A stretch of DNA of 64,000 bases from the NCBI RefSeq assembly GCF_014851805.1, contig NZ_JACVAK010000003.1, positions 271,501 through 335,500 on the forward strand. Direction: 5' to 3'. Below the pieces are notes generated by a model. The model searched no databases. It was not told where the DNA came from and saw only the letters and a program-made list of their open reading frames with translations. The position numbers were made by a program, and so were the translations under genes. Origin of the DNA: Pseudoxanthomonas sp. PXM02. GTDB lineage: Bacteria > Pseudomonadota > Gammaproteobacteria > Xanthomonadales > Xanthomonadaceae. Below are positions 1-64,000 of the stretch, piece by piece. The stretch's first letter is position 1, and each line of letters begins with the position of its first letter.

Positions 1-1
1 G

Positions 2-178
2 GAGTGGAACGTGCGCGTGCGTACCAAGGCCACCACGGTGGCGATGCTGGGCATGGACTTCGGCGACATGGGGGGCATGCCCGCCGACGAAGGCGATGGC
101 GACGGCAAGCAGGATCCCGAGAAGAAGGAAGAAGGCGGAGCCAAGAAACTGCTGCGCGGCCTGATGCGCAACTTCTGA
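2..178 (+). CDS. 3' end of an unrecognised protein, cut by the window edge
   Basis: An open frame runs in from the left edge and stops with TGA at 176-178, leaving 58 residues. The visible tail has a Met/Gly-rich stretch, then a highly charged Asp/Glu/Lys segment, and ends in a basic KKLLRGLMRNF motif. No family is recognisable from this fragment. It lies on the same strand as the DUF2272 gene that starts about 55 bases downstream, so the two may be co-transcribed. The charged, low-complexity tail suggests a flexible C-terminus; the function is unknown. Confidence 0.55.
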   Translation, partial: EWNVRVRTKATTVAMLGMDFGDMGGMPADEGDGDGKQDPEKKEEGGAKKLLRGLMRNF

Positions 179-233
179 CCGCTGACGCGGGCGGGCTGCG
201 TGCCTGCCCGCTCCCGCCATGGATGACGCCCCC

Positions 234-1082
234 ATGAAACCCACCCTGCTGCTGTTGTTCGCCCTCGCCGCTCTGCTGTGCGCCTTGCCGGCCCATGCGA
301 CCGATCCATGCCCGCAATTGCGCACGCGGCTGGCATCGACCGATGTCGCCACGCGCATCGCCGCCATCGCCTGCCAGGAGAACCATGCGTGGTTCCGTTC
401 GTTCATCGATGCGGATGGGCGCGCCGGGGGGCAGGCGGTGTACGAAGCCGAGAACGATGCCCTCGCCGACGGCGCGCAGGCGTGGCGCAAGGTCGCCATG
501 TACTGGAACGGCAGCGGCCTGGGCAGTGGGTGCGGGACGGCCGGCGTGGCGTGCCGCAGCTTCGTGGTGGACACGCCGTGGTCGGCAGCGTTCGTGTCGT
601 GGGTCATGCGGCAGGCACGCGTGCCGGGATTCACCGTCTCGTCCCGCCACGTGGACTACGTGCGTGCCGCGGCGCGATCGGGTTCCGGTCCGTACCGGCT
701 GGTCGCACCGCAGGCCGCGGCACCCGCGCCCGGCGACATGCTGTGTTACGTGCGCGGGCAATCGCGGGCATTGGGCCACGCAGGCCTGTTGAACGTACTG
801 GACGCAGGGGGCGCGGGCCTGCCGATGCATTGCGACATCGTGGTCGCCGCACAGGCCGGCATCGCCTGGCTGGTCGGCGGCAACGTGCAGCAGACCGTCG
901 CGCTGCGGATGCTGCGGCTGGATGAAGCGGGCCGCTTCGCCGACCTGCCCACGCGCAACACCGGCGACGCACCCTGCAGTCCCGATGTGCCTGCGCACTG
1001 CAATCTCAACCGGCAGGACTGGGCGGCGTTGCTGAAGCTCACCGCGGATGCGCCGGCATCGCTGCTGGCCGCGAGTCCCTGA
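234..1082 (+). CDS. DUF2272 domain protein, secreted
   Basis: The predicted product is 282 residues from the ATG at 234. That start puts an N-terminal signal peptide (MKPTLLLLFALAALLCALPAHA) directly at the start; an ATG five codons upstream (219) is also possible. The mature part holds a WSAAFVSWVM motif, a PGDMLCY stretch followed by GHAGLLNVL, and a GGNVQQTV segment. This cysteine-then-histidine order matches DUF2272, a family related to NlpC/P60-like papain folds, so a periplasmic peptidase or amidase activity is plausible. That function is inference from the fold; the substrate is unknown. No good Shine-Dalgarno sequence precedes either start. Confidence 0.72.
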   Translation: MKPTLLLLFALAALLCALPAHATDPCPQLRTRLASTDVATRIAAIACQENHAWFRSFIDADGRAGGQAVYEAENDALADGAQAWRKVAMYWNGSGLGSGCGTAGVACRSFVVDTPWSAAFVSWVMRQARVPGFTVSSRHVDYVRAAARSGSGPYRLVAPQAAAPAPGDMLCYVRGQSRALGHAGLLNVLDAGGAGLPMHCDIVVAAQAGIAWLVGGNVQQTVALRMLRLDEAGRFADLPTRNTGDAPCSPDVPAHCNLNRQDWAALLKLTADAPASLLAASP

Positions 1083-1128
1083 TCGCCTCGAATGCCACCC
1101 GCACACTGACATCACGGGAGAACCGCAA

Positions 1129-2799
1129 GTGACGCCATCGAAGTATGTTCGCGTTTCCGGGCTTTCCGCGCTCGTCGTGTTTGCCCTGTCGCTGGCGTCA
1201 TGCACGCAAGGCAACGAAGACCTGACGGCGGCCCCCCCCACGGATTCGCGGATACCGACGCAGGCGCAGCTGGACGCGTTCGTGGCTGAAGGCCCGGAGC
1301 CTTCGCTGCAGGCGCTGCGCCCGCTCGACTACTGGCTGCACTACCGCCTGATGCAGGCCACTGGTGTCGAGGAAGCCCTCGGTGGCGAAGCACAGGCCGT
1401 GGCCGCGCTCAAGGCGCTGGCGGAAGACTACGAACGCCAGGCCCGCGGCACACAGGCGCAGGTGCCGAAAATGATTCCCGCTGCCTTCACTGGCGAAGGG
1501 ATGTCCAGTGGCTTCCTGGGCCTGGGCATGGGCACCTTCGGCGGGCTCATGACCGGCGGCCTGCTGTCCGGCATGGTCGCCGACGCATCCGACGACAAGC
1601 TGGCCGAACTGGCGAAGGAAGGGCCCATCAAGTTCGGCGGCAAGGAGGGCGGTGCGCAGGTCACCATCGGCTCGGACGGCAGCATCAGCCAGGAGTACAC
1701 GTACGAAGGCAAGATCGCTGACGGCCTGACCGGCAAGATCAAGATGAAGATGAGAATGGACGCCTGCCCGGATGCACAGGGCAAGGTCACCGTGGTATCG
1801 GACGTCGACTCATCCGTACGCGTCACCAGCAAGGAGGGCACCGGTGGCTATGCCCGCTCGCACTTCGTCTACGAACGCTGGCTGGACGATGATGCACAGC
1901 TGATGCAGGGGCCCGACGGATCGTCGTCGAAGATGGACCTGAGGATGGGCGGTTACGAAAACTATGCCTCGCAGCACGTCGACATCAGTGCCGGCTGGTC
2001 GCGCGGTGGTCGCGAGACCTTCGAGAACCGGGGGGAACAGGGTTTCAGCATCTTCCGGCCCGACGAGGTTCAACGCACCCAACAGCTGATGCAGGGCGCG
2101 CAGCTGATCCAGACGCTGTTCGCGGAAATGATGCTGCGCGGCTCGGGCAAGCAGGCGCCCTGGGAAAGCGGCCGCTGCGTGGAGCTGAAGGTCACCAGCA
2201 ACCCGGGCAAGCGAAAGGGCATCCGTCCGAGCACCGCGTTCGACATCGATGCGATGCCGCGTGCCAAATCCGATGGCGCACCCGCAGGGGGCACCGTGAC
2301 CGCGACGCTGAGCGGTGGCGCCAGCCTGCAGCCATCCACCGGCAAGGTGCCGGCGGACGCGAAGTACGCCTACGCCGGGCCGGACAAGAAGAACGAAGAG
2401 GCCACCATCAAGTTCGAGGCCCGCAGCAAACGCGGCGTGGGACGAGCGACGCTGGAGTTCGACACCAAGCGACCGCAGGCCTACACGGCGGTCGGCGGCC
2501 TGGACGACTTCCACGGCACCGGAACGATCTGCAACCTCGCCGAACCCTTCACCATCAGCGGCGGCGGCAACACGGTGACCTTCACGCCCAGCAACGAGAA
2601 CGGCGGTTCGTACAGCTACCAGGGCAACATGGGCGGCATCGGCGTGTACGGCAACGGCACGTACACGGCCAACGCCGATGACAAGGGCGGCAAGATCACC
2701 GGCACCGGCAACGGCTGCGTCAAGACGCCGTTCGGCACGCGCTGCAACAACGGTACCGAGCGCTACACGCTCACGCCGATCGCGCCCTGCGAGCAGTAG
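1129..2799 (+). CDS. Large lipoprotein of unknown function
   Basis: The GTG at 1129 is preceded by GGGAGAA at good spacing and gives a 556-residue product. Its N-terminus carries a lipobox (ALSLASC) after a hydrophobic stretch, so it is probably a lipid-anchored envelope protein. A Met/Gly-rich helical hairpin-like segment (about residues 125-155) is followed by a domain rich in charged and beta-prone sequence. The C-terminal 100 residues are rich in Gly, Asn and Thr and contain four cysteines that could form disulfides. I do not recognise a family. It follows the DUF2272 gene by 46 bases on the same strand. An in-frame upstream start exists at 1048 but would bury the lipobox. Confidence 0.7.
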   Translation: MTPSKYVRVSGLSALVVFALSLASCTQGNEDLTAAPPTDSRIPTQAQLDAFVAEGPEPSLQALRPLDYWLHYRLMQATGVEEALGGEAQAVAALKALAEDYERQARGTQAQVPKMIPAAFTGEGMSSGFLGLGMGTFGGLMTGGLLSGMVADASDDKLAELAKEGPIKFGGKEGGAQVTIGSDGSISQEYTYEGKIADGLTGKIKMKMRMDACPDAQGKVTVVSDVDSSVRVTSKEGTGGYARSHFVYERWLDDDAQLMQGPDGSSSKMDLRMGGYENYASQHVDISAGWSRGGRETFENRGEQGFSIFRPDEVQRTQQLMQGAQLIQTLFAEMMLRGSGKQAPWESGRCVELKVTSNPGKRKGIRPSTAFDIDAMPRAKSDGAPAGGTVTATLSGGASLQPSTGKVPADAKYAYAGPDKKNEEATIKFEARSKRGVGRATLEFDTKRPQAYTAVGGLDDFHGTGTICNLAEPFTISGGGNTVTFTPSNENGGSYSYQGNMGGIGVYGNGTYTANADDKGGKITGTGNGCVKTPFGTRCNNGTERYTLTPIAPCEQ

Positions 2800-2806
2800 C
2801 GCGAGC

Positions 2807-5680
2807 TCACAGCGAGGTAGCGAGCCGTTCGGCGTTGGCGAGGTTGCGCTCGGCCGGAAGCAGTGCGTCGCGCATCACAGGCAGCGCCTGATCCAGCAGC
2901 TTCTTCGCCTCCGCCCTGGCGCCACGTGCGGCGACATCCTCGGCGAGGGTGGCACGGGCGACCGCCACATCGACGTCGCTCGCGCTGGTTTCCAGCCGTC
3001 GGATCGCCTCACGCTGATGCTGCTCGGCTGCGGCCGTATCGCCACGCAGGCGATCCAGCGTGGCTTCCATGGCGTAGAAGTACGCGAACTGCTCATGGTC
3101 ATCGGCGACCCCGCGCTGGCGCATGCGCGTGCGAAGCTCGGCCAGCATCGGAGTGGCGCGCGCGACGTCGCTCGTGCGCAGATAGAGATTCAGCTGGTCA
3201 CCGAGCACCTGCGCATACTCATCCGAGGCATCGCCATCCAGTCGCAGCGCCCGCGCCCGCAGATCCTCCAGTCTCGCTGCGGCGTCTTCGAATTTTCCGT
3301 TGGCCACCAGTGCGCGCGCGTGCACGCGATCGATCGTGCGGCGGAACGCGTCATCGTGGGGGACGTGTGCGCCATCGAGTCGTGCGACGCCCTGCGTGGA
3401 TCGCGCCAGCGCTGTCGGGTAGTCGCCGTACATGAGGTTGATCGCGGTGATGTTGGCCAGCGCCATCGCCAGATTTCGCGGCCCCTCGCCGCGGCGACTG
3501 GACAGCTCATAGCTCCGGTCGGTGGCTTCGCGCGCTTCGCGGTAGCGCCCCTGGCCCAGCAGCGTGTCCGCCAGCGTCTGGTACCAGACCGTCGCGCTGG
3601 TGCCGCCGTAGCCACCGGTCTTCTCGCTGTCGGCGATCGCCTGGCGGACCACGCGCTCCGCCTCGGCCGGCTTGCCCTCGAGTATCAGCCCGGACACCAG
3701 GCTCCTGACCAGCGTGCGCCGCACCGGCGAGTCCGCCGCGATGCCGTGCGCATCCGCGTACGCGAGGCCTTCGCGGCTCACCGACAGCAGGCGCTGCCGG
3801 TCGTTCTGGAAGTTCGCAGCCGTGCTGATGTCCGAGTAGATGTCCAGCACCACATCCACGGGCGGCGACGGCATGCGCTTGGCGAAGGCGAGCGAGGATT
3901 CGGCCCGCTTCCTGCACACCTCCAGTCCGTACTTCTCCACGTGGCCAAGCGTGAGGTGCGCCATCGCGCGCAGTTCCTGTTCGGGGTCGCCCGGGGCGAA
4001 ACGCTGGCGCAGGATCACGGCCTGCTCGGCGGCCGCCAACGACTCGGCGTTGCGCTCCAGGTCGCCCAACTCGTCGGAATACGCCACCAGATCATCCGCC
4101 AACGCCAAGGCCTCCTCTCGCGTCTGCGGAGCAACATCCTTCAATCCTGCCGAGAACAACTCCACCGCCTGCTGGTCATCGCCGATCGAGCGATAGAGGC
4201 GCCCCAGCATCCGTTGTACCGGCTGCCGTACCTGCGGTTCGAGCGTCCGCCGGTCGAGCTTGTCGCGCGCCTGGTCGAGCAGCTGGCGCACGCTGACTTC
4301 GGTGCTCATTGCCTGCTCGGGCGCCGCTGCCGCCAATGTGTCGGCGAGGAACGTCAACGTTGCCCGTGCGTTCTCCGATTCGCGTTCGGCGATGCGCGCC
4401 TGCTCACGTGCCTCGCGCGCCTGCCACACCGCCACGCCCGTGCCGGCCAGCAATGCCACAGTCACGATGCCGGCGGCCGCAGCCAGACCGCGATTACGCC
4501 GCAGCCACAGGCGCGCGCGATCGGTGCGCGACAGCCGCACCGCACTGATCGGGCGATCATCGAGCCAGGCGCGCAGGTCGTTGGCCAGCACATCGGCCGA
4601 GGCATAGCGTGCTTCCGGATCGCGCCGCAGGCAGGCCTGCACGATCTGTGCGAGGTTGCCGCGCAGCGCGCGCGCCAGCGAGGACGGTGAGTGGCCGCCG
4701 CGCTGCGAGGCCTGTTCGTCGCTGGCCTGCGACGCGGCACGCGTCAGTGGTTCCGGCTCGCGCTCGAGCTGCTGCAACTGGCGCGCGACTGGCGTCTCCC
4801 GCGTCACGCCGAACGGGTGCGAACCCGACAGCAGGCGATGCAGCACCACACCCAACTGCCACAGGTCGGTAGCGGTGGTGATGGGCGCATCGAGCAGCTG
4901 CTCGGGCGATGCGTATTCGAAGGTCAGCGCGCGATCCAGCGTGACCGTGTGCTGCTTCTCGGCCAGTTCCTTGGCGATGCCAAAGTCCAGCAACTTCACC
5001 CGGCCTTCCGCATCCACCAGCAGGTTGGAAGGCTTGAGGTCGCGATGCACCACCAGGTTGCGATGCGCATGACGGACCGCATCGACGACCTGCAGGAACA
5101 GCACGATGCGCTGGCGGAGGCCGAGCTGGCGCGCGTCGCACCAGCGGTCGATCGGTTGTCCGTCCACGAGTTCCATCACGAACCACGGATCACCATCGCC
5201 ACTGATGCCGCCGTCCAGCAGGGTGGCGATGTTGGGATGACGCAGGCGGGCGAGGATCTGCCGCTCGCGCAGGAAGCGCTCGCGCGCGGCCTGCGAATCG
5301 GTCCCTGCCCGGATCAGTTTCAGTGCGGCGTGCTGTGTGTAGGCGCCATCGTCGCGGTCGACGCGGTAGACCGCGCCCATGCCGCCATGGCCGAGAATGC
5401 CGGTGATGCGCCACGGACCAATGCTGCGCCCGACCAGCGCGTCGCGCGCCACGTCGCTGTGTTCGTCGCGGAACGCACGGCCCCACGCCAGCGCATCACC
5501 GGCGAACGGCTCCGTACTGCTTTCGTCCGCCGCCAGTAATGCATCGACCGCGGCACGCAGGTCGGCATCGTCGCCGCACGCGTGCTCCAGCCATGCGGTG
5601 CGCTCGGCGGGCGCGATCTCGACCGCCTCGCGGAACAAGGCCAACGCCCGTCGCCTGCGTTCGAGATCGTGGTCACTCAT
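2807..5680 (-). CDS. Membrane-anchored Ser/Thr protein kinase with TPR-like C-terminal domain
   Basis: The 957-residue product starts with a short helical region. A Hanks-type kinase domain follows (about residues 88-375) with glycine loop GHGGMGAVY, catalytic lysine K121 (AALKL), HRDLKPSN at 212-219 and DFG at 232-234, so the catalytic residues look intact. A single membrane helix lies at about 398-420. The remaining 530 residues are alpha-helical and resemble tetratricopeptide repeats, probably a periplasmic sensing or protein-binding region. The start ATG overlaps the stop of the upstream ECF sigma gene by four bases, so they form one transcription unit. Kinases paired this way with a TIGR02999-type sigma factor are common in Xanthomonadaceae and are thought to control it; the signal is unknown. 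Confidence 0.88.
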   Translation of the reverse strand: MSDHDLERRRRALALFREAVEIAPAERTAWLEHACGDDADLRAAVDALLAADESSTEPFAGDALAWGRAFRDEHSDVARDALVGRSIGPWRITGILGHGGMGAVYRVDRDDGAYTQHAALKLIRAGTDSQAARERFLRERQILARLRHPNIATLLDGGISGDGDPWFVMELVDGQPIDRWCDARQLGLRQRIVLFLQVVDAVRHAHRNLVVHRDLKPSNLLVDAEGRVKLLDFGIAKELAEKQHTVTLDRALTFEYASPEQLLDAPITTATDLWQLGVVLHRLLSGSHPFGVTRETPVARQLQQLEREPEPLTRAASQASDEQASQRGGHSPSSLARALRGNLAQIVQACLRRDPEARYASADVLANDLRAWLDDRPISAVRLSRTDRARLWLRRNRGLAAAAGIVTVALLAGTGVAVWQAREAREQARIAERESENARATLTFLADTLAAAAPEQAMSTEVSVRQLLDQARDKLDRRTLEPQVRQPVQRMLGRLYRSIGDDQQAVELFSAGLKDVAPQTREEALALADDLVAYSDELGDLERNAESLAAAEQAVILRQRFAPGDPEQELRAMAHLTLGHVEKYGLEVCRKRAESSLAFAKRMPSPPVDVVLDIYSDISTAANFQNDRQRLLSVSREGLAYADAHGIAADSPVRRTLVRSLVSGLILEGKPAEAERVVRQAIADSEKTGGYGGTSATVWYQTLADTLLGQGRYREAREATDRSYELSSRRGEGPRNLAMALANITAINLMYGDYPTALARSTQGVARLDGAHVPHDDAFRRTIDRVHARALVANGKFEDAAARLEDLRARALRLDGDASDEYAQVLGDQLNLYLRTSDVARATPMLAELRTRMRQRGVADDHEQFAYFYAMEATLDRLRGDTAAAEQHQREAIRRLETSASDVDVAVARATLAEDVAARGARAEAKKLLDQALPVMRDALLPAERNLANAERLATSL

Positions 5681-6228
5681 TTGCCCAGTTCCGCCAGCAG
5701 GAAGGCCCGGGCCGTACGCCAGTCGCGGCGCACGGTGCGCTCGCTGACACCGAGCATCTGCGCGATCTCGGTTTCCTCGTAACCGCCGAAATAGCGCAGC
5801 TCGACGATCTGCGCCGCACGTTCGTCGGCTTGCTGCAACGCGTTCAACAACTCGTCCAGCGCCAGCACTTCGACCACGGCCCGCTCATCGCCGCCCAGCC
5901 TTGCCGTCAGCGTCAACGCGTCCACGCCGCCGCCGCGCTTCTGCGCGTGTGCGATGCGGGCGTGGTCCACCAACACCTGCCGCATGGCGCGCGCCGACAT
6001 CGCCAGCAGGTGCGCACGGTCGTTGGCCGCCAGGCGCTCGCCGGTCGCCATCTTCAGGTAGGTCTCGTGCACCAGCACGGTGGTGTCGAGACTGTCGCGG
6101 TGCCGGCGCAGCTGCAGGTGCGCGGCACGCTTCAGCTCGTCGTAGAGGCTGGCGAACACGGCATCGGCGGCGCGGACATCCCCTTCGCGCGCACGCTTCA
6201 GCAGTTGGGTTACGGGAACCTGATCCAT
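5677..6228 (-). CDS. ECF-type RNA polymerase sigma factor (TIGR02999-like)
   Basis: The product is 183 residues from the ATG at 6228; an in-frame GTG 10 codons upstream (6258) is less likely. Region 2 contains YDELKRAAHLQLRRHR and VHETYLKM. Region 4 ends in a helix-turn-helix (EIAQMLGVSERTVRRDW). The ALxxLYDELKRxA opening and the ALTLT linker are typical of the sigma-70 ECF subgroup linked to Ser/Thr kinases. Its TGA overlaps the kinase ATG in an ATGA arrangement, so translation is coupled. There is no anti-sigma factor gene beside it, which fits control by the kinase rather than by a classical anti-sigma protein; that control is inferred. Confidence 0.88.
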   Translation of the reverse strand: MDQVPVTQLLKRAREGDVRAADAVFASLYDELKRAAHLQLRRHRDSLDTTVLVHETYLKMATGERLAANDRAHLLAMSARAMRQVLVDHARIAHAQKRGGGVDALTLTARLGGDERAVVEVLALDELLNALQQADERAAQIVELRYFGGYEETEIAQMLGVSERTVRRDWRTARAFLLAELGK

Positions 6229-6396
6229 GCGCCGCTCGCCGAATCCGACACGCACCACGGCGACGCTCCGCGCCGCCTCCCCCTGTGACCGGAGCGCAGA
6301 TCACCTGCCGGTCCGGCCCATCACAGGAATGAACGCAAAGACGCCGATGGCGAGGACAGCGCCTCCTACGGACCGCCGTCGCGCACCCGTCTGGTG

Positions 6397-7761
6397 CTAG
6401 TAGGCGAACTCGCGGAACACGCGGTCGATATCGCCATTCCATTCACCGTGGAACAGCGCCAGCTTGCGTTCGGCCGGGGTCTCGTTCGCCTCGACGATCT
6501 CGACCAGCGCATCGAGGAAGCCGCTCTCGTCCACGCCCTTGCTGTTGAGGCGCGCGCGGCGCTGCAGGCCACCGATGGCGATCTTCACCGCCTCGCGGGC
6601 CAGGTCGCGCACGGTGCCCGCGCGGAACGGCAGCTTCAGGGCGTGCTTCGGCACGCCGTCGCGCAGGGCATGGCGTTCTTCCAGCGAGAAGTCCTTCACC
6701 AGGTCCCACGCGGCGTCCAGCGCGGCATCGTCGTACAGCAGGCCCACCCAGAACGCGGGCAGCGCGCACAGCCGGTTCCACGGACCGCCATCGGCACCAC
6801 GCATTTCCAGGAACTTCTTCATCCGCACTTCGGGGAAGGCGGTGGTCAGGTGGTCGGACCAGTCGCGCAGCGTCGGCAATTCACCGGGCAGCACGTCGAG
6901 TTCGCCGCGCAGGAACTTGCGGAACGACTTGCCGCTGGCGTCGTGGTAGATGCCGTCGCGGTAGGAGAAGTACATCGGCACATCGAGGATGTAGTCGACG
7001 TAGCGCTCGTAGCCGAAGCCATCCTCGAACACGAAGTCGAGCATGCCGGTGCGGTCGCCGTCGGTATCGGTCCAGATGTGCGAGCGGTAGCTCTGGTAGC
7101 CGTTCGGCTTGCCTTCGGTGAACGGCGAATCGGCGAACAGCGCGGTCGCGATCGGCTGCAGCGCCAGCGACACGCGGAACTTCTTCACCATGTCCGCTTC
7201 GGTCGCGTAGTCGAGGTTGACCTGCACCGTGCAGGTGCGCGTCATCATGTCCAGGCCGAGCTGGCCGACCTTGGGCATGTACGACTTCATGATCTGGTAG
7301 CGGCCCTTCGGCATCCACGGCATCTCGTCGCGGCGCCACTTGGGCTGGAAGCCCATGCCGAGGAAACCGAGCCGCAGTTCATCGGCGACCTGCTTCACTT
7401 CCTTCAGGTGGCTGCCGACTTCCACGCAGGTCTGGTGGATGGTCTCCACCGCGGCGCCGGACAGTTCGAGCTGGCCCGCAGGCTCCAGCGTGACCGAGGC
7501 ACCGTCCTTGGTCAGCGCGATCACGTGCCCCTTCTCTTCGACCGGATCCCAGCCGAAGCGCGTCAGACCCTTCAACAGCGCTTCGATGCCGCGGTCGCCA
7601 TCGAAGGTCGGCGGACGCAGGTCGTCGAGGCGGAAGCCGAACTTCTCGTGCTCGGTACCGATGCGCCAGTCCTGCACCGGCTTCTCGCCGGAGGCGATGT
7701 AGTCGACCAGCTGGGTACGGTCGGTGATCAGCGTGTCGGCGACGTGGCTGGGACTGGACAA
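6397..7761 (-). CDS. gshA: Glutamate-cysteine ligase, plant/alpha-proteobacterial type
   Basis: The 454-residue product catalyses the first step of glutathione synthesis, joining glutamate to cysteine with ATP in the cytoplasm. Family features include WRIGTEHEKFGF near residue 35, LEPAGQLELSG near 90, the MPKGRYQIM and TRTCTVQVNLD motifs, and a C-terminal KLALFHGEW segment. The sequence matches the GSH1 class of plants and many proteobacteria, not the E. coli GshA class. The start codon is TTG (7761) with no evident Shine-Dalgarno, and no upstream in-frame ATG is available. A possible -10 (TATAGT, minus strand, 7818-7823) lies upstream. gshB is not in the window. Confidence 0.93.
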   Translation of the reverse strand: MSSPSHVADTLITDRTQLVDYIASGEKPVQDWRIGTEHEKFGFRLDDLRPPTFDGDRGIEALLKGLTRFGWDPVEEKGHVIALTKDGASVTLEPAGQLELSGAAVETIHQTCVEVGSHLKEVKQVADELRLGFLGMGFQPKWRRDEMPWMPKGRYQIMKSYMPKVGQLGLDMMTRTCTVQVNLDYATEADMVKKFRVSLALQPIATALFADSPFTEGKPNGYQSYRSHIWTDTDGDRTGMLDFVFEDGFGYERYVDYILDVPMYFSYRDGIYHDASGKSFRKFLRGELDVLPGELPTLRDWSDHLTTAFPEVRMKKFLEMRGADGGPWNRLCALPAFWVGLLYDDAALDAAWDLVKDFSLEERHALRDGVPKHALKLPFRAGTVRDLAREAVKIAIGGLQRRARLNSKGVDESGFLDALVEIVEANETPAERKLALFHGEWNGDIDRVFREFAY

Positions 7762-7903
7762 GGGCGGGACTCGCGAAGGGGGAACGCCACGCCGGCGGCC
7801 GGCGCTGCAAGGCCGGCACTATAACGTGACCACCCGCACGCGTTCATCGCCACGGGAACGCCGCAGCATCCCATCCATGGTCGCGATCGCGCTTGCCCGT
7901 GCG

Positions 7904-8500
7904 TCAGAGCGGGCGCACGAACACCTGGAAGGCGAGATCGCGCGGAGCGCCTGTCGTATCGAGCAGTTCACTCCAGCGCGGCATGTTGCCCCGTTCGTTG
8001 AAGAACGCCCTGCCCCCGGTGTATGTGTCGCCGGACGGTCCGAGCCACAGCGTGCAGTGGACCCCGCGACGACCGGCCGGCACGATCAGGGTGAAGGCGT
8101 ACTCGCCGGCGGGCAGCAGCGCAGGCTGGGTGAACTCGATCATGCGCATGCCCACCGTCCTCGCCTGCACATGGGCATCGAGCGACGCACTGCGCATGTC
8201 TTCGGTCGCCACCACGACGCCCGTGGGTACGCCGCCGACCGCCAGTCCGATCCATACCTGCATGGCCGTGGCCCGCGAGCAGTTGACCGGCAACATGACG
8301 TGGCTGAGATAGCCCTCCCGGGGTAACTGGAACACCTGCGCGAAGCGCAGCTGCGCACCGCCTCCGATCTCGGTACTCCCCGACAGTTGAACCTGGGCCT
8401 GTTCGGCGACCACGGAGGGGGGCGAGGTCGACGGGGGAGCCGCAAGGGCCGCACCCGCAATCAGGAAAAGGACGAAAGAGGACAGGGGAATGCAACGCAT
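7904..8500 (-). CDS. Small secreted protein of unknown function
   Basis: The product is 198 residues from the ATG at 8500, which has GGAGGA seven bases upstream. This is better than the GTG five codons earlier. A signal peptide ends at about AALAAPP. The mature protein is beta-rich, with two cysteines (VNCSRA and VHCTLW) and alternating hydrophobic strands, and looks like a compact beta-sandwich. I recognise no family. It sits between gshA and engB on the same strand, separated from engB by 83 bases, with no obvious functional link to either. Confidence 0.68.
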   Translation of the reverse strand: MRCIPLSSFVLFLIAGAALAAPPSTSPPSVVAEQAQVQLSGSTEIGGGAQLRFAQVFQLPREGYLSHVMLPVNCSRATAMQVWIGLAVGGVPTGVVVATEDMRSASLDAHVQARTVGMRMIEFTQPALLPAGEYAFTLIVPAGRRGVHCTLWLGPSGDTYTGGRAFFNERGNMPRWSELLDTTGAPRDLAFQVFVRPL

Positions 8501-8583
8501 GACGGACTCCTCCACGGCGGGATGCCAGGTGGGGGTCTATGCGACGAACAGGGCCGGCAGCGGACGACCCGCCAGGCGGACGC

Positions 8584-9183
8584 TTACAGTCCCAGCCAGT
8601 TGCCCACGACCAGGCGGGCCTCATCCACGCCCTGCTTCGACTCGGCCGAGAACGTCTGCACGCTGACGGTGTCGCCGAAGGACGAGAACAGATCCTTCTT
8701 CACCGCCTGAAGCGCCTGCGCCTGCTGGCCGCGGCCCAGCTTGTCGGCCTTGGTCAGCAGCGCATGGGCCGGCAGGCCGCGCTGGACGGCATAGCCCAGC
8801 ATCTGGCGGTCGTAGTCCTTCAGCGGATGGCGGATGTCCATCACCACCACCAGGCCCTTGAGCGCCTCGCGGGTGCGGAAGTAGCGATCGATGAAGGCCT
8901 GCCAGTGCGCCTGCAGGTCCTGCGGCACCTTGGCGTAGCCGTAACCCGGCAGGTCCACCAGGTAGCGCTCGGGCTGGACCTGGAAGAACACCAGCTGCTG
9001 CGTGCGACCCGGCGTCTTTGACACCCGCGCCAGGCGGTTGTGGTTGACCAGCGCGTTCAGGGCGCTCGACTTGCCGGCGTTTGAGCGGCCGGCGAAGGCC
9101 ACCTCGAACCCGCCGTCCTCCGGCAACTGGCGCGGGGTGTGGGCGGAGAGCAGGTAAGTTGCGGAATTCAGGGGGTTCGACAT
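8584..9183 (-). CDS. engB: Ribosome biogenesis GTPase YihA/EngB
   Basis: The 199-residue product carries the circular set of GTPase motifs: G1 GRSNAGKSS, G2 region around KTPGRTQ, G3 DLPGYGYA, G4 TKAD and G5 FSAES. It is an essential GTP-binding protein of large ribosomal subunit assembly. The ATG at 9183 gives the normal family length. Much longer upstream extension is possible in frame but has no similarity and runs through the divergent cytochrome gene, so it is rejected. It is divergent from the cytochrome c4 gene, an arrangement common in gamma-proteobacteria. Confidence 0.95.
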   Translation of the reverse strand: MSNPLNSATYLLSAHTPRQLPEDGGFEVAFAGRSNAGKSSALNALVNHNRLARVSKTPGRTQQLVFFQVQPERYLVDLPGYGYAKVPQDLQAHWQAFIDRYFRTREALKGLVVVMDIRHPLKDYDRQMLGYAVQRGLPAHALLTKADKLGRGQQAQALQAVKKDLFSSFGDTVSVQTFSAESKQGVDEARLVVGNWLGL

Positions 9184-9224
9184 GGCGCTAGGATCGCACG
9201 GGCGGGGGCTCCTGCCATGCTGAA

Positions 9225-9254
9225 TTGACCGCAACGGGCCGCCGCGACGATAAT
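9225..9254 (+). promoter_or_regulatory. Candidate sigma-70 promoter of the cytochrome c4 gene
   Basis: TTGACC at 9225-9230 and GATAAT at 9249-9254 are separated by 18 bases. They lie in the divergent engB/cytochrome c4 intergenic region, about 60 bases before the cytochrome start at 9313. The hexamers each differ from consensus at one position. Confidence 0.5.
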
Positions 9255-9312
9255 TCGGCGGTTTCGCGGCTCCCTCGGGTGCCGCATCAATCAAGGGTTT
9301 CGGAGCTTTAGC

Positions 9313-10095
9313 ATGCGCCACGCTCGCGTTATGGGACTTGCCGGATTGGCCGTACTGGCCGTGGGCGCAGTCGCCTTTGCACAGACCACCGTGGTTCCGG
9401 TGCCGGACAACGCACCCGTCCAGACCGCCCCGCTGGAGATCAACCTGGCCAAGACCACCTGGGGCGATGCCAAGGCCGGCCAGACCAAGGCGGCTGCCTG
9501 CGCCGCCTGCCATGGCGCCGATGGCAACCCGAGCGACCCGCAGTACCCGCGCATCGCCGGCCAGAGCGAGCGCTACGTCGCCCAGCAGCTGGCGCTGTTC
9601 GCCTCGGGCGAGCGCAACACCGGCATGGCGGCCGTGATGGCCCCGTTCGCCCAGACCCTCAGCGCGCAGGACATGCGCGACGTGGGCGCCTACTTCGCCA
9701 CCCAGAAGTCGGGCGCCGGCCTGGCCGACGACAGCGTCGTCGCCGACGGTCCGTACAAGGACATGAAGTTCTACGAAGTGGGCCAGCAGCTGTACCGCAA
9801 CGGCGACGCCAAGCGCGGCGTGCCGGCCTGCATGGCGTGCCACGGCCCGACCGGCGCCGGCAATCCGGGCCCGGCCTATCCGCACATCGGTGGCCAGATG
9901 CAGGACTACACCGTGCGTCGCCTGACCGAGTACAAGGCCGGCACCACCACGCTGAAGGACGCCGCCCACTTCAACATCATGGCGCAGGTTGCCGGCCCGC
10001 TGACCGAGCAGGAAATCCAGGCGCTCGCGAGCTACCTGCAGGGTCTGCACGCCCGCGCCGACGACGTGGCCGCCGCCAAGGCCGGCAGCAAGTAA
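9313..10095 (+). CDS. Dihaem cytochrome c4
   Basis: The 260-residue product has a signal peptide ending near AVAFAQ and two CXXCH haem-binding sites: CAACH at residues 63-67 and CMACH at 173-177. Methionines downstream of each site (in NTGMAAVM and NIMAQV regions) are candidate sixth ligands. The two similar halves of about 90 residues fit the class I dihaem cytochrome c4 family, which carries electrons to terminal oxidases in the periplasm. A factor-independent terminator follows at 10148-10180, so it is probably monocistronic. The dsbA-like gene downstream begins after that terminator. Confidence 0.93.
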   Translation: MRHARVMGLAGLAVLAVGAVAFAQTTVVPVPDNAPVQTAPLEINLAKTTWGDAKAGQTKAAACAACHGADGNPSDPQYPRIAGQSERYVAQQLALFASGERNTGMAAVMAPFAQTLSAQDMRDVGAYFATQKSGAGLADDSVVADGPYKDMKFYEVGQQLYRNGDAKRGVPACMACHGPTGAGNPGPAYPHIGGQMQDYTVRRLTEYKAGTTTLKDAAHFNIMAQVAGPLTEQEIQALASYLQGLHARADDVAAAKAGSK

Positions 10096-10147
10096 TCCCG
10101 GGCATCCGCCGCGACCTGCGGCCGGAAGTTCAAGCTCCTGTTCATAG

Positions 10148-10180
10148 CGCCGGCCCCACCATGGCCGGCGTTTCTTTTTT
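10148..10180 (+). terminator. Rho-independent terminator after cytochrome c4
   Basis: A perfect 8-bp stem (CGCCGGCC / GGCCGGCG) with a 7-base loop is followed directly by TTTCTTTTTT. It lies 53 bases after the cytochrome stop codon. Confidence 0.9.
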
Positions 10181-10226
10181 CCGCGATGCCCGACCGGCGG
10201 GCCCCGCACGTAGAGGAAGAGTCCCG

Positions 10227-10877
10227 ATGGTGTCGCGTCTGCTGCCCGTGCTGATCACCCTGCTGGCCCTGCTGCCGGCCACCACGCTTGCCGCACCGCC
10301 GGCTCCCGCGCCGCTGGTCGAAGGCGAGGATTACGTGGTGATCCCGGACGGCAAGCCGTTCGCGCCGGCCAAGGGCAAGATCGAAGTGGTCGAAGTGTTC
10401 GGCTACACCTGCATCCACTGCGCCCACCTCGAACCCACCCTGGCCACGTGGAAGAAGACCCTCCCACGCGACGTGCAGCTGACGCCGGTGCCGGCGGCGT
10501 TCGGTGGCTACTGGATCCCGTACGCGCGCGCCTTCTTTGCCGCGCAGCAGCTGGGCGTGCAGGAACGCACCCACCAGGCGGTGTTCGACGCGCTGCACAA
10601 GGTCGGCAGCCTGCCCATCCAGAATGCGTCCGCCGACGAGATCGCCGGCTTCTACGAGAGCCAGGGCGTCGATCGGGCAGCCTTCATGACGGCCTTGCGC
10701 GGTCCTGCGGTCGACGCGCAGCTGGCCAAGGCCCGCGACTGGGTCGGCGCGGCCGGCATCGAAGGCACGCCGTCGATCATCGTCAATGGCAAGTACCGCG
10801 TGACCGGCGGCCGCAACTACAGCGACATGCTGAAGATCGCCGACCGCCTGATCGCCCGCGAACGCGCTCGCAAGTGA
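10227..10877 (+). CDS. dsbA: Periplasmic thiol:disulfide interchange protein, DsbA-like
   Basis: The 216-residue product starts at the ATG at 10227, with GAGGAAGA upstream. A signal peptide ends near TTLAAPP. The thioredoxin-fold active site is FGYTCIHC at residues 59-65, and the cis-proline loop is GIEGTPSIIVNG. The protein would introduce disulfide bonds into exported proteins. Its active-site dipeptide is Ile-His, against Pro-His in E. coli DsbA, which should alter its redox potential. It is followed 100 bases later by a paralogous lipoprotein on the same strand. Confidence 0.9.
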   Translation: MVSRLLPVLITLLALLPATTLAAPPAPAPLVEGEDYVVIPDGKPFAPAKGKIEVVEVFGYTCIHCAHLEPTLATWKKTLPRDVQLTPVPAAFGGYWIPYARAFFAAQQLGVQERTHQAVFDALHKVGSLPIQNASADEIAGFYESQGVDRAAFMTALRGPAVDAQLAKARDWVGAAGIEGTPSIIVNGKYRVTGGRNYSDMLKIADRLIARERARK

Positions 10878-10977
10878 CGACCGCGTCATGGCGACCATCC
10901 CGGCCGCCATGCAGAATGTGTCGTCCTCCCGGCCCTGCCGGCATCCCCCTTTCCTCAGATCCACTGGAGTCCGCGCG

Positions 10978-11793
10978 ATGAAATCCCGCCACGTCCTGAT
11001 GCTGTCCCTGCTGTTGCCGCTGCTGGCCGCCTGTGGCCCGAAGCCGTCCACCGACACCACGCCGACCGCCGAAGCGCCTGCGGCGACGACCCCTGACGCC
11101 ACCACCACGCCCGCCACGGATGCATCGGCAGCCCCCGCTGACGCGGCTCCGGCCACTCCGGCAGAAAGCGCGGATGCCGCCGCCAACACCAACCCGATCC
11201 TGCCGCCGCAGGGTCCGGCACCGGTGGAGGGCAAGGACTACGTCGTGATCCCGAACGGCCAGCCGTACGCGCCGCTCAACGGCCAGGTCGAAGTGGTCGA
11301 GGTGTTCGGCTATGTCTGCCCCGCGTGCGCGCGCTTCGCACCCGAGATCGCTGCGTGGAAGAAGAAGCAGCCCGCCGACGTGCGCGTGTCCTATGTGCCG
11401 GTCGTGTTCGGCACCGTCTGGGCGCCGTACGGCAAGGCGTTCTACGCGGCGCAGGCGAAGGGCCTGGTCGACAAGACCCATGACGCGGTGTTCAGCGCCA
11501 TCCACCTGCAGCGCACGCTGCCGGGCGAAGGCCAGCCGCCGGCGGACCCCGCGCAGATCGCGCAGTGGTATTCGCAGTACGGCGTGGATGCGAAGGAGTT
11601 CGTGTCGCTGATGAACAGCTTCGGCACCAACTCGCAGATCGCGCGCGGCATGCAGTTCGCCAAGAACACCGGCGTGGAAGGCACCCCGACGATCATCGTC
11701 AACGGCAAGTACCGCATCACCGGCGGCCAGACCTACGCCGACGTGCTGCGCATCGCCGATCACCTGATCGCGACGGAACGCGCGCAGCGCTGA
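10978..11793 (+). CDS. DsbA-family lipoprotein
   Basis: The product is 271 residues from the ATG at 10978, preceded by a TGGAGT motif. A lipobox (PLLAAC, Cys19) predicts lipid anchoring. A 60-residue Ala/Pro/Thr/Asp-rich linker (about 20-78) leads to the thioredoxin-fold domain, with active site FGYVCPAC at 110-117 and cis-proline loop GVEGTPTIIVNG. It is a clear paralogue of the preceding gene, as both share the EGxDYVVIPxGxPxAP entry sequence. The linker would let the domain reach across the periplasm from the membrane. Its CPAC active site differs from the neighbour's CIHC, so the two may have different redox roles or substrates. Confidence 0.88.
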   Translation: MKSRHVLMLSLLLPLLAACGPKPSTDTTPTAEAPAATTPDATTTPATDASAAPADAAPATPAESADAAANTNPILPPQGPAPVEGKDYVVIPNGQPYAPLNGQVEVVEVFGYVCPACARFAPEIAAWKKKQPADVRVSYVPVVFGTVWAPYGKAFYAAQAKGLVDKTHDAVFSAIHLQRTLPGEGQPPADPAQIAQWYSQYGVDAKEFVSLMNSFGTNSQIARGMQFAKNTGVEGTPTIIVNGKYRITGGQTYADVLRIADHLIATERAQR

Positions 11794-11816
11794 AGTCCAC
11801 GGAAGCCCCCACTTCC

Positions 11817-12587
11817 ATGACCGGTTCCCCCGCCACGCGGCGGCTGCGCCTGCTCAGCGCCAACATCCAGGCAGGCTCCAGCACCCGCCGCTATAGCGAC
11901 TACGTGACCCGCAGCTGGTCGCACGCGCTGCCGGCGGGCAACAAGCGCGGCAGCCTGGATGCGATCGCGCAACTGGCCGGCGAGCACGACATCGTCGGCC
12001 TGCAGGAGGCCGACCCCGGCAGCCTGCGCTCGGGCTTCACCAACCAGACGCACTACCTGGCCGAGCGCGCCGGCTTCGACTACTGGACGCACCAGCCCAA
12101 CCGCAACGTCGCCCGCGTCGCCGGCAGCGCGAACGGCCTGCTCAGCAGGCTGGAACCGGTGGAAGTGACCGACCACAGCCTGCCCGGCCGCATCGGCGGC
12201 CGCGGCGTGCTGATGGCGCGCTTCGGCGATGGCGACGAAGGCCTGACCGTCGCCGTGGCGCACCTGTCGCTGGGTGCCAACTCGCGACGTTCGCAACTGG
12301 CTTTCATCGGCGAACTGCTGTCGGACCATCCCCACGCGGTGCTGATGGGCGACTTCAACTGCGTGCCGGATACGCCGGAGATGGAGCTGCTCTACAAGCG
12401 CACCCGCCTGCGGCCGCCGGCGTTCTGCGTGCCCACGTTCCCCAGCTGGCGCCCACAGCGCGCGATCGACCACATCCTGCTCAGCGAAGGCCTGCGCGGA
12501 GACAACGCCCGCGCCATGCCCGCGGCCAACTCGGACCATCTGGCGCTGGCGATGGACATCGACGTGCCGGACAGCGCACTGCGCTGA
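11817..12587 (+). CDS. Endonuclease/exonuclease/phosphatase family protein
   Basis: The 256-residue cytoplasmic-looking product has the fold's signature elements: an N-terminal LRLLSANIQAG strand, LQEAD (metal-binding Glu), VAVAHLSLG, LMGDFNC (Asp/Asn pair), and a C-terminal IDHILLS and SDHLAL (catalytic His). These are the metal-dependent phosphodiesterase residues shared by exonuclease III, DNase I-like and lipid phosphatase enzymes, so the substrate cannot be set from sequence. It starts 23 bases after the DsbA-like lipoprotein stop and may be in the same transcript. Confidence 0.82.
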   Translation: MTGSPATRRLRLLSANIQAGSSTRRYSDYVTRSWSHALPAGNKRGSLDAIAQLAGEHDIVGLQEADPGSLRSGFTNQTHYLAERAGFDYWTHQPNRNVARVAGSANGLLSRLEPVEVTDHSLPGRIGGRGVLMARFGDGDEGLTVAVAHLSLGANSRRSQLAFIGELLSDHPHAVLMGDFNCVPDTPEMELLYKRTRLRPPAFCVPTFPSWRPQRAIDHILLSEGLRGDNARAMPAANSDHLALAMDIDVPDSALR

Positions 12588-12591
12588 CGGC

Positions 12592-13941
12592 TCACGGCGC
12601 AGCGAGGAGACGCTGGTTGAACGCGTCGACCTCCATCGGGCGCCCGAACAGGTAGCCCTGGAACAATCCGCAGCCCTGCTCGCCCAGCAGCGCGAACTGG
12701 TCCTCCTGCTCGACGCCTTCGGCAATCACGTCGATGCCCAGGTCCCGTCCCAGTTGCAGCAGGTTGCGACTGATACTGGCCGCATGCGTATCGCGCACGA
12801 TGCCACGGGTGAATGCGCGATCGATCTTCATTTCGGCGAACGGCAGCTCCCGCAGGTAGGACAGCGAGGAGTAACCCGCACCGAAGTCGTCGAGCGACAG
12901 TCGCACGCCCATCGCATGAAGCGCGCGCATCTTGCCGACGGCGTCCTCCATGTCGTGCACCAGCACGCTCTCGGTGAGCTCCAGGGTCAGCTGCTCCGCG
13001 CTGACACCGCTGCGCAGGATCACGTCGCCCACCTGCTGCACGAAGTCCGGCTGCCGCAACTGCAACGCGCTGATGTTCACCGACAGGCGCAGGTGGCGCT
13101 GCGCCGGTTGTGATTGCCACGTCGCCAGTTGCCGGCAGGCTTCCTGCAGGACCCAATGCCCCAGCGGCAGGATGAAGCCCGTGTCTTCTGCCGCCTGCAT
13201 GAAGTCGGCCGGACGCAACAGGCCACCCTTCGCATCACGCCATCGCAGCAGCGCTTCCGCCCCGACGACCCGGCCTTCTGTGTCGACCTGAGGCTGGTAG
13301 AACAGCACGAAGCGGCGCTGCGACAGCGCATCCCGCAACGCGCGATGCAGCGCGCGATGCTGGGCGATGTCGGTGTCGGCCAGGCGCAGCACCACCAGCA
13401 GGCTGGCGACCGCCGTCGCCAGGTTGATCCAGATGCCGACGCGCCTAACGTCTTCGGAGATCGCCAGCGGCGATGGCGTCATCACGGGCGTCGCCGCAAA
13501 CACCATGAACATGGCCATCAACACGACCACCAGTCCGTAGCGCAGCCACGACTTCTCATCGCGGAATACGTGGTGGGCACACAGCGCGAGTACCAGCAGG
13601 AAGACATGGCTCGTCCTGGGCACCTGTGCCGTCGGCACATCCAGGAATGCGGAGAAGAAGCACAGCACGCTGGCCAGGCCGATGAAGGCCACCCACGACG
13701 CCGCGCGCGTGCGTCGCAGGCGCGCCATGACGATCACGCCAACGCCCAGCGTCGCCATGGCCAGTTCCATGGCCGCCACGGCCCATTCACCGCGCCACGC
13801 GAAGAACGCCCCCCATCCCAGCCCCACCAGCGCCATGATGATCCCGGTCGCCAACAGCAGGTGGAAAGCCCGGCGACGACGCCGGTGCTCCATCACGCCG
13901 GGCCACCCCGCGGCCTGCGAATTGTCGACGGGCGCATCCAT
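12592..13941 (-). CDS. Membrane-bound EAL-domain cyclic-di-GMP phosphodiesterase
   Basis: The 449-residue product has about six predicted membrane helices in residues 24-190, with no GGDEF domain, followed by an EAL domain. The catalytic set is complete: EAL at 229-231, N289 (SVNIS), the ELTES motif near 321-325, DDFG at 351-354, K372 (KIDR), AEGVE at 407-411, and FQGYLFG near 427. The protein is therefore expected to hydrolyse c-di-GMP in response to a signal sensed in or by the membrane. It is convergent with the endonuclease-type gene, with four bases between the stop codons, and its start faces away from the iron uptake genes. Confidence 0.9.
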   Translation of the reverse strand: MDAPVDNSQAAGWPGVMEHRRRRRAFHLLLATGIIMALVGLGWGAFFAWRGEWAVAAMELAMATLGVGVIVMARLRRTRAASWVAFIGLASVLCFFSAFLDVPTAQVPRTSHVFLLVLALCAHHVFRDEKSWLRYGLVVVLMAMFMVFAATPVMTPSPLAISEDVRRVGIWINLATAVASLLVVLRLADTDIAQHRALHRALRDALSQRRFVLFYQPQVDTEGRVVGAEALLRWRDAKGGLLRPADFMQAAEDTGFILPLGHWVLQEACRQLATWQSQPAQRHLRLSVNISALQLRQPDFVQQVGDVILRSGVSAEQLTLELTESVLVHDMEDAVGKMRALHAMGVRLSLDDFGAGYSSLSYLRELPFAEMKIDRAFTRGIVRDTHAASISRNLLQLGRDLGIDVIAEGVEQEDQFALLGEQGCGLFQGYLFGRPMEVDAFNQRLLAAP

Positions 13942-14025
13942 TCGATAGGCATCCTCCCCCGTCGCATCGTACTCCTGCGAGAGGGGAAGTCACGGCATGG
14001 CCGCGGTAGGCGCAGGTTTGGCGCC

Positions 14026-14367
14026 TCAGCGATCCGCGGTGCGCGCGCTTACCCAGGGCGCCAGCCACCGCAACCAGTGCGGCCGCCAGGAGAGGGTCAT
14101 CGCCACGCACACCGCCGCAGCGGTCAGGCCCATCACCCACACCAGGCTGGCCATGGTGGCGTGGTCCACGGCCAGGCACAGCACCAGTGCCGCAGCCAGC
14201 GCCAGCGCGCCGACAACGCGCAGCACCCGCACCGTGCCGGCCGACAACGCAGCGCCCCACACCTGTTGCGCGTGGATCGGCATCGACAACGCCAGCCACC
14301 CCATGCCGGCCACGCTGGCAAGCAGCGCCGCGAGCAGCAGGAGCGGCGCGGTCATGGACTCATGCAT
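14026..14367 (-). CDS. DUF3325 membrane protein of the siderophore uptake unit
   Basis: The 113-residue product has three or four hydrophobic helices and little else. It matches DUF3325, usually found at the end of receptor/DUF3649/PepSY gene sets. The start at 14367 has GGAG seven bases upstream and overlaps the PepSY stop. Its role in iron uptake is inferred only from this conserved neighbourhood. Confidence 0.75.
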   Translation of the reverse strand: MHESMTAPLLLLAALLASVAGMGWLALSMPIHAQQVWGAALSAGTVRVLRVVGALALAAALVLCLAVDHATMASLVWVMGLTAAAVCVAMTLSWRPHWLRWLAPWVSARTADR

Positions 14368-16030
14368 GCGTCGTCTCCGCACGCGTCACCGGTGATGTCG
14401 ACGACAGGATGGCCCGGCGCTTCAGCGTGACCGCGGTGCATGCGGCGATCAGGCCACCGACGAGCAGCGTCAGGTCGACGCCTGCGACCGGCCAGTAGCC
14501 CGCGCCGATCGTGCGCAGCAGGTGGTCACCGGTAGTGATCCAGTTCAACAGCACGGCGCTCACGGCCAGCACGGCAATCATTGCGCACTGCTCACGCCAT
14601 GCCGGGTTGGCCAGCCCGCGGGCAACTGGCGCACTACGCCATGCCGCATGCAGCAGCGCCAGCGACCACGTGCCCCAGAAGGCGTAGCGTTCCCAGTCGC
14701 CGCGTGCGGGCAGGGCTTCGGGCAGCAGCCGGTTCGCGATCAGGATGCCGAGCGCCGCCAGCACCATGCCGGTCACGGTGGTCACGGCCAGCGCATCGAC
14801 CACGCGCGCGCCCTGCTGTCCCTGCTTCGCATGCTGCCGCTTACGCTTCTCGACGAAGAACAGAAAACCCGTGGCGATGCACACGGCACCGAGCAATCCG
14901 CCCAGCACGTACATCCAGCGCAGCAGCCAGTGACGGAAGTGCTGGAGATGGAGACCGGTGAGGAATTCCGCCACGCGGCCCGTCGTCGTCGGCGCCGGAT
15001 CTTCGCGGATCAGCTCGCCCGTCGATGCCTTGAAGTGGATGCCGTCACCGACCAGCGCGATGCGATCCGTACCGGCGCGATAGACGCTGACGTAGCCATT
15101 CGCATCGCCCACGTGCTGCAGCACCAGGAATCCGACATCACCCGCTTTGTCATTGGCTTCCCAGCGGCGCTGCGCGTCGGCCACCATCGCATCGACGTTA
15201 GCCAGCCCCGCCGGCACGCCCGCACGCTCGTGCGGCAGGCCGGTTTCCCTCGCCTCGACTTCCGCATGCATATCGTGCAGTTCGTGCAACTGGGTGTGGC
15301 CAAGCGGGAAGTAGTACGCCGCCGCGAAGATCAGCAGGCCGGTGAAGGCGAAGAAGAAGTGGAATGGCAGCGCGACCACACCGGTCAGGTTGTGCAGGTC
15401 CAGCACGCTGCGCAAGCCGCCCTTGCCTGGGCGGAAGGTGAAGAACTCGCGGAAGATCTTGCGATGCATCACCACGCCGGTGACCAGCGCCACCAGCATC
15501 ATCAGCGCCGAGAAACCGACGATCCAGATGCCCAGGTTCTTCCAGTCCAGGGTCAGGCCGTAGTGCATCGGATAGAAGAATCCGCTGCCGACCTTCAGGC
15601 GGTCATTGGGAAGCGGCGTGCCATCGCGCGGGTCGATGGTGATGTCGGCCCAGATGGCTTCTTCCGGGTCCTTCGCGTTGGGCACTTCGTAGCCGGCGAA
15701 CAGCTGCAGCACCGGGTCACGGTGAGTGGTGTACGCACTCCAGCTGACCACCGTATCGAAGTGCTCCGGCATCGGACCGTTCACGCGTGGACGCATCGCG
15801 TCGATGGTCGCCGGCAACGGTTGCATGCGCTCGAATGCCGGTCGAAGGATCTTCTCGTACGACGGCATCGGCTGCGGCTCGAAGCGCGTGGACGGAATGG
15901 CCCAGCGATCGATCTCGCGGTCGAACACCGACAGCGCACCGAAGAAGAACGCGGCCATCAGCACGAAGCCCAGGACCAGACCGAACCAGGTATGGAGCCA
16001 GGCCATCGCCTGGCGGAAGCTCTGCATCAT
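14360..16030 (-). CDS. PepSY-associated membrane protein, probable ferric-siderophore reductase
   Basis: The product is 556 residues from the ATG at 16030, which has GGAGGA seven bases upstream. An N-terminal helix (WFGLVLGFVLMAAFFFG) is followed by a large periplasmic region, a central pair of helices with conserved histidines (VVMHRKIF, LHNLTG), a second periplasmic PepSY-type domain, a FRHWLLRWMYVLGG segment and several C-terminal helices. This is the PepSY_TM architecture of proteins such as FoxB/PiuB that act with siderophore receptors, often as inner-membrane reductases releasing iron. The haem ligands are inferred from the histidines. It lies between DUF3649 and DUF3325, all transcribed from the receptor promoter. 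Confidence 0.87.
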   Translation of the reverse strand: MMQSFRQAMAWLHTWFGLVLGFVLMAAFFFGALSVFDREIDRWAIPSTRFEPQPMPSYEKILRPAFERMQPLPATIDAMRPRVNGPMPEHFDTVVSWSAYTTHRDPVLQLFAGYEVPNAKDPEEAIWADITIDPRDGTPLPNDRLKVGSGFFYPMHYGLTLDWKNLGIWIVGFSALMMLVALVTGVVMHRKIFREFFTFRPGKGGLRSVLDLHNLTGVVALPFHFFFAFTGLLIFAAAYYFPLGHTQLHELHDMHAEVEARETGLPHERAGVPAGLANVDAMVADAQRRWEANDKAGDVGFLVLQHVGDANGYVSVYRAGTDRIALVGDGIHFKASTGELIREDPAPTTTGRVAEFLTGLHLQHFRHWLLRWMYVLGGLLGAVCIATGFLFFVEKRKRQHAKQGQQGARVVDALAVTTVTGMVLAALGILIANRLLPEALPARGDWERYAFWGTWSLALLHAAWRSAPVARGLANPAWREQCAMIAVLAVSAVLLNWITTGDHLLRTIGAGYWPVAGVDLTLLVGGLIAACTAVTLKRRAILSSTSPVTRAETTHA

Positions 16031-16046
16031 GGTGACGTCCTCCGCC

Positions 16047-16361
16047 TCATACCAGCAGCGACTGCACGAACGAGCCGGTGGCCGCCAGCACCGCGCCGCC
16101 ACCGGCCAGTACCGTCCAGACTACCCACAGGCGACGCGCCGCGAACGCCCACAGGAACACCACCAGGAACGCCAGCACGCCCAGCAGGCTGGCGAGGAAC
16201 TCGGCATCGTGGAAATCCATGCCAGCGGCAAACATCAGGCTGGCCCCCGCCGCCACGATGCCCCAGGCGAAACCATAGCCGCCGAAGATCGCGGCGGCGA
16301 TGCGGGACGCGACACTGAGGCGCGACGAACGGGACGTGGTCGAAGATGTGATCGTGGACAT
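16047..16361 (-). CDS. DUF3649 small membrane protein
   Basis: The 104-residue product has three hydrophobic helices and belongs to DUF3649, a short iron-uptake-associated family. It sits 40 bases downstream of the receptor stop and 16 bases upstream of the PepSY gene, in the expected order. No catalytic motif is visible; its role is inferred from context. Confidence 0.78.
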   Translation of the reverse strand: MSTITSSTTSRSSRLSVASRIAAAIFGGYGFAWGIVAAGASLMFAAGMDFHDAEFLASLLGVLAFLVVFLWAFAARRLWVVWTVLAGGGAVLAATGSFVQSLLV

Positions 16362-16401
16362 GGTGGCGACGGCTACCAGGACAGGACGCTGCGGGACGAC
16401 A

Positions 16402-18588
16402 TCAGAACCGGTATTCCAAGCTCAGCGACCAATGGCGCGGCGCGCCGTAGTAGCCAATCTGGTACAGCGTGTTGATGTACTTCTCGTCGGTCAGGTTACC
16501 AACGTTCGCACGCAGGGTCGCATTCTCCAGGAAATCCCATGCCGCGAACGCGTTGAGCACGGCATAGCTGCCCTGGCGCACGGTCTGCCCGCTGTAACTC
16601 TCAACGTTGGAGATGGCGCTCTGCCAGCGACCGCCGATGCCGAACGAGAACGCTTCGTAGCTCGGCAAGCGCGCGCTGAGCATCAGGTTCGCGGTACGGC
16701 GCGGCACCCAGTTGTAGGTCAACGCGCCCTCTTCGCCGTCCATCTTCAGGTGCGTGTAACCGAATACGAGGTCGGTGTACTCGTTGAGCTTGCCCGTGGC
16801 TTCGAATTCCCAGCCTTTCGATTCCACGTCCAGCGGGACGTAGTAGTTCAACAAGGTCTCGTTGTTGTAGCCTGCGAACGTCGCCAGCCCATCCTGCTCG
16901 GCGTTGAAGTAGGCCAGCGTCGTCAGCAGACGCTTGTCCAACCACTCCGCCTTCACGCCGACCTCGTAGTTCACGCCTTTGGACGGCGCCAGGTAGAAGC
17001 CATCGAAGTCGCGCTGGTCCTGGGGCTGGTAGATGTCCGAATAGCTGACGTAACCGAGGAGGTTGTCGGTGAAGTCGTAGGTCAGGCCGGCGTACGGGCT
17101 GGTGTTGCTTTCGGTTTCGGCGAAGGGCACGCCATCGTTGTTACCGTCGCGATGGTATTCCGCGTAGTTCACGCCGACGATCGCCTTGAGGTCGTCGGTC
17201 AGCGCCAGGCGCGTCGCACCGAAGGCACGCTTCAGCCGCTGATTGAACGCGCTCGAGGCGACCTGCGCACCCCATGCTGGCTCCGGCACGGCATCGCCCG
17301 CGTAGGGGAATGCCGGCAGCGGGCCGAACGCCAGCGAGTCATCCGGCGCCGGATTGAACCAGTAGCGCTGCTCGCTCTCCGCGTGGCTGATGCCGAACAT
17401 CGCTTCATGCTCGCGGCCGAACAGCTCGAAGCGGCCATTGACGGTCAGGTCCACCAAGTCGGAGGTCAGTTCGTCCTGGCCCTTGTAGGCCCAACCCAGC
17501 AGGCCAACGCCGGTCACGGGGTCGAGGCCGGCGAACGAATAGGCGAAGAACAGCTCGTCGTCGTTGTCGCCCTTGCGGTGGTTGTAGGTTGCCTTCAGCA
17601 ACCAGTCGTCACCCAACTGGTGCGTGTACTCGACGAAGGCCGTCTGCGTATTGGTGTTCCAGTAGGTCCAGTCCACCGTGGTCGACGCGCCCACGTCCCA
17701 CGACGGCTGCGTGCCGTCGATATTCACGAACGGCAGCGCGCCCCACATGTTGCCGGTGGTGTCGGCCTGCTGCCAGGAGTAGCCGAACGCCAGTGCACCG
17801 TTCTCGCCCACCTGGCCGTCGATCACGGCGTAGGCGTAGGTGCGTTCGTTTTCCAGATCGCGCAGGTACGAGTCACCCTCTTCGCGGGCGAAGACCACTC
17901 GGCCGGCCCAACTGCCGGTCTCGGTAAAGGGCGTGGAGTAATCGAACTCGACGCGGCGCTTGCCCCACGACCCCACCTTCACGCCTACCTCGCCCTGCGC
18001 TTCGTTGGTGGGACGCTTGCGTACGTAGTTGATGGTGCCGGCAGAATTGCCAACACCCGTCAGCAGGCCATTGGCACCGCGGATGACTTCGAGCTTCTCG
18101 TAGCCGAACGCATCCATGGCGCCGGTCGCGATGCCCCAGTCGTTCGGCATGCCCACACCATCGATCTGCGTGCTCTTGATCTCGAAGCCGCGCGCCAGGT
18201 AGTTGGTGCGGTTGGTTTCCCACTCCTCCACCTGGATGCCGGTGGACAGGCGCAGCGCGTCGTTGAGATTGTCGGTGCCGAACTGCGTCATCTGCTCGTT
18301 GCTGACAACGCTGATGGACTGCGGGGTGTCCTTGATGGCCAGGTCCAGGTTGGTGGCACCGTTGCTGACGCGATTGGCGCGCTGGCCTACGACGAGGACC
18401 GCGTCCAGATCGGTGGCGCTGGTACCCGACGGCGTTGCAGTCGTCCCTTCTTGGGGGCCAGCCAACAGCGTCCCGGACACGCAGAGCAGCGCAAGTCCGA
18501 TGGCCGCCGACAGACGACCAGGGTTTCGCGGTGCGGCCAACGGGCGAATCAGAACGGACGACGGGCGGGACAGAAGCAGACGACGCAT
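16402..18588 (-). CDS. TonB-dependent siderophore receptor
   Basis: The product is 728 residues from the ATG at 18588 (an upstream ATG at 18642 is possible). It has a signal sequence with a hydrophobic core at SAAIGLALLCVSGTLLAG and a TonB box region around LDAVLVVG. The plug domain carries the siderophore-receptor signatures IKDTPQSISVV, GTDNLNDALR, ARGFEI and YEKLEVIRGANGLLTGVGNSAGTINYVRKRPT. A beta-barrel ends in the aromatic LEYRF. This matches the FecA/FhuE/FoxA-like class. The gene heads a cluster with DUF3649, PepSY and DUF3325. A Fur-box-like site lies inside its predicted promoter at 18714-18726, so iron repression is likely. The actual siderophore cannot be told from sequence. Confidence 0.92.
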   Translation of the reverse strand: MRRLLLSRPSSVLIRPLAAPRNPGRLSAAIGLALLCVSGTLLAGPQEGTTATPSGTSATDLDAVLVVGQRANRVSNGATNLDLAIKDTPQSISVVSNEQMTQFGTDNLNDALRLSTGIQVEEWETNRTNYLARGFEIKSTQIDGVGMPNDWGIATGAMDAFGYEKLEVIRGANGLLTGVGNSAGTINYVRKRPTNEAQGEVGVKVGSWGKRRVEFDYSTPFTETGSWAGRVVFAREEGDSYLRDLENERTYAYAVIDGQVGENGALAFGYSWQQADTTGNMWGALPFVNIDGTQPSWDVGASTTVDWTYWNTNTQTAFVEYTHQLGDDWLLKATYNHRKGDNDDELFFAYSFAGLDPVTGVGLLGWAYKGQDELTSDLVDLTVNGRFELFGREHEAMFGISHAESEQRYWFNPAPDDSLAFGPLPAFPYAGDAVPEPAWGAQVASSAFNQRLKRAFGATRLALTDDLKAIVGVNYAEYHRDGNNDGVPFAETESNTSPYAGLTYDFTDNLLGYVSYSDIYQPQDQRDFDGFYLAPSKGVNYEVGVKAEWLDKRLLTTLAYFNAEQDGLATFAGYNNETLLNYYVPLDVESKGWEFEATGKLNEYTDLVFGYTHLKMDGEEGALTYNWVPRRTANLMLSARLPSYEAFSFGIGGRWQSAISNVESYSGQTVRQGSYAVLNAFAAWDFLENATLRANVGNLTDEKYINTLYQIGYYGAPRHWSLSLEYRF

Positions 18589-18703
18589 GGGGGACCTGGA
18601 CGATGGGGGAGGTAAGTGGTCAACCCGCAATACGGCCTGCATGGCCTGGACGTTGACGGCACATCACGGCGTCAGGCGCTCCGGCCCTTCCGTTCAGCCG
18701 CAA

Positions 18704-18732
18704 ATTAGATGCGAATGAGTCTTATTTTTCAA
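18704..18732 (-). promoter_or_regulatory. Promoter of the siderophore receptor with a Fur-like box in its spacer
   Basis: Reading the minus strand, TTGAAA (18732-18727) and TCTAAT (18709-18704) are 17 bases apart, each one mismatch from consensus. The spacer holds AATAAG-A-CTCATT (18714-18726), an imperfect palindrome resembling the core of a Fur box. A repressor bound there would block polymerase directly. The receptor start is about 115 bases downstream. Confidence 0.6.
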
Positions 18733-18833
18733 GTTTTCGTGCAATGTAGCGCCCGCGACCGATCGTCGCGGCTCTCCTGTTCAGATTCGCTGGGCAGCCC
18801 GGACAACCCTTTGCATCAGGGCGCCGTCGAACA

Positions 18834-18858
18834 CAAAAAAGCCGGCTTTCGCCGGCTT
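18834..18858 (-). terminator. Rho-independent terminator of the second TonB receptor gene
   Basis: Read on the minus strand, the stem AAGCCGGC / GCCGGCTT with a GAAA loop is followed by a run of T. It lies 24 bases beyond the stop codon of the receptor gene at 18882. Confidence 0.88.
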
Positions 18859-18881
18859 CTTCGTCGATCCCTCGCTGGGGA

Positions 18882-21722
18882 TCAGAACCGCAGGTTTGCC
18901 CTCACGTAGAAAAAGCGGCCACCCGGGATGTCGTAGGTGGAGGCCTCGTAGCCATTTAGGGAGCAGGACGTGCAGACCGGCGGATCCTCGTCGAACACGT
19001 TGTTGACGCCCCCGGTCAGCTGCAGGCCCTTGAACCAGGCGAAGTCGTAGCCCAGCTGCAGGTCGTGGTACGTGGTCGCGGCCAGCGTATTGGTGGTGGC
19101 GCTGCTGCAGTACGCCGCGGTATCCACCGCCGCGCAGGCCTCCTCCATCTCGGACAGGTGACGGACGCTCCAGGCGGCATTCCAGTTTCCTTGCTTCCAG
19201 TCGAGCGTGGCGGTGGAGGTCCATTCCGGAATGGCGGTGTCGGTCACCACGATGCCAGGACCCTGAGGCTGCACCTGGCCACCGGCACCACGCGCCTCAT
19301 AGCGGGTCACGAACGTGTTCTGCCAGCTCAGCTTGAAACGGCCAGCGCGGGTTTCCGGCAGCGTCCAGAACACGTCCGCATCCCAGCCGTCGGTCTTGAT
19401 CGAACCGAGGTTGACCAGGAAATTGGCGAACGTGTCGATCTCGCCCGAGGCGAGGCGACTGATGCCGGTGCAGTACTGCGGGTCCTGCGTGGTGGCGCAC
19501 AGGTTCAGTTGCGTCTGCGCATCGATGGCCTGGATCGGGCCCTCGAGGTCATGACGATAGTAGGTCACTTCGAAGTCCAGCTTGTCCGACCATGTGACGT
19601 TCTCGGCGAACGACGGACTGAACACCAATCCCGCACTGAAGCTGCGCGCGGTCTCCGGCTGCAATGCGGGGTTGCCACCCGTCAGCACCGGGATCTGCGG
19701 ATCGTTCTGGAGCGCACCGACAGGAACGCCCGGACAGGCAACCGGTGCGACCGAGCCGGGGGGCGCAGTGGGCTGCACCAGGCAGGGATCGGTGAGCTGC
19801 GCGTCGAAGCGGCTCTGCGAGCCGTACAACTCACCGATCGACGGCGCACGGAAACCTTCCGCGTACGTCGCGCGCAGCAGCAGGTCTTCCGCGACCTGCC
19901 AGCGCAGGCCGTACTTGGGCGTGAACTCGCCGCCGAACGTGGAGTAGTCCGAGTACCGGCCTGCCAGGCTCAGGTCGAACCTGCCCGGACCGTCCTGCTG
20001 CGCGTACAACGGCACGTTCAATTCGAGGTACGCCTCGTTGACGTCGTACTCACCCGATGTCGGAAGGGAAGGTACGCCGTTGTACTCGCCCGCCACCGTC
20101 TGCGGATCCGGGTTGTAGCTGCCTTCGTACTTGCGGTACTCGTAGCCGGCGGCGAACTCGATATCGCCCGCCCACGCTTCGAACAGCGCACCACTGAGGT
20201 TGGCGGTGACCTGGGTGAGCTTCTGCTCGCTGCGGTCGCGGAACAACGGACTGATGTAGGCCAGCATCGCCGGCGTGATGGTGTCGAAGCCGAAAATGTC
20301 GAGCGGCGTGCAGCCATTGGTTGCTGCACACACCGCGGGATCGCCGAGCGCAATGGCGATGTTGCGCGCGTTGTAGCTGCCGCGATTGATCTGCTCCGCT
20401 TCATTCTTGCTGTGCGCGGCGTTGATGTCCCAGAAGAATTGCCGCTCGCCGCCGAACGAACCTTCAAGTCCCGCCGCGACATAACGCGTGTCGACCTCCT
20501 GTTCGAAGATGCGTGGCCCGCCTTCATAGGGACGGCGGCGGAAGCTGATCAGGTTTCCTCCCTCGTTGCCATCAAGCGCAAAACCGAACGGATTGAAAGG
20601 ATGATTGGCAGGAATCACCAGGTTCGCCGTGTAGGTGCTGCCCGCACCGGGGCCCAGATCGATCGGTTCGGGAGCGGCGCGGTTGGTCGATTCACGCCGG
20701 TTGTAGAGCGCTTTTGCATAGAAGTTCAGTTGTTCGCTGATGGCGAACCGGTACTGGCCAAATACACCCATCCGCTTCGATGGTGTGATCACCATGTTGA
20801 ACGGCGCATAGTTGTAGGCCTCCGTGCCAAGGTCGAGGCAATGGAAGCCGTCAGTGCGTGGTACGCCAGAGGCGCAGTCCGGCAGGCCAGGCGTGTAGAT
20901 GGGATTCGTCTGCCCGGCATTCGAGGTCAACAGATACTCCACACCATTGGGATCGCGGAACCGGAAGAAGCCACCGGGCACACGTGAGCTGCCGCCCTGG
21001 ATGGGGATTGCCGAGATGCGCCGGTCTGCCGAACTGACTTCCTTCTGCTCGGTGTAGCTCAAGCTGAGAAACAGGTCGCTGCGGTCGCTGTCGAATCCCC
21101 AGGCGAAGTCTGCGCCGGTGATTTCCCCATCGCCCTTGTCGTACTGGCCGTAGTTCAGCGTGACCTGGCCGCCGTCGAAGTTGCGGCGCGTGATGATGTT
21201 GACCACACCCGCAATCGCGTCCGAACCGTACAGCGAGGACGCGCCGTCTTCCAGCACTTCGATGCGTTCAACCAACGCGAGCGGAATGGTGTTGAGATCC
21301 ACGGCCGCGCTGACGCCCGACGCGGACGATTCGTTGACCCAGCGCATGCCATCGACCAGCACCAGCACGCGCTTCGGTCCAAGGTTGCGCAGATCCACCT
21401 GCGCCGAACCCGCACCCACACCGTCGCCGTTGGGCGAGAAGCCGAAGTTGCCGGAAGAATTGAACTTGGTGTTGAGCGCGGAACCGGAGCCGGTCAGCTC
21501 CTGCAGGATTTCGCCGATCGATGTCATGCCCGTGCGTTCGATGTCCTCGCGCGACAGCGTCTGCACGGGAACGCGGCCTTCCATCTCGGCTCGCTTGATG
21601 CGGCTGCCGGTGACGGTGAGCGTATCCAGCGTGGTGGCTTCCTGGGCCACGGCGGTGACGGGCAGGGCGAGGAGTACGGCAATGCGTATGGCCGAAGCCA
21701 GCGTGTGGCGGCGCACTTTCAT
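18882..21722 (-). CDS. TonB-dependent outer-membrane receptor, substrate unknown
   Basis: The product is 946 residues from the ATG at 21722, preceded by GGAGAG. A signal peptide ends near LPVTAVAQ. TonB box-like [13 protein letters not shown] is followed by a plug with [25 protein letters not shown] and [30 protein letters not shown], and a long barrel ending in RANLRF. Cysteine pairs in extracellular loops (for example around [13 protein letters not shown] and CAATNGC) suggest loop disulfides. The plug style is the large generic receptor class that handles peptides, polysaccharides or iron complexes. No Fur-like site is evident upstream, unlike the neighbouring receptor. The ATG is chosen over an upstream start at 21857 because it gives a proper signal peptide. 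Confidence 0.9.
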
Positions 21723-21929
21723 GATTCTCTCTCCAAAGGGTGTGGGGCCGCACGGCAAACGCCTAAAGCGGCTTGTCCTTCGTTGTAAAGAATCGGTAAA
21801 ACGGCGACAACGGAAACAAGTCACCATTTTGAAGATGGTAATGGCGATTATCCGCAACTAAATACGATTACCCGAAGTTTCTACACACGATATTCACGAG
21901 AGTTAACAGCTAAACGCGTGAAGCCATCA

Positions 21930-22727
21930 TCAACCACTCGCGATGATGGCCATGCCCATGACCACCATGAAGACGGCGAACACGCGCTTCAACGCTTTGC
22001 CGCCGATCCGGTGCGCGAGCTTGGTGCCGTAGGGCGCCGCGAGCACCGAGGCAATCGCGACGCCGATGGCCGCCGGCAGATAGATGTAGCCGATCGCATG
22101 CGACGGCAATGCACCCGGTGGCGCATGCAGGGCATAACCGAATGCGCTGGCGATGCCGATGGCGACGCCGCACGCACTGGAAGTACCCACAGCGCGCACC
22201 GGCTGGACACCTCGCGCCACCAACAGCGGCACCGTCATGCTGCCGCCGCCGATGCCGACGACAGCCGATACGGCACCGATCAACGATCCGGCGGCGCTCA
22301 TGACCGGCCCGCGCGGCGCGGGCACACCTCGCCCCTCCGGATGCGCGTTGCCACCCAACACCATCTGCGCCCCCGCGATGAAGCAATAGCCCGCGACGAT
22401 CCAGCGCAGGATGTCGTCATCCAGATACACCGCCAGGCCGCTGCCGAGCCAGCCCCCCAGCAGGAGGCCCGGCACCATCCATGCAACCGTGGGCCACAGG
22501 ACGCTGCCACGGCGATGGTGTGCATACGCCGACGACGTCGCCGTCAACACGATGCTGGCCAACGAACTCGCCAACGCCGCATGCATTGCCGCTTCTTTCG
22601 GAATGCCGTGCAGGGGAAGGATCCACGCGAGCGCAGCCACCAGCACCAGGCCACCACCGATGCCCAGCAGGCCCGCGAGAATACCGGCCAGTACACCAAG
22701 CACGGGAAAAATCCACACACCTTCCAC
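21930..22727 (-). CDS. TauE/SafE-type (TSUP) membrane permease
   Basis: The product is about 265 residues with eight or so hydrophobic helices arranged as two repeats. Each repeat holds a glycine motif (GLLGIGGGLVLVAAL and AVVGIGGGSMTVPLL), the hallmark of the 4-toluene sulfonate uptake permease/TauE family. These proteins move sulfite, sulfonates or other small anions across the inner membrane; the substrate is unknown here. The start is uncertain. The GTG at 22727, with GAGG six bases upstream, places the first helix at the N-terminus, while longer in-frame starts would add a charged segment. The gene is divergent from slt, with about 60 bases between. Confidence 0.82.
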   Translation of the reverse strand: MEGVWIFPVLGVLAGILAGLLGIGGGLVLVAALAWILPLHGIPKEAAMHAALASSLASIVLTATSSAYAHHRRGSVLWPTVAWMVPGLLLGGWLGSGLAVYLDDDILRWIVAGYCFIAGAQMVLGGNAHPEGRGVPAPRGPVMSAAGSLIGAVSAVVGIGGGSMTVPLLVARGVQPVRAVGTSSACGVAIGIASAFGYALHAPPGALPSHAIGYIYLPAAIGVAIASVLAAPYGTKLAHRIGGKALKRVFAVFMVVMGMAIIASG

Positions 22728-22778
22728 TCGCCACCTCGTTGCCACGGCTTGTCTACGGGTCGGTTCAGGCGGCTTGGG

Positions 22779-22784
22779 TATAGT
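22779..22784 (+). promoter_or_regulatory. Candidate -10 element of slt, possibly giving a leaderless mRNA
   Basis: TATAGT lies seven bases before the slt ATG at 22791, so transcription from it would begin at or next to the start codon. No Shine-Dalgarno precedes that ATG. No convincing -35 is present at normal spacing. Confidence 0.35.
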
Positions 22785-22790
22785 CCCGGC

Positions 22791-24752
22791 ATGATCCGTC
22801 TCTCTCCCGTTATCGTACTCGCTGCGTTCGCTGGCCTGTGTGCCGCACCCGTCCTGCATGCACAGTCGCTTGACGCGCAGCGCCCTGCGGTGCGCGATGC
22901 GCTCGCGGCGGCGGAAGCCGGTCGCTTCGATGCCGCCGCCTCGTCATCCCTGGTCCGCCACCCGCTGTATGGCTGGATCGAGTTCGCCGCCCTGCGTCGC
23001 GATCCCGATGCGGTGTCGAACACGCAGGCGCAGGCTTTCCTCACGCGCTATGAAGGCCAGGCCGTCGCCAGCCAGTTCCGCAACCTGTGGCTGGCATCAC
23101 TGGCCCGGCGCCAGGACTGGACGACCTTCCTCGCCGCCTGGAAGCCGACGGACAGCATCGCGCTCCAATGCGCGCAGTTGCAGGCGCGCCAGGCGAGCGG
23201 CCGCACCGATGCGGCATGGACGGAACAGGCGCAGGCGATCTGGCGAAAGGGCGCCAAGTCCTTGCCCGATGGCTGCGATCCGGTGTTCAACGTACTGGCC
23301 AGCCAGGGCGCACTGGCACCGGCGCTGCGCTGGGAGCGCATCGAGGCCGCGGCTGCCGAGCGCCAGACCGGTGTCATGCGCAGCGCGGCGCGCGGCCTGC
23401 CGGCCGACGAGGCCGCGCTGGCCAACGACTATGCCGCTTTCATCGATGCGATCCATCCGCGCGCGATGAACTGGCCCAGGACCGAGCGCAGCCGGCGGAT
23501 GGCGGCCCGCGGCCTGGCGAAACTCGCACAGAACGATCCCGACACCGCAGAGCGCCTGTTGCCGCAGTACGCGGACGCACTGGGCATGGGCGAAGCCGAA
23601 CGCGGCCAGGTGCTGTACCAGATCGCGCTGTGGACGGTCGCCTCCTATGGGCCGGACTCCGCGCGCCGGCTGGGCAACGTGCCCGAGTCGGCATACGACG
23701 AGCGCCTGCACGAATGGCGCGTGCGCGAGGCGCTGTCGCGCGGCGATTGGCCAGCGGCGCTCGCTGCACTGAAGAAGATGCCGCCGACGCAGCGCAACGA
23801 TTCTCGCTGGCGCTACTTCGAAGCGCGCATGAGCGAGAAGACGGGCGATCGCGCCGGTGCGCAGCGCCTGTTCCGCGAAACCGCGTCCAGCCCGACCTTC
23901 CACGGCTTCCTGGCGGCCGACCGCCTGGAGCAGCCGTACGCGCTGTGCGCCTGGATCCCCAACGATCCTTCGACGGCGAAGCAAGCCATCGCACGCGATC
24001 CCGCGATCGTGCGCGCGATGGAGCTGTGGCAGCTGGAACGCCCGGGCTGGGCCACGGCAGAGTGGAACGACGCGCTGTCGCGCTTCGACGACACCCAGCG
24101 GCGCATCGCCGTGGAAGTGGCGCAGGACAACGGCTGGTTCGATCGCGCGGTGTTCTCGCTGGGCAAGCAGCCTGACGAACAGCGCCTGTACCAGTTGCGG
24201 TTCCCGTTGCACCACGGCGACACCATCCGGCGCGAAGCGGCGAAGCAGAACATCGATCCGGCCTGGGTCGCCGCGGAAATCCGCGCCGAGAGCATCTTCA
24301 ACCCGAAGGCACGCTCGGGCGCGAACGCGATGGGCCTGATGCAGGTGCTGCCCTCCACCGGAGCCGGCGTTGCCCAGCGGCAGGGCATCCCGTATGCAGG
24401 TGCGGCGAGCCTGTACGACGCGGACACCAACATCGCCATCGGTACGGCGTACCTGCGCGAGATGGAGGACAAGTACAGCGTGCCCTACGTCGCCATCGCC
24501 GCCTACAACGCGGGCCCGGCGCCCACCGCCCGCTGGCAGTCGCAGCGTCCGGGCTTCGATCCGGATATCTGGATCGAGACGATCAGCTACAAGGAGACCC
24601 GCGAGTACGTGGCACGCGTGCTTGCCTTCAGCGTGATCTACGACTGGCGCCTCAACGGCACGGCACTGCCGGTCAGCGACCGCCTGATGGGCCGTGTGCA
24701 GGCCAAGCGCAAGGCATTCACCTGCCCGACGGCGCAGATGCCGAAGAGCTGA
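22791..24752 (+). CDS. slt: Soluble lytic murein transglycosylase
   Basis: The 653-residue product begins with a signal peptide (MIRLSPVIVLAAFAGLCAAPVLHA). A long alpha-helical superhelical region, typical of the doughnut-shaped U domain, covers about residues 30-450. The C-terminal lysozyme-like domain has the family 1A signatures: AEIRAES with catalytic Glu500, NAMGLMQVLP, and YVAIAAYNAGP. It would cleave the glycan strands of peptidoglycan in the periplasm, forming 1,6-anhydromuramic ends. The gene has no clear ribosome-binding site and a -10-like TATAGT directly upstream. A REP-like element follows it. Confidence 0.94.
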   Translation: MIRLSPVIVLAAFAGLCAAPVLHAQSLDAQRPAVRDALAAAEAGRFDAAASSSLVRHPLYGWIEFAALRRDPDAVSNTQAQAFLTRYEGQAVASQFRNLWLASLARRQDWTTFLAAWKPTDSIALQCAQLQARQASGRTDAAWTEQAQAIWRKGAKSLPDGCDPVFNVLASQGALAPALRWERIEAAAAERQTGVMRSAARGLPADEAALANDYAAFIDAIHPRAMNWPRTERSRRMAARGLAKLAQNDPDTAERLLPQYADALGMGEAERGQVLYQIALWTVASYGPDSARRLGNVPESAYDERLHEWRVREALSRGDWPAALAALKKMPPTQRNDSRWRYFEARMSEKTGDRAGAQRLFRETASSPTFHGFLAADRLEQPYALCAWIPNDPSTAKQAIARDPAIVRAMELWQLERPGWATAEWNDALSRFDDTQRRIAVEVAQDNGWFDRAVFSLGKQPDEQRLYQLRFPLHHGDTIRREAAKQNIDPAWVAAEIRAESIFNPKARSGANAMGLMQVLPSTGAGVAQRQGIPYAGAASLYDADTNIAIGTAYLREMEDKYSVPYVAIAAYNAGPAPTARWQSQRPGFDPDIWIETISYKETREYVARVLAFSVIYDWRLNGTALPVSDRLMGRVQAKRKAFTCPTAQMPKS

Positions 24753-24771
24753 AGCAAAGATCAGCTTTCTT

Positions 24772-24835
24772 GTGGGAGCGACGTGAGTCGCGATGGCGGC
24801 ATGGGTACCCGCTTCGCGACTCACGTCGCTCCCAC
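24772..24835. repeat. REP-like inverted repeat, copy 1 (between slt and cca)
   Basis: Two 22-base arms at 24772-24793 and 24814-24835 are perfect reverse complements. The left arm begins GTGGGAGCGACGTGAGTCGC, and the arms enclose a 20-base loop. This matches the short palindromic repeats of Xanthomonadaceae and Pseudomonas genomes that are mobilised by RAYT transposases. A second copy is at 54356-54442. Confidence 0.9.
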
Positions 24836-24882
24836 ATCACGCATCGCAGACATTGGCGGGACCTATCCGGCATCATGCGGCC

Positions 24883-26112
24883 ATGAAAACATATCTCGTC
24901 GGCGGCGCGGTGCGTGACCGATTGCTGGGCCTTGCGCCCGGCGATCGCGACTGGGTCGTGGTTGGCGCCACCCAGGCGCAGATGGAGGCGGACGGCTTCA
25001 AGGCGGTGGGTCGCGATTTTCCGGTACTCCTGCATCCGGAGACCGGCGAGGAATACGCCCTCGCGCGCACCGAGCGCAAGAGCGGCCGCGGCTATCGCGG
25101 CTTCGTCGTCGATGCCGATCCTTCGGTGACGCTGGAGGAAGACCTGCAGCGTCGCGACTTCACCCTCAACGCCATCGCGCAGGACGAAGACGGTAGGCTG
25201 ATCGATCCCTACGGCGGCGCGCGCGACATCGACGCACGCGTGCTGCGCCATGTGGGCGACGCCTTCGTCGAGGACCCGCTGCGCGTCTTGCGTGCCGCGC
25301 GCTTCATGGCGCGCTTCGCGTCGCTCGGCTTCACGGTCGCGCCGGAAACCATGGCATTGATGCGGAACATGGTCGCCAGTGGCGAGCTGGACACGCTGGT
25401 CCCCGAGCGCGTCTGGCAGGAGCTGCGTCGCGCACTGGCGTCGGCGACGCCGTCGGCTTTCCTGTCCACCTTGCGCGCCTGCGATGCATTGGCCGTGGTG
25501 CTGCCCGAAGTCGACGCGCTGTACGGCGTGCCGCAGCGCGCGGAGTACCACCCGGAAGTGGACACGGGTATCCATCAGCAGATGGTCAGCGACATGGCGG
25601 CACGCCTGGCGCCCGGTGATGCACTCATCGGCTTCGCTGCGCTGGTGCACGACCTGGGCAAGGCGCTGACGCCGGCCGACGTGCTGCCGAGGCACATCGG
25701 CCACGAACACGCCGGCGTGAAACCCGTGATCGCGTTGTGCGAACGGCTCAAGGTGCCCGCCGATCATCGCGAACTGGCGGTGATGGCCTGCCGCGAACAC
25801 CTCAACGTGCACCGCCTTGCCGAGCTGCGCGATGCCACCGTGGTCGACCTGCTCGCCCGTTGCGACGCGTTCCGTCGGCCGGAACGCATCCCATGGCTGG
25901 CGACCGTCTGCGAGGCGGACAAGCGCGGCCGCGGCGGCAACGAAGAAGCGGACTACCCGCAGGGCCGGGAGTTGATCCGCCTGCACGAGGCCGCCTGCGC
26001 GGTCGGTGCGCGTGACGTCGTCCGCGACGGCATGACCGGCCCGGAAATCGGGGCCGCGGTACAGGCCGCGCGCGTGGCGGCGGTGCATCGCGCCCGTCAG
26101 ACCGGCGGTTGA
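24883..26112 (+). CDS. cca: Multifunctional CCA-adding tRNA nucleotidyltransferase with HD domain
   Basis: The 409-residue product adds and repairs the 3' CCA end of tRNAs. The nucleotidyltransferase head has VGGAVRD, the GDRDW catalytic pair D21 and D23, a [12 protein letters not shown] motif, and [18 protein letters not shown]-terminal HD phosphohydrolase domain contains HDLGK (about residues 256-260) and HEHAG. This is the E. coli-type class II enzyme with added phosphatase and phosphodiesterase activity. The ATG at 24883 is favoured over an upstream in-frame ATG at 24793, which lies inside the REP element. Confidence 0.95.
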
Positions 26113-26205
26113 TCCGCACGCACTGCCGTGATCCCGCACGGGGTATCGTCGCGTTCGCGGCGCGGGTCCCCGCGCCACCGCACGCCACCTTGCAAGGGAA
26201 TCGAC

Positions 26206-26868
26206 ATGGACTGCACGCGCACCCTGCTGTATGCCTGCCTGGCCGGCGCCGGGCTCTGGGGCTTCGAGGCCCGGGCCGACGACACCGTCACCTGCGAAAG
26301 CCGCAACGACCGTTACCAGAGTTGCCCCCTCGTCACCGCCGGCTACGTCACCCTGGAGCGCCAGCTGTCCGGCACCGCCTGCACGCAGGGTCGCACCTGG
26401 GACTACACCCGCCGCGAGATCTGGGTCGATGACGGTTGCCGCGCGAGCTTCCGCGTGCACACCAGTTCGTCGGGGCATCACGACAGCGATCATGATGCGA
26501 AGGTGGCCGCCGGCATGCTGATCGGCGCCGCGATCCTGGGCGCCATCGCGTCGAACGCCCACAAGAAGGACGACAAGTACGACGACGACCGCTACCAGGG
26601 TGCGCGCCACACGTCGTATGTGCCCAGCTGGATGATCGGCACCTTCGAGGGCTACAACGCGCTCTACGATGCGGACGTCAGCCTGACGATCGAATCCGGT
26701 GGACGTGCCACCGCGCGATCACGCGGCCAGACGATTAACGGCTGGATCAACGACGGGCGACTCAATGTCGGCGACACCACGTTCGACATCGACCAGTCGC
26801 GCGAGGGACTGGTCACCTCGCAGGTAGGCGACCGCCAGAACGAGGTGCGTTACCGCCGCGTGCGGTAA
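26206..26868 (+). CDS. DUF3011 domain protein, exported
   Basis: The 220-residue product starts at an ATG preceded by AAGGGA. An N-terminal hydrophobic segment ends near FEARADD, consistent with a signal peptide. A DUF3011 domain covers about residues 22-85, with its regular cysteines (VTCES, SCPL, TACTQG, DGCRASF). A glycine/alanine hydrophobic segment (AGMLIGAAILGAIAS) lies near residue 110, next to an Asp/Lys-rich stretch. The C-terminal 75 residues form a beta-rich domain. The function is unknown. It lies 93 bases after cca. Confidence 0.75.
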   Translation: MDCTRTLLYACLAGAGLWGFEARADDTVTCESRNDRYQSCPLVTAGYVTLERQLSGTACTQGRTWDYTRREIWVDDGCRASFRVHTSSSGHHDSDHDAKVAAGMLIGAAILGAIASNAHKKDDKYDDDRYQGARHTSYVPSWMIGTFEGYNALYDADVSLTIESGGRATARSRGQTINGWINDGRLNVGDTTFDIDQSREGLVTSQVGDRQNEVRYRRVR

Positions 26869-26881
26869 CGTGCCTAGTGGA

Positions 26882-26910
26882 CCGGTCGGGCGCGCATCGC
26901 GCTCGACCGG
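26882..26910. other. Strong hairpin between two convergent genes
   Basis: Arms at 26882-26894 (CCGGTCGGGCGCG) and 26898-26910 (CGCGCTCGACCGG) pair over 13 positions with one G-T, and the loop is only CAT. There is no T-run on either side. It sits in the 50-base gap between the convergent DUF3011 and LprI/MliC genes and may act as a shared termination or stability element. Confidence 0.6.
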
Positions 26911-26918
26911 CATCGCGA

Positions 26919-27572
26919 TCACGGCAAAGGCGTGCAGCTCAGCCTGGTGCCGAAGAAATCGACGCTGGCCTCGCCCTGGTGCTCCCAGTACTCGACGCCG
27001 ACGCGCCCATACTTCGCACCACTGGCCGCCGGTTGCGGGAAGACGATGGCCTGGTCGTTGCCCAGCGCCATGATGGCGGCTGGCGGGTCAAGATCGTTGT
27101 AGTACGTCATGGTGAACGGTGCGCGGTTGTCGCTGCAGCGGTACTCCACCTTTTTCGGGACTGCCATGCCGGGTGCCGCGATGGCCAGTTCGGCCAGGCG
27201 GGTCTGGTACGCCTCCAGTACGCACAGACGCGCATCCTGCGCCTTCCAGCAGTCATCCCGCCCCTTCGCCCAGCCCCGCTGGATCGCGGGATCCGCGTCC
27301 TTGGCCTCGCGGTAGCGCGCCGACAGCCGGCGATCGAGCGCGGCAAGTTCGGCATCGCTGCACACCAGCTTCTCCGCTTCGCTCGCGGCCTTGGCGCAGT
27401 CGAACGAGGGTGGCGCTATTGCAGGCGTCGCCGCGTTGGCCGGGCCGGCGGGAGCCGCCGCCGGCGTGGTGTCAGCCAACGATGGGGCGGGTGCGTTGGC
27501 CACCGGCGGGGCCCCCTCGGGTTTGCAGCCGGCAAGCAGCAACAGGACGATGCACGACAGGGGCGCTTTCAT
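26919..27572 (-). CDS. Lipoprotein with LprI-like and MliC-like (lysozyme inhibitor) domains
   Basis: The product is 217 residues from the ATG at 27572, which has GGAGG six bases upstream. A lipobox (LLLAGC) predicts lipid anchoring. An Ala/Pro-rich linker leads to an LprI/DUF1311-like segment (FDCAKAASEAEKLVCSDAELAALDRRLSARY, about residues 58-88) with paired cysteines. A C-terminal MliC-like domain opens with VEYRCSDN and holds a YRVGVEYWEHQGEASV-type strand pair. MliC proteins inhibit C-type lysozyme, so protection against host or competitor lysozyme is plausible. Its stop faces the DUF3011 gene. Confidence 0.82.
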   Translation of the reverse strand: MKAPLSCIVLLLLAGCKPEGAPPVANAPAPSLADTTPAAAPAGPANAATPAIAPPSFDCAKAASEAEKLVCSDAELAALDRRLSARYREAKDADPAIQRGWAKGRDDCWKAQDARLCVLEAYQTRLAELAIAAPGMAVPKKVEYRCSDNRAPFTMTYYNDLDPPAAIMALGNDQAIVFPQPAASGAKYGRVGVEYWEHQGEASVDFFGTRLSCTPLP

Positions 27573-27630
27573 CGACAGCCTCCGGCACGGGTGTGCGCGC
27601 ATGCTAGCGCCGATGGCGTGACGGCGACCT

Positions 27631-28890
27631 TCAGCGCGACAGGCGCAGGCGGCTGATCGTGCCGCGACCTGGCGCCGACTGGATCGACAGCGTCCAGCCC
27701 AGGTGCTCGCACAGGCGCGCCAGCAGGTCGAGGCCGATGCCGCCGCCCTCGCGGCCGCCGCCTCGCGCCATCTGCGCGTACAGGCGACTGATTTCTTCCG
27801 GCGTCATGCCGTGGCCCGGATCCCGCACGACCACCGTCGCATCCGCATCCAGGCTCACGTGGATCCCGCCGTTGTCGCTGTTCTCGATGGCATTGCGCAG
27901 CAGGTTGCCGATCGCCGCCTGCACGATGTGCAGCGGCGCGGACACGCTGCACGGCGCAAGGTCGTCGATGACGACGGACAGGTCCTTGCCGTCCATCAGG
28001 TGGCGATGGTCGTCGATGATGTCCGGCAGCAACTCGTGCAGCGGCACGACCTCGTTGCTGCGCGAGAGGCGCGCGGGATCCTTGGCGAGGGTCAGCAACA
28101 GGGCAATCAGCTGTTCCACGTCGCGTGCGGTCCGGTGGATGCGCTGCACCTGCTGACGTGCAGAGCCGGGCAGATCGTCGCGACCCAGCGCCAGTTCGCT
28201 GGCACCCGCGATGATGGCGATGGGCGTGCGGAGTTCGTGGCTGGTCGTATCGATGAAGACGCGCTCGCGTTCGACGAAGGCATCCTGGCGGCGAAGATAG
28301 TCGTTCAGGGCATTGGTGATGACGTGCAGCTCGGAACTGGCGTCGTCCGCCACGGCCACGCGTTGGCCGGCATGGTCGGGGGCCAGCTTTCCGATGTCAC
28401 TGGCCAGGTCCGACAAAGGACGCAGCGCGTCGCGTACACCGCGGGCGACCAGCACGCCGATGATCACCAAGACGACGGCCGCGAGTCCCAGCGATCCGAG
28501 CAGCAATGCGTCCTCGACCGTCTCGATGCCGGTGATGTCGCGCACGACGAAATAGTCCACGTCGCCCTGGCGCTGGACCAGCACGACGTTCTCCCGCCCC
28601 TTGAACCAGAAATCATCGTGGACGCCCGAAGGCAACATCGACAGCTCGGGCGGCGGTGGACGACCTGGCATGCGGTAGATCTGCAGCGTGTCGGTATCCC
28701 GCCATGCGTAGGCCGGATCGTCGGCCTGCCGTTGCACGTGCTCTGCGATCTCGCGCTGGAGCAGCGATTTCCACACCCTGTCCTCGAGAAAGTCATCCGC
28801 GAAGACGAGGAGGATGACGGCCGCCAGCAGCACGGCATAACCGCCGAGCAGGCGCCGGATTTTCCCGTGCAGGCTGCGATGGGCCTTCAT
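27631..28890 (-). CDS. Sensor histidine kinase of a two-component system
   Basis: The 419-residue product has membrane helices at about 14-32 and 129-150 enclosing a periplasmic sensor region of about 95 residues. A HAMP-like linker and a HisKA domain with phospho-acceptor H218 (SHELRTP) follow. A HATPase domain has an N-box (NLLRNAIENS), a DPGHGM G1 box and GGGIGLDLLARL. The short sensor is acidic and proline-rich, loosely resembling PhoQ/PmrB-type sensors. The start overlaps the response regulator stop by four bases. The pair is divergent from the lipid A modification operon, so it probably controls it; the signal is unknown. Confidence 0.9.
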   Translation of the reverse strand: MKAHRSLHGKIRRLLGGYAVLLAAVILLVFADDFLEDRVWKSLLQREIAEHVQRQADDPAYAWRDTDTLQIYRMPGRPPPPELSMLPSGVHDDFWFKGRENVVLVQRQGDVDYFVVRDITGIETVEDALLLGSLGLAAVVLVIIGVLVARGVRDALRPLSDLASDIGKLAPDHAGQRVAVADDASSELHVITNALNDYLRRQDAFVERERVFIDTTSHELRTPIAIIAGASELALGRDDLPGSARQQVQRIHRTARDVEQLIALLLTLAKDPARLSRSNEVVPLHELLPDIIDDHRHLMDGKDLSVVIDDLAPCSVSAPLHIVQAAIGNLLRNAIENSDNGGIHVSLDADATVVVRDPGHGMTPEEISRLYAQMARGGGREGGGIGLDLLARLCEHLGWTLSIQSAPGRGTISRLRLSR

Positions 28891-29579
28891 GCGTCGCGTG
28901 CCTCGTGCGGGACCGCCAGCCGGTAACCGGTACGCGGCAGCGTCTGGATCAGCTTGACCGGAAACGGGCCGTCGACGCTGCGCCGCAATTCATAGATATG
29001 CGAGCGGAGCATGTCGCCGTCGGGCGGATCCTCACCCCACAGTGCGTGCTCCAGCTGCTGCCGGGTGACTGCTGCGGGGCTGGCCTGCATCAGCGTCTCC
29101 AGCAGCCTGCGGCACGCGGGATACAGGTGCAGCGCTTGACCAGCGCGCGTGACCTCCAGGGTGGCAAGGTCGAGCTTCAGGTCGTGCACTTCCAGCACCT
29201 TGCGCCGTTGCCGGCCCTGCGTACGCACCATCAACGCTTCCAGCCGCACTTCCAGTTCCGGCAGCGCGAAGGGCTTGGTCAGGTAGTCGTCGGCGCCGGC
29301 ACGAAAGCCGGCGATCTTGTCGGGCAGCTCGTCGCGCGCGGTCAGCATGATGACCGGCAGGCTGGAGTCGTGCTCCTCGCGCAGTCGACGCAAGACCTCG
29401 GGGCCTTCCAGTCGCGGCAGCATCCAGTCCAGCACCAGGGCGTCGTACGTCTGCGTCGTCGCCAGGTGCAGCCCGGTCACGCCGTCGGGCGCGGCGTCCA
29501 GCGTGTGGCCGCGCGCCTCGAAGTAATCGAACAGGTTCGCCACCAGGTTCCGGTTGTCTTCGATCACCAGCAGCCGCAT
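28887..29579 (-). CDS. OmpR/PhoP-family response regulator
   Basis: The product is 230 residues from the ATG at 29579 (an ATG at 29588 is also possible). The receiver domain has the acidic pocket IEDN, phospho-acceptor D51 (LVLDWMLP), a LTARD threonine and the YLTKPF lysine. The C-terminal winged helix includes TRQQLEHALWG and LRSHIYELRRSVD. It is the first gene of an operon with the histidine kinase. A perfect 16-base palindrome at 29640-29655 lies between it and the divergent glycosyltransferase gene. Confidence 0.92.
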   Translation of the reverse strand: MRLLVIEDNRNLVANLFDYFEARGHTLDAAPDGVTGLHLATTQTYDALVLDWMLPRLEGPEVLRRLREEHDSSLPVIMLTARDELPDKIAGFRAGADDYLTKPFALPELEVRLEALMVRTQGRQRRKVLEVHDLKLDLATLEVTRAGQALHLYPACRRLLETLMQASPAAVTRQQLEHALWGEDPPDGDMLRSHIYELRRSVDGPFPVKLIQTLPRTGYRLAVPHEARDA

Positions 29580-29639
29580 CGGAAGCATCCGCGCCAAATA
29601 GGGAGGACCGGCAGGATCGCAGGCCGGACGTCGAAGCAC

Positions 29640-29655
29640 CGTCGGAATTCCGACG
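29640..29655. promoter_or_regulatory. Perfect 16-base palindrome in the divergent promoter region
   Basis: CGTCGGAATTCCGACG is identical to its reverse complement. It lies midway between the response regulator start (29579) and the ArnT-like gene start (29717). It is a candidate operator. OmpR-type regulators usually bind direct repeats, so another regulator may be responsible. Confidence 0.5.
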
Positions 29656-29716
29656 AATCTCCTACGCCCCATGATCCACCATCGTGCGCCCGCCTGCAGA
29701 CTGGCCGACCCTGCCA

Positions 29717-31423
29717 ATGCTTTCCGCGCGCTCCCGACACGCCTCCCGCTGGCAGACCCCGCTGCTGGTCGCCCTCATGGTGTGGGCCCTGCTGGCAGGG
29801 CTGGGCCTGCGCGAACCGATGCCGGCCGACGAGCCGCGCTTCGTGCTCGCCGCGCAGACGATGGTGGAGACGGGCCAATGGCTGTTCCCCCACCGCGGCA
29901 TCGAGCTCTACGCCGAGAAACCGCCGACGTTCATGTGGCTGCAGGCGACCAGCTATCTGCTGGTGCGCAGCTGGGACGTGGCCTTCCTGCTGCCGTCGCT
30001 GCTGGCGGCGCTGCTGACGCTGTGGCTGTCCGGCGATCTCGCACGTCGCCTGTGGGGACGCCGTGCGGTGCCCTACGCGGTGTTCGGCCTGTTCGTCTGC
30101 CTGCAGTTCGCCCTGCAGGCCAAGCGCGCGCAGATCGACATGGTGCTCGTGGGCATGACCACCCTGTCACTGTGGGCCTTGCTGCGTTATCTGTTGGAGA
30201 CGCCGAGTGCGTGGCTGCTCGCGCTGGGCACGTTCGCCGCCGGGCTGGGCACGGTGACCAAGGGCGTCGGCTTCCTGCCGCTGCTGGTGTTCATCCCGTG
30301 GCTGTGGGTGCGGTGGAAATCGGCACAGGACCTGCCCGCGCACCGCGGCGTGCATGCGCTGGCGGGCGTGGCCGGCTTCCTGTTGGGTGCCGGCGTCTGG
30401 CTGGTACCGATGCTGTCCGTCGCGCTGTCCTCGTCCGATCCCGCCCTGCATACCTACGCGCGCGAGATGCTGTTCAAGCAGACCGGCACGCGTTACGCCA
30501 ATGCGTGGCATCACGTGAAGCCGGCCTGGTATTACCTGCAGACGATGCTGACGCTGTGGCTGCCCGGTGTACTGCTCGCACCATGGCTGCTGCCCGCGTG
30601 GTGGCGACGGCTGCGGCGCGTCGATGCGCGTTATGCGCTGCTGCTCGTGTGGGCGCTGCTGGTGCTGGTGTTCTTCAGCGCCAGCCCGGGCAAGCGCGAG
30701 GTCTACATCTTCCCGATGTTGCCTGCACTCGCGGTGGCAGCATCGCCGCTGCTGGCAGGCCTGCTGCGGCGCCGAGGCGTGCGTGCGACGTTGTGGGCCT
30801 ACATGACGGTGCTGGTGGCGGTCGCCGGCGCGCTCGGACTGTGGCTGCTGACAGCATCGCCCGAGCGCGTGCATGCGCTGGTCGACGGCCGCGGCATGGA
30901 CATGGCCACGGTCGCGCAACTGAGCCGATGGCTGCTCGGCTTCGCGGTCGTCGCGATCGCGGTGATGCTCGCCGCACGGCGGCGGGTGGCGGTCGCGCTG
31001 GTCGCGGTGACGGGGGCGTTGTGGACGGCCTATGGCATGGGCTTCATGCCCGCGATCAGCCCGGACAGTTCTGCCCGGGCGCTGATGCAGCGCGTCGGCG
31101 AACGGATCGGTCCCGACGCCGAGCTGGCGATGCTCGGTTGGCGCGAGCAGCATCTGCTGCAGGCCGACCGGCTGGTGACCGATTTCGGATTCAAGCAACC
31201 CTGGGTGGACCAGTGGCAGCACGCGCATGCGTGGTTGCTGGCGGCGCCGGACAAGCGCTGGCTGTTCCTGCGCAAGGATGCCATCGGACCTTGTCTTGAC
31301 CCCGCCAAGGTCATCGACATCGGCGCGTCCAACCGGCGCGCGTGGATCCTGGCGCGTGGCGATGCCTGGATCGCAGGGTGCGACGTGCCCTCCACCTGGT
31401 CCGCCGACGTCAGCGAAGACTGA
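29717..31423 (+). CDS. ArnT/PMT-type (GT83-like) membrane glycosyltransferase
   Basis: The product is 568 residues from the ATG at 29717; a GTG at 29684 would add 11. Ten or more membrane helices are visible. The first periplasmic loop has the GT-C signature PADEPRFVLAAQTMVETGQW, where Asp-Glu is the expected metal/catalytic site, followed by YAEKPPTFMW. The central loop contains LFKQTGTRY. ArnT-like enzymes move a sugar from undecaprenyl phosphate to lipid A phosphate on the periplasmic face. No arnA, arnB or arnD is in the window, so the sugar is probably not L-Ara4N unless it is made elsewhere. It is first in a five-gene operon with a PAP2 phosphatase and EptA. Confidence 0.87.
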   Translation: MLSARSRHASRWQTPLLVALMVWALLAGLGLREPMPADEPRFVLAAQTMVETGQWLFPHRGIELYAEKPPTFMWLQATSYLLVRSWDVAFLLPSLLAALLTLWLSGDLARRLWGRRAVPYAVFGLFVCLQFALQAKRAQIDMVLVGMTTLSLWALLRYLLETPSAWLLALGTFAAGLGTVTKGVGFLPLLVFIPWLWVRWKSAQDLPAHRGVHALAGVAGFLLGAGVWLVPMLSVALSSSDPALHTYAREMLFKQTGTRYANAWHHVKPAWYYLQTMLTLWLPGVLLAPWLLPAWWRRLRRVDARYALLLVWALLVLVFFSASPGKREVYIFPMLPALAVAASPLLAGLLRRRGVRATLWAYMTVLVAVAGALGLWLLTASPERVHALVDGRGMDMATVAQLSRWLLGFAVVAIAVMLAARRRVAVALVAVTGALWTAYGMGFMPAISPDSSARALMQRVGERIGPDAELAMLGWREQHLLQADRLVTDFGFKQPWVDQWQHAHAWLLAAPDKRWLFLRKDAIGPCLDPAKVIDIGASNRRAWILARGDAWIAGCDVPSTWSADVSED

Positions 31424-31539
31424 ACCTCGAACAACGCCACGCCGGCACCTCCGGCGTTTAACACGGCTCCGACACCTGTCCGACCGTGCTACGACATCGC
31501 GGCAACGAGCATGCGCGCACCCTCACTGGCCCGCGCCGC

Positions 31540-32265
31540 ATGTCCGCACCGTCGCCCTCTTTTTCCGCCGTGCCGGAGCAGCGCCTCTCCGGTCTGCTTC
31601 CTGTCTCGGTGATCCTGCTGGTGGCGGCCTGGATGGCCGCACAGTCGCTGGATCAGCCGCTGGCGTCGTGGCTGTTCCGCTGGCAGGGAGAGGCCTGGTC
31701 GCTGAAGCACAGCGTCGTGCTGGAAACCGTGCTGCATCGGGGTGGCCGTCTGCTCAGCCAGCTGGCCTGGGTCGGGCTGCTGGTGGCCACGCTGACGCAG
31801 TGGCGCACGCGAGCCGCAGACCGGTGGACCCGACCCGCGGCGCGACTGCTGATTGCCGTACTTGCCTCCACCGCCTGCGTGGCAGTGCTGAAAGCGACGA
31901 CGCACATGGACTGTCCGTGGGATCTCGTCGGCTTCGGTGGGCAGCGCCCGTTCGTGCCGCTGCTTGAACACCGTCCGGCAACGCTCGGCATGCCGGCCTG
32001 CTTTCCGGCCGCGCATGCCGCAAGTGGCTATGCATGGGTGGCGCTGTACTTCTTCTTCCTGCAGGCCGCACCGCGTTGGCGCCACCTGGGATTGGCCGCG
32101 GGACTGCTGGCGGGCGCCGTCTTCGGGATGGCGCAACAACTGCGCGGCGCGCATTTCCTGTCGCACGACATTGCCAGCCTGGCGATCTGCTGGACGGTCG
32201 CGTGCATCGTCGACCGCGTCGGCGCGTGGCGTGCCTCCGCGACCGGGGCGGAGGGGCGGGCATGA
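31540..32265 (+). CDS. PAP2-family membrane phosphatase, possible lipid A phosphatase
   Basis: The 241-residue product has about five or six membrane helices and the three PAP2 motifs in order: K-containing motif 1 (LKATTHMDCPWD), motif 2 (FPAAHAASGYAW, with Ala where the usual PSGH has Ser-Gly) and motif 3 (RGAHFLSHDIASL). The family includes LpxE/LpxF lipid A phosphatases and undecaprenyl diphosphate phosphatases. Its position between an ArnT-like transferase and EptA favours a lipid A or polyprenyl phosphate substrate. Its TGA overlaps the next ATG by four bases. The ATG at 31540 is chosen over an in-frame upstream start because it lies just before the hydrophobic region. Confidence 0.85.
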   Translation: MSAPSPSFSAVPEQRLSGLLPVSVILLVAAWMAAQSLDQPLASWLFRWQGEAWSLKHSVVLETVLHRGGRLLSQLAWVGLLVATLTQWRTRAADRWTRPAARLLIAVLASTACVAVLKATTHMDCPWDLVGFGGQRPFVPLLEHRPATLGMPACFPAAHAASGYAWVALYFFFLQAAPRWRHLGLAAGLLAGAVFGMAQQLRGAHFLSHDIASLAICWTVACIVDRVGAWRASATGAEGRA

Positions 32266-33929
32266 ACGCTTCAGTCCTCGGTCGCGCGGCGACGCCATCA
32301 CGCTGGCAGCGCATCCGCGCTCTGCTGGGCGTACGTCCCTTGATCTCTTCCGAGGCGTTGATCCTCGTCGCCTGCCTGTACTTCAGCGTGTTCGCGAATG
32401 CGGCCTTCTGGCGGGCCGCCACACCGCAACCCTGGTCGCAGTGGCGATGGACGCTCTCGCTGTTCCTGCTGGTGACCTGCGTGCACGGCGTATGGCTGTC
32501 GCTGCTGGTGTGGCGGCGCACGGCACGCGTGGTGCTGTCCGCGCTGGTGGTGGTGGCCGCGCTCGCGGGTCACTACATGGCCAGCTACGGCATCTACATC
32601 GACGCCGACATGGTCCGCAACGTGCTGCATACCGACTGGCGCGAGGCCAGCGACCTGGCCGGCATCGACATCCTGGTGCCGCTGCTCGCCGCCGCGCCGG
32701 CCCTGCTGCTGATCTGGCGCGTGCGCCTGAAGGAACGAAGCTGGTCTCGGACGTTCGGCGTGAGGCTGGTCTTCCTTGCCGGCATGGTGGCGACGGGCGT
32801 GGTCGGTGTCCTGCCGTCCACGCAGCAGCTGACCGCGTTCCTGCGCAACCAGCGCGAAGTGCGCTACCTGGTGACGCCTGCCAACGTGCTGGTCTCGCTG
32901 GCCAAGGTGGTCAGCGAGGATCCGCCCGGCCGCAAGCGCGTTCTGCAGCCGATCGGCGAAGACGCCGTGCAGTCGCCCGCGGCCACCATGCGCCGGCCGC
33001 GCCTGCTGGTGCTGGTGGTCGGCGAGACCGCCCGCGCCGCGAGCTGGGGCCTCAACGGCTATGCGCGCCAGACGACGCCGGAACTCGCCAGGCGCAACGT
33101 GCTCAACTTCCCGCACGTCACCGCCTGCGGCAGCAGCACCGAAGTCTCGCTGCCGTGCATGTTCTCGCCGCTGGGCAGGGAGCACTACGACGAAGCGGAG
33201 ATCCGCAGCCACCAGTCGCTGCTGCACGTGCTGCAGCGGGCGGGCGTGCAGACCTTGTGGCGCGACAACCAGTCGGGCTGCAAGGGTGTCTGCGATGGCC
33301 TGGCCGTCGAGGATCTGCATGCGCGCACCGATGCGGATCTCTGCAACGGCAAGCGCTGCTACGACGAGATCCTGCTGTCCGGGCTGGAAGACACCGTCCG
33401 TCGCCATCACGGCGACCAGGTCGTGGTGCTGCACATGCTGGGCAACCACGGACCGACTTACTCCGAGCGCTACCCGTCCTCCTTCAAGGCCTACGAGCCG
33501 GTCTGCGAGACCTCCGACCTTGGGCGCTGCTCACGCGCGCAGATCACCAACGCTTACGACAACGCGCTGCGCTACACCGACCACGTAGTGGCCTCCGCCA
33601 TCGACCGGCTGGCTGCCCTGGACGGCTACGACACTGCCCTGCTGTACGTGTCCGACCACGGTGAATCGCTGGGCGAAAAGGGGCTGTACCTGCACGGGAT
33701 GCCGTACTCCATCGCCCCTCGCGAACAGCTGGAAGTCCCGATGGTCGCGTGGTTCTCCGACGGCTGGCGCCGATCCACGCACCTGGACGAGCGTTGCCTG
33801 CAGCAGCAGGCACGCGGCGAACGTACCCACGACGACCTGTTCCACACCGTACTCGGCCTTACCGACGTGAAGACAACGCTGTACCGACCGGACTACGACA
33901 TTTTCCTGACCTGCAGGAGCGCACGCTGA
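32262..33929 (+). CDS. eptA: EptA-type lipid A phosphoethanolamine transferase
   Basis: The 555-residue product has five N-terminal membrane helices (about residues 30-185) and a periplasmic sulfatase-fold domain. The catalytic elements are visible: GETAR with E255, nucleophile T293 in SSTEVSLPCMFSPL, HMLGNHGPTY, and SDHGESLGEKGLYLHGMP. Cysteines at the spacings seen in EptA/MCR are present (TACGS, LPCM, GCKGVC, LCNGKRC, VCETSDLGRC). It would add phosphoethanolamine from phosphatidylethanolamine to lipid A, lowering negative charge and polymyxin binding. It overlaps both neighbours in the operon (ATGA upstream, TGATG downstream). Confidence 0.95.
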   Translation: MNASVLGRAATPSRWQRIRALLGVRPLISSEALILVACLYFSVFANAAFWRAATPQPWSQWRWTLSLFLLVTCVHGVWLSLLVWRRTARVVLSALVVVAALAGHYMASYGIYIDADMVRNVLHTDWREASDLAGIDILVPLLAAAPALLLIWRVRLKERSWSRTFGVRLVFLAGMVATGVVGVLPSTQQLTAFLRNQREVRYLVTPANVLVSLAKVVSEDPPGRKRVLQPIGEDAVQSPAATMRRPRLLVLVVGETARAASWGLNGYARQTTPELARRNVLNFPHVTACGSSTEVSLPCMFSPLGREHYDEAEIRSHQSLLHVLQRAGVQTLWRDNQSGCKGVCDGLAVEDLHARTDADLCNGKRCYDEILLSGLEDTVRRHHGDQVVVLHMLGNHGPTYSERYPSSFKAYEPVCETSDLGRCSRAQITNAYDNALRYTDHVVASAIDRLAALDGYDTALLYVSDHGESLGEKGLYLHGMPYSIAPREQLEVPMVAWFSDGWRRSTHLDERCLQQQARGERTHDDLFHTVLGLTDVKTTLYRPDYDIFLTCRSAR

Positions 33930-34687
33930 TGTTGAACACGCCAACCCCTTCCGTCATGAGCCTGTCCGTCGTCATTCCGGCCTTCAACGAACGCGGCAAC
34001 ATCGGTCCGCTGGTGCATGAGGTCGTGCGCCACCTGCGCGGCCGCGTGGCGTTCGACGTGATCTGCGTGGACGACCATTCCGACGATGACACGCGTGACG
34101 TACTCGCGGCATTGAAGGCCGAAGTCCCCGAGCTGCGGGTGCTGGTGCACCAGCAGCGCAGTGGCCAGAGCGCGGCTGTCCGTACCGGCGCCAAGCAGGC
34201 GCTGTCGCCATGGATCGCGACCCTCGACGGCGATGGACAGAACGATCCCGCCGATATCCTGAAGCTGCTGGCGGCACGCGATGCCGGCGATCCGCAGACC
34301 AAGCTGTTCGCCGGCTGGCGTGTCGAGCGCAAGGACACGGCGAGCAAGCGCTGGGCGTCGCGCTGGGCCAACCGCATCCGCCAGCGCCTGCTGCACGACG
34401 ACACGCCGGATACCGGTTGCGGCATCAAGCTGTTCGAGCGCGCCGCGTTCCTCGAACTGCCCTACTTCGACCACATGCACCGCTACCTGCCTGCGCTGAT
34501 GCAGCGTGCAGGCTGGAAGACCGTCAGCGTGCCCGTCTCGCATCGGCCGCGCGGCACCGGACAGTCCAAGTACACCAATCTCGGCCGAGCGCTGGTCGGC
34601 ATCCGCGATCTGATGGGTGTGTCCTGGCTGATCCAGCGCAGCCACGTGACGCCCATCAGTGAGCTCAACGTCGGCCGCAAGCCATGA
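33929..34687 (+). CDS. GT2 glycosyltransferase, dolichol-phosphate mannose synthase-like
   Basis: The 252-residue product has a GT-A fold: LSVVIPAFNERGNIGPLV, DDHSDDDT, the LDGDGQNDP metal-binding motif and a FAGWRVERKD region. The C-terminal HRPRGTGQSKY box is conserved in DPM1/ArnC-like enzymes that make polyprenyl-phosphate sugars at the cytoplasmic face. Unlike ArnC it lacks C-terminal membrane helices. It would supply the undecaprenyl-phosphate sugar donor used by the ArnT-like enzyme of the same operon. Its ATG overlaps the EptA stop by one base, and its stop overlaps the next start by four. The sugar is unknown. Confidence 0.9.
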   Translation: MLNTPTPSVMSLSVVIPAFNERGNIGPLVHEVVRHLRGRVAFDVICVDDHSDDDTRDVLAALKAEVPELRVLVHQQRSGQSAAVRTGAKQALSPWIATLDGDGQNDPADILKLLAARDAGDPQTKLFAGWRVERKDTASKRWASRWANRIRQRLLHDDTPDTGCGIKLFERAAFLELPYFDHMHRYLPALMQRAGWKTVSVPVSHRPRGTGQSKYTNLGRALVGIRDLMGVSWLIQRSHVTPISELNVGRKP

Positions 34688-35040
34688 GTGCGATGGACCA
34701 GGAAATCCTGTGGCTGGGCTGGACCGGCCTGCACATGACGCCGTGGAAGCTCATCGGCCTGACCGGCGCGGCGCTGTTCGGGGCACGCTGGCTGGTGCAG
34801 TTCGTCGCGTCGCGTCGCGCGCGACGGCCGGTGATCCCGCGCCTGTTCTGGTACATGAGCCTGGCGGGCAGCCTGATGGCGTTGAGCTACTTCCTGTTCT
34901 CGTCGAAGCAGGACGCGGTGGGCGTGCTGCAGAACCTGCTGCCCGCCTTCACTGCGGCGTACAGCCTGTATCTCGACGTGCGTCATGGCCGCGAACAGCG
35001 GCTCGCGTCGGGCGATGTGCCGGGACACCCGGCGCGCTGA
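34684..35040 (+). CDS. LAB_N-domain small membrane protein
   Basis: The 118-residue product has three hydrophobic helices and matches the N-terminal domain of lipid-A-disaccharide synthase fusions (LAB_N, for example LFGARWLVQFVASRRAR and FWYMSLAGSLMALSYFLF). The domain is often a free-standing small protein beside DPM-like glycosyltransferases. It is distantly related to PQ-loop/SWEET-type carriers, so a role in flipping or positioning a lipid-linked sugar is possible but unproven. It is the last gene of the operon, and its stop abuts the convergent sugar dehydrogenase stop. Confidence 0.85.
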   Translation: MSAMDQEILWLGWTGLHMTPWKLIGLTGAALFGARWLVQFVASRRARRPVIPRLFWYMSLAGSLMALSYFLFSSKQDAVGVLQNLLPAFTAAYSLYLDVRHGREQRLASGDVPGHPAR

Positions 35041-36285
35041 TCAGCTGGGATTCGGCGTGAGCTTCAGCAGGCGTCCGCCACCGCCGTCTTCCAGCAGCCA
35101 CAGCGCGCCATCCGGTCCCTGCTCGACCTCGCGGATACGTCGGCCCATCGGATAGCGCCGCGCCTCGCGCGCCTGCGTGCCATCGAACTCGATCTCGACA
35201 AGCGCCTGCGACGCCAGGCCGCCGATGAAGCCCTTGCCGCGGAACCACGGGAACAGATTGCCCGAATAGATGACGAAGCCCGCCGGTGCGATCACCGGCG
35301 TCCACCACGCCTCCGGCGCGTTGAAGTCTGGGCGGGTCGGGTGATCAGGGATCGGCTCCCCGCCGTAATGGTCGCCATTCGAAACGACAGGCCAACCGTA
35401 GTTGGTGCCGCGCTCGATCAGGTTCAGTTCGTCACCTCCCGCCGGGCCCATTTCGTGCGTCCACAGCCGGCCGGCGCCATCGAAAGCGATGCCGAGCATG
35501 TTGCGATGGCCCAGGGTCCACACCTGTGCGGCAATGCCGCCCTGCGCGGCGAAGGGATTGTCGGGTGGCACACTGCCGTCGTCGTTGAGCCGGATCAGCT
35601 TGCCGAGCGCGGACTGCAGGTCCTGCGCCGGCGTCATCGCCTGGCGATCGCTGGAGGTGATCCACAGCTTGCGATCCGCGCCGAACGCAAGCCGGTGCCC
35701 GTAGTGGCCTTCGCCATTGACCTTGGGCAACTGGCGCCAGATCACCTGCAGGTTGGACAGGCTGCCGCCATTGCCGCTGGCATCGAGCTGCAGCGTCGCA
35801 CGCGCCACTGCCGCGCCGCGTGTACCGCCACTGCCAGCTTCCGCATAGCTGAGGTAAACCCAACGGTTGTCGGCAAAGCGTGGATGCAACACGACATCGC
35901 CGAATCCGCCCTGCCCACCGTACGCCACCGCCGGCACGCCAACGATCTCGCCGACCTGTCCGGTCGCCACGTTGGCCAGGCGCAACTTGCCGGACTTTTC
36001 GGTCACCAGCAGTCGGCCATCGGGCAGGAAGGTCATCGCCCAGGGCTCGTTGAACGTGGCCACCGGCGTACTGGTGAACGGGGGATCGGGCACGGCGCGC
36101 GCAGGCTGCGTGCCACCGGTGACGCGCGGTCCTTCGGCGGCGGCCACGGCAGGCGCGGCACCCGCAACGTGCGTGGGCACTTCGGCGGATGACGCCAGCA
36201 CAACGTGCGCGCCCTCTTCCGTGAGCGTGGCGCGCTGGCACGCCGTCAGGCACAGGCAGCAGGCAAGCAGCAACGGCACTCTCAT
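35041..36285 (-). CDS. PQQ-dependent-type aldose sugar dehydrogenase, lipoprotein
   Basis: The product is 414 residues from the ATG at 36285. A lipobox (LCLTAC) predicts lipid anchoring, then a short variable segment leads to a six-bladed propeller. Blade repeats such as [21 protein letters not shown] and [15 protein letters not shown], with [31 protein letters not shown] and [11 protein letters not shown], match the soluble glucose/aldose sugar dehydrogenase (GSDH, YliI-like) family. The enzyme oxidises sugars in the periplasm with PQQ and calcium. Whether PQQ is made here cannot be judged. It is convergent with the lipid A operon, and 74 bases separate it from the nagX stop. Confidence 0.88.
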
Positions 36286-36359
36286 GCGGGCGGCTCCGGC
36301 GGGTGTGGCTGCCTTTGTACGCCGCCGGCGTGAAGAAAAGCGTGACGGTCCGCCGGCCT

Positions 36360-37430
36360 TCAGACCTTCACGTACCAGCCACGGCGATCCATCGCCCATA
36401 CGACCAGCCACCACACGCCGACGAACGCCAGCGCGAACGCCAGTGATGACGCCTGGGGACCGAAGCGGGGCGTGATCCATGCCGCGAAGCCCTGCTCGTA
36501 CAGCGGCCCCATCAGGCCAACGCCGAGTAGCACGTACGTCATGACCGCGGCGCCCACGTAGGCCGCGATGGCGTTCACGCCGAACCGCCGGCCGATCGCC
36601 GGCCACCCGCGCCTGTCGACCAGGACATGCGCGACGATCAGCGCGAGCGCTGTGCAGCCTGCCGTGACCAGTACGTACGACGAGGTCCACAGCGCCTTGT
36701 TCAGCGGGAACACCAGCGACCATGCCAGGCCCAGCAGGATCATGCCGATGGCGGTCCGCACGATCATGGAGATCGCGCCCGCACGCAGCCACGTGCCGAT
36801 GCGCACGCCGAGCAACGTGGTGGCGATGGCCGGCAGCGTGCTCAGCAGGCCTTCCGGATCCTGCCCGCGTCCCAGCGCCGCATCCCACTGGTACAGCCAC
36901 GGCCCGAACAGCATGGTGTCGACGCGCGCGGCGAGGTTCGTGAACGGTGCGTAGCCCCACGGCGCCATCAGCGCCCAGTAGCCCGCGAGCAGCGCGACGA
37001 TCCCTGCCCACTGTGCACGCGGCCGCAGATACAACACCGCCACGCCGACGATCGCAACGCACAGACCGATCCGCTGCAGCACGCCCCATGGACGGAACGC
37101 AGGCCGATCCAGCAACCAGAACGCGAGCAGATGCAGCGCGAGCCCCAGCAACATGATCTTTGCCGCCCGCCACAGCACGGCGCGCACCAGCGCCGGCCGG
37201 GGCACGCCCGCTTCCGCGCGCGGCACGACGCCCAGCGCAATCGACACGCCGACGATGAACAGGAAGAACGGAAACACCAGGTCGGTCGGCGTGATGCCAT
37301 GCCACTCCGCGTGCAGCAGCGGCGCATAGACATGCGACCAGTCACCCGGCGTGTTGACCAGCAACATCGCCGCCACGGTCAGCCCGCGAAGGGCATCGAC
37401 CGAAGCGAAGCGAAGGGGCGCGGCACTCAT
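36360..37430 (-). CDS. nagX: NagX-type membrane protein (heparan-alpha-glucosaminide N-acetyltransferase-like)
   Basis: The 356-residue product has about ten membrane helices and the family signatures [41 protein letters not shown] and YLVLQRIG-like [11 protein letters not shown]. It belongs to the DUF5009 / HGSNAT-like transmembrane acyltransferases seen in GlcNAc regulons as NagX, proposed to act on GlcNAc or its polymers at the membrane. It lies 10 bases after nagA on the same strand, at the end of the nagP-led operon. Its exact activity is not established. Confidence 0.88.
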
Positions 37431-37440
37431 CGCGCGCCCG

Positions 37441-38586
37441 TCACTCGCCGCCGATCCAGGTTCCGATCACCTGCAGGTCGTCATCCAGCGCCACCAGATC
37501 GGCGCGATAGCCGGGCGCGATGCGCCCGTGCGAGTCGCCGAGTCCGAGGAATTCCGCGGGATAGGTCGAGGCCATGCGCGCGGCCTCTTCCAGCGGCAGG
37601 CCGACCAACCGCACGCTGTTGCGTACGGCCGTGGCCATGTCCAACGCAGAGCCCGCCAGCGACCCCGCCGCGTTGCGCACTACCCCGTCGATGGCGGTGA
37701 TGGTTTCGCCATAGAGATCGAAGGCCGGGTCGTCGGAGCCAACCATCGGCATCGCATCCGTCACCAGGAACACCTTGCCGGACGGCTTGGCCGCCAGCGC
37801 CACGCGCAGGCTGGCCGGATGCACATGCACACCGTCCACGATCACGCCGCACCAGCAGCCATCCTCTTCCAGCGCGGCGCCGACCGCGCCGGGCTCGCGT
37901 CCCTGCAATGGCGACATCGCGTTGTACAGATGGGTGAAGCCCGACACGCCCGCCTCGATGCCGGCGCGGATCTGTTCGTAGGTGGCCGCCGTGTGGCCGG
38001 CGACCACGATCGCGCCGCGCGCGACCATCGTGCGGATGGTGTCAACCGGCACCTGCTCCGGCGCCAGCGTCACCAACGTCACGCCGTTGTCGAGCGAGGT
38101 GGCCATGGCGACTTCGTCCGCATCCGGCACGCGGAACTTACCAGCATCGTGCGTGCCCTTGCGCGCGGGCGCGATGTACGGACCTTCCAGATGGACGCCC
38201 AGCACGCCGGGCACGCCCTGTTCGATGGCATCGCGTGTCGCCGCGATGGCACGCGCCATCACGTCGGCATCGTCGCTGATCAGGGTCGGCAGCAGGCCGG
38301 TGGTGCCGAAGCGGCGATGCGCCTGGGCGATCGTGCGGATCGCGTCGACGCTGGTGTCGTTGTTGAACAGTGCGCCGCCACCGCCGTTGACCTGCGCATC
38401 GATGAAGCCCGGTACCAGCGTCGCGCCCTGCAGGTCCTGGCGGACGGCATCGGCAGGCAGCGCGGCATCGGCGACGAGATCGACGATCAAGCCCCCCTGC
38501 ATCAGCACCGCCAGCCCCTCGACGAAGCCGTCGGGCGTCAGCACACGCGCATTGCAGAGGGCGGTGGCGGGATGCGGGGTGTTCAT
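37441..38586 (-). CDS. nagA: N-acetylglucosamine-6-phosphate deacetylase
   Basis: The 381-residue product removes the acetyl group from GlcNAc-6-phosphate, giving glucosamine-6-phosphate. Amidohydrolase-fold features are PGFIDAQVNGGGG, HLEGPYI with the metal-binding Glu, GHTAATYEQ, THLYNAM, and TDAMPMVG with the catalytic Asp. The ATG overlaps the stop of nagB-II by four bases. It is third in the downstream order LacI, nagB-II, nagA, nagX. Confidence 0.95.
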   Translation of the reverse strand: MNTPHPATALCNARVLTPDGFVEGLAVLMQGGLIVDLVADAALPADAVRQDLQGATLVPGFIDAQVNGGGGALFNNDTSVDAIRTIAQAHRRFGTTGLLPTLISDDADVMARAIAATRDAIEQGVPGVLGVHLEGPYIAPARKGTHDAGKFRVPDADEVAMATSLDNGVTLVTLAPEQVPVDTIRTMVARGAIVVAGHTAATYEQIRAGIEAGVSGFTHLYNAMSPLQGREPGAVGAALEEDGCWCGVIVDGVHVHPASLRVALAAKPSGKVFLVTDAMPMVGSDDPAFDLYGETITAIDGVVRNAAGSLAGSALDMATAVRNSVRLVGLPLEEAARMASTYPAEFLGLGDSHGRIAPGYRADLVALDDDLQVIGTWIGGE

Positions 38587-39617
38587 ACCGTTTCGGTGAC
38601 CTTGTTGAGGTGCGGCGGCACGTCGGGGTTGTGTCCGCGACGCAACGCCAGCGCATTGATCGCGCGGTAGAAGCTCTGGATGGTCAACAGTGGTGCGCAC
38701 GCGGGATGCGGCGCTTCCACCAGCGGCAGATCACCCTGACGCGACGCGACCCACACCTGCGCCCCGCGGCCGCGGAATTCCTGCGCCAGCGCCAGCGTGC
38801 CGGCTTCGGTTTCGTCCGGCTGCGCGAAGCACAGCACCGGGAAGCCGGGACCCACCAGGGCCATCGGTCCGTGCTTCACTTCGGCCGAGCTGTAGGCCTC
38901 GGCGTGCAGGCCGCAGGTCTCTTTGAATTTCAGCGCGGCTTCCTGCGCCGCGGCGAGGCCCAGGCCACGGCCCAGCACGAACAGGTTGTGTGCCTCCACC
39001 AGCCCATCGGTGAGCGGCGACCAGTCGGACTGCCACGCGCGCTGCAGCGCGCCGGGCAACGCGAGGGCCGCATCGTGCAACGGCGCTTCGTCCTTCCAGT
39101 ACGCCGCCAGCTGCAGGATCGCCGCCAGCGAACCGAGATAGCTCTTGGTCGCCGCCACGCTGCGCTCGGGACCTGCGTGCATCGGCAGCACGGTATCGGC
39201 CAGCTGCGCGAGCGGCGAATCCGCGACGTTGACGATGGCAACCACGCGTGCACCAGCCTCCTTGGCAGCCGTCGCGTTGCGCAGCAGGTCCGGACTCTTG
39301 CCCGACTGCGAGATCACCACGTACAGCGCACCTTCCAGTCGTTGCCGCGCTTCATACACGGATCCGACCGAGGGCGAAGCAGACGCCGTCACCACGCCGA
39401 GCTGTGTCTCGAACAGGTATTTCGCATACGTGGCGGCGTGATCGGAACTGCCGCGCGCGCAGGTGACGACGAACGGCGGCGGCGCGCGGCGAAGGTCGGC
39501 GGCCAAGGCCTGCACGGTGGCGGCGTTGCGTGCGTACTGGTCGGCGATGATCGAGGACGCCTGCGCGGCCTCCTGGTGCATCAGGGTGTCGGCGGGAGCG
39601 GGAAGCGATGTGGTCAT
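38583..39617 (-). CDS. nagB-II: Glucosamine-6-phosphate deaminase, SIS-domain type
   Basis: The 344-residue product has two SIS domains. The first includes VVTCARGSSDHAATYAKYLFE and VVISQSGKSPDLL, the second LFVLGRGLGLAAAQEAALKFKETCGLHAEAYSSAEVKHGP. It lacks the N-terminal glutaminase domain of GlmS and so acts as a deaminase or isomerase converting glucosamine-6-phosphate to fructose-6-phosphate. This is the NagB-II form that replaces classical NagB in Xanthomonas and Shewanella. It overlaps nagA and the LacI gene by four bases each. Confidence 0.93.
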   Translation of the reverse strand: MTTSLPAPADTLMHQEAAQASSIIADQYARNAATVQALAADLRRAPPPFVVTCARGSSDHAATYAKYLFETQLGVVTASASPSVGSVYEARQRLEGALYVVISQSGKSPDLLRNATAAKEAGARVVAIVNVADSPLAQLADTVLPMHAGPERSVAATKSYLGSLAAILQLAAYWKDEAPLHDAALALPGALQRAWQSDWSPLTDGLVEAHNLFVLGRGLGLAAAQEAALKFKETCGLHAEAYSSAEVKHGPMALVGPGFPVLCFAQPDETEAGTLALAQEFRGRGAQVWVASRQGDLPLVEAPHPACAPLLTIQSFYRAINALALRRGHNPDVPPHLNKVTETV

Positions 39618-40696
39618 GGCGAGGCGGGTTCGGGTCGGTCGGCGCGCGGCCGGACCGGTGCAGTGGAGCCGCGGACCACCAGTTGCGGCACGAAGCCCTG
39701 GTTGTGCACGGGCGTGGGATTGTCGTCGTAGGCGTCGGTGCGCAGGCCGGCGATCAGCAAGCGCGCGGCCTGCTTGGCGATGTCCTGCGTGGCCTGCTTG
39801 GCCGTGGTCAGCGGCGGCCACGACTGCTTGGAGAACGGACTGTCTTCGAAACCGGCGATGGACAGGTCGTAGGGCACGTTCATGCCGGCCGACTTCGCCG
39901 CTGCCAGTACGCCGGCAGCGATTTCGTCGTTGGAGCCGAAGATCGCCGTGGGCGGCTCGCGCAACGCGAGCAGTCGGCGCGCACCGCGGAAGCCGTCGTC
40001 GAAGGTGTAGTCGCCCGGCACCACCAGGTGCTTGTCGAGCGTGATGCCGTAGTCCTTCAGCGCCTTCTCGTAACCGGCGTAGCGCTCGGTACTCGACCGG
40101 TGCGCCAGTCCGCCCCACAGGAAGCCGATGCGCTGGTGGCCGAGCTGGATCAGATGCTCGGTGATCTCGTAGGCGGCGTCACGGTCGTCCACGTAGACGC
40201 ACGGCAGGCCGTCGTCAGGATCTTCGGTGGCGGCGATGATGCGCACCAGCTTCACGCCGCGTGCGGCGAGCGCGGTGACCAGGTCGGCGCGCTCCGACAT
40301 CGGCGCGGTCAACACCAGGCCGGCCAGACGCGAGCGCTGCACGAATTCCACCAGTTCCTCCGCCAGCAGCGGCGAGGTGGAGTCGACGGGATGGATCTGC
40401 AGGCCGAAGCCGGTTTCCTTGCACGCCGCCAGCACGCCGTTCTGCACGCCAATGATGTGGTACGGGTTGGGGTTGTCGTACACCAGCCCGATCACGAACG
40501 GCGTACCGCTGCGCAGGTTGCGCGCGGACTGGTCCGGCTCGTAGTCGAGCTCGGCGATCGCGTGCAGCACGCGCGCGCGCGTGCCCTGCAGCACCGATGG
40601 CTCGTTGTTGATGACCCGGGACACGGTCTTCAGCGAGACCTTCGCGCGTTCGGCGACGTCCTTGATGGTGGGTCGGCGCATGGGCGTTTCCGTCAT
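39614..40696 (-). CDS. nagQ: LacI-family repressor of the GlcNAc locus
   Basis: The 360-residue product has an N-terminal helix-turn-helix (TIKDVAERAKVSLKTVSRVINN) and a periplasmic-binding-protein-like effector domain with IGLVYDNPNPYH, VYVDDRDAAYEITEHLI and FGSNDEIAAGVL. It lies inside the nag operon, overlapping both nagP and nagB-II, so it is likely autoregulated. Likely operators are the TTGACAACGTTGTCAA palindrome at 42309-42324 and its variant at 42062-42077. The name follows the LacI-type NagQ of Xanthomonadales; the inducer is probably GlcNAc-6-phosphate or a related sugar phosphate. Confidence 0.9.
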   Translation of the reverse strand: MTETPMRRPTIKDVAERAKVSLKTVSRVINNEPSVLQGTRARVLHAIAELDYEPDQSARNLRSGTPFVIGLVYDNPNPYHIIGVQNGVLAACKETGFGLQIHPVDSTSPLLAEELVEFVQRSRLAGLVLTAPMSERADLVTALAARGVKLVRIIAATEDPDDGLPCVYVDDRDAAYEITEHLIQLGHQRIGFLWGGLAHRSSTERYAGYEKALKDYGITLDKHLVVPGDYTFDDGFRGARRLLALREPPTAIFGSNDEIAAGVLAAAKSAGMNVPYDLSIAGFEDSPFSKQSWPPLTTAKQATQDIAKQAARLLIAGLRTDAYDDNPTPVHNQGFVPQLVVRGSTAPVRPRADRPEPASP

Positions 40697-42012
40697 GGAG
40701 GCGAGTCCGCCATGATGCCGCGTTCCGGGACGTCCGTCGCCGCCCGTTTCGCGGTGCCCACCCGGTGCCCGGCGAGCGCGTAATAGAGGATGTAGAGATA
40801 GCCCGGGATGGCCAGTCCGGCGAACACCACCTGGAAGTCGTAGTGCTGCTTAAGCACCGCAAAGGCCTGCGGCAGGACGGCCCCGCCGGCGATGCCCATG
40901 ATCAGCAGCGCCGAGCCGGTTTCGGTATGCCGGCCAAGTCCCTTGATCGCCAGCGGGAAGATCGCCGGCCACATCATCGCGTTGGCGAAGCCGAGCGCCG
41001 CGACGAAACCGACCGAGACGTAGCCGTGGGTCAGCAGTGCGCCGAGGGCGAACAGCACGCCCAGCGTCGCGGAGATGGCCAGGTAACGCTCCTGCGACAC
41101 GACGCGCGGGATCAACGCCAGTCCGACCAGATAGCCCGCCAGCATCGCGAACAGCGTGTAGGTGGTGAACAGCTTGGTCTGGTCCAGCGGCAATCCGAAG
41201 CCGCGTCCATACGTTCCGATCGCATCACCCGCCAATACTTCCACGCCCACGTAGAGGAACAGGCACAGCACGCCCAGCCACAGGTGCGGGAAGCGCGACA
41301 GGCCGCGCTCGTCATTGGCGGCGCCTGCGATGGGCGCTGCGTTGACCTCCGACGGCTTCACCTCCGGCAACGGCGAGAACAGGATGCCGATGGCGACCAC
41401 CACCAGGACGCCCGCCATCACCAGGTACGGCAGGTGGATCTTCGCCGCGAACGCATCCAGCAGTACCGCCTTGCCGGCGGCATCGGCGGCCTCGACCTGC
41501 GCGGCGAGGTCGCCCACGCCGTGCAGCACCAGCGTGCCGAGCACGAGTGGCGCCAACATGCCGGCGACCTTGTTGCAGATGCCCATCAGCGCGATGCGCT
41601 GGGCGGCGCTTTCGATGGGGCCGAGGATGCTGACGTACGGATTCACCGCCGTCTGCAGCAACGCCAGGCCGCCGCCGATCACGAACAGGCCGGACAGCGC
41701 GCCGGGATACCAGCGCTGTGTCGAGAACTCGCCGAACATCGCCGCGCCCACCGCCATCACGAACAGGCTGGCCGCCAGGCCCTTCTTCATGCCCGTGCGT
41801 TTGAGCAAGGCCGCTGCGGGCAGGGCGAGGAAGAAGTACGACAGGTAGAACACCATCAGCACCAGGAAGGCGTTCACTTCGTCCAGGTCGAAGGCGAGTT
41901 GCACGAACGTGATCAGCGGCCCGTTGATCCAGGTGAAGAAGCCGATGATGAAAAACAGCACGCCGACGATGGCGAGCGAGCGGAGCGGACTGGAACCGGC
42001 TGCGGTGGTCAT
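40693..42012 (-). CDS. nagP: N-acetylglucosamine MFS transporter
   Basis: The 439-residue product is a 12-helix major facilitator of the FucP/NagP group. Typical features are FFIIGFFTWINGPLI, GGGLALLQTAVNPYVS, GICNKVAG and ALGFANAMMWPAIFPLAIKGLG. In Xanthomonadales NagP brings GlcNAc across the inner membrane without phosphorylation. It leads the minus-strand operon nagP, LacI, nagB-II, nagA, nagX. GGGGA precedes the ATG at 42012, and a LacI-type operator lies about 50 bases upstream. Confidence 0.93.
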   Translation of the reverse strand: MTTAAGSSPLRSLAIVGVLFFIIGFFTWINGPLITFVQLAFDLDEVNAFLVLMVFYLSYFFLALPAAALLKRTGMKKGLAASLFVMAVGAAMFGEFSTQRWYPGALSGLFVIGGGLALLQTAVNPYVSILGPIESAAQRIALMGICNKVAGMLAPLVLGTLVLHGVGDLAAQVEAADAAGKAVLLDAFAAKIHLPYLVMAGVLVVVAIGILFSPLPEVKPSEVNAAPIAGAANDERGLSRFPHLWLGVLCLFLYVGVEVLAGDAIGTYGRGFGLPLDQTKLFTTYTLFAMLAGYLVGLALIPRVVSQERYLAISATLGVLFALGALLTHGYVSVGFVAALGFANAMMWPAIFPLAIKGLGRHTETGSALLIMGIAGGAVLPQAFAVLKQHYDFQVVFAGLAIPGYLYILYYALAGHRVGTAKRAATDVPERGIMADSPP

Positions 42013-42061
42013 GGATTCCCCTTTGAGCTGGCGATACCGGGCGCCAGAGCGTCAGGCATCG

Positions 42062-42077
42062 GGAACAACGTTGTCAA
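42062..42077. promoter_or_regulatory. LacI-type operator, nagP side
   Basis: GGAACAACGTTGTCAA shares its right 13 bases with the perfect palindrome at 42309-42324, and its left end has diverged. It lies 50 bases before the nagP start. On the nagP strand it includes TTGACA, a perfect -35 hexamer. Confidence 0.7.
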
Positions 42078-42308
42078 AGCCAATCGGACAACCCGGGAAA
42101 TGCCGCCGCCCATGACCCCCTGCAATCCTCAATGTGATTGTGAAGGCGTCGTGCGCTGCAGCATCAAGTCCCATCGGACTAGCCCGGAATGTCCCTTCCG
42201 ATTCAATGATTAACCCCATTCCTGCGAGCAATGATCTCCTGAATACGGCAATTGTTTCCGTTTCAAGACATCCCATCGCCTGCCGGACGGCTATTTCATG
42301 ACAGAGCC

Positions 42309-42324
42309 TTGACAACGTTGTCAA
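42309..42324. promoter_or_regulatory. LacI-type operator, kinase side
   Basis: TTGACAACGTTGTCAA is a perfect 16-base palindrome with the central CG usual for LacI-family sites. It begins with a consensus -35 hexamer on the plus strand, so a bound repressor would block the promoter of the glucokinase/receptor arm. Confidence 0.8.
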
Positions 42325-42410
42325 ACACTTTCCACACTCCGGCCATATCGGGATGCGGGAGTCCCGGCCGCGAACATGTGGGGAGACGTGTGGTCGCCAT
42401 AGCGAATCCA

Positions 42411-43424
42411 ATGCCGACGGATGCCATCAGCGGGGCGCAAGACGCCTTCATCGCGGCGGACGTCGGCGGCACCCATGTCCGGATCGGCCTGGTCCGCGGC
42501 AGCCGCGACCCCGGCGCGCCGGTCAACGTGCTGGAGTACCGCAAGTACGCCTGCGCCGATTACGCCGGCCTCGGCGACATCGTGGCCGACTTCATTGCCG
42601 GCCTGGGCGCGACCCGGGTGGCGCGCGCGGTCATCGCCAGCGCCGGCTACGCGCTGGAAGACGGCACCGTCATCACCAACAACCTGCCGTGGCGCCTGTC
42701 GCCGGCCGCGCTGCGCACGCAGCTGGGCTTCGACGACGTCCGCCTGGTCAACGATTTCGAAGCCGTGGCGCACGCCGCCGCGCAGATGGATGCCAGCGAG
42801 GTGCTGCAGCTGACCGGGCCCGCCATCGCACCGAAGCATGGCCCCACGCTGATCCTCGGCCCGGGCACCGGCCTCGGCGCCGCCGTGTGGATTCCTACCG
42901 GCAAGCGCGCCGTGGTGTTGGCGACGGAAGCCGGCCAGGCCGCACTGACCGCCGGCAACGCGCTGGAAATGGCATTGCTCGGCGAGATGCTGAAGACCCG
43001 TACGCACGTGCCGGTCGAGCAGGCGCTGTCGGGTCCCGGCCTGATGAACCTGTACACCGCGCTTTGCGCCGTACGCGGTACGGCACCGGCGCCCTATACC
43101 CATCCGGGCGAGATCACCGCCGCCGCGCAGTCGGGCGAAGACGTGCTGGCGCGCGAGAGCCTGGAGGTGTTCTGCGGACTACTGGGCAGCGTCGTCGGCG
43201 ACATGGCGTTGCTCTACGGCGTGCAAGGCGGCGTGTATCTCGCCGGCGGCATCCTGCCGAAGATCCGCGATGTCCTGATTGCCAGCAGCTTCGTGCCGCG
43301 GTTCCTCAACAAGGGATCGATGCGCGAAGCGCTTGAGCGCATTCCCGTGAAGCTGGTCGAACACGGGCAGTTGGGCGTGATCGGTGCGGCACGGTGGTAC
43401 CTGGAGCACCAGCAGGGCGAGTGA
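42411..43424 (+). CDS. glk: Glucokinase-family sugar kinase, probable GlcNAc kinase
   Basis: The product is 337 residues from the ATG at 42411 (a GTG at 42390, with GGAG close by, is possible). It has the Glk-family motifs FIAADVGGTHVRIGLV (phosphate 1), AVIASAGYALEDG, LVNDFEAVAH (catalytic Asp), LGPGTGLGAAV (phosphate 2) and VYLAGGILPKI (adenosine). It phosphorylates glucose or a related hexose at C6. Beside nagP/nagA genes and a matching operator, a GlcNAc kinase role (NagK-II type) is likely. The catalytic residues are intact. The downstream receptors are probably co-regulated. Confidence 0.85.
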   Translation: MPTDAISGAQDAFIAADVGGTHVRIGLVRGSRDPGAPVNVLEYRKYACADYAGLGDIVADFIAGLGATRVARAVIASAGYALEDGTVITNNLPWRLSPAALRTQLGFDDVRLVNDFEAVAHAAAQMDASEVLQLTGPAIAPKHGPTLILGPGTGLGAAVWIPTGKRAVVLATEAGQAALTAGNALEMALLGEMLKTRTHVPVEQALSGPGLMNLYTALCAVRGTAPAPYTHPGEITAAAQSGEDVLARESLEVFCGLLGSVVGDMALLYGVQGGVYLAGGILPKIRDVLIASSFVPRFLNKGSMREALERIPVKLVEHGQLGVIGAARWYLEHQQGE

Positions 43425-43430
43425 GAAGAG

Positions 43431-43480
43431 GCGCCGGCACAGGCGCATGCGGTAGCGGCGATGCCAGGGCTGGCACGCCG
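43431..43480 (+). other. Structured leader upstream of the first GlcNAc-locus receptor
   Basis: Two hairpins lie between the kinase stop and the receptor start. GCGCC-GGCACA-GGCGC is at 43431-43446, and CGGCG-A-TGCCA-GGGC-TGGCACGCCG is at 43456-43480 (10 bp with one bulged A). The first is repeated almost exactly before the second receptor at 46369-46384. Confidence 0.5.
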
Positions 43481-43561
43481 TCGATGGAACAACGCGACAC
43501 CAGGCACGGCGGAACAGCGCAAGCGATGGCTGCCGACACTCAAGCAGATCGGAGAGACACC

Positions 43562-46255
43562 ATGAAGTACCGCAGATCCATCCTTTCGGCCACCATCGTC
43601 ACCTGCCTTGGCATGGCCGTACAGGCGCAGGCACAGGACGCTCCCGCTGCCACCACGCCTGACGCCACCGAGCTCGACACCATCGTCGTGACCGGTATCC
43701 GCGGCAGCATCGAGAAAGCCCTCGATGCGAAGCGCGATGCTGCGACGCACGTGGAAGTCGTCACCGCCGAGGACGTGGGCAAGCTGCCGGCCAAGAACGT
43801 GGCCGACACGCTGCGCCAGCTGCCCGGCGTCAACATCGCATCCTCCAGTGCCAGCGAAGGCGGCTTCGACGAAGCGGACCGCGTCAGCCTGCGCGGCACC
43901 AACCCCAGCCTCACCCAGACCCTGGTCAACGGCCACACCATCGGCACCGGTGACTGGTTCGTGCTCAGCCAGGTAGGCAACGTCGGCCGCAGCGTAAGCT
44001 ATTCGCTGTATCCATCCGAGATCGTGGACCGCGTCGTCGTCCACAAGACCTCCGAAGCGAAACTGGTCGAAGGCGGCACCGCCGGCTCGGTGAACATCAT
44101 CACCCGTCGCCCGCTGCAGTTCGCCGAGCCTCTCACTATCCAGGGCTCGATCGGCGCCGTGCATTCGGATCTGCCGGGAGACACCAAGCCGCAGCTCGAT
44201 GCGCTGCTCAATTGGCGCAACGAAGAGCGCACCGCCGGCTTCATGGTGCAGGTGTTCAATGAGGAGCGCAGCCTGCGTCGCGATGGCCAGGAAGTGGTGG
44301 GCGGCTATGGCACCATCACCTCGACCAATCCGGAGCTCAATGGTGTCCTCTACCCCAACCTGATCGGCGCCGCGCTGTTCGAGCAGGTGCGCAAGCGCAA
44401 GGGTGGCGTGGCCAACATCGAAGCCAAGGTCACCGACAACCTGACCCTGAACGTCAACGCGTTCTACTCGAAGCTGGAAGCGGACAACTACAACCGCAAC
44501 TACATGATGTGGGCCAGCCAGTTCGTCAATTCGCAGACGCCCAGCAGCTACACCGTCCGCAATGGCGTGCTGACCAGCGCCACCTATGACCCGGTCACCA
44601 GCAGCACGGTCACGCCGTACGGCGTGTACGACATGATCTCGCGGCCCGGCGCGGTCTCCACCTCGAAGTACATCGCGCTCGACGCGGAGTGGAATGCCAG
44701 CGATGCGCTGAAGTTCGTGTTCCAGACCGGCACCACCAAGGGCTCAGGCTCCAGCCCGACCCAGGACGTGTTGGAAACCGGCATCGCCGGCAACGCCGGT
44801 GCGAGCTGGAGCATGAATGGCGTGGGCAATCCGATCGACTGGTCGCTTGGCGGCACCAATACGGCGGCCAATCACCTGCCCCAGAGCGGCTGGATCTTCG
44901 GCGCCCAGGGCATCGACGTGCTGGACAAGGAAGACTGGGCCTCGGCCGATGGCCAGTTCTTCTTCCAGTCCGACGTGCTGTCCTCGCTCGACTTCGGCTA
45001 CCGCTACGCCACCCATGAGCGCAGCAACGATTTTTCGCTCGCGCAAGGGCCGAACTGGGCCAGCAACTGGCAGGACATCACCGCCTATCCGGGGGCGGGC
45101 GGCTCCTATCCCGGCGACTTCGGCGTGGGCGGCAACGTGCCGTCGGGTATCTGGTACTACACCCCCGCCCAGCTGGCGGAGATCAACGCCCGCTTCGCCA
45201 ACCGCAACAACCCCGAGCGCTTCTACTTCTCTGACGTGTACGGCGTGAACGAGGACATCAATGCCGTCTACGCGCAGCTGAACTTCCGCGGCGACCGCTG
45301 GAGCGGCAACGCCGGCCTGCGCTACGTGCAGACGCAGACGGACGTGCACTACAACCAGGGACTTCTGCCCAACTCCGGCATTCCCGGTGCAGTGGTGGGA
45401 TCGGCCTTCGGCGACTACCTGCCTGTCGTGGTCAACAACGACTACAACGAGCTACTGCCCAGCGTGAACTTCAAGTTCGAGCTGACCGACAACCTGGTGG
45501 CGCGCGTGTCGGGCAGCAAGACCATGACCCGTCCAGACTTCTCGGCGCTGGCCGGCTCGCTGACGCTTAACGATCTGACGCACGAAGGCAGCGGCGGCAA
45601 CCCGAACCTCGATCCGTTGGTCTCCACCAACTTCGACGCCTCGCTGGAGTGGTACTTCGCTCCGCGCGCCCTGCTGTCCGCCAGCGTGTTCTCGATGGAC
45701 ATGGACGGCTATGTCGACTTCGACAACGTCGTCGTGCAGTACAAGGACCAGCAGGCAAGCCAGGATGCCGGCACCGATGTCTACAGCGACTACTTGGTGT
45801 CGATCCCGGTCAACTCGAACGGCAAGGCGCGCGGCCTCGAACTGACCTACGAACAGCCGATTGGCGAGAATTTCGGCATCAACGCCAACTACACGTACGT
45901 GGATGGCGAGGCAGATGGCGGCAAGCCGCTTAACGGCACGTCCGAGAACACCTACAACTTCTCGGCCTGGTACGAGAACGCGCGCTTCAACGCCCGCGTC
46001 AACTACAGCTACCGCAGTTCGTTCTACGCCGGCGTCAGCCGCACCGACAACTTCTACCAGGATGACTTCGCCACGGTATCGGCCTCGCTGGGCTTCAAGG
46101 CCACCGACTGGCTGACGATCAGCCTGGACGGCCTGAACCTCAACGATCCGAAGCTGAAGTACTACACCGAGAACGATGCCGTTCCCGGCTACCTGCCGCA
46201 TGCGTTCTACAGCAACGGTCGCCAGTACTACCTGAACTTCCGTTTCAAGTTCTGA
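43562..46255 (+). CDS. TonB-dependent receptor, GlcNAc/chitin-oligosaccharide locus, copy 1
   Basis: The 897-residue product has a signal peptide ending near VQAQAQD and a TonB box ELDTIVVTGIRGSI. The plug has VTAEDVGKLPAKNVADTLRQLPGVNI and LVNGHTIGTGDWF, and the large barrel ends in YLNFRFKF. The GIRGSIEKALDAKR start marks the TonB-Xanthomonas/Caulobacter carbohydrate receptor class (TIGR01782). GGAGAG precedes the ATG. It would import chitin-derived oligosaccharides or GlcNAc across the outer membrane; the substrate is inferred from the adjoining nag genes and hexosaminidase. It is a paralogue of the next gene, with a related signal peptide and leader. Confidence 0.9.
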   Translation: MKYRRSILSATIVTCLGMAVQAQAQDAPAATTPDATELDTIVVTGIRGSIEKALDAKRDAATHVEVVTAEDVGKLPAKNVADTLRQLPGVNIASSSASEGGFDEADRVSLRGTNPSLTQTLVNGHTIGTGDWFVLSQVGNVGRSVSYSLYPSEIVDRVVVHKTSEAKLVEGGTAGSVNIITRRPLQFAEPLTIQGSIGAVHSDLPGDTKPQLDALLNWRNEERTAGFMVQVFNEERSLRRDGQEVVGGYGTITSTNPELNGVLYPNLIGAALFEQVRKRKGGVANIEAKVTDNLTLNVNAFYSKLEADNYNRNYMMWASQFVNSQTPSSYTVRNGVLTSATYDPVTSSTVTPYGVYDMISRPGAVSTSKYIALDAEWNASDALKFVFQTGTTKGSGSSPTQDVLETGIAGNAGASWSMNGVGNPIDWSLGGTNTAANHLPQSGWIFGAQGIDVLDKEDWASADGQFFFQSDVLSSLDFGYRYATHERSNDFSLAQGPNWASNWQDITAYPGAGGSYPGDFGVGGNVPSGIWYYTPAQLAEINARFANRNNPERFYFSDVYGVNEDINAVYAQLNFRGDRWSGNAGLRYVQTQTDVHYNQGLLPNSGIPGAVVGSAFGDYLPVVVNNDYNELLPSVNFKFELTDNLVARVSGSKTMTRPDFSALAGSLTLNDLTHEGSGGNPNLDPLVSTNFDASLEWYFAPRALLSASVFSMDMDGYVDFDNVVVQYKDQQASQDAGTDVYSDYLVSIPVNSNGKARGLELTYEQPIGENFGINANYTYVDGEADGGKPLNGTSENTYNFSAWYENARFNARVNYSYRSSFYAGVSRTDNFYQDDFATVSASLGFKATDWLTISLDGLNLNDPKLKYYTENDAVPGYLPHAFYSNGRQYYLNFRFKF

Positions 46256-46477
46256 TCCACGCACCACCACCGGCAGGCTCGCCTGCCGGTGGCGTTCCAC
46301 CGCAGTACGCACGGCGTTTCGCCGTGATACCGGCGCCCCCGCGCCGGCATGGGAGAACCACCAGGGGAGCGCCGGTACAGGCGCATCACGGGCAGGGCGT
46401 GGGGACGCCACCCGGCACATCGCAAGCGGCCGCAGCACCGGGCCGCACATTCTTCGAGCAATGATGGGAGAGACATC
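46256..46477 (+). other. Hairpin-rich gap between the paired receptors
   Basis: This 222-base gap holds four hairpins in a row. They are a 12-bp stem at 46267-46292, a 7-bp stem with TTT loop at 46310-46326, a 7-bp stem with CCCC loop at 46330-46347, and GCGCC-GGTACA-GGCGC at 46369-46384. None is followed by a T-run. It also carries GGAGAG before the second receptor. Confidence 0.6.
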
Positions 46478-49309
46478 ATGAAGCATCGCAAGACCGTTCT
46501 ATCCGCCGCCATCGTGACCTGTCTGGGCTTCGCCGCCCATGCGCAGGCACAGGAAACGGCTGCACCTGCAACAGGCACGACAGCAGACGCCTCCGAACTC
46601 GATCGCGTGGTCGTGGTCGGCATCCGCGCCAGCCTGCAACAAGCGCTGGACACCAAGCGCAACGCCGACGCCATCATCGACGTGATCACCGCAGAAGACG
46701 TCGGCAAGTTCCCGGCGACCAACGTGGCAGAAGCCATCACGATCATCCCGGGCGTCACCATCGACAAGGCCTTCGGCCAGGGCGAGAAGGTCAGCATCCT
46801 GGGTACCGATCCGGCACTCAACCGCACGCTGCTCAACGGCCAGACGGTCGCGTCCGCGGACTGGTTCATCAGCGACCAGCCGGGCCGTACGTTCAACTAT
46901 TCGCTGCTCGCGCCGCAGATCGTCGGCAAGGTCGAGGTCTACAAGTCGCCGGAAGCCTATCTCGACGAAGGTTCGATCGGCGGCACGGTCATCGTCAGCA
47001 CGCGCAAGCCGCTGGATCTCGACGGAACCACGATCTCGGGCCAGGTCGGCTACATGTACAACGACCGCATTGAGAGCGGCGACCCCCAGGCGTCGCTGCT
47101 GTTCGGCTGGAAGAACAAGGCGGAGAACTTCGGCCTGATCGTCGCTGCACAGACCTCCGAAGAGGGCATCCGCCGCGACGGCATCGAGTCCTACGGCACG
47201 GTGACTGGCCGCGATTACGCGTACGGCGCCCCGGGCGCAGGCGGCGGTTCGCTGTTCAACCGGCCGACCGACTGGTCCGTCGCGCCGAATCCGGACGGCT
47301 CCCAGCCCACCAAGCCCGTCATCTGCGTAGGCAACTGCGCGACCACGTTGATGGACAACCTGGACGCGGTTGGCCCGAACTCGCTCAGCGCGCACTACTT
47401 CGAACAGACCCGCAAGCGCGAAACCCTCTCGCTCGCACTCCAGTTCAAGCCGACCGAGAAGCTCGACATCGAGTTCAATGCGCTCGATGTGAAGGCCGAC
47501 TACGACAACATGAGCCACTCCATGTTCGCCTTCATGGGCAACGGCTACAACGGCCTGATGAACATGACGGACCTGACCGTGGAGGGTGGCGTCATCACGC
47601 GCGGCACGTTCGACAACGCGCTGGTGGTGTACGACCTGATCAACCGCCAGGCCACCGTGGACACCGACTCGTACGACCTGAAGGCTACCTGGAACGATGA
47701 GCGCTGGTTCGCCTCCGCACATGTAGGCCGCTCCAAGGCCACTGGCGGCACTGGTCGCCAGGTCTACGGCGAGTTCCTCAACTGGTCCGACTACACCTAC
47801 GACATCAGCGGCAATCCCAGCCTGACCTTCAGCGGCGCCAATCCATTCGTGACCCCCGAGTCGTTCCAGATGGATGGCGGCTGGGGTGGTAATCCCGACC
47901 TGCCCACCTGGAACCCGGGCTGGGGCGGCAACATCGTCTTCAAGCCGACGCTGGATGAAGAGAAGTACGCGCAGGTCGACTTCGGCATCCGCCTGGATTC
48001 GCCGATCTACCAGATCCGCTTCGGCGCCAAGCGTCGCGAGCACGAAACCTCGCAGCGCATGGGCGGTGTATCGCTGGCCACCGTGGCCGGCTACGGCAAC
48101 CGTCTGGCATCGGAATTCGATCCCCGTCCGCTGCCCAGCAACTACCTCAACGGGTTCAACGGCGTAGGCGACCTGAACAACCGTTTCACCATCGACGGCT
48201 GGGCATTGGCCGACTACATCCTCAGCGGCGACTGGCTGGCACCGTGGCAGACCATGCCCTCGCCGGATACGTTCAGCCATCGCGACTTCGTCTCCAACAC
48301 ATGGACCGTGACCGAAGACGTCAACGCCGCCTACGTGCAGGCCGACTACAGCTGGAACCGCCTGCGCGGCAACTTCGGCGTTCGTTTCGTGCAAACTGAA
48401 TCCAATAGTCTCGGCTGGCAGTGCACCGTCAGCGCAGACTGCACGACGGCCAATCCGCTGAACAACGGCGTCCACACGTACGACCTGGTCAGCGTCAAGA
48501 AGAAGTACAACGACGTGCTGCCAAACCTGAATGTCGTGTTCGACGCCTCGGACGACGTGGTGCTTCGTGGCTCCGCCGCGAAAGTCATCGCCCGCCCGAA
48601 CTACGGTGACATGTCCAACTTCCTGTGGCTCGGCCCGCAGACCCTGACCGGCGGCGGCGGCAACCCGGATCTCGACCCGTACGAATCCACCAACCTGGAC
48701 TTCTCGGCGGAGTGGTACTTCGCGCCGGACGCGATCCTGTCGGGCACGCTGTTCTACAAGGACGTGGACAACTACATCCTCAACACCACCCGTGTCGAGC
48801 AGCACGTCAACGAGTCCAATGGGCAGGTGATGAACTTCACCGTGTCGCGTCCCGAGAATGCGGGCAGCGCGAAGATCCAGGGCTTCTCGGGCGCGTTCCA
48901 GAAGAGCTTCGAGAACGGCCTCGGCATCCTGGCGAACTACACGTATGCCGATGCCGAAGCGGACAACGGCGACGGTCTGCCGTTCAACTCCAAGAGCCAG
49001 GTCAACGTCAGCCCGTTCTTCGAGAACGATCGCTGGAGCGCGCGCGTGACCTACTCCTGGCGTTCGAAGTACTACACGCAGGTCGATCGCGGCAACTACC
49101 TGGTCACCGATGACTACGACTCGCTGGATGCGAGCGTGTCGTTCAAGATCAACGACCGCCTGAGCCTTGGTATCGACGGCATGAACCTGCTGGACAGCGA
49201 GTACTACACCTATGCCGAAGTGCCCGGCATCGCCAACACCGAAAAACTGATCCGTGGCAGCTACCGTACCGGTCGCCGCTACATGGCCTCGCTGCGCTTC
49301 CAGTTCTGA
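46478..49309 (+). CDS. TonB-dependent receptor, GlcNAc/chitin-oligosaccharide locus, copy 2
   Basis: The 943-residue product has a signal peptide ending near AAHAQAQE, a TonB box ELDRVVVVGIRASLQQAL, a plug with ITAEDVGKFPATNVAEAITIIPGVTI and LLNGQTVASADWF, and a barrel ending in ASLRFQF. It is clearly related to the preceding receptor in its first 150 residues and overall plan, but differs through the barrel, so the two may take different oligosaccharides. A terminator follows at 49345-49377. GGGAGAGACATC precedes the ATG, echoing the leader of copy 1. Confidence 0.9.
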   Translation: MKHRKTVLSAAIVTCLGFAAHAQAQETAAPATGTTADASELDRVVVVGIRASLQQALDTKRNADAIIDVITAEDVGKFPATNVAEAITIIPGVTIDKAFGQGEKVSILGTDPALNRTLLNGQTVASADWFISDQPGRTFNYSLLAPQIVGKVEVYKSPEAYLDEGSIGGTVIVSTRKPLDLDGTTISGQVGYMYNDRIESGDPQASLLFGWKNKAENFGLIVAAQTSEEGIRRDGIESYGTVTGRDYAYGAPGAGGGSLFNRPTDWSVAPNPDGSQPTKPVICVGNCATTLMDNLDAVGPNSLSAHYFEQTRKRETLSLALQFKPTEKLDIEFNALDVKADYDNMSHSMFAFMGNGYNGLMNMTDLTVEGGVITRGTFDNALVVYDLINRQATVDTDSYDLKATWNDERWFASAHVGRSKATGGTGRQVYGEFLNWSDYTYDISGNPSLTFSGANPFVTPESFQMDGGWGGNPDLPTWNPGWGGNIVFKPTLDEEKYAQVDFGIRLDSPIYQIRFGAKRREHETSQRMGGVSLATVAGYGNRLASEFDPRPLPSNYLNGFNGVGDLNNRFTIDGWALADYILSGDWLAPWQTMPSPDTFSHRDFVSNTWTVTEDVNAAYVQADYSWNRLRGNFGVRFVQTESNSLGWQCTVSADCTTANPLNNGVHTYDLVSVKKKYNDVLPNLNVVFDASDDVVLRGSAAKVIARPNYGDMSNFLWLGPQTLTGGGGNPDLDPYESTNLDFSAEWYFAPDAILSGTLFYKDVDNYILNTTRVEQHVNESNGQVMNFTVSRPENAGSAKIQGFSGAFQKSFENGLGILANYTYADAEADNGDGLPFNSKSQVNVSPFFENDRWSARVTYSWRSKYYTQVDRGNYLVTDDYDSLDASVSFKINDRLSLGIDGMNLLDSEYYTYAEVPGIANTEKLIRGSYRTGRRYMASLRFQF

Positions 49310-49344
49310 TCTCTCCACCGATGTAACGCTTAGCTGTTCCCTCA

Positions 49345-49377
49345 CGGGCCTGGACTTGTCCGGGCCCGCTTTTTTTT
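49345..49377 (+). terminator. Rho-independent terminator after the second receptor
   Basis: An 11-bp stem (49345-49355 with 49358-49368, one G-T pair) is followed by CTTTTTTTT. It separates the receptor from the hexosaminidase gene, which then needs its own promoter or readthrough. Confidence 0.9.
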
Positions 49378-49411
49378 GGGCATGCTGTGCCCTTCGCTAC
49401 CGAGGACTCCG

Positions 49412-51748
49412 ATGAAACGACCCATCGCCCATCGCGCCCTGGCCGGACTGGCCTTCACCCTGATGGTCCTGGCCGGCTGCTCGCAGAAGACCGGCGACGA
49501 CACCGGCGCGGCACCGACCACGCCGATCACGCCCTCGCTGATTCCGGCGCCGGCCGAACTGACGACGGGCGCAGGCAGCTTCGCCATTACCCCGGACACG
49601 CGCCTGTCGGCGACCGGCGAAGCGGCCACGCGCGTCGCGCAGCAGTTCGCGGCCTATCTGGAATCGGCAGGCGGTCCCGCGCTGGCGACCACGCAGGACG
49701 AAGACAAGGGCGCGATCCGTTTCGTGCTGGAAGCCGCCGCTGCCGACAAGCAGAACCCGGAGGCCTACACGCTGGACGTCACGCCCGACGGCGTCACGGT
49801 GAAAGCGCAGGACGAGCGTGGCCTGTTCTACGGCGCGGTGACGCTGTGGCAGCTGGTCACGCAGGGCGACAAGGGCGGCGCCACGCTGCCGGCGCTGCAC
49901 ATCCAGGACGCACCGCGCTTCGGCTGGCGCGGCTTCATGCTGGATCCGGCACGCCATTTCCAGCAGGTCGACGACGTCAAGAAGATCATCGACGCGATGG
50001 CACTGCACAAGCTCAACACGCTGCACTGGCATCTCACCGATGACCAGGGCTGGCGCATCGAGATCAAGAAGTACCCGAAGCTCACCGAGATCGGCGGTTG
50101 CCGCATCCCGGCCGGCGACGGCGGCAAGGATCCGAAGACGGGCGAACCGCGTCCTTATTGCGGCTTCTACACGCAGGACCAGATCCGCGACGTGGTGAAG
50201 TACGCCGCCGAGCGCCACATCACCGTGGTACCGGAGATCAACGTGCCGGGCCATGCGACGGCTGCGATTTCCGCCTATCCGGAGCTGGGTTCGATCGACA
50301 CCCCGCTGGTGCCGTCGAACGAATGGGGCGTGTTCCCGAACCTGGTCAACGTGGAAGAAGGCACCATCACCTTCCTGGAGGACGTGCTGGGCGAAGTCGT
50401 CACGCTGTTCCCCGGCACCTACGTGCATGTGGGTGGCGACGAAGCGGTGAAGGACCAGTGGGAAGCGTCCGCGCGCGAGCAGGCGCGCATGCGCCAGGTC
50501 GGCGCGAAGACCGAGATGGACCTGCAGGGTTACCTGGTCGAGCGCCTCGAGAAGTACCTGTCCACACACGGCAAGCGCCTGATCGGCTGGGACGAGATCC
50601 TCGAAGCCAAGCTGCCGCCGGAAGCGACGGTGATGTCGTGGCGTGGGATCGAGGGGGGCCTGCAGGCCGCGCGCCAGGGCCATGACGTGGTGATGTCGCC
50701 GTCCAACAAGACCTACCTCGACTATCTGCAGACCGCGTCGCCGAACGAACCGCCGGGCCGTCCGGCGTTGATCACGCTGCAGGATGTCTACGGTTTCGAA
50801 CCGGTGCCGGCGGAACTGGAAGAAAGCCAGCGCCACCACATCCTTGGCATCCAGGCCAATCTGTGGACGGAACACACGCGCACCTTCGCACGCCTGCAGC
50901 ACAACGCCTTCCCGCGTCTTGCAGCGGTGGCGGAGACCGGCTGGTCGCCGGCGGCGAAGAAGGACTTCGCCAGCTTCACCGCGCGCCTGCCCACGCAGCT
51001 GAAGCGTTACGACGCGATCGGACTGGGTTACGCGAAGACGCCGTTCGAAGTCCTTGTCGCCACCGAAGATGACCGCAAGGCGGGCACGGCCAAGGTCACG
51101 CTGACCAATCCGCTGGACTATCCGGTGCACTACACCACGGACGGCAGCGAACCGACCCAAGCGTCGCCGACTTACGCTGCACCGCTGGACGTGAAACCGC
51201 CGACCACCGTGCGCGCCGCCGCGTTCGCCGACGGACGCGCGCTGGCACCGGCCTCCACGTTCGAGATCACGCCGGCATCGCTGCTGACCCGCACCGACGA
51301 AGCGATGGGCGTGTGCCCGGATGCCGGCCGTTTGCTGCTGCGCCTGGAAGACGATGGCCCGCTGGAAGGCGAGCGCGCGATCTTCAACGCGACGATCTTC
51401 TATCCGTGCTGGCAGTGGAACCAGGCCGACCTGGATGGCATCGCGACGATCAAGGTGCGGGCGGGCCGTATCCCGTACTACTTCCAGCTGGCCCACGACG
51501 AGCCCAACCGCAACTTCGAACCGGCGAAGTCGCCGCTGGGCGAACTGGAAATCCTGGGCGGCGGCTGCAAGGGCCACACGCTGGCGACGGTGCCGCTGCC
51601 TGCCGCGCCGAACGCCGACGGCTTCCTCGATCTCGAGGCTGCGCTGCCGGCGGGCACCACCGGCAAGCAGGACCTGTGCGTACGCTTCACCGGCGACACG
51701 CGCCCGCAGATGTGGGTGCTGGATCGCATCACGCTGCAGCCGCGCTGA
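49412..51748 (+). CDS. GH20 beta-N-acetylhexosaminidase lipoprotein
   Basis: The product is 778 residues from the ATG at 49412, preceded by GAGGA. A lipobox (LMVLAGC) predicts lipid anchoring. A GH20b-like N-terminal domain (about 40-160) leads to the catalytic barrel with WRGFMLDPARHF, LHWHLTDDQGWRIEIK, and the DE pair D343-E344 in HVGGDEAVKDQW. The C-terminal region contains an Ig-like strand set (PVHYTTDGSEPT), as in chitobiases. It would release GlcNAc from chitobiose or longer chito-oligosaccharides in the periplasm, feeding NagP and the kinase. Confidence 0.95.
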   Translation: MKRPIAHRALAGLAFTLMVLAGCSQKTGDDTGAAPTTPITPSLIPAPAELTTGAGSFAITPDTRLSATGEAATRVAQQFAAYLESAGGPALATTQDEDKGAIRFVLEAAAADKQNPEAYTLDVTPDGVTVKAQDERGLFYGAVTLWQLVTQGDKGGATLPALHIQDAPRFGWRGFMLDPARHFQQVDDVKKIIDAMALHKLNTLHWHLTDDQGWRIEIKKYPKLTEIGGCRIPAGDGGKDPKTGEPRPYCGFYTQDQIRDVVKYAAERHITVVPEINVPGHATAAISAYPELGSIDTPLVPSNEWGVFPNLVNVEEGTITFLEDVLGEVVTLFPGTYVHVGGDEAVKDQWEASAREQARMRQVGAKTEMDLQGYLVERLEKYLSTHGKRLIGWDEILEAKLPPEATVMSWRGIEGGLQAARQGHDVVMSPSNKTYLDYLQTASPNEPPGRPALITLQDVYGFEPVPAELEESQRHHILGIQANLWTEHTRTFARLQHNAFPRLAAVAETGWSPAAKKDFASFTARLPTQLKRYDAIGLGYAKTPFEVLVATEDDRKAGTAKVTLTNPLDYPVHYTTDGSEPTQASPTYAAPLDVKPPTTVRAAAFADGRALAPASTFEITPASLLTRTDEAMGVCPDAGRLLLRLEDDGPLEGERAIFNATIFYPCWQWNQADLDGIATIKVRAGRIPYYFQLAHDEPNRNFEPAKSPLGELEILGGGCKGHTLATVPLPAAPNADGFLDLEAALPAGTTGKQDLCVRFTGDTRPQMWVLDRITLQPR

Positions 51749-51770
51749 AACACGCGCCGACAGGGAAGAG

Positions 51771-51799
51771 AGGCCGGGCATGTCCCGGCCTTTCTTTTT
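51771..51799 (+). terminator. Rho-independent terminator after the hexosaminidase
   Basis: The stem AGGCCGGG / CCCGGCCT with a 5-base loop is followed by TTTCTTTTT. It ends at the stop codon of the convergent VanZ gene. Confidence 0.88.
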
Positions 51800-52212
51800 C
51801 AGGCGCGTGCGGGACGTAGACGCGCGTCGATGGTCGCCAGCATTCGGCGCATCGGCGTCAACATCGTGGCCGTTCCGGCCAGCACACCCAGCGTATTGGC
51901 CAGCGCATCACGCGGATCGGCCATGCGCGTCGTGGTCAGCGTGCCCTGTGCGAACTCCAAGCCAATGCCCAGCACGACCAGCAACAGCGCGATGAGCAGA
52001 CTGGCGCGGCGCCTGGCGAACAACTGCACCGCCGACGCGGACAGCAGCGCATAGGCGAGGAAATGCTCCACCTTGTCACCGCCTTCCGGCACCGGCGGCA
52101 GCCCGCTCAGGTTGACCAGCGACAGCACGACCACCGCCATGACGGCGAACACCCACAGACCCAACCACAACCGCGGACGATGGAACGGCTTCAACGCGAA
52201 GAAGCCACTCAC
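51799..52212 (-). CDS. VanZ-family membrane protein
   Basis: The 137-residue product has four hydrophobic helices. The conserved VanZ features are GGDKVEHFLAYALLS and LEFAQGTLTTTRMADPRDALANTLG. VanZ proteins have been linked to low-level teicoplanin resistance in Gram-positive bacteria; in this setting the function is unknown. Its ATG overlaps the stop of the MidA-type methyltransferase by four bases, so it is translated with it. Confidence 0.85.
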   Translation of the reverse strand: MSGFFALKPFHRPRLWLGLWVFAVMAVVVLSLVNLSGLPPVPEGGDKVEHFLAYALLSASAVQLFARRRASLLIALLLVVLGIGLEFAQGTLTTTRMADPRDALANTLGVLAGTATMLTPMRRMLATIDARLRPARA

Positions 52213-53393
52213 AGGCGCCAGCTCAGATCGTTGAACAGGAACGCCGTACCGAACTCGACATCGCTGGAGAAGCCCATCACCTGGAAGCGCTCACCCATTT
52301 CGCTGGGCAGCGTCAACCGCTTGGCTTCGTTGCGCAGGCGCAGCAGCGTGGTTTCGTCGGCCCGGGCCTCGGCTTCCGCCAGGCGTTCCTGCAGACCATT
52401 GCCCAGCAGGAAGTTCGCCTGCGTGGTGTAGCCGGCCAGGTCGAAGCCCGCCTGCGTGCCGGCTTCGGCCAGAGCAGTGAAGTCCACCGATGCGGTGATG
52501 TCCTGCAGACCCGGCCACAGATAGGCATCGTTGTGCACCCGGTGGCGGTAGTACGCGCGCAGCGTGCCGTCATCGCGGTCGGCCTGGTAGTACTCGCGCC
52601 GCGTGTAACCGTAATCGGCGAACAGCATCGCCCCCCGGTCCAGGCCACCCATCACCGCCTGGATCCAGTAGGGCAGCTGCGGCAACAACTCCGAGCGATA
52701 GCCGTCGGGGAAAGGCTGCCCGACATAGCGTTCGACATGGCGGACTGCGGCGGCCAGCAAGGCATCCGCCGGGCGATCGGTGCGCACGAAACGTCCCTCG
52801 CCATCCAGTGCGACGCCTTCCTCGAAGACTTCGCCATCGCGCAACGTGAAGCGCGGCGTCGGCAGCGCATCGATCACTTCGTTGGCGAACAGCACGCCGT
52901 TCCATGCGTCCGCCGGCGGTCCGTCCAGCCACTCGACCAGATCGAAGACCGGCGGGATCAGGCGCTGCCCCAGTCGCTCGCGCTGGCGTTCGCGCAGGTC
53001 CGCGCTGGGCTCGAGGATGGCGTAGCGCGCGGGCAACGCGTCCAGTTCGAGCAGGCGCTTGAGCATGATCTCGGCGAAGGCGCCGCTGCCGCCGCCGATC
53101 TCGACGAACTCCGCTTCCGGCCCGAGTTGCTGCAACACCGGTGCCACCGCCTGCGCGACACAGCTGGCGAACAGCGGCCCCATCTCGGGCGCCGTGGTGA
53201 AATCGCCGGCTTCGCCGAACTTGGTGCTGCCGGCGCTGTAGTAGCCCAGCCCCGGCGCATACAGGCTGCGCTCCATGAACCGCGAGAACGGCAGGCTGCC
53301 GCCCTCGGCGGCGATCTCGTTGCGGATGAAGGCTGCGAGGCGTTCGCTGTGCTCGCGCGCCGCGTCATCGGGAAGGGGGAGGTCGGCCTGCAT
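52209..53393 (-). CDS. SAM-dependent methyltransferase, NDUFAF7/MidA family
   Basis: The 394-residue product has the DUF185 features GYYSAGSTKFGEAGDFTTAPEMGPLF near the N-terminus, the methyltransferase glycine motif EIGGGSGAFAEIMLKRL and FANEVIDALP. In mitochondria NDUFAF7 methylates an arginine of complex I subunit NDUFS2, so a complex I or related protein substrate is possible. This is inferred from family only. The ATG at 53393 is favoured; a longer start at 53462 adds an unsupported extension. Confidence 0.9.
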   Translation of the reverse strand: MQADLPLPDDAAREHSERLAAFIRNEIAAEGGSLPFSRFMERSLYAPGLGYYSAGSTKFGEAGDFTTAPEMGPLFASCVAQAVAPVLQQLGPEAEFVEIGGGSGAFAEIMLKRLLELDALPARYAILEPSADLRERQRERLGQRLIPPVFDLVEWLDGPPADAWNGVLFANEVIDALPTPRFTLRDGEVFEEGVALDGEGRFVRTDRPADALLAAAVRHVERYVGQPFPDGYRSELLPQLPYWIQAVMGGLDRGAMLFADYGYTRREYYQADRDDGTLRAYYRHRVHNDAYLWPGLQDITASVDFTALAEAGTQAGFDLAGYTTQANFLLGNGLQERLAEAEARADETTLLRLRNEAKRLTLPSEMGERFQVMGFSSDVEFGTAFLFNDLSWRL

Positions 53394-53512
53394 GGTGCAC
53401 CTGGAGCGGGAAACCCGGCCATTGTACGGGCCGCCTAACACTGCGACCGCGGCCCTAGCCAACCCGGAGGGGCACGCATAGAATCGTGATGCACAGCAGC
53501 AACGGACACGCC

Positions 53513-54343
53513 ATGACCTATTGCGTCGGCATCGAAGTCAACGAAGGCCTGGTCTTCGCCGCGGATACCCGCACCAGCGCCTCCTTCGACGACGTGCGCG
53601 TGTACCGCAAGATGCACGTGTTCGAATGGCCCGGCGACCGCGTGTTCGTCATCATGTCGGCCGGCAACCTGGCCACCACGCAGCTGACGATTTCCCGGCT
53701 GCAGCGCGATGTCGACGATCCCAACGCGAAGCACAGCCTGCGCACGTTCTCGCACCTGTACGAAGTGGCCGAGTACGTGGGCGACACGCTGGTCGCCAGC
53801 CAGGTCAAGATGAAGGACGAGGCGCAGCAGAGTGGCGTCAACGTGCAGTCCACGCTGATCCTCGGCGGCCAGATCGCCGGCGAACGTCCCGGCCTGTACA
53901 TGGTCTACCCGCTCGGCAACTGCATCGCCACCTCGCCCGAGACGCCCTACCTGCAAATCGGCGAGTCCAAATACGGCAAGCCCATCCTGGACCGCATCAT
54001 CCGTCCCGAAACGCCGCTGGAAGACGCGGCGCGTTGTGCGCTGGTGTCGCTGGATTCCACCATCCGCTCCAACCTGTCCGTCGGCATGCCGGTGGACATG
54101 GCGCTGCTGCGCAATGGCGACCTGAAGATCAGCCAGAAGATGCGGCTGGAAGCGGATACGCCGCTGTACGCCGAGATTCACGACACCTGGTCGCGCAAGC
54201 TGGAAGCCGCGGTGCACAGCCTGCCGCGCTTCCCCTGGGAGCCGCAGCGCGCACCCGAGCAGACACCCGGTCCGCTGCCGGTGATGCCGCCGCGGCGTGC
54301 GCCGTCGCGGCAGGATCCGGGCGACGCGCAGGGGCAGCAGTAA
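53513..54343 (+). CDS. Anbu-type proteasome-like protease
   Basis: The 276-residue product has the proteasome/HslV beta-subunit fold: MTYCVGIEVNEGLVFAADTR at the start, VFVIMSAGNLATTQ and LILGGQIAGE. The start at 53513 is chosen because removing its Met exposes the Thr2 nucleophile; an in-frame GTG at 53486 would not. The C-terminus adds a Pro/Arg-rich tail of about 40 residues. Anbu proteases form open helical rings and usually sit with alpha-E, ATP-grasp and transglutaminase genes. The first two are convergent here, and no transglutaminase is seen. A -10-like TAGAAT is at 53479-53484. Confidence 0.9.
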   Translation: MTYCVGIEVNEGLVFAADTRTSASFDDVRVYRKMHVFEWPGDRVFVIMSAGNLATTQLTISRLQRDVDDPNAKHSLRTFSHLYEVAEYVGDTLVASQVKMKDEAQQSGVNVQSTLILGGQIAGERPGLYMVYPLGNCIATSPETPYLQIGESKYGKPILDRIIRPETPLEDAARCALVSLDSTIRSNLSVGMPVDMALLRNGDLKISQKMRLEADTPLYAEIHDTWSRKLEAAVHSLPRFPWEPQRAPEQTPGPLPVMPPRRAPSRQDPGDAQGQQ

Positions 54344-54355
54344 GAAGAGGCTGGT

Positions 54356-54442
54356 GTGGGAGCGACGTCAGTCGCGATGGTCTGCCGCGATCTTCTGAAG
54401 ATCGGGACGATATCGACTCGTCGCGACTGACGTCGCTCCCAC
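54356..54442. repeat. REP-like inverted repeat, copy 2 (between Anbu and alpha-E genes)
   Basis: The 22-base arms at 54356-54377 and 54421-54442 are perfect reverse complements. They differ from copy 1 (24772-24835) at a single position in each arm (G to C, and its partner C to G). The loop is 43 bases, longer than in copy 1. Confidence 0.9.
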
Positions 54443-54472
54443 AGACAGCGCCCACATCCCGCCACGCTGGCG

Positions 54473-55414
54473 TTAGCCGTGGAAGTACCCTTCCGCGATA
54501 GCGTCGTGCAGCGCGCCCAGGTGCACCTGGATCTGGTCCATGAACTCCGCGGGATTGCGCGTCGCAAGGACCGCAGGATCGGCGTTGCGGGTCAGGCCGA
54601 TCAGGCGGTTGAGGTGGCGATCGACGCCCGGTCGGGCCGGCATGGTCGGCAGCACGCTCTGCACGCGCGTCAGGCAGAACTGCACGCTGCGCGGGAATTC
54701 GTTGTTCTGCAGCAGGAAGCGCAGGGCCAGTTCCGCGGTGACGCGCTGGCGTACGTGCCGACGGAACATCTGGTAGCCGGCCAGCGAGCGCAGCACGCTC
54801 ATCCACTGCATGTTCTGGAAGGCCTCGCGATCGTCCTCGTTGCGCGGCGTGACCAGGCCTGACGCGCCGGCATCCATGATGCGCGTGGTCATGTCGGCCT
54901 GTTCAAGCCCGGTGCCGAGCCGCAGGAACTGGTAGCCGATGTCGCGACTGACGTTCGCGCTGAGCAGACCCGATACCTTCAGGCACCCGTCGACGATGCG
55001 CTGCAGGAATTCCAGCCGGTAACGCCGGCTGAGGCTGCGCTCGCCTTGCGCACCGATGTAGAGGTGCAGATCGTTGATCGCTTCCCACACATCCTGCGGC
55101 AACGTATCGCGGATGCTGCGCAGGATTTCGCGCGCCGAGTCCACCGAGGTGCGCAGCGACGACGGATTTCGCTCATCCAGCAGCAGGAAGCGGATCACGT
55201 CCGCATCGCCCGCCGCATCGGCCGTTTCCGGGTAACACAGTTCGAAGCATTCGCCCGCACCGACCGTGTCGATCATCGGCCGCCAGGCGAAGCGCACCGA
55301 ACGCGGCATGTCGAGCTGCAGCTGGCTGCCCACGCCGACCAGGCGCGCAGTGTTCTCGGCACGCCGCACGTAGCGGCTGAACCAGTACAGGTTGTCGGCG
55401 ACGCGCGACAGCAT
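54473..55414 (-). CDS. Alpha-E domain protein
   Basis: The 313-residue product is all-alpha with the alpha-E signatures MLSRVADNLYWFSRYVRRAENTARL at the N-terminus, DERNPSSLRTSVDSAREILRSIRDTLP and RMDAGASGLVTP-like IMDAGASGL. The family almost always accompanies a circularly permuted ATP-grasp and is thought to act with it on a peptide bond or ligation step; the product is unknown. Its ATG overlaps the ATP-grasp stop by one base. Confidence 0.92.
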   Translation of the reverse strand: MLSRVADNLYWFSRYVRRAENTARLVGVGSQLQLDMPRSVRFAWRPMIDTVGAGECFELCYPETADAAGDADVIRFLLLDERNPSSLRTSVDSAREILRSIRDTLPQDVWEAINDLHLYIGAQGERSLSRRYRLEFLQRIVDGCLKVSGLLSANVSRDIGYQFLRLGTGLEQADMTTRIMDAGASGLVTPRNEDDREAFQNMQWMSVLRSLAGYQMFRRHVRQRVTAELALRFLLQNNEFPRSVQFCLTRVQSVLPTMPARPGVDRHLNRLIGLTRNADPAVLATRNPAEFMDQIQVHLGALHDAIAEGYFHG

Positions 55415-56871
55415 CAGGCAGCCTCCCCTTCGTCGTCGGAGAGATCGACCACCCAGGTGTCCTTGGCGCCACCGCCCTGCGAGGAATTCACCACCAGCGA
55501 CCCCTTTACCATCGCCACGCGTGTCAGGCCGCCGGTGGTCACATAGGTGTCCTGGCGCGACAGTACGAACGGTCGCAGGTCGATATGGCGCGGCGAAGGC
55601 CCCTGCTTGGTGACGATGGGCGCGGTGGACAGCGCCAGCGTGGGCTGCGCCATGTAGTTGCGCGGATTGGCTTCGATCAGCGCCTTGAACTTCTCGCGCT
55701 GGCGCTTGGTCGAGCGTGGACCGATCAGCATGCCGTAGCCACCGGATTCGTTGGCCGGCTTCACCACCAGCTTCTCGATGTTCTCCAGCACGTACTTGCG
55801 CTCCTTCGCGTTGTGGCAGAGGTAGCTGGGCACGTTGGGCAGGATGGGATCCTCGCCCAGGTAGTACTTGATCATCTTGGGTACATAGGCGAACACGACC
55901 TTGTCGTCCGCGACGCCGGCGCCGGGCGCATTGGCCAGTGCGACCTTGCCGGCGCGCCAGCTGCGGATCAGGCCGGGCACGCCCAACACCGAATCGGGGT
56001 GGAACACTTCAGGGTCGATGAACAGATCGTCGACACGGCGGTACACCACGTCGACGCGGCGCGGCCCATACACGGTGCGCATGTAGGTGCAATCGTCGTC
56101 GGCGACGAACAGGTCGCTGCCTTCGACCAGCTCGATACCCATCGCCTGGGCGAGGTACGCGTGTTCGAAGTAGGCGCTGTTGAACACGCCCGGGGTCAGC
56201 AACGCGATCACCGGCGTGTCGCCGGGACGCGGTGACAGTGCAGCGAGCGTGTCGTAGAGCTGGCTGGGATATTCGTCCACCGGCAGGATCGAGCTGGTCT
56301 CGAACAGCTCCGGGAACACGCGCTTGGCCACCATGCGGTTTTCAAGCATGTAGCTGACACCGCTGGGAATGCGCAGGTTGTCTTCCAGCGCATACAGCGT
56401 GCCGTCGCCGTCGCGCACCAGGTCGGACCCGCAGATATGCGCCCACACACCCAGCGGCGGCGTGATGCCGACACACTGCTCGCGGAAGTTCACCGAGTCC
56501 TTCAGCAGCATCGCCGGGAACACCTTGTCCTTGACGATCTGCTGCCTGCCGTAGATGTCGCCGATGAACAGGTTCAGCGCACGCATGCGTTGCTTCAGGC
56601 CGGCTTCGGTGCGCTGCCATTCGCTGAGTGGGATGATCCGCGGGATCAGGTCGAATGGCAGCGTGCGGTCGACGTTGCGGCCGTCGGAGTACACGGTGAA
56701 GGTGATGCCCTGCACACGCGCCACGACATCGGCGGCAAGCTGTCGCTCGGCGAGTTCGCGGCCGGACAGTCCGGCCAGGTACTCCACCAACCGGCGTGCA
56801 GCCGGTCGCGGCCGTCCGTCGGCCTGGATCAGTTCGTCAAAGGTCGTGGTGCGGTACTTCGCCCAGTCCAT
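55414..56871 (-). CDS. Circularly permuted ATP-grasp protein, type 2
   Basis: The product is 485 residues from the ATG at 56871 (an upstream start at 56928 is less likely). It has the CP-ATP-grasp features: FTVYSDGRNVDRTLPFDLIPRII, VFPAMLLKDSVNFREQC, YALEDNLRIPSGVSYMLENR, VVKPANESGGYGMLIGP and HIDLRPFVL. The family probably forms amide bonds with ATP. It is first in the operon with alpha-E, and both face the Anbu gene. Confidence 0.93.
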   Translation of the reverse strand: MDWAKYRTTTFDELIQADGRPRPAARRLVEYLAGLSGRELAERQLAADVVARVQGITFTVYSDGRNVDRTLPFDLIPRIIPLSEWQRTEAGLKQRMRALNLFIGDIYGRQQIVKDKVFPAMLLKDSVNFREQCVGITPPLGVWAHICGSDLVRDGDGTLYALEDNLRIPSGVSYMLENRMVAKRVFPELFETSSILPVDEYPSQLYDTLAALSPRPGDTPVIALLTPGVFNSAYFEHAYLAQAMGIELVEGSDLFVADDDCTYMRTVYGPRRVDVVYRRVDDLFIDPEVFHPDSVLGVPGLIRSWRAGKVALANAPGAGVADDKVVFAYVPKMIKYYLGEDPILPNVPSYLCHNAKERKYVLENIEKLVVKPANESGGYGMLIGPRSTKRQREKFKALIEANPRNYMAQPTLALSTAPIVTKQGPSPRHIDLRPFVLSRQDTYVTTGGLTRVAMVKGSLVVNSSQGGGAKDTWVVDLSDDEGEAA

Positions 56872-57052
56872 TCGCCTTCCTGCTGTCCCCGGCCGGCACA
56901 TCCGGCGAGGGCTGATGCGTCGCAACATGCCGTGGCAATGTGCATGCCGTCAAGCAGTCGTCGGCGAACCTGCTCGACTCACAATCTCGATGCGGCCTTG
57001 CGCCATTTCGGTGCAAAGCAGAGAGAATGATCGCCCCGCTCCGGAGTCGCCC

Positions 57053-57793
57053 ATGTCCACCGCGCGTCGTGTTGTCCTGATCACCGGTGCCGCCCGCCGC
57101 GTGGGTGCTGCCATTGCGCAACGCCTGCATGCCGAAGGCTTCGACCTCGCCCTGCACTGCCGAGGCTCGATGACTGACATGCAGGCGCTGGTGGGCAGAC
57201 TGGAAGACGTGCGCAGCGGCAGCACCCTGGTGCTGCAGGCGGACCTGGCCGCGTTCGACCGGCTGCCCGAACTGGTGGCGAAGACCGTCGGCCATTACGG
57301 CCGCCTGGATGGACTGGTCAACAATGCATCCGCCTTCTATCCCACCCCGATGGGCATGGCCACGCCGTCGCAATGGGACGAGCTGTTTGCGGTCAACGCA
57401 CGCGCACCGTTCTTCCTGGCGCAGGCCGCGGCATCGCATCTGCGCGCCGTGCAAGGCGCCATCGTCAACATCGCCGACATCTATGCCGACAAGCCGCGTG
57501 CCGACCTGGCCGTGTATGCCGCGTCGAAGGCGGCCTTGCTGGCGGTCTCGCGTGGCCTGGCGGTCTCGCTGGCGCCGGAGGTCCGGGTGAACGCCATTTC
57601 CCCCGGCGCCATCCTGTGGCCCGAGGGTGGTATCGATCCGGATGTGCAGGCAGGTCTGCTGGCGCAGACGCCGCTGGGGCGCGTCGGCGATCCCGACGAC
57701 ATCGCCGGCACCGTGGCCTGGCTGCTGGGCGATGCAGCCGGCTACGTCACCGGCCAGGTGATCCGCGTGGACGGCGGACGCGGAATCGGCTGA
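57053..57793 (+). CDS. Pteridine reductase (FolM-like short-chain dehydrogenase)
   Basis: The product is 246 residues from the ATG at 57053, with CCGGAG upstream. The Rossmann motif is the pteridine-reductase type TGAARRVG, followed by HCRGS, LVNNASAF, the catalytic YAASKAA and NAISPGAILWP. The Arg after TGAA marks the NADPH-dependent group that reduces dihydropterins or dihydrobiopterin. It is convergent with folK, six bases away, and so sits with the folate genes folK and folB. Confidence 0.87.
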   Translation: MSTARRVVLITGAARRVGAAIAQRLHAEGFDLALHCRGSMTDMQALVGRLEDVRSGSTLVLQADLAAFDRLPELVAKTVGHYGRLDGLVNNASAFYPTPMGMATPSQWDELFAVNARAPFFLAQAAASHLRAVQGAIVNIADIYADKPRADLAVYAASKAALLAVSRGLAVSLAPEVRVNAISPGAILWPEGGIDPDVQAGLLAQTPLGRVGDPDDIAGTVAWLLGDAAGYVTGQVIRVDGGRGIG

Positions 57794-57799
57794 AGCGGC

Positions 57800-58291
57800 T
57801 CAGCCGAAATCGATCGCCACCGCGACGGGCGGCGCATCGCGGTCGGGATGCATCCGCCACAGCGCGTCCAGCGACGCTCCGCTGCGGGGATCGACCTTGC
57901 CGGGCGCGATATCGGCCAGCGGCAGCAGCACGAAGGCGTGCTTCAGTTCGTCACGCGGCAGGCGCAGGTTGCCCGGCCCCTGCATCACCAGGTCATCGTA
58001 GAAAACGATGTCGATGTCGAGCGTCCGGTCGGAAAAACGTGGGCCGCTGCGATCGCGGCCATGCGCGTCTTCCAGCGCGTGCAGCCAGTCGTTCAGCGCG
58101 AGCGGATCCAGGTCGCTGTCGATCACGGCCGCCGAGTTGAGGAAATCGGTGCCATCGAATCCGACCGACCGCGTGCGGTATACGGGCGACAGCAGCACGT
58201 CACCGAAGCGTTCGCGCAGCGCCGCGACGGCCGCACGCAGGTGCCGTTCGGGGTCGACGTTGCTGCCCAGGCTGAGATAGGCCAGTCCCAT
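57800..58291 (-). CDS. folK: 6-hydroxymethyl-7,8-dihydropterin pyrophosphokinase
   Basis: The 163-residue product has the HPPK signatures AYLSLGSN, FLNSAAVIDSDLDPLALN, RDRSGPRFSDRTLDIDIVFYDDL (Asp pair binding magnesium) and LKHAFVLLPLADIAP. It transfers pyrophosphate from ATP to the pterin in folate synthesis. It starts three bases after the folB stop. Confidence 0.95.
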   Translation of the reverse strand: MGLAYLSLGSNVDPERHLRAAVAALRERFGDVLLSPVYRTRSVGFDGTDFLNSAAVIDSDLDPLALNDWLHALEDAHGRDRSGPRFSDRTLDIDIVFYDDLVMQGPGNLRLPRDELKHAFVLLPLADIAPGKVDPRSGASLDALWRMHPDRDAPPVAVAIDFG

Positions 58292-58294
58292 GGA

Positions 58295-58654
58295 TCAGTC
58301 CGGGCGCACGCCGCGTTCGATCAGCACACCGACATTGCGCGCACCGGTCACCGCACCGGGCTTGCTCAGCTTCAACCGTACCCAGGCCACGCCAAAGTCT
58401 TCGCGAATGATCGCCGCGCACTGCTCGGCCAGTGTTTCGACCAGGCCGAAGTTCGCTTCTTCGACAAAGGAAATCAGCCGCTTCGAGACCGCCTTGTAGT
58501 CCAGCGTGTGCGCGATGTCGTCGCTCGCTGCCGGCACGCGGTTGTCGAACGCCATCTCCACGTCCAGCGCGACGGTCTGGCGGATTCCGCGCTCCCAGTC
58601 GTAGATGCCGATGACAGTCTCGATGCGCAGGTCTTCGATGAAAACGATGTCCAT
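58295..58654 (-). CDS. folB: Dihydroneopterin aldolase
   Basis: The 119-residue product matches FolB: MDIVFIEDLRIETVIGIYDWER, ALDVEMAFDNRVPAASDDIAHTLDY, and the FVEEANFGLVETLAEQCA segment with its substrate-binding Glu. It makes hydroxymethyl-dihydropterin and glycolaldehyde, the substrate of the folK enzyme directly downstream. Confidence 0.94.
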   Translation of the reverse strand: MDIVFIEDLRIETVIGIYDWERGIRQTVALDVEMAFDNRVPAASDDIAHTLDYKAVSKRLISFVEEANFGLVETLAEQCAAIIREDFGVAWVRLKLSKPGAVTGARNVGVLIERGVRPD

Positions 58655-58710
58655 GACGGGCTACAGATGACGGAGTGCGCGCATGGTAACGGCAAACCGC
58701 GACAGGCCTG

Positions 58711-59751
58711 TCATCCGGCGTTCGCGCTCACCTGCGGCAGCGTGGCCATGTCCCAGCGTGGCGTGACCTTCACTTCCGCGGCCTCGTGCTGGCCCGCTTC
58801 GAGCCGCAACGCGCCGGCAAAGGCGATCATCGCGCCGTTGTCGGTGCACAGCGACGGCCGCGGGAAGCAGGCGCGGCCGCCACGCTTGGCCGCCATCTCC
58901 TGCAGCTTGGCGCGCAGCCGCTTGTTGGCGCCCACGCCACCGGCGATGACGATGACGTCGCTGCCGGCTTCGTCGAGCGCGCGCTCGCACTTGATCGCCA
59001 GCGTGTCGACCACCGCATCCTCGAAGCCGCGTGCGATATCGGCCCGGGTCTGTTCGGTCTGGTCGCTGTCGCGCCAGGCCAGCAATACCTGGGTCTTCAG
59101 GCCGCTGAAGCTGAAATCCAGCCCGGGCCGGTCGGTCATCGGCCGGGCAAACCTGAACCGGCCGGGCGTGCCCTGCTCGGCCAGCGCCGCCAGCTGCGGT
59201 CCGCCGGGATACGGCAGGCCCATCATCTTGGCGGTCTTGTCGAATGCCTCGCCGGCGGCATCATCCAGCGTCTCGCCCAGCAGGCGGTACCGGCCGATGG
59301 CGTCCACGGCCACCAGCTGGGTGTGGCCGCCGGAGACCAGCAGGGCCACGAACGGCGCTTCCGGCGGGTCATCCTCCATCAGCGGAGCCAGCAGATGGCC
59401 TTCCATGTGATGGACTCCGACCGCGGGCACCTCCAGCGCCCAGGCCAGCGACCGGGCCACCCCCGCCCCGACCAGCAGCGCGCCGACGAGCCCGGGTCCG
59501 GCCGTGTAGGCCACCCCGTCGATATCGGCGGTGGTCAGCCCGGCCTCGGCCAGGGTCTGGCGGACCAGCGGCAGCAGCTTGCGGACATGGTCGCGACTGG
59601 CCAGCTCGGGCACCACGCCGCCGTACTCGGCATGCAGGGCGATCTGGCTGTAGACCGCGTGGGCGCGCAGCCCGGCGGCCCCGGACAGGCCGGTGTCGTA
59701 GACGGCCACACCGGTTTCGTCGCAGCTGGTTTCGATGCCGAGGACTCTCAT
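58711..59751 (-). CDS. tsaD: tRNA threonylcarbamoyladenosine transferase subunit
   Basis: The 346-residue product has the TsaD motifs: [19 protein letters not shown], the metal-binding HHMEGH (about 111-116), [32 protein letters not shown] and GVGANKRLR. With TsaB, TsaE and TsaC it makes t6A37 in tRNAs reading ANN codons. It is divergent from rpsU, and the rpsU promoter lies in the gap. Confidence 0.97.
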
Positions 59752-59809
59752 GAGGGGGATCTGGGGGCTCGGAAAGGGGAGGGCAAGCAGGCCGGCGGCC
59801 CGGGGTGGG

Positions 59810-59837
59810 TTGCAGCGCCGGGTTCAGCCGCTATAAT
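59810..59837 (+). promoter_or_regulatory. Sigma-70 promoter of rpsU
   Basis: TTGCAG (59810-59815) and a perfect TATAAT (59832-59837) are 16 bases apart, about 50 bases before the rpsU ATG. This is among the best promoter matches in the window. Confidence 0.8.
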
Positions 59838-59886
59838 ACGCGGCTCACCGGGTACGCCCGGATCGTTTACACCACCGAGATTACGT

Positions 59887-60102
59887 ATGCCCAGCGTCAA
59901 AGTCCGCGAAAACGAGCCGTTTGAGTTTGCGCTGCGTCGCTTCAAGCGCACCTGCGAAAAGGCCGGCGTCCTGGCCGAAACCCGCAAGCGCGAGTTCTAC
60001 GAGAAGCCGACCCAGGAGCGCAAGCGCAAGGCCGCTGCTGCGGTGAAGCGTCAGCTGCGTCGCAGCTCGCGCGACGTCACCAAGCGCCAGCGCCTGTACT
60101 GA
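59887..60102 (+). CDS. rpsU: 30S ribosomal protein S21
   Basis: The 71-residue basic product ([21 protein letters not shown] and a Lys/Arg-rich C-terminus) is S21 of the small ribosomal subunit. It begins the macromolecular synthesis locus that in related bacteria runs rpsU, yqeY, dnaG, rpoD. A terminator follows directly at 60121-60160. Confidence 0.97.
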
Positions 60103-60120
60103 GCCGCGTCGCTTCGCGAG

Positions 60121-60160
60121 AAGCCGGCACGCGCGAGCGTCGCCGGCTTTTTGTGTTTTT
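60121..60160 (+). terminator. Rho-independent terminator after rpsU
   Basis: AAGCCGGC / GCCGGCTT forms an 8-bp stem with a 13-base loop, followed by TTTTGTGTTTTT. It lies 18 bases after the rpsU stop and would insulate it from, or attenuate, yqeY. Confidence 0.88.
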
Positions 60161-60211
60161 GGCGTCCGGCGGTCCCCCGCCCCGCCCACCCCTGTCCCCC
60201 CGGAGTCCACC

Positions 60212-60658
60212 ATGTCCCTGAAACAGCAGCTCACCGATGACATGAAGGCCGCGATGAAGGCCGGCGAGAAGGATCGCCTGGCGGTCATCCGCTTGATCAA
60301 CGCCGCCATCAAGCAGCGCGAAGTCGACGAGCGCATCGAGCTGGACGACGCCGCCGTGCTGGCCGTGCTGGAGAAGATGGTCAAGCAGCGCAAGGACTCG
60401 GTGAGCCAGTTCGAAGCCGCCAACCGCGAGGACCTGGCCGCCATCGAGCGCGCCGAGCTCGCCGTGATCGACACCTACCTGCCCGCCAAGCTGGGAGAGG
60501 CCGAGATCCTGGCTGCCATCGACGCCGCTGTCGCCGAGACCGGCGCCACCGGCCCGGCTGACATGGGCAAGCTGATGGGCGTGCTGAAGCCGCGTCTCGC
60601 CGGCCAGGCCGACATGGGCCAGGTATCGGCTCTGATCAAGAAGAAACTCGCGGGCTGA
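60212..60658 (+). CDS. GatB/YqeY-domain protein
   Basis: The 148-residue helical product matches YqeY: MSLKQQLTDDMKAAMKAGEKDRLAVIRLI at the start and GKLMGVLKPRLAGQADMGQVSALIKKKL at the end. The domain resembles the tRNA-binding tail of GatB; its cellular role is unclear. GGAG precedes the ATG. It lies between rpsU and a GNAT gene on the way to dnaG. Confidence 0.93.
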   Translation: MSLKQQLTDDMKAAMKAGEKDRLAVIRLINAAIKQREVDERIELDDAAVLAVLEKMVKQRKDSVSQFEAANREDLAAIERAELAVIDTYLPAKLGEAEILAAIDAAVAETGATGPADMGKLMGVLKPRLAGQADMGQVSALIKKKLAG

Positions 60659-60666
60659 GCCCGCCG

Positions 60667-60695
60667 CATGGCGCCGGATCCTCTCCGGCGCCATG
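60667..60695. other. Perfect 12-bp hairpin after yqeY
   Basis: Arms CATGGCGCCGGA and TCCGGCGCCATG pair without mismatch around a TCCTC loop. There is no T-run. It is 8 bases after the yqeY stop and 25 before the GNAT gene. Confidence 0.6.
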
Positions 60696-60719
60696 CCCCA
60701 TCCGTGGCATCCTCGCGCC

Positions 60720-61214
60720 ATGGATACCCCCGCGATCACCCTGCGTGCGGCCACCCGCGCCGATATTCCGCAGATCCTCGATTTCATCCGCGGCCTGGCC
60801 GAGTACGAGAAGCTCGCCCACGAGGCCGTCGCCACGCCCGCGCAGCTCGAGACGCACCTGTTCGGTGAGCACCCGTCAGCGGAAGTCGTCATCGCCGAGG
60901 CCGATGGCGTGCCTGCGGGCTTCGCCTTGTTCTTCCGCTCTTTCTCGACCTTCCTCGGCAAGCCGGGCCTGTATCTCGAGGACTTGTTCGTGCTGCCCGA
61001 CTACCGCGGACTAGGCCTCGGCAAACGGTTGATGGTGCACCTCGCGCAATTGGCCGTTTCGCGCGGCTATGGCCGCTTCGAATGGTCGGTGCTGGACTGG
61101 AACGAACCCGCGATCCGCCTCTACCGCAGCCTGGGCGCTATCGGCCTGGATGAATGGACCGTGCAGCGTGTCAGTGGTGACGCGCTGCAAGCGCTCGCTC
61201 GCAGCGATGCGTGA
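60720..61214 (+). CDS. GNAT-family N-acetyltransferase
   Basis: The 164-residue product has the GNAT fold: ITLRAATRADIPQILDFI, LYLEDLFVLPDYRGLGLGKRLMVHL (the acetyl-CoA loop) and FEWSVLDWNEPAIRLYRSLGA. It is near the spermidine/diamine acetyltransferase group, as in SAT1-like enzymes, but the substrate is not set by sequence. The ATG at 60720 gives the standard length. Confidence 0.88.
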   Translation: MDTPAITLRAATRADIPQILDFIRGLAEYEKLAHEAVATPAQLETHLFGEHPSAEVVIAEADGVPAGFALFFRSFSTFLGKPGLYLEDLFVLPDYRGLGLGKRLMVHLAQLAVSRGYGRFEWSVLDWNEPAIRLYRSLGAIGLDEWTVQRVSGDALQALARSDA

Positions 61215-61272
61215 ACACCACGACCACGTCGCCGTAACGAACTGCTGACACGGAACTCGGCACCCTCGACGC

Positions 61273-62220
61273 ATGGACCGTCGAGCCCATCTCCATCGAT
61301 TGCGCACGCGGGCGCGCATGGCGAGCGATCGCGCCAACCGCAGCCTGCCCGCTGCACTGGTGCGGCGCTTCATCGAAACCGACCTGATGACACAGGCCGC
61401 GTCGCTGTCGTTCTATGCCCTGCTGTCACTCGCGCCGCTGCTGGTGCTGCTGCTGTGGCTGACCGCCTCGCTGTATCCGCCGGCACAGCAATCGCTGCTC
61501 GACCAGATCCAGCAGCTCGCCGGTCCCAGCGCCGCCGCAGTCGCCGACACCGTGATCCGCAACGCCAGCGATCGCCCCGATGTCGGCTCACTGGCGGGAT
61601 GGTGGAGCACCGCCCTGTTGTTCATCGGCGCCACGGTCGTATTCGCGCAGTTGCAGGGTGCGCTCAACCTGATCTTCCGCACCGATGCGCAACGGCTCAA
61701 CGGGCTGATGGCCTGGCTGAAGAAGCGCGTGTTCTCGCTTGGTGTGGTGTTGGCGATCGGCTTCCTGCTGGTCGTCTCGATGATCGCCACGACTGCCCTG
61801 CAGGTGGTGTTCGCGCGGCTGCCATCGCTGCTCCCTGCGCTCGGCTACACCACTACCCTGCTGCTGTACGCGCTCGCGTTCGCCTTCTTCTACCACTATC
61901 TGCCCGACCGGCGCGTGGCGTGGCGACAGGCGTTCCTCGGCGGCGTCATCACGGCGCTGCTGTTCGCCGGTGGCCGCTATCTGATCGGCCTGTACCTGGC
62001 GGAGGCCGCGCCAGGCAGCGCCTATGGTTCGATGGGCGCGCTAGTGCTGCTGCTGGTCTGGATCTATTACGCCAGCGTGGTGTTCTTCGTCGGTGCACTG
62101 CTGACGGCGGTCATCGACGAGCGCCAGCACGCGCGGCGGCAGGCAAGGATGTTGCCTACGCCGGAGGATCCTCTTCCGACCAGTGACGGCATTTCGATGT
62201 CTGGCCAATCCCGGGATTGA
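61273..62220 (+). CDS. YihY/BrkB-family membrane protein
   Basis: The 315-residue product has six membrane helices and the family motif QAASLSFYALLSLAPLL, plus LNLIFRTD-type and YGSMGALVLLLVWIYYASVVFFVGA segments. The BrkB/YihY family was once called ribonuclease BN, which is now known to be wrong; its function is unsettled. Its last 65 bases overlap the end of the convergent dld gene. Confidence 0.87.
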   Translation: MDRRAHLHRLRTRARMASDRANRSLPAALVRRFIETDLMTQAASLSFYALLSLAPLLVLLLWLTASLYPPAQQSLLDQIQQLAGPSAAAVADTVIRNASDRPDVGSLAGWWSTALLFIGATVVFAQLQGALNLIFRTDAQRLNGLMAWLKKRVFSLGVVLAIGFLLVVSMIATTALQVVFARLPSLLPALGYTTTLLLYALAFAFFYHYLPDRRVAWRQAFLGGVITALLFAGGRYLIGLYLAEAAPGSAYGSMGALVLLLVWIYYASVVFFVGALLTAVIDERQHARRQARMLPTPEDPLPTSDGISMSGQSRD

Positions 62221-63871
62221 AACTATTGGTGGGGTCCAGCCCGCGGTAGAACGTGGCCAGCGCCGGCTTGGCGCGATAGAGATGGCCGACATTGTGCTCG
62301 GCTGGGTACTCGGCACCGCGCGCATCGAGCAGCGCCCACAAACGATGCTCCACCACCAGCGGATCGACGCCCTTCTTCACGATGTAGTCCTGGTGGAAGA
62401 CATGGCAGAAGAAGTGGCCGTAGTAGAGGCGCGCGATCATCGTGGTCGCCACGTCGGCCGGCAGATGCTCGACCCAGTCGCGATCGTTGCGCCGCAGGGC
62501 GACGTCCAATGCGACGATGTCCTCCACCTGCGTCGCATGCACCGCGCGGTAGCGCACCGCCGCGCCCGCGACGGCGAAGCGCAGCAGGAAGGCTTTGCGG
62601 CCTTCGTCGGCATCGCAGGCGAAGAAGGCACCATCGCGATCGCCGAAGAAGTCATGCAGAAAAGCCCGCGTGGCGTCGGCATCGCGCGTTGAGACCTTCA
62701 GCAGCAGATGGTGCTCATAACGGTCGCGGTATGCGCGCAGCCGCGGCGGCAGGTGGTCGGGCAGCAGCGCGGTCAGCGACTGCAGCACACGGTCAGTCAG
62801 TCCGCGCAGGCCGAGCCGCTCGCACCAGCCATCCATGCGACTCTTCAACGCGAATGCACCGGGGACCTTGTCGGTGCCGAAGCGATCGATCAGCAGGAAG
62901 GTGTCCTTTCCGTACCGGTCGCCGATGTCGAACGCATCGCGGTGCAGGTATTCGCCGGCAATCGGCAGGCGCTCGAACGCGGTCAACAGATGGCGACGCA
63001 CCTCGGTGAGGTCGTCCGGATCGTTGCTGCCGATGTAGAAGACCGACGCCGCCTCCTTCTCGAAGGTATCCAGTCTCACGGCGAACACGGCGAGCCGGCC
63101 TGCGCATCCCGAGGCTTCGTGCAGGCGCGACGGATCGGCGTTGTAGCGGGCGGGCGTGGGGGCGTCGACCTGCCGGACATGCGCGGCATAGCGTGGATCG
63201 GACGCTGCGCGTGAGGGATCGTGGACGACGGCATCCGTCGTGTAATCGCCCGATTGCAGCCGCGAAAGAATCTCCTCCGGCGTGTCGCCCAGCGTGATGC
63301 CCAGATGGTTGACCAGCCGCAGCGTGCCGTCTTCGCCCAGCTGCGCATACAGCGCCAGCTCGGTATAGGCCGGTCCACGCCGCACCAGCGCCCCGCCGGA
63401 GTTGTTACAGACGCCGCCAAGCACCGATGCGCCGATGCACGAAGAACCAATGACCGAGTGCGGTTCGCGCCCCAGTGGCGCCAGTCGCTTCTCCAGCACA
63501 TCCAGCGTCGCCCCCGGCAGGCAGACCACCTGACGCCCCTCATCCAGCAGCTGCACGCCGCCAAGGCGCAACGTGCTGATCAGGACGACGCCGCGGTCGT
63601 ACCCGTCGCCATCCGGCGTCGAACCACCGGTCAGGCCCGTGTTGGCCGCCTGCAGAAGCACGATGCGATCGGCCGCCACGACCGCCTGCAGCACCCGCCA
63701 CAGCTCCAGCAGGGTTCCTGGGCGTGCCACCGCCAGCACCGGGCCGTCGCCGAAGCGGTAGCCCTTGCGATAGCGCCGTGTGGCGCGGTCGCCGGTCAGG
63801 ACATGGCGATGGCCGATGGTCTCGCGCAGTCGCGCCAGCAGGACATCGTCAGAAAGGACTTCAACGGGCAT
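62156..63871 (-). CDS. dld: Quinone-dependent D-lactate dehydrogenase
   Basis: The product is 571 residues from the ATG at 63871, the same length as E. coli Dld. An FAD-binding domain has LLQAANTGLTGGSTPDG, GRQVVCLPGATLD and CNNSGGALVRRGPAYTE. The membrane-binding middle domain and a cap follow, with YHHLLLKVS-type RYEHHLLLKVS and a C-terminal EHNVGHLYRAKP. It oxidises D-lactate to pyruvate and passes electrons to quinones at the inner membrane. Its 3' end overlaps the BrkB-type gene by 65 bases in the opposite direction. Confidence 0.96.
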   Translation of the reverse strand: MPVEVLSDDVLLARLRETIGHRHVLTGDRATRRYRKGYRFGDGPVLAVARPGTLLELWRVLQAVVAADRIVLLQAANTGLTGGSTPDGDGYDRGVVLISTLRLGGVQLLDEGRQVVCLPGATLDVLEKRLAPLGREPHSVIGSSCIGASVLGGVCNNSGGALVRRGPAYTELALYAQLGEDGTLRLVNHLGITLGDTPEEILSRLQSGDYTTDAVVHDPSRAASDPRYAAHVRQVDAPTPARYNADPSRLHEASGCAGRLAVFAVRLDTFEKEAASVFYIGSNDPDDLTEVRRHLLTAFERLPIAGEYLHRDAFDIGDRYGKDTFLLIDRFGTDKVPGAFALKSRMDGWCERLGLRGLTDRVLQSLTALLPDHLPPRLRAYRDRYEHHLLLKVSTRDADATRAFLHDFFGDRDGAFFACDADEGRKAFLLRFAVAGAAVRYRAVHATQVEDIVALDVALRRNDRDWVEHLPADVATTMIARLYYGHFFCHVFHQDYIVKKGVDPLVVEHRLWALLDARGAEYPAEHNVGHLYRAKPALATFYRGLDPTNSFNPGIGQTSKCRHWSEEDPPA

Positions 63872-63925
63872 GAACCCATGGTAGCGCGGCGGCGCCATGG
63901 CTCGTCGTGGCATCCTATGCGACCC

Positions 63926-64000
63926 ATGGCCCGCATCCCCGACGCCTTCATCGACGAACTGCTCGCCCGGACGGATATCGTCGAGGTGGTGGGCGGGCGC
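63926..64000 (+). CDS. dnaG: DNA primase, 5' end cut by the window
   Basis: The first 25 codons are present (MARIPDAFIDELLARTDIVEVVGGR). This is the conserved N-terminus of DnaG just before the CHC2 zinc-binding domain. The position after rpsU and yqeY matches the conserved macromolecular synthesis operon. The rest lies outside the window. Confidence 0.9.
   Translation, partial: MARIPDAFIDELLARTDIVEVVGGR

What the first reader, a model, noticed from the sequence alone, without database searches (positions are those of the whole stretch)
28887..35040. Candidate regulated lipid A remodelling locus with an unusual gene set
Seen: a two-component system divergent from an overlapping operon of ArnT-like GT83, PAP2 phosphatase, EptA, DPM-like GT2 and LAB_N protein. 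Known: EptA and ArnT mask lipid A phosphates, PAP2 LpxE/LpxF enzymes remove them, and FlmF/FlmK of Francisella is a similar GT2 plus ArnT-like pair. Inferred: the operon swaps lipid A phosphates for an as yet unnamed sugar and phosphoethanolamine under one regulator, giving cationic peptide resistance. arnA, arnB and arnD are missing, so the sugar is open.
Basis: partly seen in the sequence, partly recalled or inferred. Interest (0 to 1): 0.7.

Follow-up and report, generated by a model that had tools for sequence, protein, structure and literature searches.

The report
Metal-sensing lipid A remodelling operon
A bacterium related to Xanthomonas carries a known kind of switch-controlled gene set for reshaping its outer-membrane lipid, and comparison with relatives suggests that the unnamed sugar it attaches is the acidic sugar galacturonic acid rather than a positively charged one.

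Summary
The genes are real. Divergent from a two-component pair lie GT83 (ArnT-like), PAP2, EptA, GT2 and LAB_N, in a Pseudoxanthomonas genome. The core is in print: Stewart & Ronald 2021 (PMC8306577) described raxRH-arnT-lpxE-eptA in Xanthomonas as a predicted lipid A remodelling locus, noted GT2/LAB_N homologues linked to arnT in some species, and left the sugar open. Added here: (1) In 149 sampled family genomes all 138 with GT83 have GT2; 2 have GT2 alone, 9 neither. (2) There are two GT83 clades; GT2 lies near the raxRH-type GT83 in 17 of 19 genomes with only that type, in 1 of 20 with both. (3) A UDP-glucuronate 4-epimerase-type gene adjoins GT2 in at least 74 of 140 genomes, and one relative has raxRH-GT83-epimerase-GT2-LAB_N, so the donor sugar is probably galacturonic acid, which is acidic. 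In the window's own genus the epimerase is unlinked. (4) A tandem GTCGGAA-N4-GTCGGAA box recurs in the two gaps before GT83 and PAP2. No arnA, arnB or arnD was found. Regulated remodelling is supported, a cationic sugar is not. All functions are inferred from sequence.

The parts
27631..28890 (-). RaxH/ColS-type sensor histidine kinase, 419 aa; two predicted TM helices, ExxE motifs at residues 47 (EIAE) and 123 (ETVE)
   Evidence: Pfam HisKA and HATPase_c; motifs and hydropathy; sensors of 25 loci compared
28887..29579 (-). RaxR/ColR-type OmpR-family response regulator; its stop overlaps the kinase start
   Evidence: Response_reg and Trans_reg_C; 69-91% identical copies beside rax-type GT83 in related genomes
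29630..29647 (+). candidate RaxR box 1 (12 of 14 matches to GTCGGAA-N4-GTCGGAA)
29648..29665 (-). candidate RaxR box 2, head to head with box 1 (12 of 14)
29640..29655 (.). 16-bp perfect palindrome formed where the two boxes meet
29717..31423 (+). GT83 ArnT-like polyprenyl-phosphate-sugar glycosyltransferase, 568 aa, rax clade
   Evidence: only solved relative found is ArnT 5ezm; the six motifs that hold the key ArnT residues are conserved; tree
31467..31484 (-). candidate RaxR box 3, upstream of PAP2 (12 of 14)
31540..32265 (+). PAP2 phosphatase, LpxE-like (predicted lipid A phosphatase); PAAH in place of the usual PAGH
   Evidence: PF01569 above cut-off; NCBIfam lipid A phosphatase model matched far below its cut-off; motif comparison
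32262..33929 (+). EptA-family lipid A phosphoethanolamine transferase
   Evidence: NF028537 560 bits over cut-off 500; Sulfatase and EptA_B_N
33929..34687 (+). short ArnC-like GT2; proposed polyprenyl-phosphate galacturonate synthase
   Evidence: ArnC structures are the best solved relatives, over residues 9-218; co-occurrence and linkage
34684..35040 (+). LAB_N protein, three long helices in the model; proposed membrane partner or flippase for the lipid-linked sugar
   Evidence: PF07578; only match of that family in the genome; model of mean pLDDT 87.6

Best explanation
The locus is the Pseudoxanthomonas version of the raxRH (ColRS-type) lipid A/LPS remodelling locus, with its own sugar-donor synthase built in. 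Proposed mechanism: RaxH senses excess metal through its ExxE motifs, and RaxR binds tandem GTCGGAA boxes in front of raxR, GT83 and PAP2. GT2, with LAB_N as membrane partner or flippase, makes polyprenyl-phosphate galacturonic acid from UDP-GalA. GT83 transfers GalA in the periplasm to a phosphate or vacated position of lipid A or the inner core. PAP2 removes a lipid A phosphate and EptA adds phosphoethanolamine. Shown by computation: gene content, residues, co-occurrence, linkage and the recurrent box. Inferred: the sugar, the acceptor, LAB_N's role, RaxR binding, the signal and the phenotype.
For: Same locus in print. ArnT motifs DEPRF, YAEKPP, QIDM, TKG, RYAN, VYIFP present. 138 of 138 GT83 genomes (E<=1e-20) have GT2 (E<=1e-45); 9 of 11 without GT83 also lack GT2. 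GT2 within 12 kb of rax-type GT83 in 17 of 19 rax-only genomes and 1 of 20 with both GT83 types (tree). Epimerase gene within 600 bp of GT2 in at least 74 of 140 GT2 genomes, and beside GT83 or GT2 at the rax-type locus in L169, L153, L157, L159, L167. All 9 epimerase copies read have Ser-Ser-Ser, Tyr, Thr and Arg where UDP-GlcA 4-epimerase has Thr126-Ser127-Ser128, Tyr149, Thr178 and Arg185. Reviews report a lipid-carrier-linked galacturonide and GalA linked through phosphate to Kdo and mannose in X. campestris, and suggest an ArnT-like transfer (passages). Box: 4.5 and 2.2 sites per kb in the two gap regions against 0.019 elsewhere in the same 25 sequences.
Against: Stewart & Ronald knew of no sugar on Xanthomonas lipid A phosphates; GalA is reported on the core. 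The epimerase match (E<=1e-75) is not near GT2 in any of the 7 sampled genomes of the window's genus; in the window's genome the only such copy lies in another cluster beside a TviB-like dehydrogenase and a tyrosine autokinase. The epimerase is in 143 of 149 genomes, including 6 of the 9 that lack GT83 and GT2, so its presence alone says nothing. Its top solved match, 5u4q, is deposited as dTDP-glucose 4,6-dehydratase. Two genomes have GT2 without a GT83 match. Genome counts are not phylogenetically independent. The box is not enriched genome-wide (23 hits against 31 for the reversed pattern), and 5 of 25 sequences have no site of 12 or more before raxR. LAB_N fold matches are not significant. 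PAP2 has Ala where Gly is usual.
Confidence: 0.62

Rival explanations
1. One reading: the operon masks lipid A with an unnamed, probably cationic (aminated) sugar plus phosphoethanolamine for cationic peptide resistance, in the way of Francisella FlmF/FlmK.
For: EptA passes the curated lipid A phosphoethanolamine transferase cut-off; GT2 plus ArnT-like GT83 resembles the FlmF/FlmK pair (FlmF1/FlmF2; FlmK recalled); a galacturonamide is reported on the core of one Xanthomonas pathovar.
Against: The gene that recurs beside GT2 and GT83 is of the UDP-glucuronate 4-epimerase type. I noticed no aminotransferase or sugar deacetylase beside GT2, but I did not annotate every gene in these clusters.
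Confidence: 0.15
2. Ordinary Ara4N transfer from arn genes elsewhere in the genome.
For: GT83 and GT2 are nearest to ArnT and ArnC among curated models and solved structures.
Against: No arnA, arnB or arnD over cut-off in this genome (12 contigs, estimated 100% complete); the best ArnA hit is fmt; ArnD gave no match at all.
Confidence: 0.02
3. The sugar is GalA, but it is put on phosphates of Kdo or mannose in the inner core rather than on the lipid A disaccharide, by rax-type as by solo-type GT83.
For: Galacturonyl phosphate on Kdo and mannose is the reported Xanthomonas modification; ArnT-type enzymes glycosylate phosphates.
Against: The window's rax-type GT83 shares its operon with PAP2 and EptA, and box 3 precedes PAP2. 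The 20 fetched loci of the other GT83 type have no PAP2 or EptA match and one stray box site, 4 kb away from GT83 in L129.
Confidence: 0.25
4. GT2 and LAB_N serve an unrelated pathway and are in the operon by chance.
For: In most of the family they lie elsewhere, often after a ParB-like gene; two genomes keep GT2 without GT83.
Against: No sampled genome has GT83 without GT2; the 9 genomes lacking both come from five genera, four of which also hold genomes with both; linkage recurs in nine genera with different gene orders.
Confidence: 0.04

Closest known systems
raxRH-arnT-lpxE-eptA cluster of Xanthomonas (Stewart & Ronald 2021, PMC8306577)
   Same: Same regulator type with two ExxE motifs, same divergent arrangement, same three enzymes; GT2/LAB_N homologues linked to arnT in some species are mentioned there
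   Different: In the window GT2 and LAB_N end the operon; in X. oryzae they are unlinked and beside a sugar-nucleotide epimerase
Pseudomonas ColRS regulon
   Same: Orthologous regulator according to that paper; by my reading, without a statistic, the box keeps the 11-bp-spaced AC/SAC frame of the P. putida ColR consensus (T/C)(T/C)NA(C/G)NN(T/C)TTTTT(C/G)AC (PMC2689224, passages)
   Different: No T-track; eptA and arnT are not beside colRS in Pseudomonas
Rhizobium RgtE/RgtD with LpxE/LpxF (lipid A galacturonate pathway)
   Same: Lipid-phosphate GalA synthase plus GalA transferase plus phosphatase logic (PMC7663294, passages)
   Different: No sequence comparison with RgtE or RgtD was made here; whether those species pair it with EptA or a RaxRH-type regulator was not checked
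ArnC/ArnT (Ara4N pathway)
   Same: Best solved relatives of GT2 and GT83
   Different: No Ara4N genes found in the genome; GT2 is 252 aa against 322-363 for the ArnC chains and aligns only to their first 215-251 residues
Francisella FlmF/FlmK
   Same: GT2 plus ArnT-like pair (FlmF1/FlmF2 named in PMC8306577; FlmK recalled)
   Different: FlmF2 and FlmF1 are specific for galactosamine and glucose; here the neighbours point to a uronic acid

Membership tests
RaxRH (ColRS-type) lipid A remodelling locus | Divergent OmpR-type regulator and sensor next to arnT, lpxE, eptA | tested here: met
   definition from PMC8306577
RaxRH (ColRS-type) lipid A remodelling locus | ExxE motif just after TM1 and just before TM2 of the sensor | tested here: met
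   EIAE at 47, ETVE at 123; predicted TM 14-32 and 130-148
ArnT-type GT83 | Glu-Lys, Arg and Tyr phosphate ligands and the Asp/Arg, Asp/Lys pairs of Cupriavidus ArnT | tested here: met
   alignment with 5ezm, motif positions; residue list from PMC8306577
Ara4N ArnT (equivalog NF009784) | Score over curated cut-off and an arn donor pathway | tested here: not met
   77.6 bits against 567; no arnA/B/D over cut-off
EptA lipid A phosphoethanolamine transferase | NF028537 over cut-off | tested here: met
   560 against 500
LpxE lipid A phosphatase | Curated PAP2 lipid A phosphatase model over cut-off | tested here: not met
   NF028538 80.9 against 275; PF01569 is met (45.3 against 27.2), so PAP2 superfamily only
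RgtE polyprenyl-phosphate GalA synthase | Use of UDP-GalA | not testable with these tools
   inferred from epimerase neighbourhoods
RgtE polyprenyl-phosphate GalA synthase | Sequence kinship with Rhizobium RgtE | not tested
   no RgtE sequence was fetched
UDP-glucuronate 4-epimerase (neighbour gene in relatives) | Thr126/Ser127/Ser128, Tyr149, Thr178, Arg185 positions; Ser128 not Glu as in decarboxylases | tested here: met
   9 of 9 copies read, with Ser at the Thr126 position (PMC7984243 and PMC12338863 passages)
MtN3-like/SemiSWEET fold for LAB_N | Significant structural match | tested here: inconclusive

The most novel reading that the evidence does not exclude
Across Lysobacteraceae one lipid-linked galacturonate synthase (GT2 with LAB_N, often beside a UDP-glucuronate 4-epimerase) supplies two ArnT-like transferases: a solo one without the RaxR box that makes the galacturonyl phosphates known from the LPS core, and a RaxR-controlled one acting on lipid A. 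When the solo client is absent, the donor genes tend to sit with the rax-type transferase, and in this window they have joined the RaxR operon.
Probability: 0.45. Interest if true: 0.65.

Novelty: new variant of a known kind. Interest (0 to 1): 0.5.

Why it matters
Stewart & Ronald left open which enzyme makes the donor and which sugar the Xanthomonas ArnT transfers; separately, a review mentions a lipid-linked galacturonide seen in X. campestris in 1990 and names no transferase genes for it in the passages I saw. The genomic pattern here joins the two questions and gives one testable answer. If it is right, RaxRH/ColRS-type signalling would control an acidic rather than a cationic LPS modification, and annotations that infer Ara4N-based colistin resistance from arnT in these genera would need revising.

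Tried and rejected
Ara4N donor: arnA (best hit is fmt), arnB and arnD were searched in the genome and not found over cut-off. LAB_N as SemiSWEET-like transporter: fold and profile searches inconclusive. Epimerase presence as a co-loss test: uninformative, since the family is nearly universal (143 of 149). A genome-wide RaxR regulon: 23 hits with up to 2 mismatches against 31 for the reversed control, so none beyond this locus is claimed. Box at the other GT83 type: one stray site, in L129, among the 20 loci L120-L139, one of which (L127) is GT2-linked.

Limits of the counts. The box was first seen by eye in raxR-GT83 gaps, so the count there is not independent; the second region (1750-2100 bp from raxR) was set after one search had shown sites there; overlapping sites are counted separately. 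Epimerase-GT2 adjacency is a lower bound: I entered the rows with at least 63% identity plus two rows of 56-57% already known to be adjacent; the lists were cut at the end. GT83 type was assigned by identity (51% or more = rax), checked by tree for 56 proteins only. The hydropathy test finds no TM helix in GT2, but none in LAB_N either and few in PAP2, so it is weak. ParA, ParB and RsmG beside GT2 were named by my reading of sequences, not by a scan. 42 of the 45 LAB_N orthologues were aligned with the window's.
Full report
WHAT IS THERE. The window lies in contig C6 of an assembly of 4.34 Mb in 12 contigs, estimated 100% complete. Open reading frames and family scans confirm sensor kinase, response regulator, GT83, PAP2, EptA, GT2 and LAB_N. 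PAP2-EptA-GT2-LAB_N overlap by 4, 1 and 4 bases; GT83 and PAP2 are separated by 116 bases.

WHAT IS ALREADY KNOWN. Stewart & Ronald 2021 (PMC8306577; abstract, sections 3.2, 3.4, 3.5, 3.6 and passages seen) describe raxRH-arnT-lpxE-eptA in Xanthomonas as a predicted lipid A remodelling locus and RaxRH as orthologue of the metal-sensing ColRS. They state that the donor-making enzyme is not clear and leave the ArnT function unspecified, name an ArnC-like GT2 and a LAB_N protein beside a sugar-nucleotide epimerase as candidates, and note that homologues are linked to arnT in other species. The window therefore holds a member of a described locus. Its sensor has both ExxE motifs (residues 47 and 123). 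Of the 25 related sensors read, 19 keep the ExxE before TM2; in the other 6 the first Glu is replaced (Gln, His or Ala), in line with the paper's remark.

GT2 BELONGS WITH GT83. In 149 genomes drawn from the family (at least 90% complete), GT83 (E<=1e-20) is in 138 and GT2 (E<=1e-45) in 140; 138 have both, none GT83 alone, 2 GT2 alone (G052, G108), 9 neither, from five genera (Fisher p 7e-13, phylogeny ignored). A tree of 56 GT83 proteins splits with 100/99 support into two sides: 35 rows with all 26 raxRH-linked ones (8 GT2-linked, 1 solo besides), and 21 rows with 19 solo and 2 GT2-linked ones. Of the 30 rax-type loci fetched (L140-L171 without L166 and L170), 22 have raxR and raxH beside GT83. 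In genomes with only the rax type, GT2 lies within 12 kb in 17 of 19 (not in G046 and G090); in genomes with both types, in 1 of 20, and that one (G050) has two GT2 copies (p 6e-8; by genus, a table entered by hand with the mixed genus g28 counted as linked, 9 of 10 against 1 of 7, p 0.004). In the named loci GT2 mostly follows a ParB-like gene, often with an epimerase between.

THE SUGAR. The gene next to GT2 in at least 74 of 140 GT2 genomes is an SDR epimerase. Its top solved match, 5u4q, is deposited as a dTDP-glucose 4,6-dehydratase; next come MoeE5 and 6zl6 for the GT2-linked copy, and 6zl6 for the window genome's copy. PMC7984243 treats MoeE5 as a UDP-GlcA epimerase template (passages); [quoted passage not shown] All 9 copies I read keep the residues that hold the carboxylate, with serine at the Thr126 position and no Glu at Ser128 (PMC7984243 and PMC12338863 passages). 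In a planctomycete bin, L079, an epimerase with the same residues lies beside GT2 and a protein that clusters with GT83 by linkage, though it gave no direct match to the window's GT83 at 1e-8. Reviews report GalA linked through phosphate to Kdo and mannose of Xanthomonas LPS, a lipid-carrier-linked galacturonide in X. campestris, and the guess that transfer resembles Ara4N addition (PMC4878081 and PMC8042644, passages). Together these make polyprenyl-phosphate galacturonic acid the likeliest donor. Against this: in the 7 sampled genomes of the window's genus the epimerase is not near GT2; in the window's genome the copy (58% identical) lies at C5:926486-927484 near a TviB-like dehydrogenase and a tyrosine autokinase; epimerases of this type are in 143 of 149 genomes; and Stewart & Ronald knew of no sugar on Xanthomonas lipid A phosphates. 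Ara4N is excluded for practical purposes.

REGULATION. A tandem box GTCGGAA-N4-GTCGGAA was seen by eye in the raxR-GT83 gaps. Sites with 12 or more of 14 matches in 25 sequences: 29 in the 260 bp before raxR (20 of 25 have one), 19 in the region 1750-2100 bp from raxR, which holds the gap after GT83 in most gene orders (14 of 25; region set), 8 in the remaining 431 kb; 60 shuffled heptamers gave means of 0.15 (maximum 4) and 0.25 (maximum 10). In the window: 29630-29647, 29648-29665 and 31467-31484. In the whole genome there are 23 sites with up to 2 mismatches against 31 for the reversed pattern, and 3 of the 23 are in this locus. By my reading the box keeps the spacing and the AC/SAC frame of the ColR consensus of P. 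putida (PMC2689224, passages) but not its T-track. Among the 20 loci of the other GT83 type there was one stray site (L129). This supports direct control by RaxR; binding is not shown.

HOW IT PROBABLY WORKS. Excess metal, sensed at ExxE (shown for ColS of P. putida, PMC4074579, passages), activates RaxR. GT2 matches only the N-terminal part of ArnC and shows no TM helix in a crude hydropathy test, which however also finds none in LAB_N; LAB_N is modelled as three long helices and may anchor GT2 or flip its product. Pfam places LAB_N in the MtN3-like clan with SWEET transporters (PMC4499210, passage); my structure searches neither confirm nor exclude this. GT83 then adds the sugar, PAP2 removes a phosphate, EptA adds phosphoethanolamine. 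Order, acceptor and effect are inferred.

VERDICT. Observation confirmed. Interpretation partly supported: regulated remodelling yes, cationic sugar unlikely. The locus type is known; the donor logic, the galacturonate prediction for this locus and the RaxR box did not show up in my nine paper searches (listings, with passages or sections of the papers cited), which cover open-access papers only.

Noticed in passing
31540-32265 (PAP2 residues 155-159): The PAP2 motif reads FPAAH in the window and its nearest relative L140, but FPAGH in the other 15 copies in which the motif was read (two of them, L165 and L045, from one genome; 3 more not read). The phosphatase may be altered in this lineage.
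   Followed up: partly
L158 (G050:C17:11000-30000): One genome with both GT83 types has two GT2 copies, one 10 kb from the rax-type GT83 and beside a more distant two-component pair.
   Followed up: no
L170 (G000:C5:915000-934000): A polysaccharide-like cluster with an NDP-sugar dehydrogenase just under the TviB cut-off, GalE, a tyrosine autokinase match and the genome's only close UDP-GlcA 4-epimerase-type gene.
   Followed up: partly
PDB entry 5u4q: Deposited as dTDP-glucose 4,6-dehydratase but matches the window genome's epimerase at E 8e-142 and carries the residues of UDP-GlcA 4-epimerases; possibly misnamed.
   Followed up: no
PMC13203713 (passages): A Stenotrophomonas pavanii paper reports an arnBCADTEF operon, but the part of its table shown lists arnB, arnC, arnE and two arnT and no arnA or arnD; the two arnT may be the two GT83 types.
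   Followed up: no
42309-42324: A 16-bp perfect palindrome TTGACAACGTTGTCAA elsewhere in the window.
   Followed up: no
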